From Microbacterium sp. (GTDB lineage: Bacteria > Actinomycetota > Actinomycetes > Actinomycetales > Microbacteriaceae): DNA of 32,072 bases. The notes beneath the pieces were generated by a model, which was not told the DNA's origin, ran no database searches, and worked only from the letters and a program-made list of their open reading frames with translations. The stretch covers positions 1 through 32,072 of the forward strand of contig NZTV01000059.1 of the NCBI GenBank assembly GCA_002703245.1, given 5' to 3'. Position numbers and translations under genes: made by a program. Position 1 is the stretch's first letter; every line of letters begins with the position of its first letter. Below are positions 1 to 32,072 of the stretch, in pieces.

Positions 1-74
1 ACGGCTTCGAGGCCGAGCTCGTCGAGGCGGCAGAACGTGGTCAGGTCAGGCGTTGCGAACGTAGGGTGGTGCAC
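1..74 (-). CDS. ISL3-family transposase, N-terminal fragment
   Basis: Only the first 24 codons are present; the gene runs off the left edge. From a GTG at 74 the minus strand reads VHHPTFATPDLTTFCRLDEL and then GLEA. The stretch DLTTFCRLDELGLEA is what I recognise as the N-terminus of actinobacterial ISL3 transposases, which continue into a zinc-finger-like Cys pair and a DDE catalytic core not visible here. A GGAAG Shine-Dalgarno site lies 8 bases before the GTG and is buried in a perfect 14-bp inverted repeat (74-87 with 119-132). Read-through transcripts entering the element should therefore be poorly translated. Confidence 0.6.
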   Translation of the reverse strand, partial: MHHPTFATPDLTTFCRLDELGLEA

Positions 75-132
75 GTCGAGGTCTTCCGGCGAATGAGCAG
101 TGTGAGAACTTCCATCCTGGAAGACCTCGACG
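74..132 (-). promoter_or_regulatory. Hairpin sequestering the transposase ribosome binding site
   Basis: Positions 119-132 and 74-87 are perfect 14-bp inverted copies separated by 31 bases. In the minus-strand RNA the 3' arm contains the only plausible Shine-Dalgarno (GGAAG, 83-87) and ends on the first base of the GTG start. This layout matches the known strategy in which an insertion sequence hides its transposase start when transcribed from outside. The function is inferred from geometry. Confidence 0.5.
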
Positions 133-187
133 CCTATCCACGAACCCGCCGCCGACCCTCGACTACACCCTCAACTGCGAAGAGCCC

Positions 188-316
188 GAAAACCTCCACA
201 TCGACAAAGACCGTGTCGGCATGGGATCTCGCTCGTCCCAATCGTGATCTGCGGCCCGGCCGACCCCGCGCGTGGGGGTGTGGTCGATGAAGGCGGCGGC
301 AGGCAAGCTCACCGCG
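188..316 (+). other. Short scar next to the IS end, no assignable gene
   Basis: This stretch between the IS end and the PhzF-like gene carries broken coding-like signal. The plus frame from 188 reads ENLHIDKDRVGMGSRSSQS and stops; a second frame reads GISLVPIVICGPADPARGG. The first piece vaguely resembles the segment before the nucleophile elbow of alpha/beta hydrolases (ID-x-DRVG), so this may be a relic of a gene hit by the insertion. The similarity is too short to be secure. Confidence 0.2.
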
Positions 317-997
317 TCAGGTCAGCTCCATGAGTCGCGCATCCGACACCCGACCACCCACCTCGACCTGCTGGCCGAGATAGCGGGCGTGGGTGTACAG
401 GCGTGAACCGTGTCCCTGCGTGATGTCGAGGTCGCGACCCAGCTCGGCGGTCAGGCGAACGGCGGCAGAACCTGTGGCCTCGTCTTCCCGGATGCCGAGG
501 TCGGGGGCGAACATCCGCGACCGCACCGTGCCGGCCTCCTTGTCCACCCACGCCCACACGCAATTCGCCCCGAACGAATACGCGTCCGGATCGACGGCAT
601 CCACTTCTTCCGGGGCGTCCAGGCGGTACAGGGTGAACTCCGGACACCACTGCGGCAGGGCGTTGACGAACACGCGATCGTCGTCGAAGCGCAGGCGCGC
701 GGCGCCGGCGGGAACGTCGATCTCGTGAAGGTCTTCGCCGGTGCTCTGCAACCACGACGCGAGCCCGACGATCGGGTGCCCGGCGAACTTCAGCTGCCGC
801 GACGGGGTGAAGATCCGCGCCGTGGCGGTGCCGTTCTCGACGCCGTCGATGAAGATCGTCTCGCTGAACCCGAGGTCGGTGGCGATGTCCTGCTCACGCT
901 TCTTCGTCTGCGGCGACGCCCACACGATCCCGAGCGGATTGCCATGCTCACCGTCGTCATCGACGAACACGTTGACGACGTTCACCATCAAGCTCAT
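317..997 (-). CDS. PhzF-family isomerase/epimerase-like protein
   Basis: A protein of 226 residues belonging to the PhzF/diaminopimelate-epimerase-like fold. These are cytosolic enzymes that isomerise small carboxylic acids by proton transfer; the substrate here is unknown. Visible motifs are the N-terminal VNVF strand, the catalytic-Glu motif GFSETIF (Glu about residue 46), the FAGHPIVGLA motif, and the C-terminal DEATGSAA motif. It is somewhat shorter than typical PhzF proteins (about 260-290 residues), but both half-motifs are present. The ATG at 997 is used; an in-frame ATG at 988 is equally possible because neither has a strong ribosome binding site. It is divergent from the hydrolase at 1065 and unrelated to a phenazine cluster, so no phenazine role is implied. 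Confidence 0.85.
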   Translation of the reverse strand: MSLMVNVVNVFVDDDGEHGNPLGIVWASPQTKKREQDIATDLGFSETIFIDGVENGTATARIFTPSRQLKFAGHPIVGLASWLQSTGEDLHEIDVPAGAARLRFDDDRVFVNALPQWCPEFTLYRLDAPEEVDAVDPDAYSFGANCVWAWVDKEAGTVRSRMFAPDLGIREDEATGSAAVRLTAELGRDLDITQGHGSRLYTHARYLGQQVEVGGRVSDARLMELT

Positions 998-1052
998 CCC
1001 GCGATTCTTGCAGGGTCGCGTGGGTCGCGTGACGTCTCGACACACGGGGCCC

Positions 1053-1058
1053 TACATT
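1053..1058 (+). promoter_or_regulatory. -10 hexamer of a probable leaderless hydrolase transcript
   Basis: TACATT fits the actinobacterial TANNNT -10 pattern and ends 6 bases before the ATG at 1065. No Shine-Dalgarno precedes that ATG. Transcription would start on or next to the start codon. Confidence 0.4.
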
Positions 1059-1064
1059 TGGGTC

Positions 1065-1841
1065 ATGACAGGCGCACCCGACACCGCCGCTCCACTCGCC
1101 CTCGCCCACGACATCTCCGGTTCCGGACCGTTGCTCGTGCTCATCCACGGCATCACCGAGAACCGTGCCGCATGGGATCCCGTCGACCTCACCGCCGACT
1201 TCGAAGTTCTCCGCGTCGACGTGCGCGGGCACGGACAGTCACCGGTGCAGGCACCGTTCGACCCGTCCACCCTCGCCGCAGACGTGCACGCGACCGTCGA
1301 GGCCGTGCGCCCCGGCGTCGTGCCGATCGTCGTCGGCCACTCGATGGGCGGCATCATCGCCACCGCCTACGCCTCGCGCTACCCCGTGAAGGCGGTGATC
1401 AACATCGACCAGGCTCTCGCGCTCGGCGACATGCAGGCCCAGGTCAAGAAGATGGAACCGCTGCTGAAGAGCCCCCTGTTCCCGGTGCTCGTCGGCCAGG
1501 TCTTCCGGTCGATGAGGGGCGAGCTGCCGGCGGCGGAGAACAAACGCCTCAAGAAGTTGCGCACGCCGCGCCGCGAGGTCGTCCTCGGCGTGTGGTCGCC
1601 GATGCTGACACAAACCCCGGAGGAACTGGCCACCACCGTCGACGAGACCGTCGCCGTGCCGGACGACGTGCCCTACCTCGTCATCGCCGGACTGGACCCG
1701 GGACCCGACTACCGAGAGTGGCTGCGCGGGCGCATCCCGAGCCTCACCTACGAGGTGTGGGCGAAGACCCACTACCCGCACCTGGTCGAACCCGACCGGT
1801 TCGTCGCGCGCGTGAAGGAGTTCGCCACCGCGGGGGAGTGA
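1065..1841 (+). CDS. Alpha/beta hydrolase
   Basis: A 258-residue alpha/beta-fold hydrolase. It shows the oxyanion-loop motif LIHGITENRAAW (about residues 26-37), the nucleophile elbow VGHSMGG (Ser near residue 90), a probable catalytic Asp in IAGLDPGPDY and a C-terminal His in THYPHLVEP. The family cleaves esters, lactones or amides; no substrate can be read from the sequence. The start at 1065 is preceded by a -10-like TACATT and no ribosome binding site, suggesting a leaderless message. It stands alone: the upstream neighbour is divergent and the downstream small membrane protein begins 43 bases later. Confidence 0.88.
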   Translation: MTGAPDTAAPLALAHDISGSGPLLVLIHGITENRAAWDPVDLTADFEVLRVDVRGHGQSPVQAPFDPSTLAADVHATVEAVRPGVVPIVVGHSMGGIIATAYASRYPVKAVINIDQALALGDMQAQVKKMEPLLKSPLFPVLVGQVFRSMRGELPAAENKRLKKLRTPRREVVLGVWSPMLTQTPEELATTVDETVAVPDDVPYLVIAGLDPGPDYREWLRGRIPSLTYEVWAKTHYPHLVEPDRFVARVKEFATAGE

Positions 1842-1884
1842 CCGCCCGGTTGCGCGGGCGCCCCGGCGGCGGGATGCTGGCGGG

Positions 1885-2208
1885 ATGGAAACGCTCTGGA
1901 TCATCGTCGCCGTCATCGGTGCGGTCTGCTACGCCGGCGGCGTGATCGCCTACGCCCGGTCGAACCCGGGCACGGTGATCCCGTGGTCCACACAACCCGA
2001 CGGGGAGAAGCCGTGGATGGCCGTGATGCGCGGCATCGGAATCGTGCTTGTGCTCCTGGGGGTCGTCATGTGGGCGATCACGCGGTCGGCGACGTGGGAG
2101 GGGCCAGGACTCGGCTGGCTCGCCGGGCTTCTCATCATCGCGTTCCTGCTACCTGCGGCGATCGTCATCATGGTCGTCAACAGTCGGATCTCCCGCGGCG
2201 GGAAGTGA
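1885..2208 (+). CDS. Small three-helix membrane protein
   Basis: A 107-residue integral membrane protein of unknown function. Three hydrophobic segments are visible at about residues 4-23 (LWIIVAVIGAVCYAGGVIAY), 46-66 (VMRGIGIVLVLLGVVMWAI) and 76-100 (LGWLAGLLIIAFLLPAAIVIMV). A short polar loop lies between the first two and the tail is basic (SRISRGGK). It has no recognisable enzymatic motif. It follows the hydrolase by 43 bases on the same strand and may be co-transcribed with it. The ATG at 1885 has only a weak GGCGGG upstream. Confidence 0.7.
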   Translation: METLWIIVAVIGAVCYAGGVIAYARSNPGTVIPWSTQPDGEKPWMAVMRGIGIVLVLLGVVMWAITRSATWEGPGLGWLAGLLIIAFLLPAAIVIMVVNSRISRGGK

Positions 2209-2271
2209 CCTCGGCGGGCGGTACCGGCTCGGTTGATGGAATACCGCGCCGGTCGTGTCGTTGATCCGGAC

Positions 2272-3231
2272 ATGACCCAGATCGGAAACAGCGACCTCGA
2301 CGTCCATCCCCTCAGCCTCGGCGGCAACGTGTTCGGCTGGACCGCCGACCGCGACGCGTCCTTCCGCATCCTCGACTCGTTCGTCGCCGGTGGCGGCGAC
2401 TTCATCGACACCGCCGACGTCTACAGCGCCTGGGTGCCCGGCAACTCCGGCGGTGAGAGCGAGACGATCATCGGCGAGTGGCTCGCACAACGCAGTCCCG
2501 AAGGCGTCACGATTGCGACCAAGGGCGGTGCGCACCCCGCGTTCAAGGGACTCGCCGCCGGCACCGTGCGCGCCGCCGCGGAGGCGTCGCTGAAGCGCCT
2601 CGGACTCGAGACCATCGACCTGTACTGGGCGCACTTCGACGACGCCGACACGCCCCTCGAAGAAACCGTCGCCGCCTACGCCGCGCTGCAGCGCGACGGC
2701 CTCGTGCGCCACGTCGCCGTGTCGAACTACAGCGCCGACCGCATCCGCGAGTGGGTGCGCATCGCCGACGAGCAGGGCGTCGCCCGCCCCGTCGCCATCC
2801 AGCCGCACTACAACCTCGTGCACCGCAACGACGTCGAAGAGAACATCGTGCCCGTCGCGGAAGAGTTCGGCATGAGCCTCGTGCCCTACTACGCGCTCGC
2901 GAGCGGGTTCCTCACCGGCAAGTACCGTTCGGTGGAGGACACCGGTGACGGTTCGCCGCGCGCCGGAGGCGCCGCGAAGTACGCGACACCGCAGGGCATC
3001 CAGATCATCGACACGCTCGAGCGCATCGGTGCCGCACACGACGCGTCGATCACGTCCACCGCGCTCGCGTGGCTGCGCGCCCAGCCGACCGTGGCCGCGC
3101 CGATCGCCAGCGAATCGCGCACCGAGCAGGTTGCCGACCTGCTCGCCAGCACCCGCCTCGACCTCACCGCCGACGAGGTCGACGAACTCGACCGCGTGTC
3201 GGCCTGGACGCCGGAGACCGCCTCGGTCTGA
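2272..3231 (+). CDS. Aldo/keto reductase
   Basis: A 319-residue NADPH-dependent aldo/keto reductase, the (beta/alpha)8-barrel family that reduces aldehydes and ketones in the cytosol. Catalytic-tetrad motifs are visible: DTADVYS (Asp and Tyr), IATKGG (Lys) and YWAHFDD (His), along with the GGESETIIGEWL segment. The C-terminal cofactor-binding part (AAPIASESRTEQVADLL) is of the kind found in YajO/Tas-type members. I use the ATG at 2272, which opens the conserved MTQIGNSDLDVHPLSLG start; TTG 2233 and ATG 2236 lie upstream in frame but add only non-conserved residues. The substrate is unknown. Confidence 0.9.
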   Translation: MTQIGNSDLDVHPLSLGGNVFGWTADRDASFRILDSFVAGGGDFIDTADVYSAWVPGNSGGESETIIGEWLAQRSPEGVTIATKGGAHPAFKGLAAGTVRAAAEASLKRLGLETIDLYWAHFDDADTPLEETVAAYAALQRDGLVRHVAVSNYSADRIREWVRIADEQGVARPVAIQPHYNLVHRNDVEENIVPVAEEFGMSLVPYYALASGFLTGKYRSVEDTGDGSPRAGGAAKYATPQGIQIIDTLERIGAAHDASITSTALAWLRAQPTVAAPIASESRTEQVADLLASTRLDLTADEVDELDRVSAWTPETASV

Positions 3232-3252
3232 GGAGGGCGGCTGCGCGACCCG

Positions 3253-3288
3253 GTGCGCCCGCGCTGAGAATCCCTCCCGCGGGCGCAC
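3253..3288. terminator. Bidirectional terminator between convergent genes
   Basis: An 11-bp perfect inverted repeat (3253-3263 with 3278-3288, GTGCGCCCGCG) with a 14-base loop sits between the convergent aldo/keto reductase and nucleoside hydrolase genes. It has no U-tract, as is usual in high-GC actinobacteria. Confidence 0.55.
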
Positions 3289-3298
3289 TTCCGGGGTT

Positions 3299-4234
3299 TC
3301 AAGACAGGGCGCGCACCATCGTGGCGAAGAACAGGTCCTGGTCGATCTCTTCGATGACCCGCGCGTTCGGCTCGCGTCCCGAACGGCGCACCGCATCGAC
3401 GAGCATGTACCCCTGCGTCAGGCCCGGCGAGGTCTCGACGTCGACGAAGTAGTCGGTGGCCCGCGTCACGATGGCCGGTTCGACGGCGATCGCCGCGGCG
3501 ATCGAATCCGGATGCGTGCTCCCGCGCACACCGTGCGTCTTCTCGACATACTCGACACTCGCGCGGTTCGCCTTCGCGAAGAACCGCGACTGCGGGGTGT
3601 CGAGCTCGTCGATAATCTGCAATTGTTCCGGACTGAATCGCCCCTGGTTCATCACCAGATCCCAGGTCACGAGGGTCACGGGGAAGCCGGCGGCGAGCAC
3701 GATCTTCGCCGCTTCCGGGTCGTGCCAGAAGTTCGCCTCCGCCGCGGCCGTGATGTTCCCGAGAGCGTTGTTCGTGCCGCCCATGATGTAGAGGTGCTTG
3801 ACTTTGCCGGCGATCGACCGGTCGGCGACCACCGCGCAGGCGAGATTGGTCAGCGGCGCCTGCGCGATGATCGTCAACTCGCCCGGGTTGTCGTTGATCA
3901 TCCGGATGAGTGCCGTCACGGCGTTCTCCGCTTCGGGGCGTTGCGCCGCCTGCGGGAACCCGGCGCCACCGAATCCGTCCACGCCGTGCACGTAGGAGGA
4001 GTCGTCGAACGGAGCGATCATCGGCAGGCGGCATCCCTCGAACACCGGAACATGGCGGCCGATGTCGGCGACCTCGATCGTGTAGAGCGCGTTCTCGACC
4101 ATCTGGTCGAACCCGACATTGCCGTAGTTGATCGTGACCGCCTCGACCACGGCGTTCGGGTGTCGCAGCCCGATCAGCAGCGCGAACGCGTCGTCCTGCG
4201 CGGTGTCGGTGTCATGGATGAGCCGCAATGTCAT
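3299..4234 (-). CDS. Inosine/uridine-preferring nucleoside hydrolase
   Basis: A 311-residue nucleoside hydrolase that cleaves the N-glycosidic bond of ribonucleosides to give base and ribose, as in purine/pyrimidine salvage. The calcium-binding Asp cluster at the N-terminus is clear (LIHDTDTAQDD, Asp 8, 10, 14 and 15). Also present are NYGNVG and a GGTNNALGNITAAAEANFWHDPEAA segment, the family's NxxAEFNxxxDPEAA-type motif. The ATG at 4234 is preceded by GAGAGG at a suitable distance; an upstream in-frame ATG at 4264 adds ten non-conserved residues. The exact nucleoside preference is not readable. Confidence 0.92.
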   Translation of the reverse strand: MTLRLIHDTDTAQDDAFALLIGLRHPNAVVEAVTINYGNVGFDQMVENALYTIEVADIGRHVPVFEGCRLPMIAPFDDSSYVHGVDGFGGAGFPQAAQRPEAENAVTALIRMINDNPGELTIIAQAPLTNLACAVVADRSIAGKVKHLYIMGGTNNALGNITAAAEANFWHDPEAAKIVLAAGFPVTLVTWDLVMNQGRFSPEQLQIIDELDTPQSRFFAKANRASVEYVEKTHGVRGSTHPDSIAAAIAVEPAIVTRATDYFVDVETSPGLTQGYMLVDAVRRSGREPNARVIEEIDQDLFFATMVRALS

Positions 4235-4291
4235 GGCAAGAACCTCTCGGGAAACACGCCGCATCGCGCGGCACCAGCGATCCAGGCGACG

Positions 4292-4551
4292 CTACCGCGC
4301 GGCCGTTTCGCCGGTGTTTCGTCGCCCCTGTGACGCGTCCCACCACTCGAGGACCCGCGTTCCGATCAGGGTCAGCCACGGCGACGGCTCACCCTCCCGG
4401 ACGTCGACATCGACCCACGTGCGTCCGGCGAGCGGCTTGCCCTGCAGCCACGTGCCGTCGGGCCGACGTGCGGCCCGGACGAGGTCGATCGCGTCCGACA
4501 GGCGCCGATCAGGGGAGACGCCGTCATGGCGTTTCGGAAGTGCGACACCAC
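4292..4551 (-). pseudogene. C-terminal remnant of a squalene-cyclase-like protein
   Basis: The minus strand here encodes about 86 residues ending at a TAG (4292-4294), including LSDAIDLVRAARRPDGTWLQ, GRTWVDVDV and GEPSPWLTLIGTRVLEWWDA. This is the closing part of the prenyltransferase/squalene-oxidase-repeat proteins found in many bacteria; the PDGTW element is typical of that repeat. No ATG, GTG or TTG start occurs in frame before the reading frame runs into the terminator of the upstream amidase gene. It therefore looks like the tail of a gene whose 5' part was lost, probably when the amidase gene or its flank was placed here. The identification is from memory of the family and moderate. 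Confidence 0.5.
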
Positions 4552-4583
4552 GGAGGGCCCGAGGCCGAAGCCCCGGACCCTCC
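4552..4583 (-). terminator. Strong terminator with UUCG tetraloop after the amidase gene
   Basis: A 14-bp stem (two G-U pairs) closes on a TTCG loop with a C-G closing pair, one of the most stable RNA tetraloops. It begins 13 bases beyond the amidase stop codon. No U-tract follows. Confidence 0.7.
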
Positions 4584-4596
4584 TCACGCCGATGCG

Positions 4597-7512
4597 TCAG
4601 GCGCGACGCGCGCGACGCGCGACCAGCAACACGAGACCACCGGCCCCGAGCAGACCCGCGGCGATCGGGATCAGCCAGGCACCGTCGTAGCCGGTGGTGG
4701 CCAGTCCGGCGGTCGAACCGGCCGCCGTCACCTCGAGGTCGGCGAACACGCTGCCATCGCTCGTGCGCACCTCGATCTCGTGCGAGCCGGGCTCGGTGTC
4801 GGCCGGAATGGTGACCGTGATGCTCACCGACTCGTCATCCGCGACCACCGTCGTCAGCTGAACCGGGTCGGAGTGCAGCCACACCTCGACCGACTCGCCG
4901 GCCTCCAGCCCGGAAGCCTCGACCGTGAGCTCGCCACCGACCTGCACGGTCGACGCCGACAGCGACGACTCGAGCTCCGTGGTCGGCTCCGTCGGCTCCG
5001 TGGGATCCGGGGTCGGTGTCGGGTCCGGGGTGGGGGTCGGGTCCGGCGTCGGGGTCGGCGTGGGCGTCGGCTGCGGTGAACCGTCGTAGGCCAACGCCGG
5101 CGCGGTGGTCACGACCTGCTGACCCTGCGTCTGCTGCTCCAGCGCGTAGCCCATGCCGAGCACCTCGGCATCCGACCACGGCGTGCCCATCAGCTGCATG
5201 GCGATCGAGTAGCCGTGACCGTTGGTCCCGACCGGCACGACGACCGTCGGAAGGCCGACGTTCGAGGTCAGCACGCCCGTGGAACGGTCGGCGCTGTGCC
5301 GTGTGGTGTTGCCGTCGTTGTTGTACATGTCGCTGAGGAACCCGGCGTAGACGATCACGTCGACATCCGACGCGGCCATCCAATCCGAGATGCGCTGCTT
5401 GTACTCATCGCGGTAAGCCAGCCACGCATCGACCTCTTCCTCGGTCATCCGCTCGTCGTCGCGCTCGCGCTGGTTGTAGGGCAGCACGCGCGGGTCGGCG
5501 CGGAGCTCGTTGCCATCGGCGAACGGGAACAGCCCGTTCTGCTCCTCGATGTAGCGCGCCCATCCCTCGGCCGTGCGGCTTCCGCCGACCGAATCCGGAC
5601 GGCTCGGCACATCGCTCATCTCGACCATCGTCGCGCCGGCGGCCTCGAGCTGCGAGAACTGCGCCATCACCGCGGCACCGGTGTCGTCGTCGGCGTAGGC
5701 GGAGACGAACGAGTCGGGCAGGTAGCCCACCCGCTTGCCCTGCAACGCGTCGGCATCGAGTGACGCGGTCCAGTCCTCCGGCCGGTGCTCATCCGCTTCT
5801 GCGGTGAGGATGTCGGCCGGGTCGGTGCCGGTCGTCGCGTTCAGCAGGTAGGCCAGGTCGGTGACGGTGCGCGCGATCGGACCGGCGTAGTCCTGACCCC
5901 ACGACAGGGGGATCACCCCGGCGACGCTGGCCATGCCATCGGTGCCGCGGAACGTGGTCAGACTCGAACCGACCGTCGGTGCGTACAGCGACACCCCGGT
6001 CTGGGTGCCCAGTGATCCGGCCGCGAGGCTCGCGGCGACCGAGACGGCCGAGCCGCCCGAGGAGCCGAACGAGGTCTTCGACGGGTAGAGCGCGTTCCAC
6101 ACCTGGCCCCAGCCGCTTTCGCTCCGGCTGCCGGACGACGCGAACTCCGACAGGTTCGCCTTGCCGATGATGATGGCGCCCGCTTCGCGGAGCTGCTCGA
6201 CCTGGTAGGCGTCGTGGTCGGGCTGGTAGCCCTCGAGCGCGAGCGTGCCACCGGTGGTGGGCATGTCGTAGGTGTCGAAGAGATCCTTCACCGCGATCGG
6301 AATCCCCAGCAGCTCACCGGTGACGCCCTCGGCGCGCAGCGCATCGGCCGCGCGGGCCTGCTCCAGTGCGTTCTCCGCGACGGTGATGAAGGAGTTGTAG
6401 CCGAACTGTCCCTCGTCATACACGCGGATGCGGTCGAGGTAGGCCTGCACGATCTGCTCGGAGGTCACCGCGCCCGACTCCATGTCGGCCTGCAGTTCGG
6501 CGATGGTCTTGTTGACCACGTCGTAGGACGAGCTGGTCGTGGCCGCCGGAGCGGTCGGGACCTCCGGGATGCCCAGCATCACCGGCGCGCCACACTCCGG
6601 GGCCTCCTCGAGGGAGGAAAGGTCCCAGTTCGTGATCGTGCAGATCTCGTCGGTGGTCAGACCCTCGAGGTCGGGGGTCGCCGCCAGGTCGGCGAGGATC
6701 GCGCTGAGCGCATCCTGCGACCCCTCCGCATCGTCGCCGACGGCGATGAACCGCGCCAACGACTGCGTCTCACCCGGGTCGATCGTGAGGGTGTTGATGT
6801 AGCCGTTGTAGTTGGCTTCGTGCCCCGTCGTGGACATCGGCGTGGAGAACGGGTCGCGCTCCTGGTTGCCGGTTCCGACCATGGCGCCTTCGAAAGGTGC
6901 GGGCGAGCCGAGGGTGACGCCGATCGGGCGCACATCGCTCTCGGTGGTCGCCGAGAGCGTCCAGGAGTCCTCGGGGGTGACCATGGCGTCGCCGGAGGAG
7001 GTCAGCTTGATGAGGCTCTGCTCCTCCTCGGTGCCGTAGCCGAGCGCGCCACCGAAGCTCACATCGACCGTGATCGGCGCGTCGGTGGTGTTCGTGAACG
7101 TGTCGAAATAGCGCGCCGTGCTGTCGGCGACATCGACGGAGATCTCCCGGGTGATCGCCACGCCACCCAGGTCGACGGACGCCGTCGACTCGTATTCGCT
7201 CGTGCCGTCGAAGGTCAGCCCGAACCCGCGCATCATCTCGCCGTTGAACCGCGGCTCAGGCGTGGTCGACACCTGCACGAAGATGTTGCCGAAGCCGTCG
7301 ACCTCGGAGTCGCTGACGGCGCGGAGGCTGCCGGTGTCGAGCCCGGGCGGTGCCGCATCGTGCACCTGCCATTCGGCTTCGTTGTCGGTGGTGACCGTCG
7401 TCACCGCGCTGGCACCGAGGGCCGGTGCGACACATCCTGCGGTCACGACCGCGGCGATCGCCGATGCGCCGAACAGGCGCAGATGTCGTTTCCGGCGTTG
7501 GGGCTCGTTCAT
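4597..7512 (-). CDS. Secreted, sortase-anchored amidase-signature enzyme
   Basis: A 971-residue surface protein. Order: basic N-terminus and signal peptide (to about residue 35); a beta-rich region of unknown function (about 40-315); an amidase-signature domain (about 330-830) with the Lys-cisSer-Ser triad visible as AVKD (Lys near 409), FGSSGGSA (near 484) and a nucleophile Ser in GTQTGVS (near 507). Then come a Pro-Thr/Asp wall-spanning linker, an Ig-like segment, LATTG (937-941), a hydrophobic helix and an RRARRA tail. LAxTG is the class E sortase signal of high-GC actinobacteria, so the enzyme should be covalently attached to peptidoglycan. The family hydrolyses amides; the substrate outside the cell is unknown. 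The nucleophile motif departs from the usual GTDTGGS. ATG 7512 is chosen because GGAGAG is correctly spaced; GTG 7518 is too close. Confidence 0.88.
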   Translation of the reverse strand: MNEPQRRKRHLRLFGASAIAAVVTAGCVAPALGASAVTTVTTDNEAEWQVHDAAPPGLDTGSLRAVSDSEVDGFGNIFVQVSTTPEPRFNGEMMRGFGLTFDGTSEYESTASVDLGGVAITREISVDVADSTARYFDTFTNTTDAPITVDVSFGGALGYGTEEEQSLIKLTSSGDAMVTPEDSWTLSATTESDVRPIGVTLGSPAPFEGAMVGTGNQERDPFSTPMSTTGHEANYNGYINTLTIDPGETQSLARFIAVGDDAEGSQDALSAILADLAATPDLEGLTTDEICTITNWDLSSLEEAPECGAPVMLGIPEVPTAPAATTSSSYDVVNKTIAELQADMESGAVTSEQIVQAYLDRIRVYDEGQFGYNSFITVAENALEQARAADALRAEGVTGELLGIPIAVKDLFDTYDMPTTGGTLALEGYQPDHDAYQVEQLREAGAIIIGKANLSEFASSGSRSESGWGQVWNALYPSKTSFGSSGGSAVSVAASLAAGSLGTQTGVSLYAPTVGSSLTTFRGTDGMASVAGVIPLSWGQDYAGPIARTVTDLAYLLNATTGTDPADILTAEADEHRPEDWTASLDADALQGKRVGYLPDSFVSAYADDDTGAAVMAQFSQLEAAGATMVEMSDVPSRPDSVGGSRTAEGWARYIEEQNGLFPFADGNELRADPRVLPYNQRERDDERMTEEEVDAWLAYRDEYKQRISDWMAASDVDVIVYAGFLSDMYNNDGNTTRHSADRSTGVLTSNVGLPTVVVPVGTNGHGYSIAMQLMGTPWSDAEVLGMGYALEQQTQGQQVVTTAPALAYDGSPQPTPTPTPTPDPTPTPDPTPTPDPTEPTEPTTELESSLSASTVQVGGELTVEASGLEAGESVEVWLHSDPVQLTTVVADDESVSITVTIPADTEPGSHEIEVRTSDGSVFADLEVTAAGSTAGLATTGYDGAWLIPIAAGLLGAGGLVLLVARRARRA
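5003..5073 (-). repeat. Pro-Thr/Asp tandem linker repeats in the amidase gene
   Basis: A tandem run of near-identical short units on the minus strand encodes PTPTPTPTPDPTPTPDPTPT followed by further PT/EPT units. Such Pro-Thr stretches span the cell wall between an exported catalytic domain and its anchor. The repeats may vary in copy number between strains. Confidence 0.7.
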
Positions 7513-7743
7513 TGACACTCTCCAGGTGTGCGGGATGCGGCCGAGTGGTCGCGGCGGCGACGTTAGTGATGGGATATTTCACAAGCGTTGCCTAGGGAAG
7601 TCCTAGAGAAAACACAAGAAAAGCGCAAGAGCGTGCAAAGTGCTCGTCGAGGAAGCGCGGAGCGGGAGCGCAACCCCTCCTGTCGGCGCGCACAGGGCTG
7701 ACAAGCTGGCCGGGTCCGACGTCACCGCACCCGGGAGGACCCC
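7513..7743. other. Divergent promoter region (amidase / HAD phosphatase)
   Basis: These 231 bases hold the 5' regions of two divergent genes and no gene of their own. The part at 7570-7635 is unusually A-rich for the window. It includes the palindrome CTAGGGAAGTCCTAG (7592-7606), a possible operator. TATCCC and TAACGT on the minus strand are candidate -10 elements for the amidase gene, but I cannot pair either with a convincing -35. Confidence 0.3.
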
Positions 7744-8406
7744 ATGGCCGACACCGCGATCTTCGACGTCGACGGTACCCTCGTCGACACCAACTATCAG
7801 CACGCGCTGGCCTGGTACCGGGCGTTCCGGCGTTATGACATCATCCCCGCCGTCTGGCGTATCCACCGTGCGATCGGCATGGGCGGAGACCACCTGGTCA
7901 CCGCCATCGCCGGCGACGACGTGGAGCAGGAACACGGCGACGACCTGCGGGCGGCGTGGACCGAGGAGTTCGAACCGATGCTCGCGGAGATCCAACCTTT
8001 CGACGGTGCACGCGAACTTCTCGACGACGTGAAGGCGCGGGGCTTCCGTCTCGTGCTGGCCAGTTCCGGGCAGCGGCGGCACGTCGAGCACTTCCTCGAT
8101 CTCCTCGGCGGTCGCGAGATCGCGGACGCCTGGACGACCTCCGACGACGTCGACGCAACCAAACCCGAACCGGACCTCGTCGGTGTCGCCCTCGAGAAGG
8201 TCGACGGCGCATCCGGGGTGATGGTCGGCGACTCGGTGTGGGATGCGGTGGCCGCCGCGAAGCTCTCCGTGCCCACGATCGCGGTGCGCACGGGCGGCTT
8301 CTCGGAGGGGGAACTCCGCGAGGCCGGCGCCTTCCGGGTGTTCGAGTCGTTGCAGGAGATGCGGGCGAACCTCGACGGTGGCCCGTTGGCCCGATCCACC
8401 CGCTGA
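7744..8406 (+). CDS. HAD-superfamily phosphatase
   Basis: A 220-residue cytosolic haloacid-dehalogenase-fold hydrolase of the beta-phosphoglucomutase/phosphoglycolate-phosphatase-like branch. The four HAD motifs are visible: FDVDGTLVDT (nucleophile Asp 8, general acid Asp 10), LASSG (motif II), the Lys of TKPEPD (motif III) and GDSVWD (motif IV). A helical cap domain occupies about residues 15-85. A phosphomonoester of a small metabolite is the likely substrate, but which one is unknown. The ATG at 7744 follows a good GGGAGGA ribosome binding site. It is convergent with the membrane protein gene ending at 8488. Confidence 0.9.
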   Translation: MADTAIFDVDGTLVDTNYQHALAWYRAFRRYDIIPAVWRIHRAIGMGGDHLVTAIAGDDVEQEHGDDLRAAWTEEFEPMLAEIQPFDGARELLDDVKARGFRLVLASSGQRRHVEHFLDLLGGREIADAWTTSDDVDATKPEPDLVGVALEKVDGASGVMVGDSVWDAVAAAKLSVPTIAVRTGGFSEGELREAGAFRVFESLQEMRANLDGGPLARSTR

Positions 8407-8460
8407 GGTCACCGACGGCAACCGGTCGCCATGCGGGGGTCGTCGGCGCGACACGAGTGC

Positions 8461-8480
8461 GGCCGGGGGAGGCGCCGGCC
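8461..8480. terminator. Possible terminator between convergent genes
   Basis: GGCCGG and CCGGCC form a 6-bp stem with an 8-base loop in the short gap between the convergent HAD gene and the gene ending at 8488. It is GC-rich but short, hence the low confidence. Confidence 0.3.
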
Positions 8481-8487
8481 GGCGGCG

Positions 8488-9025
<538 letters not shown>

Positions 9026-9031
9026 AGCGGC

Positions 9032-9037
9032 AGGCTA
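9032..9037 (-). promoter_or_regulatory. -10 hexamer before the GTG at 9025
   Basis: On the minus strand TAGCCT (TANNNT) ends 6 bases before the GTG start, with no ribosome binding site between. This supports a leaderless message and the choice of the GTG at 9025. Confidence 0.4.
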
Positions 9038-9304
9038 ACCCGCCCGACAGTGCGGTGGGGTCGATCCGTCGCATCCGCGCCGCCCGCCGCGCGTGAGCGT
9101 CGCGCATTAGCGACCAGGGTCGGTGTGCTCGGGCGGCCGACGGGGGAGGGCGGCACGTCTTCCCCCTCGAATCGACGATAAGAATGCGAATTCTGACGCC
9201 CCTGAAAGAAACCGCTCTCAAATCGTTACGGACTTTGTCAAGGCCATAGGTTGCGCCGTTCCCGTGGTGCAGAGTAAGGGAACCGCACAACAAAGGGGGT
9301 CTCT

Positions 9305-9406
9305 ATGACGACAGACGAAAGCACCCACGTGGCCGAGGCTACGTCGGAGAACGAAGACACATCCTTCGGTCGCTGGCTTCACGTCATCAACCACGGGGCC
9401 AAGTAA
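9305..9406 (+). CDS. Orphan 33-residue peptide
   Basis: A small gene encoding MTTDESTHVAEATSENEDTS followed by FGRWLHVINHGAK. I do not recognise the family. The N-terminal 20 residues are acidic and Ser/Thr-rich; the last 13 are aromatic/basic with Trp and two His. Support for a real gene is strong for its size. AAAGGGGGT, one base off the ideal anti-16S sequence, lies at correct spacing; the ORF is bounded by about 280 bases of non-coding leader; and a near-perfect 17-bp terminator hairpin follows at once. It is not adjacent to modification or export genes that would mark it as a known ribosomal-peptide precursor. It is predicted to be a separately transcribed, well-translated small protein. 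Confidence 0.65.
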   Translation: MTTDESTHVAEATSENEDTSFGRWLHVINHGAK

Positions 9407-9420
9407 GCGTCCACCGCTTA
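9404..9420 (+). other. Small inverted repeat at the peptide stop codon
   Basis: TAAGCG and CGCTTA form a perfect 6-bp stem with a 5-base loop, starting on the stop codon of the 33-residue peptide gene and 8 bases before the main terminator. It could stabilise the 3' end of the message. Confidence 0.35.
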
Positions 9421-9428
9421 CGTGCGAA

Positions 9429-9467
9429 GAACCCTCCCGATCCGGCTCCCCCGGAACGGGAGGGTTC
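9429..9467 (+). terminator. Strong terminator after the orphan peptide gene
   Basis: GAACCCTCCCG pairs perfectly with CGGGAGGGTTC (11 bp). After one A-A mismatch the stem continues with TCCGG/CCGGA around a CTCCC loop. It lies 22 bases after the peptide stop codon and insulates the downstream lipoprotein gene. Confidence 0.8.
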
Positions 9468-9535
9468 CTCATGTGCGCGGGCGGTGTCCCTCGCGCCGAT
9501 GTGCGAGGGTGGGGGCAGCGTCTGGAAGGGGAAAC

Positions 9536-9958
9536 GTGCCACGCATACCCCCGCGTATCGCGCCGCTCGCCCTCTGCGCGGCGGCGTTGTCGTGCCTCAC
9601 CGGGTGCGCGGGAGGCGCCGCCGTCTACTCCGACCTCATGGCGCCGCCGAGCGACGCAGACGAGATCCCGGACTTCGTCGAGGAGCCCGCTGCGCTGCTG
9701 GAGGTCGAGTCCGCCCGACATGTCGCGACCGACCTCGGAAACGACCTCTGGATCGCCGAGGGCACCGAGCCCGACACCGTGTGCGTGCTTGCGGTGAACG
9801 ACGAAGACCAGAACTGGGTCATCGGCTGCACACTGTGGGGTTCGCCGCTGGGAATCGGCGCCCCGGGCTCGGGGACCGGATACATCCTCCGCCCCGACTC
9901 GGGGAGTGGCAACGACGGTGTCGCCATCTCGGTGAACATCGTCCGCGGCCGCATGTAA
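9536..9958 (+). CDS. Putative lipoprotein of unknown function
   Basis: A 140-residue exported lipoprotein. The N-terminus has basic residues, a hydrophobic stretch and the lipobox LTGC (Cys 24), after which the mature protein is acidic and Pro/Asp-rich. One further Cys pair in the mature part (CVLAVNDEDQNWVIGC) may form a disulfide. The segment around NWVIGCTLWGSPLGIG is the only distinctive element; I recognise no named family. The GTG at 9536 is chosen because it follows GGAAGGGG at correct spacing and opens directly into the signal peptide. It is flanked by terminators on both sides and is probably monocistronic. Confidence 0.75.
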   Translation: MPRIPPRIAPLALCAAALSCLTGCAGGAAVYSDLMAPPSDADEIPDFVEEPAALLEVESARHVATDLGNDLWIAEGTEPDTVCVLAVNDEDQNWVIGCTLWGSPLGIGAPGSGTGYILRPDSGSGNDGVAISVNIVRGRM

Positions 9959-9972
9959 GGGGCCGGCCGCAC

Positions 9973-9997
9973 GCGTCCCCCGGGGTCGGTGGGACGC
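9973..9997 (+). terminator. Probable terminator before the thiamine leader
   Basis: GCGTCCC and GGGACGC form a 7-bp stem with an 11-base loop, 15 bases after the lipoprotein stop and just upstream of the thi promoter. Confidence 0.45.
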
Positions 9998-10000
9998 CGC

Positions 10001-10006
10001 TAGGGT
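10001..10006 (+). promoter_or_regulatory. -10 hexamer for the thi leader
   Basis: TAGGGT fits TANNNT and sits about 7 bases before the first riboswitch bases, so the transcript would start near 10013. No clear -35 is seen. Confidence 0.4.
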
Positions 10007-10012
10007 GGGGTG

Positions 10013-10091
10013 CAGTGACACGGGGTGCGCGTACGCGCTGAGAACACACCCGTCGAACCTGATCTAGTTCGTACTAGCGAAGGGATGTCGC
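10013..10091 (+). promoter_or_regulatory. TPP riboswitch (THI element)
   Basis: The leader contains the conserved THI-box blocks in order: ACGGGGTGC (10020-10028), GCTGAGAACACACCC (10037-10051), GAACCTGATCTAGTTC (10055-10070), then the closing AGCGAAGGGA (10076-10085). The 5' TGACA (10016-10020) can pair with TGTCG (10086-10090) to form helix P1. The purine-rich AAGGGA near the 3' edge is also the only Shine-Dalgarno for thiM (ATG 10094). Thiamine pyrophosphate binding should therefore hide the ribosome binding site directly and repress translation of the salvage operon. No rho-independent terminator lies between the element and the gene. Confidence 0.93.
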
Positions 10092-10093
10092 GA

Positions 10094-10936
10094 ATGACTG
10101 TTCGCACGTCTGCGTCCGTATCCACCCTCGACGGCGACGTCTCGGCGTTCGCCTGCACGAGCGCCGACCTGCTTCAGCGGGTCCGCGCATCCGAACCCCT
10201 GGTGCAGTGCATCACCAACGCGGTGGTCACCGGGTTCACCGCCAACGTGCTCCTGGCCACCGGCGCTTCGCCGGCGATGTGCGACATCCCGGACGAAGCC
10301 GGAGTGCTCGCCGGCGTCGCCGGTGGCGTGCTCGTGAACCTCGGGACCCCCACCGCCGAACAGCGACAGGCCGCACTCGAAGCGGTCGAGGCCGCCACGC
10401 GGACCGAGACACCGTGGGTGCTGGACCCCGTCGCGGTCGGCGTGCTCCCGGTGCGCACCGAGCTGGCCGCCCGTCTGCGCGACGCCGCGCCGACGATCAT
10501 CCGCGGAAACGCCAGCGAGATCCTCGCCCTCGCCGGCGCGGGGACCGGGGGCAAGGGCGTCGACTCGACGGACTCCGCGGAGGACGCCGCCGAGGTCGCC
10601 CGCGAGCTCGCCACCCGCACCGGTGCCGTCGTCGCCGTGAGCGGGCCGATCGACCTCATCACCGACGGCGCCCGCACCGTCCGCGTCGCCAACGGGCACG
10701 TGTGGCTGACCGCCGTCACCGGCGGCGGATGCGCACTCGGTGCCCTCATGGCCGCATTCGCCTCGACGACCGACGACGCGCTCGCCGCCGCCGTGGCGGC
10801 GACCCTGGCCCACACGGTCGCCGCCGAAGATGCCGCGGCAACGAGCACCGGGCCCGGTTCGTTCGCGGTGGCCCTGCTGGATGCGTTGCACACCCTCACG
10901 CCCGAGCAGCTCGAGCAGCGGGCGAAACTGTCGTGA
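10094..10936 (+). CDS. thiM: Hydroxyethylthiazole kinase
   Basis: A 280-residue kinase that phosphorylates 4-methyl-5-(2-hydroxyethyl)thiazole with ATP, the entry point for salvaged thiazole in thiamine synthesis. It is recognisable from [20 protein letters not shown] near the N-terminus, the [13 protein letters not shown] segment, LDPVAVG, and the nucleotide/active-site loop [11 protein letters not shown] with its conserved Cys (the common form is VTGTGC). I take the ATG at 10094, spaced 8 bases from AAGGGA; the in-frame ATG at 10085 lies inside the riboswitch. The stop codon overlaps the thiE start as GTGA, indicating translational coupling. Confidence 0.95.
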
Positions 10937-11613
10937 ACGGCGCCACCACCACAGTCGACCTGCGCACCTACCTCGTCACCGACTCCGCGCTCAGCGGCGA
11001 CCGCGGTGTGCTCGCCGTGATCGCGGGCGCCGTCGCGGGAGGGGCGGGAATCGTGCAGATCCGCGAGAAGAACGCCCCCACTCGCGACGTGTTCGACCTC
11101 GTCCTCCGTGCCGCACAGATCACCGCCGGGCGTGCCGCACTGGTCGTCGACGATCGCGTCGACGTCTTCCTGGCGGCCCGGGCCGCCGGCGCCGCCGTCC
11201 ATGGCGTACACGTCGGCCAGTCCGACCTCCCCGTCGCGGCCGTGCGCGACCTCGTCGGCACCCACAACCCCGACGGAACCCGCGCGCTCGTCGGGCTGAC
11301 CGCGAACACGCCCGCGCACCTCGACGCCGTCGCCGCCCACCCGCCGGGGACGGTCGACTACCTGGGGGTGGGGGTCATCCGCGCCACGGCGACCAAGCCC
11401 GACCACCCCGCACCGCTCGGCGTCGACGGCTTCGCCGCGCTCGCCGCCACCGCGCCGGCGCCCTGCGTCGCGATCGGCGGCATCGACCTGCCCGACATCC
11501 CGGCCCTCCGTGCCGCCGGCGCCGCCGGGGCGGCGGTGGTCTCGGCGATCTGCGCCGCGCCCGACCCGGAGGCCGCGACGCGCGGGTTCGCGACCGCCTG
11601 GGGACGGTCGTGA
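10933..11613 (+). CDS. thiE: Thiamine-phosphate synthase
   Basis: A 226-residue TIM-barrel enzyme that joins HMP pyrophosphate and thiazole phosphate to form thiamine phosphate. Motifs visible: VQIREKNA (pyrophosphate-binding strand), [31 protein letters not shown], the [13 protein letters not shown] loop (the family's GPxxxTxTK) and AIGGID. It starts with GTG at 10933, overlapping the thiM stop by four bases, and ends with the same GTGA overlap into the next gene. This makes a tightly coupled three-gene operon under the TPP riboswitch. Confidence 0.95.
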
Positions 11614-13151
11614 CCGCCGGACGGAGGGTCGTCCCCCGCGTGCTCAGCATCGCCGGCAGCGACCCGAGCGGCGGGGCGGGCATCCACGCCGACCTCAAGT
11701 CCATCGGCGCCAACGGTGGTTACGGCATGGCCGTGGTCACCGCCCTCACGGCCCAGAACACACGGGGCGTGACCGACGTGCACGTGCCGCCGGTGGCGTT
11801 CCTTCGCGGACAGCTCGACACCATCGCCGCAGACATCACGATCGACGCGGTCAAGATCGGCATGCTCGGCACCACGGCCGTCATCGACGAAGTCGCCGGA
11901 TGGCTGCGCGCACATCCCGTCCCGGTCGTCGTGCTCGACCCCGTCATGATCGCCACCAGCGGCGACCGGTTGCTGGACGCCGACGCCGAAGACGCGTTGC
12001 GCCGGATGCTGCCCCTTGCCGACGCCGTGACCCCGAACATCCCCGAACTCGCCGTCATCGCGGGGGAGCCGCGTGCCGAGGGGTGGACCGACGCACTCGC
12101 GCAGGCGCAGCGCGTCGCCGCACGCGACGGCGTCGTGGTGATCGTCAAGGGCGGACACCTCACCGGCGCCGAAGCGCCCGACGGGGTCGTCACCGCCGAC
12201 GGCGTCTTGACCGAGATCGCGGGGGAGCGGATCGTCACGACATCCACCCACGGAACCGGATGCTCCCTGTCCAGCGCCCTGGCCACCCGATACGCCGCGA
12301 CCGGCGATTGGGCGGAGGCTCTGCGCCAGACCAAACGCTGGCTCCACGCGGCCATCGACGCGGGTGCCGCGCTGGAGGTCGGCGAGGGGCACGGTCCCGT
12401 CGACCACTTCGTGGCGCTCCGCGACCGTGCGCCGCACATCGCCGCGGACGAGCCGGCAGGCTCGGTCGGCGACCCGGGCTCGTGGGGCGACGGCGTGTTC
12501 ACCGCCGCCGCGTGGGCGCGCACGCGTGCCGTGCGTGAGGCGATCGACGACGTGTGGTTCGTGCGGCAACTCGCCGACGGTGACCTTCCCGCCGAGGACT
12601 TCGCGCACTATCTGCGCCAGGACGCGCGCTACTTGCGCGACTACGCCCGCGTGCTCGCACGGGCCAGCGCCCTCGCCCCGACGCGCGACGCGCAGGCGTT
12701 CTGGGGGGATGCCGCACACGGCTCCCTCGTGGCCGAGCTCGACCTCCACACCACGTGGCTCGGAGGTGAACCCGATGTCGACCCGTCCGCGGCGTGTCGC
12801 GCCTATCTCGAACACCTCGCCGCGTCGGCCGACCGGTACGAGACCCTCGTGGCGGCACTGTTGCCGTGCTTCTGGATCTACATCGACATCGGGCGGCGGT
12901 TGGCGCCTCGCGCGACGACGGGGCATCCGTACCGCGAGTGGCTGCAGACCTACAGTGCCCCGGAGTTCGCCGCCGCGACACGCACCGCCATCGGGTACGT
13001 CGACGACGCCGCCGGCGCCGCCGACAGCGAGACTCGGGAGCGGATGGCGGTCGCCTTCGACACGGCCGCCGCGTTCGAATACGCCTTCCTCGCCCAGCGC
13101 GCCGACGACACCGGCGTGCGTACCCCGCCCGTGCCGGTCGCCGACCGATGA
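11610..13151 (+). CDS. thiD: HMP/HMP-P kinase fused to a TenA-like domain
   Basis: A 513-residue two-domain protein. Residues about 8-270 are ThiD: SIAGSDPSGGAGIHADLKSI at the start, GMLGT, VLDPVMIATSG and the THGTGCSLSSAL anion-hole motif. This kinase makes HMP phosphate and pyrophosphate. Residues about 295-505 are a TenA/thiaminase-II helical domain, with FWGDAAHGSLVAELDLH and ALLPCFWIYIDIG, whose Cys sits where TenA proteins carry their active-site Cys. TenA hydrolyses aminopyrimidine breakdown products to recover HMP. The fusion links recovery of HMP to its phosphorylation. Similar ThiD-TenA fusions are known in actinobacteria and yeast. With no thiC or thiG nearby, the operon is a salvage unit. 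The GTG at 11610 overlaps the thiE stop. Confidence 0.92.
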   Translation: MTAGRRVVPRVLSIAGSDPSGGAGIHADLKSIGANGGYGMAVVTALTAQNTRGVTDVHVPPVAFLRGQLDTIAADITIDAVKIGMLGTTAVIDEVAGWLRAHPVPVVVLDPVMIATSGDRLLDADAEDALRRMLPLADAVTPNIPELAVIAGEPRAEGWTDALAQAQRVAARDGVVVIVKGGHLTGAEAPDGVVTADGVLTEIAGERIVTTSTHGTGCSLSSALATRYAATGDWAEALRQTKRWLHAAIDAGAALEVGEGHGPVDHFVALRDRAPHIAADEPAGSVGDPGSWGDGVFTAAAWARTRAVREAIDDVWFVRQLADGDLPAEDFAHYLRQDARYLRDYARVLARASALAPTRDAQAFWGDAAHGSLVAELDLHTTWLGGEPDVDPSAACRAYLEHLAASADRYETLVAALLPCFWIYIDIGRRLAPRATTGHPYREWLQTYSAPEFAAATRTAIGYVDDAAGAADSETRERMAVAFDTAAAFEYAFLAQRADDTGVRTPPVPVADR

Positions 13152-13176
13152 CACGCGGCGGGCCGACGCGGGCGGA

Positions 13177-13764
13177 TCAGCTGCGCGGCCACTCCACGAG
13201 CACGAGGCTCTGCTTCGTGTCGGCGTACTTCACCCAGCCGTCGCCGAACAGGTAGGTCAGGCCGTAGCCCTCGTCATCGGTCGCGACCGTCGTATCGGTG
13301 CTCTCGGTGACGATCACGCCGCGGTCATCGGTCTCGCTGCGCCAACCGGCCGCGACGAGGTCGGCCTGGGCTGCGCTGGACTCCTCGCTCGTGATCGGCG
13401 CCCATCCGAACAGCTGCACGTGGTCGCTGGCGACGGTGAAATCGCCCCACAGGCACTGCACGCCTCCGGCGATCTCGAGGCCGCCGACCCGGAAGGTGCT
13501 CTCTTCGACCGACCACCCCGCCGCCTCGTACTCGGAGATCAGCGAGTCCGGGATGATGCCTTCGCACGTCGGCACGCCGATCGAGACCGGCTCGGGGTCC
13601 TTCGTCGGTTCGGCGGTCACCGTGGGCTCGGGGGTCGTCGCGTTCGGCGAGGGCAGCGCGTCGTCGGTCACGACCGGCTCGGGGGCGGCGCTGCAGGCCG
13701 CGAGGGTCAGCGTCGCGACGATCAGTGCGGTGAGCAGGACGCCGCGGGCGCGGGACAGAGGCAT
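13177..13764 (-). CDS. Putative lipoprotein of unknown function
   Basis: A 195-residue exported lipoprotein with lipobox LAAC (Cys 24), a Pro/Thr/Glu-rich linker (about residues 25-60), and a globular part with two Cys (TCEGIIP and VQCLWGD) that could pair. The CEGIIPDSLI...VQCLWGD pattern recurs in Microbacteriaceae lipoproteins I have seen only as hypothetical proteins. The ATG at 13764 shares its first base with the TGA of the upstream phosphatase gene (TGATG), so the two are co-translated. It converges with the thi operon. Confidence 0.8.
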   Translation of the reverse strand: MPLSRARGVLLTALIVATLTLAACSAAPEPVVTDDALPSPNATTPEPTVTAEPTKDPEPVSIGVPTCEGIIPDSLISEYEAAGWSVEESTFRVGGLEIAGGVQCLWGDFTVASDHVQLFGWAPITSEESSAAQADLVAAGWRSETDDRGVIVTESTDTTVATDDEGYGLTYLFGDGWVKYADTKQSLVLVEWPRS

Positions 13765-14597
13765 CAAGAGGTCTCCGGGAGGCGATCGTGGATGAGGTCG
13801 AGGAACGACTGGTGCAGGCGCCCGTTGGTGGCCAGCGACGACAGGGAATCGAGGTCGTCGCCGCCGTCGATGTCGGTGAAAGTTCCGCCTGCCTCGCGGA
13901 TGATGGGGATGAGTGCGGCGATGTCATAGCGCTTCACGTCGAACTCGGCGACGAACTCCAGCCGGCCCTCCGCGAGCAGCATGTAGGGCCACGCGTCGCC
14001 GTAGCCGCGGTCGCGCCACACGGCGCCGGTCACACGTTCGAGGGCGTCCAGGCGGCCGTAGTCGCGCCACTGCCCGATGGACTGGAAGCTCACGCTCGCA
14101 TCGGCGACGTCGTCGACATCCGACACTCGGATGCGGCGGTCGCCCGCCGGGGTGTTCGTCCAGGCACCGTGCCCGGACGCACCCCACCAGCGCCGGCCGA
14201 GCCCGGGCTGGGCCACCACGCCGACCTGTGGCACGCCGTCGACGGCGAGGGCGATGAGGGTCGACCACATCGGGATGCCCTTGAGGTAGTTCGCGGTGCC
14301 GTCGATCGGGTCGATGATCCACTGGCGTGCGCCGTCGCCGGTGACCCCGAACTCCTCGCCGAACACGCCGTCGACGGGACGCTCCGCAGCGAGGATCTCG
14401 CGGATCGCTCGCTCGGTGGCGAGGTCGGCCTCGGTCACGTGCGAGCGGTCGGGCTTGAGCCGGACGTCGAGGTCGGCGGCGTCGAACCGCGCCATCGTGA
14501 CCGCATCGGCCGCATCCGCGATGCGCAACGCGAGATCGAGGTCGGTGCGGTCCGCGCGGGGGAGCTCGGATGGCGTCGAGATGTCGGGGGAAGGCAC
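13764..14597 (-). CDS. hisN: Inositol-monophosphatase-family phosphatase, probably histidinol-phosphatase
   Basis: A 277-residue Mg-dependent phosphatase. Family motifs are clear: SHVTEADLATE, GEEFG (metal-binding Glu), WIIDPIDGTANYLKG (the DPxDGTxN signature) and, near the C-terminus, VKRYDIAALIPIIREAGGTFTDIDG (the WDxAAxxxxxxEAG motif with R-Y in place of the W). In actinobacteria this architecture is the HisN histidinol-phosphate phosphatase of histidine synthesis; other members dephosphorylate inositol or fructose bisphosphate. The GTG at 14597 has a TATCCT -10-like hexamer 7 bases upstream and no good ribosome binding site, suggesting a leaderless start. It is coupled to the lipoprotein gene downstream. 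Confidence 0.85.
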   Translation of the reverse strand: MPSPDISTPSELPRADRTDLDLALRIADAADAVTMARFDAADLDVRLKPDRSHVTEADLATERAIREILAAERPVDGVFGEEFGVTGDGARQWIIDPIDGTANYLKGIPMWSTLIALAVDGVPQVGVVAQPGLGRRWWGASGHGAWTNTPAGDRRIRVSDVDDVADASVSFQSIGQWRDYGRLDALERVTGAVWRDRGYGDAWPYMLLAEGRLEFVAEFDVKRYDIAALIPIIREAGGTFTDIDGGDDLDSLSSLATNGRLHQSFLDLIHDRLPETS

Positions 14598-14604
14598 GAG
14601 TCCC

Positions 14605-14610
14605 AGGATA
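14605..14610 (-). promoter_or_regulatory. -10 hexamer before hisN
   Basis: On the minus strand TATCCT (TANNNT) ends 7 bases before the GTG start at 14597, with no Shine-Dalgarno between them. Confidence 0.35.
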
Positions 14611-14698
14611 GGCGGATGTGCGTCTCGATTTCAGATGTGGCGATCGTGATGGTAACGTTGACCCTCGGTTCGCCCGGTACGGATGGCGGACCGATTCC

Positions 14699-14774
14699 GC
14701 GCCTCTAGCTCAATCGGCAGAGCAACTGACTCTTAATCAGTGGGTTCAGGGTTCAAGTCCCTGGGGGCGCACCA
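14699..14774 (+). tRNA. tRNA-Lys (anticodon CTT)
   Basis: A full cloverleaf folds by eye. The acceptor stem GCGCCTC/GGGGCGC has one G-T pair. The D arm is GCTC/GAGC, the anticodon stem ACTGA/TCAGT with loop CTCTTAA (anticodon CTT), and the T arm CAGGG/CCCTG with loop TTCAAGT. The discriminator base is A and CCA is encoded. A possible -10 (TAACGT, 14653-14658) lies about 40 bases upstream. Confidence 0.97.
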
Positions 14775-14779
14775 CCACC

Positions 14780-14818
14780 CGAAAGCCCCGGAGATGCCAA
14801 CGCGTCCCGGGGCTTTCG
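14780..14818 (+). terminator. Terminator after tRNA-Lys
   Basis: CGAAAGCCCCGG and CCGGGGCTTTCG form a perfect 12-bp stem with a 15-base loop, starting 6 bases after the tRNA CCA end. Confidence 0.85.
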
Positions 14819-14890
14819 CCTTCCCCGCGGCCTTCCCGCGCCGCGCCATCCCGCCCCACCCCGCGCCGCCACGCCCGTGGTCGCATCCGG

Positions 14891-14966
14891 CGAGGTTTCG
14901 ACAAACCCGATTTCGCGCGAAACGCCCTGCATAGCGCGGTGTTTCGCGGCGATCGGGGTTTCTCGG
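14891..14966. repeat. Imperfect palindromic element, copy A
   Basis: A 76-base imperfect palindrome in the 318-base gap between tRNA-Lys and the ABC operon. The minus strand carries CGAGAAACC, 7 bases, then CCGCGAAAC; the opposite arm carries the complement with mismatches. The same two blocks with the same 7-base spacing occur in the perfect palindrome at 23715-23783, so the two look like members of one REP-like family. Apart from this element, the tRNA terminator and the operon promoter, nothing else is seen in the gap. Confidence 0.5.
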
Positions 14967-15001
14967 GGATTGGGTCCGGGGTGGGTGGGATGCGCGGGTG
15001 C

Positions 15002-15031
15002 TTGACCTGAACGAGGTCTCATGTTTAGGTG
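15002..15031 (+). promoter_or_regulatory. Promoter of the LIV-type ABC operon
   Basis: TTGACC (15002-15007) and TAGGTG (15026-15031) form a -35/-10 pair at 18-base spacing. The first operator-like repeat (15004-15021) overlaps the -35 and spacer, which suits repression. Confidence 0.45.
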
Positions 15032-15060
15032 AACGGAGGACCTGAACGGGGTTTCAGGTC
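15004..15060. promoter_or_regulatory. Two operator-like repeats before the ABC operon
   Basis: GACCTGAACGAGGTCTCA (15004-15021) recurs as GACCTGAACGGGGTTTCA (15039-15056), 16 of 18 bases identical, with starts 35 bases apart. The first is itself a small palindrome (GACCT-5-AGGTC). The second is the left side of a perfect 8-bp inverted repeat GACCTGAA-6-TTCAGGTC (15039-15060). One overlaps the promoter and the other the predicted transcript start. The TetR protein at 21344 in the same operon is the natural candidate ligand-responsive binder; that link is inference. Confidence 0.5.
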
Positions 15061-15092
15061 AGGCACCCTTCTCAATGGTGAAAGGCACGCAC

Positions 15093-16298
15093 ATGCGGAG
15101 TACGAAGAAGTTCCTCCTGGGGTCCGCGGTCGCCGCGGGCGCCCTTGTCCTGGCGGCCTGTGCGCCGCAGACCGGCACCGACGGCTCAGACGCCTCGGGA
15201 GAGGACGGCGCCGCCGGCGAAGTCACCGTCGGCATCGTCACGAGCGAGACCGGCGCCCTCGCCGGCTACGGCGAACAGTACCTCGACGGCTTCAAGGCCG
15301 GTCTCGACTGGGCCACCGACGGCACGATGGAAGTCGACGGCACAGCCATCAACGTCGAGTACCGCGACGACGGGGGCGACCCCGACAAGGCCGTCACCGC
15401 CGTCAAAGAACTCATCGGATCGGGGGTGAACATCCTCGCCGGCACCGTCTCGTCCGGTGTCGCCCTCGCCGTCGCCGAACAGGCCGAGCAGAACCAGGTT
15501 CTCTACATCTCCGGTCCCGCCGCGGCGGATGCCGTGACCGGAATCAACGACTACACGTTCCGCTCGGGCCGGCAGAGCGCGCAGGACGTCGCGACCGCGG
15601 GTACCTTCCTCGACGACCTCGAAGGCATGAAAGTCACCGTCTTCGCCCAGGACACCGCCTTCGGGCAGGGCAACGAAGCGGCCGTCTCGGCGATCCTCGG
15701 AGCCCAGGGCGCCGAGGTCGACTCGGTCCTCGTGGCCGAGGACATCACCGAGTTCACCCCGTTCGCGCAGCAGGTGCTCGCCGGCGACCCGGACCTCGTG
15801 TTCGTCGCGTGGGCCGGTGCCACCAGCGGCGCCATGTGGCAGGCGATGAGCCAGCAGGGCGTGCTGGAGGAGATCCCGGTCGTGACCGGTCTCGGCGATG
15901 CCGCGACCTTCGGCGCCTACGGGGAAGCCTCCGAGCAGATCAACTTCCTCAACCACTACTTCCCCGGCGGACCCGACAACGACGTGAACGCGGCGATGGT
16001 CGAGTACATCGAAGCCGAGGGAGGCACCCCCGACCTGTTCAGCCCCGACGGCTTCAACGCGGCCGTGATGATCGTCCAGGCGATCGCCGAAGGCGGCGGC
16101 GAGGTCGACGGCATGATCGACGCGCTCGAAGGCTTCACCTTCGAGGGCCCCAAGGGCACCATGACCGTGCGCGAGGGTGATCACGCACTCATCCAGGAGA
16201 TGTACCAGGTGCGCCTGGTCGCCGACGGCGACACGTTCGTGCCCGAGCTCATCGACACGGTCGACGCCGACGCCGTCGCCCCCGCCGAAGCACAGTAA
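15093..16298 (+). CDS. LIV-type ABC transporter substrate-binding lipoprotein
   Basis: A 401-residue extracellular binding lipoprotein: signal peptide with lipobox LAAC (Cys 23), short Gly/Asp/Ser linker, then a Leu/Ile/Val-binding-protein fold (about residues 40-390) starting EVTVGIVTSETGALAGYGEQ. It delivers a ligand to the permease and ATPases encoded next. The family binds branched amino acids but also amides, urea, aromatic acids and short organic acids. The neighbouring CoA ligase and hydroxybutyrate dehydrogenase favour an organic acid; this is inference. The ATG at 15093 follows AAAGG at good spacing. As first gene it is separated from the ATPase gene by only 18 bases. Confidence 0.93.
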   Translation: MRSTKKFLLGSAVAAGALVLAACAPQTGTDGSDASGEDGAAGEVTVGIVTSETGALAGYGEQYLDGFKAGLDWATDGTMEVDGTAINVEYRDDGGDPDKAVTAVKELIGSGVNILAGTVSSGVALAVAEQAEQNQVLYISGPAAADAVTGINDYTFRSGRQSAQDVATAGTFLDDLEGMKVTVFAQDTAFGQGNEAAVSAILGAQGAEVDSVLVAEDITEFTPFAQQVLAGDPDLVFVAWAGATSGAMWQAMSQQGVLEEIPVVTGLGDAATFGAYGEASEQINFLNHYFPGGPDNDVNAAMVEYIEAEGGTPDLFSPDGFNAAVMIVQAIAEGGGEVDGMIDALEGFTFEGPKGTMTVREGDHALIQEMYQVRLVADGDTFVPELIDTVDADAVAPAEAQ

Positions 16299-16316
16299 GG
16301 CGGGGCAGCACCAGAG

Positions 16317-17086
<770 letters not shown>

Positions 17087-17090
<4 letters not shown>

Positions 17091-17800
17091 GCGCGGCCCC
17101 GATCCTCACCGTCGAGCACCTACGATGCTCCATCGCCGGACAACAGGTCGTCGAAGACGTCTCCTTCGAGGTCCCCGCGACCGGCATCACGGCCGTCCTC
17201 GGCCGCAACGGCGCCGGCAAGACCTCCACGTTGCGCGGCATCCTGGGCCTGATCCAGCGACGTGGCACCGTCACGCTGGGAGGCACCCGCATCGACGGGA
17301 TGCCCACCCACCGCATCGTCCAGCGTGGCGTGGGCTACGTGCCCGAAGACCGCGAGGTGTTCGCGAAACTCTCCGTCGCCGAGAACCTCGCACTCGCGGA
17401 GCGACAGAAGAACCCGCGCCGGGACTTCGTCGACGCGCTCTTCCCCGACCTCGTCGAACGCCGTGACCAGCAGGCCGGCACGCTCTCGGGCGGCCAGCAG
17501 CAGATGGTCTCGGTCGCGCGCGCCCTCATCAACGACAACACACTCCTCCTGGTGGACGAGCCCACCAAAGGCCTGGCACCCCGCATCGTCACCGAGGTCG
17601 CCGATGCGCTCCAGGAGGCGGCGAAGGTCGTCCCGATCCTGCTCGTCGAGCAGAACCTCGAGGTCGTGCGCCGTCTCGCCGACTCCGCCGTCGTGATCGG
17701 CGCCGGACGCGTCGTGCACACCGGCTCGGCCGCGGAGATCCTCGACGACGAAGAGCTGACCAAGCGCCTGTTGGGCGTGCACGCGGAGGCCCACGCATGA
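17087..17800 (+). CDS. LIV-type ABC transporter ATPase (LivF-like)
   Basis: A 237-residue ATPase forming the heterodimer with the LivG-like subunit. Walker A is GRNGAGKTS (39-47), the Q-loop region contains VPEDREVFAKLSVAENL (typical of LivF), the signature is LSGGQQQMVSVARAL and Walker B is LLLVDEPTKGLAPRI. It overlaps both neighbours by four bases (ATGA), so the importer subunits are translated in series. Confidence 0.95.
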
Positions 17801-18672
17801 GCACCCTCGTCCTCACCCTCGTCACCGGCGTCGGACTCGGCGCCCTGTACTTCCTCGTCGCCAGTGGTCTGAGCCTCATCTACGGACTCATGCACGTGCT
17901 CAACTTCGCCCACGGGGCCTTCCTCACCCTCAGCGCGTTCATGGGCTGGTTCGTCGCGCAGGCACTCGGCACCGACTCGTGGGGGTCGTTCCTCCTGTCG
18001 ATCCTCGTCGGCGCCGTCGTCGGCGCCGTGTTCGCCACCCTCACCGAGCTGGTCCTCATCCGACCGCTCTACGAACGACACATCGAACAGGTGCTCGTCA
18101 CCGTCGGTCTGTCCCTCGCCGCCGTCGCGCTGTTCGAGGGCATGTGGGGCACCGATGCGATCACCATCGCCGGCCCGCCGTGGCTGACGCAGACCACCGA
18201 GATCCTGGGCGCACGCATCCCGAACAAGTACTGGGTGCTCATCGTCGCCGCCGGTCTCGTGCTGCTCGCGCTCGTATTGTTCCTCCAGAAGACCCGCTAC
18301 GGCATGGTGATCCGGGCCGGGGTCGAGAACCGCGCGATGGTCACCGCGCTCGGTATCGACGTGCGACGCTCCTTCACCCTCGTGTTCGCCATCGGCGGTG
18401 CCGCCGCCGGCATCGGCGGGGTCATGGCGATGCACTACACCAACTACGTCTCGGCGCACATGGGGGCGACGCTGCTGATCTTCGCGTTCATCGTCACCGT
18501 CGTCGGCGGTCTCGGCTCCCTCACGGGCGCCGCGATCGCATCCGTCCTCGTCGCGGTGCTCCAGCAGGTCGCCAACACCTACCTCAACGGCACCGGCGAC
18601 TTCATCGTCGTCATCCTCCTGGCCGCGGTGCTCCTGCTGCGACCGACCGGACTCATGGGAAGGAGGGCCTGA
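17797..18672 (+). CDS. LIV-type ABC transporter permease (LivH-like)
   Basis: A 291-residue integral membrane permease with about eight hydrophobic helices. The LivH hallmark LSLIYGLMHVLNFAHGAFLTLSA is at about residues 22-46. A loop near residues 190-210 (IRAGVENRAMVTALGIDV) corresponds to the ATPase-coupling helix. It forms the channel with the LivM-like permease one base downstream. Confidence 0.95.
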   Translation: MSTLVLTLVTGVGLGALYFLVASGLSLIYGLMHVLNFAHGAFLTLSAFMGWFVAQALGTDSWGSFLLSILVGAVVGAVFATLTELVLIRPLYERHIEQVLVTVGLSLAAVALFEGMWGTDAITIAGPPWLTQTTEILGARIPNKYWVLIVAAGLVLLALVLFLQKTRYGMVIRAGVENRAMVTALGIDVRRSFTLVFAIGGAAAGIGGVMAMHYTNYVSAHMGATLLIFAFIVTVVGGLGSLTGAAIASVLVAVLQQVANTYLNGTGDFIVVILLAAVLLLRPTGLMGRRA

Positions 18673-18673
18673 C

Positions 18674-19795
18674 ATGTCGCGCTCCTCGAAGAACGTGCGC
18701 CGGTTCGTTCCGGTCGGTATCGGCGTGATCCTGGTCGTCTTCATGGCGGTGTTGCCGCTGCTCAACCTGTCGCTACCGGGCATCCTCCCCACCCCCACCT
18801 ACATGCCGGGCACGCTCGCCCTGCTGTCTCTGTGCATGGTGTTCGCCGCCCTCGCCCTGTCGTATAACCTGCTCCTGGGCACCTCCGGGATGCTCTCGTT
18901 CGGGCACGCGCTCTACTTCGGAGCGGGCGCCTACGGCCTCGGCATCGCGTTGGAACACCTCGGAGTGCCGCTGTGGCCGGGGGTGTTCGTCGCTCTGCTC
19001 GGCGGCATGGTGATCGCCCTGGCCACCGGTGCGGTGTCGATGCGGGTCTCCGGCATCCCCTTCGCCATGGTGACCCTCGCCTTCGCGCAGGCGGGGTCGG
19101 TGCTCGTCCGCCGCAACTCCGACATCACCGGCGGCGAGGAAGGCCTCAGCCTGAACACCGACTCCGTGCCGGGTGCGCTGGTCGGTGTGGTCAACACGCG
19201 CAACCTCTATTGGCTGACCCTCGCGATTCTCGTGGTCGTCTACCTGGTCGCCCTGTGGGTCGACAAGAGCCGGCTCGGCCACCTCGCACGCGCCACCCGC
19301 GAGAACGAGCAACGCGTGCGGGTGTTGGGGCTGTCGCCGTTCACGGTGCGCCTGACGGTCTTCGTCATCGCGGCCGTCCTGGCCAGCCTCGCCGGCGTCG
19401 CCTACATGCTCCTGCAGTCGGGCACGGTGCCGCGTGCGGTGTCGGCCGATCTGACCATCACGATCCTCGTCATGGTCGTCCTCGGCGGCGTCGGCTTCCG
19501 CTGGGGTGCCATCGTGGGGGGTGTGTTGTACACGCTCCTCGACCAGCGCCTCACCGTGCTCGCCGGATCCGAGGCCGTCGCCGGTCTCCCCGACGTGCTG
19601 CGCATCCCGCTGTCCGAGCCGTTGTTCCTGCTCGGGGCGCTGTTCATCCTCGTGGTGATGTTCCTCCCCGGGGGGATCGCCGGAACCGTCGACAAGCTGT
19701 TCCGTCGCCGCGGGCCCGGTCACGACGAGAGCACGCTGGAGGAGATCGACGACGCCGCGACCCAGGCCGAGCACCCCGTCGAGGTGCGGGCATGA
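18674..19795 (+). CDS. LIV-type ABC transporter permease (LivM-like)
   Basis: A 373-residue permease with about ten hydrophobic segments. The LivM hallmark ALSYNLLLGTSGMLSFGHALYFGAGAY is present, as is the coupling loop ATRENEQRVRVLGLSPF. A charged cytoplasmic tail (about 40 residues after VDKLFRRRG) is longer than in many LivM proteins. A strong GGAAGGAGG ribosome binding site precedes the ATG at 18674. The stop codon overlaps the start of the acyl-CoA ligase gene. Confidence 0.95.
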   Translation: MSRSSKNVRRFVPVGIGVILVVFMAVLPLLNLSLPGILPTPTYMPGTLALLSLCMVFAALALSYNLLLGTSGMLSFGHALYFGAGAYGLGIALEHLGVPLWPGVFVALLGGMVIALATGAVSMRVSGIPFAMVTLAFAQAGSVLVRRNSDITGGEEGLSLNTDSVPGALVGVVNTRNLYWLTLAILVVVYLVALWVDKSRLGHLARATRENEQRVRVLGLSPFTVRLTVFVIAAVLASLAGVAYMLLQSGTVPRAVSADLTITILVMVVLGGVGFRWGAIVGGVLYTLLDQRLTVLAGSEAVAGLPDVLRIPLSEPLFLLGALFILVVMFLPGGIAGTVDKLFRRRGPGHDESTLEEIDDAATQAEHPVEVRA

Positions 19796-21360
19796 CCACG
19801 GTGCCCTCGCTCGAGACGGCGGGAGCGCACACGGTCGGCCGCTGGGTGACCGATCGGGCCGCGCAGTCACCGCATGCGATCGCCATCGACGACCGCGGTG
19901 TCACCGTCGACTACGCCACCCTCGCCGGTCGCGCATCCGCCCTCGCCGCCGCCATCCGCGCGGCGGGCTACGGGCCCGGCAGCCGTATCGCGACGATCTC
20001 CGGGAACTCCGCCGACCACGTCGTGGCCTTCTTCGGATGCGCGCTGGCCGGCGTCGCGTTCATGCCGCTATCGTGGCGCCTCACCCCGGGTGAGGCCGGC
20101 GACCTCATCCGGCGCAGCGACCCCGACCTGCTCCTGGTCGACGACGAGCACGTCGTGTTGGCGGGTGAAGCGTTGCGTACGGTCGACGACACCCCCGCCA
20201 CCGTGTTGCTCGGCGCGGGAGGCGTCGAGACCCAGGTGCCCCGCGCCTCCCGGCCCGGTGCGGACCGGTCCGTGCGCGACGACGACCCCCTCCTGGTCAT
20301 CTTCACCTCCGGTTCGGAAGCGGCACCGAAGGGGGTCGTGCTCACCCACGCCAACTGCTTCTGGAACAACATGGCCCTCGCAGGGGCCCTCCCCCTGACC
20401 AGCGCCGACGTCGTGCTGGCGATGCTCCCGCAATTCCACGTCGCTGCGTGGAACTGCCAGCCGTTGCTGGCGTGGTGGGTGGGCGCGACCGTCGTCCTCG
20501 AGCGTGCCTTCCAGCCCGCCCGGGCGCTGCAGCTGCTCGCCCAGCGCAAGGTCACGGCGATGATGGGCGTGCCCACCCAGTACGCGCTGCTCGCCGCAGA
20601 TCCCGGCTGGGAGGATGCCGACCTCGACGCGCTCACCCTGGCCCTCGTCGGCGGTGCCACGGTCCCCGGTGATGTGCGCCGGCGCTGGGCCGCCCGCGGC
20701 GTCGCCCTCACCCAGGGCTACGGACTCACCGAGGCCGGGCCCAACGTGCTCTACCTTTCCGAGGCCGACGCGAGGGAGCATCCGGATGCCGTCGGCCGCC
20801 CCTACCCGCACGTCGACGTCTGCGTGGTCGACCCCGAGACGGGGCTCGAACTGGACGGGGCGGGGATCGGGGAGCTCTGGGTGCGCGGTCCCAGCGTGTT
20901 CGCCGGCTACCTCTTCGACGACGCCGCGACCGCACGGGCACGAGCGGGGCAGTGGCTGCGCACCGGTGATCTCGTCCACCGCGACGTCTCCGGGATCCAC
21001 ACGATCGTCGACCGCCTGAAGGACATCTACATCTCCGGTGGCGAGAACGTCGCGCCCGCCGAGGTCGAACGTGCGCTCGTGGGCCACCCGCTGATCGCCG
21101 CCGCGGCCGTCGTCGGTGTCCCCGACCCGGTGTGGGGGGAGCGGGGCGTCGCCTTCTGCGTGGCGGTGCGCGGCACGACCCCGTCCGCCGACGAGGTGAT
21201 CGCCCACGCCAGGGCGCGCCTGGCGGGGTTCAAGGTCCCGGTCGCGGTCGCTTTCGTGGATGCGTTGCCGACGTCGGCCATCGACAAGATCGCCCGTGCC
21301 CGGCTGCGCGATCGCGCCGCACGCCTCGCGGAGGGAGCCTCCCTTGACCACACCCCCTGA
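19792..21360 (+). CDS. AMP-forming acyl-CoA ligase
   Basis: A 522-residue member of the ANL superfamily that activates a carboxylic acid with ATP and CoA. Visible motifs: the P-loop IFTSGSEAAPKGVVLTHAN (about residue 170), QGYGLTEAGP, RTGDLVHRD, DRLKDIYISGGENVAPAEVE, and the C-terminal catalytic-Lys region TSAIDKIARARLR. The P-loop Ser-Glu-Ala-Ala departs slightly from the usual SGTTGxPKG. Length and motif style suit short- or medium-chain or aryl acids; the chain is not readable. Its ATG overlaps the permease stop by four bases, so activation of the imported acid appears coupled to uptake. Confidence 0.9.
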   Translation: MTTVPSLETAGAHTVGRWVTDRAAQSPHAIAIDDRGVTVDYATLAGRASALAAAIRAAGYGPGSRIATISGNSADHVVAFFGCALAGVAFMPLSWRLTPGEAGDLIRRSDPDLLLVDDEHVVLAGEALRTVDDTPATVLLGAGGVETQVPRASRPGADRSVRDDDPLLVIFTSGSEAAPKGVVLTHANCFWNNMALAGALPLTSADVVLAMLPQFHVAAWNCQPLLAWWVGATVVLERAFQPARALQLLAQRKVTAMMGVPTQYALLAADPGWEDADLDALTLALVGGATVPGDVRRRWAARGVALTQGYGLTEAGPNVLYLSEADAREHPDAVGRPYPHVDVCVVDPETGLELDGAGIGELWVRGPSVFAGYLFDDAATARARAGQWLRTGDLVHRDVSGIHTIVDRLKDIYISGGENVAPAEVERALVGHPLIAAAAVVGVPDPVWGERGVAFCVAVRGTTPSADEVIAHARARLAGFKVPVAVAFVDALPTSAIDKIARARLRDRAARLAEGASLDHTP

Positions 21361-22030
21361 CGCCGAGCTCGATGCACCGGTCGTCTCCAAGGCGACCGGC
21401 CGCCCGCTCACCAAACGCGGCGAGGCCACCCGCCGGCGGCTGCTCGAGGCGGCCGAGCAGGTCTTCGCCGAGCAGGGGTACCACGAGGCGTCGATCGTGA
21501 AGATCACCGAGCGTGCCGGCATCGGACTCGGGACCTTCTATCTCTACTTCGACAGCAAACAGGCGGTCTTCGAGGCCCTCGTGATCGATCTCAACAAGCG
21601 CGTGCGTCACTCGATGAGCGAGGCCATGATCGGCGCGGCCAGTCGGCTCGAGGCCGAGCGCGCCGGGTTCGCCGGGTTCTTCCGCTTCACCGCCGCGCAT
21701 CCCGCTCTGTACCGCGTGGTCCGTGAAGCGGAGTTCGTCTCGCCCGAGACCCTGCACCTGCACTACACACGCATCGTCGAGGGGTACGAGGAGGGCCTGC
21801 GTGCCGCGCAGCAGGTCGGTGACGTCGATCGACGCCTCGACCCGACGGTCACCGCGTGGGCGCTCATGGGCATGGGGGAACTCATCGGCATGCGCTTCCT
21901 GTTGTGGGAGCGGGATGCCGACGGCGTGCCCCCCGAAGAACTCGACGCGCACGTGTTCGATGCGATGATGCGCTTCATCGACAACGCCCTCGCCCCCCGA
22001 GGTGGAACGGAAGGACCCACGGATGCCTGA
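21344..22030 (+). CDS. TetR-family transcriptional regulator
   Basis: A 228-residue regulator. An N-terminal helix-turn-helix domain is clear at about residues 25-75 (RRRLLEAAEQVFAEQGY, then ITERAGIGLGTFYLYFDSKQAVFEAL), followed by an all-helical ligand-binding domain. I use TTG 21344: it lies about 6 bases after GGAGGGAG, and no later in-frame start precedes the DNA-binding domain. It overlaps the ligase gene by 17 bases. Being inside the operon, it probably controls the operon through the repeated motif at 15004-15060, responding to a CoA ester or acid (inference). Confidence 0.88.
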   Translation: MTTPPDAELDAPVVSKATGRPLTKRGEATRRRLLEAAEQVFAEQGYHEASIVKITERAGIGLGTFYLYFDSKQAVFEALVIDLNKRVRHSMSEAMIGAASRLEAERAGFAGFFRFTAAHPALYRVVREAEFVSPETLHLHYTRIVEGYEEGLRAAQQVGDVDRRLDPTVTAWALMGMGELIGMRFLLWERDADGVPPEELDAHVFDAMMRFIDNALAPRGGTEGPTDA

Positions 22031-22775
22031 ACAGACCCTGGCCGGAAAGCGCGCCCTCATCACCGGCGGTGCCAGCGGGATCGGTTTGGCCTGCGCGGAG
22101 GCCTTCGCCTCGCGCGGCGCCCACGTGATCATCGCCGACCTCAACGCCGACGCCGCTGCGGAGACCGCAGACCGACTCGGCGGCGAGGCGTGGGCGGTCG
22201 ATCTCGCCGACACCGCCGCCCTCGACGACGTGCGGCTGGACGCCGACATCCTCGTCAACAACGCCGGTGTCCAGCGGGTCGCGCCGATCACCGACTTCGT
22301 CCCCGACGACTTCCGGTTGTTGTTGCGCCTCATGCTCGAGGCGCCGTTCCTGCTCGTGCGCGCCGCGCTGCCCCACATGTACGACAGCGGATGGGGTCGT
22401 GTCATCAACATCTCCAGCGCACACGGACTGCGCGCGAGCGCCTACAAGTCGGCGTACGTGTCGGCCAAGCACGGCCTCGAGGGGCTGTCGAAGGTCACGG
22501 CGCTGGAAGGGGCCGCACACGGGGTCACGAGCAACTGCATCAACCCCGCGTATGTGCGCACCCCGCTCGTGGAGAAGCAGATCGCCGATCAGGCCCGCGC
22601 CCACGGCATTGACGAGTCGGAGGTGGTCGAGAAGATCATGCTCACCGAGACGGCGGTCAAACGCCTCATCGAACCCGACGAGGTCGCCTCGCTCGCCGCG
22701 TGGCTGGCCGGCCCCGACGCCGGTATGGTCACCGGTGCCTCCTACACGATGGACGGCGGATGGACGGCCCGATGA
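22023..22775 (+). CDS. bdhA: 3-hydroxybutyrate dehydrogenase-like short-chain dehydrogenase
   Basis: A 250-residue NAD(P)-dependent SDR. The cofactor motif is TGGASGIG, then NNAG, the catalytic Ser in INISSAHG and Tyr-x-x-x-Lys in AYVSAKHG. The stretch NPAYVRTPLVEKQIADQARA with the later KRLIEPDEVASLA and DGGWTA is characteristic of D-3-hydroxybutyrate dehydrogenases, which oxidise (R)-3-hydroxybutyrate to acetoacetate. The ATG at 22023 follows GGAAGGA and overlaps the regulator stop region by 8 bases; its own stop overlaps the hydrolase start (ATGA). The product acetoacetate is the substrate of the scoAB genes 2 kb downstream. Confidence 0.83.
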   Translation: MPEQTLAGKRALITGGASGIGLACAEAFASRGAHVIIADLNADAAAETADRLGGEAWAVDLADTAALDDVRLDADILVNNAGVQRVAPITDFVPDDFRLLLRLMLEAPFLLVRAALPHMYDSGWGRVINISSAHGLRASAYKSAYVSAKHGLEGLSKVTALEGAAHGVTSNCINPAYVRTPLVEKQIADQARAHGIDESEVVEKIMLTETAVKRLIEPDEVASLAAWLAGPDAGMVTGASYTMDGGWTAR

Positions 22776-23677
22776 GCGCGCAGATCTCCCGCGACGTCGC
22801 GGTCGCCGTGCCCGGCGGCACCCTGCACGCCGTGGTGTGGGAACCGGAGGACGCGACCGAGGACACGCCGACGATCCTCGCGGTGCACGGGGTCACCTCC
22901 TCACACCTCGCCTGGGCGTGGGTCGCGCCGCGGCTGCCCGGTGTGCGCGTGATCGCGCCGGATCTGCGCGGGCGTGGACGCAGCAACGCCGTCGAGGGTC
23001 CGGCCGGCATGGCCGCGCACGCCGACGACATGGCCCGGCTGTTGGACACCGTCGGCGTGGAACGCGCCACCGTCGCGGGCCACTCCATGGGGGGCTTCGT
23101 CTCGGTCGTGTTCGCTCACCGGTACCCGGAGCGCGTGTCGCGACTGGTCCTGGTAGACGGCGGCCTGCCGCTGGCGGTGCCCGCCGGGGATCCGGACGAG
23201 ATCATGGCCGCCGTCCTCGGCCCCACGGCCGCGCGGTTGTCGATGCGGTTCGACGATGAATCGGCCTACCTCGGGTTCTGGCGTGCGCATCCCGCCTTCA
23301 CCGGTGCGTGGGAGACGCGGCTCGAGGACTACTTCGCGTACGACCTCGTCCCCGCAGCCGACACCCCCGGGCGGCTGCGCCCCGCCACCAGTCATGCCGT
23401 CACGCGCGACGACACCGCGGACATGACCGGCGGAACGACCCTCGCCGCCGCGCTGCGCGCCCTGTCGCATCCGACGGTCTTCCTCAGCGTGCCGCGGGGG
23501 TTGCAGAACGAGGAACCCGGTCTCTACCCGCCGGCGCATCTGAAGGCGGTCCTGGCCGCGCATCCGGCCATCGAGCATCGCCGCGTCGACGGGTTCAACC
23601 ACTACACGGTGGTGATGTCCGACGCCGGCGCCGACCTGGTCGCGGGCGTTCTCCGCGCCGAACTCGCCCTCGTCTGA
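22772..23677 (+). CDS. Alpha/beta hydrolase of the 3-hydroxybutyrate cluster
   Basis: A 301-residue alpha/beta hydrolase with oxyanion loop AVHGVTSSHLAW (about residues 37-48), PDLRGRGRS, nucleophile elbow AGHSMGG (Ser near 106) and C-terminal His in DGFNHYTVV. No signal peptide, so it acts in the cytosol. As last gene of the importer-ligase-dehydrogenase operon it would plausibly open an ester or lactone to release the acid used by its neighbours, for example a 3-hydroxybutyrate ester or oligomer; that is inference. It ends 37 bases before a perfect 25-bp inverted repeat. Confidence 0.88.
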   Translation: MSAQISRDVAVAVPGGTLHAVVWEPEDATEDTPTILAVHGVTSSHLAWAWVAPRLPGVRVIAPDLRGRGRSNAVEGPAGMAAHADDMARLLDTVGVERATVAGHSMGGFVSVVFAHRYPERVSRLVLVDGGLPLAVPAGDPDEIMAAVLGPTAARLSMRFDDESAYLGFWRAHPAFTGAWETRLEDYFAYDLVPAADTPGRLRPATSHAVTRDDTADMTGGTTLAAALRALSHPTVFLSVPRGLQNEEPGLYPPAHLKAVLAAHPAIEHRRVDGFNHYTVVMSDAGADLVAGVLRAELALV

Positions 23678-23714
23678 CGCCCTGTCCGGTGTCGCGCCCG
23701 CGCCCCTTGCGCGT

Positions 23715-23783
23715 GCGAGAAACCACTTCCACCGCGAGACGCACCGCAACGCGCGGTTTCTCGCGGTGGAAGTGGTTTCTCGC
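23715..23783. repeat. Perfect palindromic element, copy B (also likely terminator)
   Basis: Two perfect 25-base arms (23715-23739 and 23759-23783) flank a 19-base centre, exactly between the convergent hydrolase and IclR genes. The arms contain CGAGAAACC, 7 bases, CCGCGAGAC, the same arrangement as in copy A at 14891-14966. In RNA of either strand it would form a very strong hairpin, so it probably terminates both transcripts. The match to copy A suggests it is also a dispersed genomic repeat. Confidence 0.75.
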
Positions 23784-23816
23784 CAGCGATGCGGGGCGGG
23801 ATGCGGGCGGCGGGGG

Positions 23817-24623
23817 TCAGCGGCGGGTGGCGGCGATGCGCGACGTGAGCTGGTGGGCGTGGGCGAGTAGGGTGCGTCCGAGCTCGGGGAGTCGGTCGGG
23901 GGAGAAGCGGAACTCCACTCCGGTGAGGCTGAGCGCCCACTGCGGGTGGCCTTCCCTGTCGAACACCGCGGCGCCCATGCCCCAGCTGCCCTCGACGATC
24001 AGCCCGGGGTTGACGGCGTACCCGCGTGCGGTCGTCTCGCGCAGTCTCGCGCGCATCCGGTCGGGGGAGTGGCTCTCGCCCCACGCGTCCTCGATCCCCG
24101 GGTGGCGTGCGAGGTAGGCGTCCACATCGTGGCGTGGCAGGAACGCGAGGATCGCGATACCCGCGGAGGCCACGCCCAAGGGGAAGCGCACACCCTCCGA
24201 GAGCACGAAGGAGCGAATCGGGAAGCTCCCCTCTTCGCGCAACAGGCACACGGTCTCATCGCCTCGGCGCACCGACAAGAATGCGCTCTCCTCGGTGCGC
24301 ACCGCCAGCGATCGCACCACGTCGCGACCGACGGCCGTGATGTCATAGCGCGATGCGGCCACCGAACCCATGAGGTAGAGCTCGGGGCCGGACATCCAGC
24401 GCCCGGTCTGTTCATCGTGGTCCACGAGGCCCTCGTGGCCGAGCGCGGTGAGCAAACGGTGCGTGGTCGGACGGGTCAGATCGGCGCGGCGGGCCAGATC
24501 GCCCGCGGAGGCGCCCTGGTCACCGGCGGCCGTGACCAGCCGCAGTAACGCCGCGGCCCGCGCGATCGCCTGGGCGCCGGGAACGGTCACCTTCGTCCGG
24601 TTCGCCGCTGCGTTGTCCACCAT
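23817..24623 (-). CDS. IclR-family transcriptional regulator
   Basis: A 268-residue regulator with an N-terminal winged helix-turn-helix (about residues 20-80; GASAGDLARRADLTRPTTHRLLTALGHEGLV) and a C-terminal GAF-like effector domain (LSEGVRFPLGVASAGIAILA is the typical IclR segment). The ATG at 24623 lies close to a -10-like TACCGT on the minus strand and has no ribosome binding site. It is divergent from scoA with 95 bases between the two starts, the classic layout for a regulator of the adjacent operon. IclR proteins often control aromatic, acetate and ketoacid catabolism, which fits scoAB-thiolase. Confidence 0.9.
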   Translation of the reverse strand: MVDNAAANRTKVTVPGAQAIARAAALLRLVTAAGDQGASAGDLARRADLTRPTTHRLLTALGHEGLVDHDEQTGRWMSGPELYLMGSVAASRYDITAVGRDVVRSLAVRTEESAFLSVRRGDETVCLLREEGSFPIRSFVLSEGVRFPLGVASAGIAILAFLPRHDVDAYLARHPGIEDAWGESHSPDRMRARLRETTARGYAVNPGLIVEGSWGMGAAVFDREGHPQWALSLTGVEFRFSPDRLPELGRTLLAHAHQLTSRIAATRR

Positions 24624-24718
24624 ATGGACGGTACGCCCCGGCTCATCCACATCGCAAGAGCGCGCTGGTGGGGGCGGTGTATGCGGGGGAGGATGGAGAC
24701 CACGACGAAGGAGTTCGT

Positions 24719-25495
24719 GTGATCGACAAGACCTATCCCTCGGCCGCGGCGGCCGTCGCCGACATCCCCGACGGAGCATCGCTCGCGGTCGGCGGATTCG
24801 GCCTGTCCGGAAACCCCATCGCCCTCATCGAGGCGTTGCTCGCGCAGGGCACCGGCGACCTCAGCGTCGTCAGCAACAACTGCGGCGTCGACGACTGGGG
24901 CCTGGGCGTCCTGCTCCGCGCCAAGCGCATCCGCAAGATGACCTCGTCCTACGTCGGCGAGAACAAGGAGTTCGAGCGGCAGTTCCTCTCGGGCGAGCTC
25001 GAGCTCGAACTGACGCCGCAGGGCACCCTGGCCGAGAAGCTGCGCGCCGGCGGTTCCGGCATCGCCGCCTTCTACACCCAGACCGGTGTCGGCACGCAGG
25101 TCGCCGAGGGCGGTCTGCCCCGACGCTACGACGGATCCGGGGGCGTCGCGGTCGCCTCACCCGCGAAAGACGTGCGCACCTTCGACGTCCACGGCGAGCC
25201 GAGGGAGTTCGTCCTGGAGGAGGCGATCCGCACCGATTTCTCGCTCGTCCACGCGCTGCGCGGAGACCGCCACGGAAACCTCGTGTTCAACAAGGCGGCA
25301 CGCAACTTCAACCCATTGGCCGCGATGGCCGGGCGCGTGTGCATCGCCCAGGTCGAACAGCTCGTCGAACCCGGTGACATCGACCCCGACGCGGTGCACC
25401 TCCCCGGGGTCTTCGTCCACCGGATCATCGAGGTCGGCACCGACATCGACAAGCGCATCGAACGACGCACCGTCCGCACCGAAGAGGAGGCGTGA
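24719..25495 (+). CDS. scoA: 3-oxoacid CoA-transferase subunit A
   Basis: A 258-residue alpha subunit of succinyl-CoA:3-ketoacid CoA-transferase, which moves CoA from succinyl-CoA to acetoacetate. It is recognised by [19 protein letters not shown] (CoA-transferase glycine motif), [35 protein letters not shown] and [11 protein letters not shown], which fit SCOT more closely than 3-oxoadipate transferases. About 20 extra residues near 131-152 separate it from shorter proteobacterial forms. The GTG at 24719 is preceded by AAGGAG at 6-base spacing. The beta subunit starts one base after the stop. Confidence 0.92.
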
Positions 25496-25496
25496 G

Positions 25497-26180
25497 ATGG
25501 CCCTCACCCGGATCGAGATGGCGGCCCGCGCCGCCCGGGAACTCGCTGACGGCTCGTATGTCAACCTCGGCATCGGCCTGCCGACCCTCGTGCCCAACCA
25601 CGTGCCCGACGGGGTCACCGTCGTGCTGCAGTCGGAGAACGGGATCCTCGGGGTCGGTCCCTACCCGACCGAAGACGCCGTCGACCCCGACCTCATCAAC
25701 GCCGGAAAGGAGACGGTCACCACCCTTCCCGGCACGGCCTTCTTCGACTCGGCCACCAGCTTCGGGATGATCCGCGGCGGGAAGATCGACGCCGCCATCC
25801 TCGGTGCCATGCAGGTCTCACGGACCGGAGACCTGGCGAACTGGATGATCCCCGGAAAGATGGTCAAGGGGCCCGGCGGGGCGATGGATCTCGTCCACGG
25901 CGCCGGAAAGGTCATCGTGCTCATGGAGCACGTCGCCAAGGACGGGTCGGCGAAGATCGTCGAGGACTGCACGCTGCCGCTGACCGGGCGAGGCGTGGTC
26001 GACCGCATCATCACCGACCTCGCCGTCATCGACGTCACCGACGACGGCCTCGTGCTCGTCGAGGTCGCCCCGGGGGTCGAGGTCGACGACGTGATCGCCG
26101 CCACCGAGCCACCGCTGCACATCTCGGAGTCGCTCACGGCCGTCGCCGTCGACTCCGCGCCCGAAGGGAGCCGCTCATGA
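25497..26180 (+). CDS. scoB: 3-oxoacid CoA-transferase subunit B
   Basis: A 227-residue beta subunit carrying the catalytic Glu in [11 protein letters not shown], the residue that forms the glutamyl-CoA thioester. Further conserved stretches are [53 protein letters not shown]. The start follows GAGGAGG at the end of scoA; the stop overlaps the thiolase start (ATGA). With BdhA upstream and thiolase downstream it completes ketone-body activation. Confidence 0.94.
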
Positions 26181-27361
26181 CCACCGACGACATCGTCATC
26201 GTCGCCGCAGCCCGAACCCCGCAAGGACGGCTCAAGGGCCGGCTCGCGCCGCTCACGGCCGTGCAGCTCGGCGCGACCGCCATCCGGGGGGCGCTCGAGC
26301 GCGGCGGGGTCGCCGCGTCCGCCGTGGACGCCGTGCTCGTCGGCCAGGTGTTGCCGGCCGGAGCGGGGCAGAATCCCGCGCGGCAGGCGGCGATCGCCGC
26401 CGGGATCGGCTGGGACGTGCACGCGGCGAGCGTGAACAAGGTGTGCCTGTCGGGGCTGACCGCGGTCATCGACGGCGCCCGCATGCTCGCCCTCGGCGAC
26501 GCCACGGTGGTCGTGGCCGCCGGTATGGAGTCGATGACCCGGGCACCGCACCTGATGATGGGGTCGCGCTCGGGGTGGACCTACGGGTCGGTCGAGGTGA
26601 TCGACCACATGGCCCATGACGGACTCACCGACGCCTACGACCAGGAGAGCATGGGGGCCTCCACCGAACGCCACAACGAACGGCTCGGTCTCACGCGCGA
26701 AATGCAGGACGCCGTCGCCGCACGGTCGCATCAGCGCGCCGCCGCGGCGCAGCAGGCCGGGGTCTTCGAGCCGGAGATCGTGCCGGTCGAGATCCCCCAG
26801 CGCAAGGGCGACCCGGTCGTGGTCGACACGGACGAGGGGGTGCGCCCGGACACCACCGTCGACACGCTCGGGGCGTTGCGTCCCGCATTCGCCGAGGGTG
26901 GGTCGATCACCGCCGGCAACGCGTCGCAGATCTCCGACGGGGCGTCCGCGGTCGTGATGACCACCCGATCGCACGCCGACGAGAACGGATGGAGGGTTCT
27001 GGCCGTCGTCGGTGCCTCGGGCCAGGTCGCCGGCCCCGACAACTCCCTGCACGCTCAGCCGGCCCGGGCCATCGAGAAGGCCTGTGCCCGGCAGGGGATC
27101 GCCCCGACCGATCTGGACGTGGTCGAGATCAACGAGGCCTTCGGTGCCGTCGTGGCGCAGTCACAGGCCGAGCTGGGACTGTCCGACGAGGTCGTCAACC
27201 CGCACGGCGGCGGGATCGCGATCGGTCATCCGATCGGGGCCTCCGGAAACCGGCTCGTCGTGCACGCGGTGCACGAGTTGCTCCGACGCGGCGGCGGGAC
27301 GGCCGCCGTCGCGCTGTGCGGCGGCGGCGGTCAGGGCGACGCGCTGATCCTGAGCAGGTGA
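26177..27361 (+). CDS. Acetyl-CoA C-acyltransferase (thiolase)
   Basis: A 394-residue thiolase. The active-site nucleophile Cys is in [11 protein letters not shown] (the common form is CxSG), the His in [19 protein letters not shown], and the second Cys in [22 protein letters not shown] is also conserved. Length and motifs fit a biosynthetic/degradative acetoacetyl-CoA thiolase, which splits acetoacetyl-CoA into two acetyl-CoA. A 3-oxoadipyl-CoA thiolase is the main alternative, but the SCOT-type transferase beside it favours acetoacetyl-CoA. It closes the scoAB operon. Confidence 0.93.
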
Positions 27362-27392
27362 CCCCTGTCGCCCGGGCGAAACACATGCGTAT

Positions 27393-27398
27393 TAGCCT
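27393..27398 (+). promoter_or_regulatory. -10 hexamer before the thioesterase gene
   Basis: TAGCCT (TANNNT) ends 6 bases before the ATG at 27405 and no Shine-Dalgarno lies between, indicating a leaderless message. Confidence 0.45.
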
Positions 27399-27404
27399 CG
27401 AGTC

Positions 27405-27893
27405 ATGCCCAGTGACGACAACCCCGATCTGCTCACGCAGGGTGACCCCGCGGTCGACGACACGGTCAACTTCCGCACGCGCAAATGGGTCAAGCCGGAA
27501 GACCTGAACGCCAACGGCAGCCTGTTCGGCGGAAGCCTGTTGCGTTGGATCGACGAAGAAGCGGCCATCTATGCGATCATCCAGCTCGGTAACTACCGAG
27601 TGGTGACGAAGTTCATCTCGGAGATCGAATTCCAAGCCTCGGCGAACCAGGGCGACCTCATCGAGATGGGGCTACGCGCGACCCGATTCGGGCGCACGTC
27701 GCTGACGATGCGGGCCGTGGTGCGGAACATGATCACGCGCCGGAAGATCCTCACCATCGAGAAGTTGGTGTTCGTCAATCTCGGAGAGGACGGACGGCCC
27801 GCTCCGCACGGGTACGACTCGATCACCTACCGACGCGACCGCATGCCCCGGGAGAACCCCGCGACCGGAACGCTCACGCTCCCACGACGCTGA
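27405..27893 (+). CDS. Hotdog-fold acyl-CoA thioesterase
   Basis: A 162-residue acyl-CoA thioesterase of the YciA/BACH type, which hydrolyses acyl-CoA to free acid and CoA. Seen: LNANGSLFGGSLLRWIDEEAAI (the hotdog helix with Gly-Gly and a conserved Asp), then VVTKFISEIEFQASANQGDLIEM. It has one hotdog domain, so it is expected to work as an oligomer in the cytosol. It lies 43 bases after the thiolase but has its own -10-like hexamer, so it may be transcribed separately. A role in recycling CoA from the neighbouring pathway is possible but not shown. Confidence 0.88.
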   Translation: MPSDDNPDLLTQGDPAVDDTVNFRTRKWVKPEDLNANGSLFGGSLLRWIDEEAAIYAIIQLGNYRVVTKFISEIEFQASANQGDLIEMGLRATRFGRTSLTMRAVVRNMITRRKILTIEKLVFVNLGEDGRPAPHGYDSITYRRDRMPRENPATGTLTLPRR

Positions 27894-27911
27894 CCCTGAC
27901 GGGACGAACGA

Positions 27912-28172
27912 TCAGTGGCCGCGAGCGAGCCGCTTCTTCATGAGCTTCTCCTCTTTGCCGTGCACGGGGGAGTCCTGTGGGACCGTGTGCCCACGCGCGG
28001 CACGACGCGTGTCGACGATGGCGCCGATCGCGAGGGCGAGGGAGATAGCCCAGCTCGCCCACGCCAGCGCGGTGCGCCACGTGAAGGGCTCATCGTTGCG
28101 GATGCTTCGCAACAGGGTCATTCCGCCGGTGACGGCGCTGAGGATTCCGGTGCCGAACAGGTACTGGCGCAT
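27912..28172 (-). CDS. Small two-helix membrane protein
   Basis: An 86-residue protein of unknown function. Two hydrophobic segments (about residues 4-22 and 33-52) are followed by a basic tail rich in Lys/Arg (KEEKLMKKRLARGH). No family recognised. A -10-like TAGCGT on the minus strand (28179-28184) sits 6 bases before the ATG at 28172, so the message is probably leaderless. It is convergent with the thioesterase gene and divergent from otsA. Confidence 0.7.
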   Translation of the reverse strand: MRQYLFGTGILSAVTGGMTLLRSIRNDEPFTWRTALAWASWAISLALAIGAIVDTRRAARGHTVPQDSPVHGKEEKLMKKRLARGH

Positions 28173-28178
28173 GGCCCC

Positions 28179-28184
28179 ACGCTA
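28179..28184 (-). promoter_or_regulatory. -10 hexamer before the small membrane protein
   Basis: On the minus strand TAGCGT (TANNNT) ends 6 bases before the ATG at 28172, with no ribosome binding site in between. Confidence 0.4.
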
Positions 28185-28264
28185 TCGCGACCGGACACCC
28201 GGTGTGCGCTCTTGACACCCCGCGATGCCCCCGTCAAGGCGCGGTTTTTCGAAACACGGCGCTG

Positions 28265-28270
28265 TTAGCC
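28265..28270 (+). promoter_or_regulatory. Probable -10 of the otsAB promoter
   Basis: TAGCCT lies about 30 bases before the otsA GTG, leaving room for a leader with the AGGAGGA ribosome binding site. No convincing -35 is seen. Confidence 0.35.
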
Positions 28271-28299
28271 TGAAGGCCCGATCACCGTCAGGAGGACCT

Positions 28300-29727
28300 G
28301 TGACCCAGGCCGAATTCGTCGTCGTCGCCAATCGCCTGCCCGTGGACAAAGCCGGACCGGGGGAGGGGGAGGACGGCTGGCGCCGGTCGCCGGGAGGACT
28401 GGTGACCGCGCTGGAGCCGGTCATGAAGGAGACCGACGGCGCGTGGGTGGGATGGCCGGGACAGGCCGATCTGGAGGTCGAGCCCTTCGACTTCGACGGC
28501 ACCCAGCTCATCCCCGTCGCGCTGAGCGCGGACGAGATCGAGAAGTACTACGAGGGATTCTCCAACGACACCATCTGGCCCCTCTATCACGACGTCATCG
28601 CGGCCCCGCGCTACCGACGCGTGTGGTGGGACTCGTACGTGCGCGTCAATCGTCGCTTCGCCGAGGCCGCCGCCAACGCGGTCAAGGAGAACGGCACCGT
28701 CTGGGTGCAGGACTATCAGCTGCAGCTGGTCCCGAAGATGCTGCGTGAGATGCGCCCGGACCTGACGATCGGGTACTTCCACCACATTCCATTCCCCGCA
28801 TACGGCCTGTACTCGCAACTGCCGTGGCGTCGGTTGGTGCTCGAAGGACTCCTGGGCGCCGACGTGATCGGCTTCCAGCGCGTGGCGGATGCGGGCAACT
28901 TCGCGCGCGCCGTGCGGCGCCTGTTCCGGTACGAGACGCGCGCCGGCCGCATCACCGTCCCCGGCGAGGACGGCACCGCGCACACCGCGCTCGCGAAGGC
29001 GTTCCCGATCTCCATCGCGGCGGAGACCTACATGGAGCTGGCCAAGAAGCCTGAGGTGCAAGCCCGCGCGAAGGAGATCCGCGAGGGGCTGGGCAATCCC
29101 AAGGCGATCCTGCTCGGTGTCGACCGGCTCGACTACACCAAGGGCATCCGCCACCGGCTGAAAGCGTTCGGCGAGCTGCTCGAGGACGGCCGGGTCACCG
29201 TCGACGACGTCACGCTCGTCCAGGTCGCCAGCCCCAGCCGCGAGCGCGTCGAGGCATACGTGCAATTGCGCGACGAGATCGAGCTGACCGTCGCGCGCAT
29301 CAACGGCGACCACGACACCTTCGGCCACAGCGCGATCAGATACCTGCACCAGGGGTACCCGCGGGAGGAGATGGTGGCGCTGTTCCTCGCGGCGGACGTC
29401 ATGCTCGTCACCGCGCTGCGCGACGGGATGAACCTGGTCGCCAAGGAATACGTCGCCACCCGCAACGACAACCGCGGGGTGCTCGTGCTGTCGGAGTTCG
29501 CCGGCGCCGCCGATGAACTCGGCTCGGCCCTGAAGGTCAATCCGCACGACATCGACACGTTGAAGGACACGATCATCCAGGCGATCGAGATGCCCGAGGC
29601 CGACCAGGCGCGGCGCATGCGGTCGATGCGCAAGCGCGTGTTGGAGCACGACGTGAAGGCATGGTCGGACTCGTTCCTGGCCGCCCTCGACGATGCGCGC
29701 GCCGCGAAGGAGAGGGCGACACGATGA
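28300..29727 (+). CDS. otsA: Trehalose-6-phosphate synthase
   Basis: A 475-residue GT20 glycosyltransferase that makes trehalose 6-phosphate from a nucleotide-activated glucose and glucose 6-phosphate in the cytosol. Family blocks run in order: VVVANRLPVD, WRRSPGGLVTALEPV, VWVQDYQLQLVPKMLR, GYFHHIPFPAYGLYSQLPWR, ADVIGFQ, GVDRLDYTKGIRHRL and TALRDGMNLVAKEYVA. Length matches the family. The GTG at 28300 is supported by AGGAGGA; an upstream in-frame ATG at 28225 is not conserved. It overlaps otsB by four bases, giving a two-gene trehalose operon, usually linked to osmotic and desiccation protection. Confidence 0.96.
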   Translation: MTQAEFVVVANRLPVDKAGPGEGEDGWRRSPGGLVTALEPVMKETDGAWVGWPGQADLEVEPFDFDGTQLIPVALSADEIEKYYEGFSNDTIWPLYHDVIAAPRYRRVWWDSYVRVNRRFAEAAANAVKENGTVWVQDYQLQLVPKMLREMRPDLTIGYFHHIPFPAYGLYSQLPWRRLVLEGLLGADVIGFQRVADAGNFARAVRRLFRYETRAGRITVPGEDGTAHTALAKAFPISIAAETYMELAKKPEVQARAKEIREGLGNPKAILLGVDRLDYTKGIRHRLKAFGELLEDGRVTVDDVTLVQVASPSRERVEAYVQLRDEIELTVARINGDHDTFGHSAIRYLHQGYPREEMVALFLAADVMLVTALRDGMNLVAKEYVATRNDNRGVLVLSEFAGAADELGSALKVNPHDIDTLKDTIIQAIEMPEADQARRMRSMRKRVLEHDVKAWSDSFLAALDDARAAKERATR

Positions 29728-30491
29728 GCGACGCCGTCTCGGCCCTGGCCGGCACCGCAGTGTTGCTGGTCGCCCTCGACTTCGACGGCACGTTGTCGCC
29801 TCTGCACGACGAGCCGATGCAGGCCCGCATGCTTCCCGAGGCGCGCACCGCGCTGGACGCCCTCCGGGCGGCGCCGCGCACGACCGTGGCCCTGGTCTCG
29901 GGGCGCAGCCTCGGAGACCTCCGCGTGATCGCCGAGCACGACGACACCTCGTCGGTGTGGTTGGCCGGCTCCCACGGCGCCGAGTTCTGGCAGCCCGGCG
30001 TCGGCGTCCACGCTTCGGCGGAGGACGCGGTGGACGAGGGGCTCCGCGACACGTTGCGCGCCCACGCGGAAGAGGCCACCGCGGGTCTGGAGGGGGTGTT
30101 CATCGAGCCGAAGACCTTTGGATTCGGCGTGCACACGCGCCTGGCCACGCCCGAGGACGCCGAGAAGGCCAACGGGGCCGTCGATGCGATCGTCGCCGCC
30201 GAAGCCCCGCACTGGCGGCGCCGGACCGGGCACAACATCGTCGAGTACGCCTTCCGGCATGAAGGCAAGGACTCGGCGGTCGCGCACCTTCGTGAGCTCG
30301 TCGGGGCGACCGGTGTGTTGTTCGCCGGCGACGACGTGACCGACGAAGATGCGCTGGCCAGCCTCGGGCCGGACGACCTCGGCGTGCACATCGGAACCCG
30401 CCAGACCCACGCGAGTGTCTCCGTCCCTGACATCCCGTCCTTCGCCGCACTCCTGTCGAGGCTCGCCGCCGAACGCACCGCCGGTCTTTAG
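29724..30491 (+). CDS. otsB: Trehalose-6-phosphate phosphatase
   Basis: A 255-residue HAD-type phosphatase that removes the phosphate from trehalose 6-phosphate. Seen: LDFDGTLSPL (nucleophile Asp 19), VALVSGRSL, the cap-domain start SHGAEFW, HEGKDSAVAHL and AGDDVTDEDAL (metal-binding Asp residues). ATG 29724 overlaps the otsA stop as ATGA. Confidence 0.95.
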   Translation: MSDAVSALAGTAVLLVALDFDGTLSPLHDEPMQARMLPEARTALDALRAAPRTTVALVSGRSLGDLRVIAEHDDTSSVWLAGSHGAEFWQPGVGVHASAEDAVDEGLRDTLRAHAEEATAGLEGVFIEPKTFGFGVHTRLATPEDAEKANGAVDAIVAAEAPHWRRRTGHNIVEYAFRHEGKDSAVAHLRELVGATGVLFAGDDVTDEDALASLGPDDLGVHIGTRQTHASVSVPDIPSFAALLSRLAAERTAGL

Positions 30492-30508
30492 AAGCCCGTC
30501 CTCGGGAA

Positions 30509-30514
30509 TAGACT
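30509..30514 (+). promoter_or_regulatory. -10 hexamer before ilvD
   Basis: TAGACT (TANNNT) ends 7 bases before the ilvD ATG. The only ribosome-binding-like GGAGG is one base from the ATG, too close to work, so translation from a leaderless transcript is more likely. Confidence 0.45.
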
Positions 30515-30521
30515 CGGAGGC

Positions 30522-32072
30522 ATGGCCAACCCCGAGGAATCGATCGACATCAAGCCCCGCAGTCGCGCCGTCACCGACGGCATCGAAGCCACCACCTCAC
30601 GCGGAATGCTCCGCGCGGTCGGCATGGGCGACGAGGACTGGGACAAGCCCCAGATCGGCATCGCATCGAGCTGGAACGAGATCACCCCGTGCAACCTGAG
30701 CCTGGACCGCCTGGCGCAGGGCGCCAAGGAGGGCGTCCACTCCGGGGGCGGCTATCCGCTGCAGTTCGGCACGATCTCGGTTTCGGACGGGATCTCGATG
30801 GGCCACGAGGGCATGCATTTCTCGCTGGTCAGTCGCGAGGTCATCGCCGACTCGGTCGAAGCCGTGATCATGGCCGAGCGCCTCGACGGCACCGTCCTGC
30901 TGGCCGGGTGCGACAAGTCGATCCCCGGCATGATGATGGCCAGCGCCCGGCTCGGGCTGTCGAGCGTCTTCCTCTACGCCGGTTCGACCATGCCCGGCTG
31001 GGTCAAACTCAGCGACGGCACCGAGAAGGACGTCACGATCATCGACTCCTTCGAGGGCGTCGGGGCCTGCCGCGCCGGCAAGATGAGCGAAGAAGACCTC
31101 AAACGCATCGAATGCGCCATCGTCCCGGGCGAGGGCGCCTGCGGCGGCATGTACACCGCGAACACGATGGCCTCGGTCGGTGAGGCCCTCGGACTCAGCC
31201 TCCCCGGCTCGGCGGCACCGCCCGCGGCCGACCGTCGTCGCGACTACTACGCGCACCGATCCGGCGAAGCCGTCGTCAATCTGCTGCGGCAAGGGATCAC
31301 CACCAAAGACATCCTGACCAAGGAGGCGTTCGAGAACGCCATCGCGCTGGTGATGGCCCTCGGCGGCTCGACCAACGCGGTGCTGCACCTGCTGGCCATC
31401 GCGCGCGAGGCCGAGGTGGACCTCAGTCTCCACGACTTCAACCGCATCGGCGACAAGACTCCGCACGTGGCTGACATGAAGCCCTTCGGCGAATACGTCA
31501 TGAACGACGTCGACCGCCACGGCGGCATCCCCGTGGTGATGAAGGCGATGCTGGATGAGGGCCTCATCCACGGGGACGCGCTGACGGTCACCGGCAAGAC
31601 GGTCGCCGAGAACCTCCGCGACCTCGCCCCCGACCCGATCGACGGTGATGTCATCCACACCTTCGACGACCCGATCCACGCCAGCGGCGGCATCACGATC
31701 CTCCACGGCTCGCTCGCCCCCGAAGGTGCCGTGGTCAAGACCGCCGGATTCGACGCGGCGGTCTTCGAGGGCCCCGCCCGTGTGTTCGAGCGCGAGCGCG
31801 CCGCCATGGACGCCGTCGCCGCAGGCGACATCGCCCCCGGCACCGTCATCGTCATCCGCTACGAGGGCCCCAAGGGCGGTCCCGGCATGCGCGAGATGCT
31901 CGCCATCACGGCCGCCATCAAGGGCGCTGGGCTCGGGAAAGATGTACTACTGTTGACGGACGGCAGGTTCTCAGGCGGCACAACCGGCCTGTGCATCGGC
32001 CACATAGCACCCGAAGCGGTCGACGCAGGTCCGATCGCCTTCGTGCGCGATGGTGATCTGATACGGGTCGAT
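30522..32072 (+). CDS. ilvD: Dihydroxy-acid dehydratase (3' end beyond the window)
   Basis: The first 517 codons are present and the frame is open to the window edge; the family is about 560-620 residues, so most of it is here. The enzyme dehydrates 2,3-dihydroxy-acids in valine, isoleucine and CoA-precursor synthesis, using an iron-sulfur cluster. Candidate cluster ligands are Cys 57 (EITPCNLS), Cys 130 ([14 protein letters not shown]) and Cys 207 ([12 protein letters not shown]). Other conserved stretches are SRAVTDGIE near the start, [14 protein letters not shown], and [19 protein letters not shown] at the end. The ATG at 30522 opens the conserved N-terminus. It lies 30 bases after otsB but has its own -10-like site. 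Confidence 0.95.

Follow-up and report, generated by a model that had tools for sequence, protein, structure and literature searches.

Some bacterial microproteins, Sda and MciZ among them, act through docking on a partner. Other very short gene products, the RiPP precursors, combine a leader, which is normally conserved, with a core, which varies. Here we describe a 33-residue reading frame in a 32,072-nucleotide stretch of Microbacterium sp. DNA (subsequently called the window; contig G000:C55, from a genome of 3.03 Mb that is 84% complete). Judged by sequence, it belongs to a microprotein family of the Microbacteriaceae that is defined by a C-terminal FGxWLxxIN segment and is apparently undescribed so far. 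In layout alone, this family is like Sda and MciZ: its products are tens of residues long, are encoded by a single gene, would form a short helix and carry no export signal. It differs from them in its variable N-terminus, only about the last dozen residues being fixed. With RiPP precursors it shares the size, a soluble N-terminus and a short C-terminal segment.

The gene and its signals are arranged as follows (G589 is a second genome of the window genus, which carries the orthologue):

9206 to 9304, plus strand: conserved promoter/5'-UTR stretch with AAGAAACCGCTCTCAAA (9206-9222) and TGTCAAGG; G589 has the same letter at 79 of 99 positions (0.80)
9292 to 9300, plus strand: ribosome-binding site AAAGGGGGT, 4 nt 5' of the ATG; same letters in G589
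9305 to 9406, plus strand: gene of the 33-residue microprotein, ATG to TAA; orthologue in G589 at L047:9125-9226, and further members
9365 to 9397, plus strand: family core FGRWLHVINHG with the invariant residues; predicted C-terminal helix (residues 20-31)
9403 to 9421, plus strand: small hairpin of 7 bp by folding, with the TAA stop codon within its stem
9429 to 9467, plus strand: strong 3' hairpin of 16 bp with one 1x1 mismatch and no T-run; probable transcript end

The ORF encodes MTTDESTHVAEATSENEDTSFGRWLHVINHGAK (33 aa). A preliminary description, made from the letters alone, had proposed it as a real gene with a strong translation signal, and its signals do stand out. The two window strands hold 186 frames of 20-60 aa that begin with ATG, and among these it ranks fourth for the Shine-Dalgarno duplex with the 16S tail and second for the folding energy 3' of the stop. 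The stretch 9400-9480, which holds both hairpins, folds with z = -6.4. The small hairpin on the stop codon had been seen correctly, while the second stem, given there as 17 bp, proved to be one pair shorter and interrupted by its mismatch. As to the claim that the gene has its own terminator, a strong hairpin is indeed present; however, since it lacks a T-run and a consensus scan of 8900-10100 returned neither a terminator nor a sigma-70 promoter, termination at 9429-9467 is only inferred. The peptide has zero matches up to E 10 in Pfam, NCBIfam and PHROGs, and no hydrophobic signal or membrane stretch was discernible by eye.

Comparison with G589 shows the gene to be more than a chance frame. 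When the genus was searched with the DNA, 58 of 366 genomes, our own included, gave matches at E<=0.1, and G589 had the sole strong copy (81% identical, E 9.5e-63). The other 56 matches were short and weak, although one of these genomes, G702, later proved to carry a family member. The product of the G589 orthologue is MTTEESTHVPEVTVESEDTSFGRWLHVINHGAAT. Identity is high in a block at 9206-9470, where it ranges from 67 to 94%, and falls to 41% and 37% in the flanks. The upstream flank at 9028-9180 has 62 of 153 identical positions (0.41), and the stretch 9181-9205 has 14 of 25. Within the ORF, the count is 51 of 60 ahead of the motif (0.85), 31 of 33 in the FGRWLHVINHG part (0.94) and six of nine in the last three codons (0.67). 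Past the stop it is 15 of 21 at 9407-9427, 33 of 43 across the second hairpin (0.77) and 24 of 65 beyond it (0.37). Within the motif codons of this pair, which was itself found by DNA search, first and second positions agree in 22 of 22 cases and third positions in nine of 11. Both 3' hairpins are retained; in either one, a single base pair differs at both of its positions between the two sequences. The gene order around the locus is partly common to both genomes, with a HAD gene upstream and an inositol monophosphatase pair downstream (named from domain matches); the genes in between differ, namely a lipoprotein-like and thiamine-like genes in the window and others in G589, including an LCP-like gene (all named by eye). 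The ORF at 9305-9406 is a self-contained, stand-alone conserved gene unit. The preliminary description had set conservation of the frame in relatives as the point on which the gene would stand or fall; the frame is kept in G589, where the ORF recurs as part of the whole unit. The original claim is confirmed and was understated. Its remark that such a gene is easily missed holds for a small, self-contained gene with strong signals.

The element AAGAAACCGCTCTCAAA at 9206-9222 is the same in G589 and resembles the operator of some regulator. We considered a LacI-type operator and rejected it: the word occurs once in its own genome at up to 2 mismatches, so no regulon can be read from it.

We counted as a family member any short ORF in which F-G-x-(W/Y)-L-x-x-I-N is followed by no more than about 20 residues. 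Such ORFs were found in the window, at six further loci of the window genus and in all 50 genomes read from a second Microbacteriaceae genus, g32. The loci of the window genus came from several searches. A protein search yielded two of 149 genomes, our own and G129 (Microbacterium ureisolvens), which carries two members (L003 and L078); profile searches added the second of these and G702; a later one, with three of 119 genomes at E<=0.02 including our own, added G059 and G044. A profile search at E<=1 matched 130 of 366 genomes, with five members among the matches listed. In total, the six loci are spread over five genomes (G589, G129 twice, G702, G059, G044), and the family appears sporadic in this genus. 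A search across the Microbacteriaceae matched four of 329 genomes (our own, two of g32 and one false). Within g32, by comparison, 54 of 66 genomes match at E<=0.05; 50 of the 54 were read, and the ORF is present in every one. These 50 comprise sets of 30 and 18 genomes and two in which the tryptophan is replaced by tyrosine (FGRYLGLIN). For tabulation, 40 g32 regions were taken, 20 of them from genomes in the set of 30. An order-level search of 159 genomes, whose candidates were scored in part, gave no convincing member outside the Microbacteriaceae. Since in G000 46 of 110 candidates were scored in the order search and 61 of 110 in the window-genus profile search, these absences and the sparse figure for the window genus are lower bounds.

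The pattern FGRWLH..N gave nine matches in the DNA of an 84,980-species collection, where by a hand estimate about a dozen are expected by chance, and only the one in Microbacterium ureisolvens looks real; the pattern demands H where g32 members have G, so they could not be found with it. Among viral contigs, three matches of a first search were copies of one 55-residue frame, and of two from a second search one lay inside a 313-residue frame and one antisense to a 122-residue frame. Further candidates were rejected upon reading: L082 (G199) is antisense to a long carbonic anhydrase-like frame, L007 (Mycobacterium persicum) likewise lies opposite a long frame that resembles an amidohydrolase, L156 (G902, from another family) reads FGQWVHVGF without the I-N, and L080 and L081 are not members. 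A scan with a loosened motif on both strands of 28 loci (L019-L046) and 27 loci (L051-L077) recovered only G702. The window peptide has no tblastn match in phages and plasmids; a g32-like query against plasmids returned 33 records with listed E-values of 4-9. Twenty members gave no NCBIfam match up to E 1 and one Pfam match (E 0.19, one member), which is at chance level. The idea that the gene is the N-terminal remnant of a sugar-transporter permease found no counterpart in any match that we read. Five motif strings were absent from the 5.39 million papers searched, and word searches of the literature gave no title pointing to such a family. A gene present in 54 of 66 genomes of a genus, with a near-invariant nine-residue segment, fits no Pfam or NCBIfam model, and length cut-offs could miss such genes.

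Members are about 31-49 residues long (the start of the G059 member is uncertain, giving 31 or 42). All end in FGxWLxxIN, with W replaced by Y in two; F, G, W/Y, L, I and N are invariant in the members read, and the N-termini differ widely. The conserved part is the GRWLHVINHG segment that the preliminary description had singled out. The acidic first half reported there recurs in five window-genus members (5-9 D/E versus 0-5 K/R) but is not a family trait, given the diversity of N-termini. The comparison of synonymous and non-synonymous change that had been suggested as a check was based on 43 members, whose motif is encoded by 22 different DNA sequences: pN/pS is 0.24 in frame (pS 0.44, pN 0.10) and 3.2 and 1.6 in the other frames, a ratio that is descriptive and carries no P value because the members are related and were selected by the motif. 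On a small scale, the pair of window and G589 points the same way. All four codons are used for the motif glycine. In its reading frame, the FGxWLxxIN motif is thus subject to purifying selection, and we regard it as almost certain that the family consists of real, translated genes.

AlphaFold2, run on the single sequence, predicts one helix at residues 20-31, with pLDDT 85 for residues 21-30, 59-68 elsewhere and a pTM of 0.33. On this model, F21, W24, L25 and I28 would share one helix face. The reading that we prefer, with a probability of about 0.5, is that the microprotein stays inside the cell, is induced under some condition and docks on a conserved partner via its C-terminal helix. The variable hydrophilic N-terminus would be disordered, whereas the last 10-12 residues would form a short amphipathic helix, one face of which presents F, W, L and I. 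Induction would probably come with stress or a change of growth state, and the helix would then dock on a conserved protein as an adaptor or inhibitor. A docking helix would be expected to show just such spaced hydrophobic anchors within a short conserved end, which is why we chose this explanation. The docking step itself is an even bet: it rests on the helix pattern and on conservation, and a helix lying on a membrane surface would look similar. If a partner is found, it would show how these actinobacteria adjust a conserved process with a protein of 30-50 residues, and the family offers a ready test with one short motif, a few anchor residues and one promoter.

The nearest competitor is a membrane-surface or toxin-like peptide, whose amphipathic helix would sit on the inner membrane face and act as a stress-induced growth brake. 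The short helix with its F, W, L and I anchors would suit such a role, as would the single gene and the rigid promoter of g32 described below. However, only about 12 residues are helical and the N-terminus is acidic in members of the window genus, so that we consider this explanation unlikely.

The preliminary description had instead read the peptide as a leader plus core, that is, as the precursor of a modified or secreted signaling peptide. The peptide is short, and its hydrophilic N-terminus leads into a compact C-terminal segment, which does recall this layout. Conservation, however, runs the other way: unlike in RiPP precursors, the presumed core is constant and the presumed leader variable (20 members). 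The absence of a modification or export gene, remarked on from the start, is borne out by a Pfam scan of seven window neighbors, which are a HAD phosphatase, an amidase, a nucleoside hydrolase, an inositol monophosphatase and three without a Pfam match; beside the g32 members, none was recognized by eye either, and the neighbors vary. The window peptide also lacks the database matches that would point to a precursor family. With conservation reversed and no maturation gene recognized next to the family, the leader-plus-core idea is poorly supported and, at this point, improbable; as far as tested, the microprotein is not a typical RiPP precursor.

The surroundings of the gene also bear on whether the ORF is a regulatory leader or attenuator for the next gene. 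A hairpin on the stop codon followed by a second hairpin is suggestive of such a device. The next gene lies on the same strand at 24 of 38 g32 loci, and the members at G129 L078 and G702 L079 abut a downstream gene. At 12 of 38 g32 loci and in G589, however, the next gene is convergent, leaving no co-directional gene directly downstream, and at two of 38 none was seen; the ORF therefore does not, in general, serve as a leader of the gene that follows. The next genes are also varied, and the motif is conserved at the amino-acid level. We thus give the attenuator very little credence. According to gene calls with our own codon-score script and names given by eye, g32 members lie at several differing sites, often 3' of an SDR-like gene; the G129 L003 member follows a HAD-like gene; the G129 L078 member (L078:3691-3840) has ATGA at its end, where it overlaps the start of a gene resembling a PEP-synthase regulator; those of G702 and G059 precede MarR-like genes (L079:6997-7583 and L157:1483-2133); and that of G044 lies between GNAT-like and phosphotransferase-like genes. 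No constant partner gene was found among the neighbors of the members read. Weakest of all is the view that the conserved entity is a small RNA or another element that is not translated, the ORF being there by accident: the hairpins and the 5' region are conserved too and no Rfam family at gathering score covers the stretch, but the in-frame pN/pS and the use of four glycine codons make this explanation scarcely credible.

In g32, a candidate promoter can be discerned. From the 40 regions, 38 members were tabulated, and in each of them GGGAA[TC] stands 55-67 nt 5' of the start; it is followed by a -10-like NYGT[CAT] after exactly 16 nt in 37 and after 18 nt in one, which gives an ECF-like consensus of GGGAAT-N16-SYGTM. 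The tabulation of 18 further g32 members demanded a match to the ribosome-binding site, so that this site is no independent evidence there. The 130 nt 3' of the stops mostly fold strongly, with a median z of -5.2 against plain (not dinucleotide) shuffles; z is below -2 in 27 of 36 members, while in the other nine the fold is not special (two of the 38 being too short). Over both strands of the 40 regions (612 kb), the promoter pattern occurs six extra times, and two of these occurrences belong to the Y-variant members. A strict version (GGGAAT, 17 arbitrary positions, YGTCGAA) was searched in 16 whole genomes and found in 15 of them at 16 places; 15 places are the microprotein promoter and one lies elsewhere (G521). 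The genome without it, G790, has a member with a different -10. With one mismatch allowed, four genomes gave 14 more sites, none of them YGTTGAA; a reversed control pattern gave zero matches in both the strict search (16 genomes) and the one-mismatch search (four genomes). A 5' hairpin RNA element was also considered for g32 and discarded; dyads are present in many leaders, not in all, so a promoter fits better.

Among actinobacterial promoters of the SigH/SigE (ECF) type, those of SigH in Corynebacterium glutamicum follow GGAAT-N18-19-GTT (PMC10012870). Written as GGAAT-N18-GTC/GTA, the g32 promoter agrees with this type in its -35 core and spacing, and often also in the gaa after the -10. 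Unlike that type, it has GTC or GTA as the -10, with GTT in one tabulated member, and its strict pattern marks almost only the microprotein gene. The form GGAAT/C-N18-19-GTT is found neither at the window gene nor in most g32 members. From the sequences it seems fairly probable that the g32 gene has an ECF-type promoter.

In the window genus the picture differs. GGAA[CT]-N17-19-GT within 200 nt is absent at the window gene and at five of the six other loci, so the regulation is not common to the whole family; G129 L078 alone of the seven has GGAAC-N18-GTT, at -64. A tentative extension of the docking reading, which we consider rather doubtful, would be a one-target circuit in g32, in which an alternative sigma factor or activator reads a single promoter and the FGxWLxxIN helix binds and modulates a core machine that the Microbacteriaceae have in common (for example RNA polymerase, a sigma/anti-sigma factor or a protease), the window genus having kept the protein and rewired the promoter.

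Another short word, GTCAAG, lies 5' of the members in the window, G589, G059 and G044 at -68, -68, -70 and -45, that is, at four of seven window-genus loci, with a background of 0.04 per 220 nt. It may be part of the window-genus promoter, a weak lead in that two of the four loci are near-copies.

Some further features of the window were noted in passing. At 10011-13151, a TPP riboswitch stands ahead of frames that by eye resemble thiM, thiE and thiD; this thiamine block lies between the microprotein gene and a minus-strand pair at 13177-14597 and is absent there in G589 (L047). On the minus strand, 8409-9028 holds a membrane-protein-like frame with a (GTCGTT)5.5 repeat at 8524-8556 and a seven-G run near 8617; since the corresponding frame in G589 (L047:5598-5936) is shorter, the tail may have undergone a frame change. 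Also on the minus strand, 4597-7518 encodes a protein of 973 residues, in which an amidase domain spans residues 356-787 and the long flanks are without assignment.
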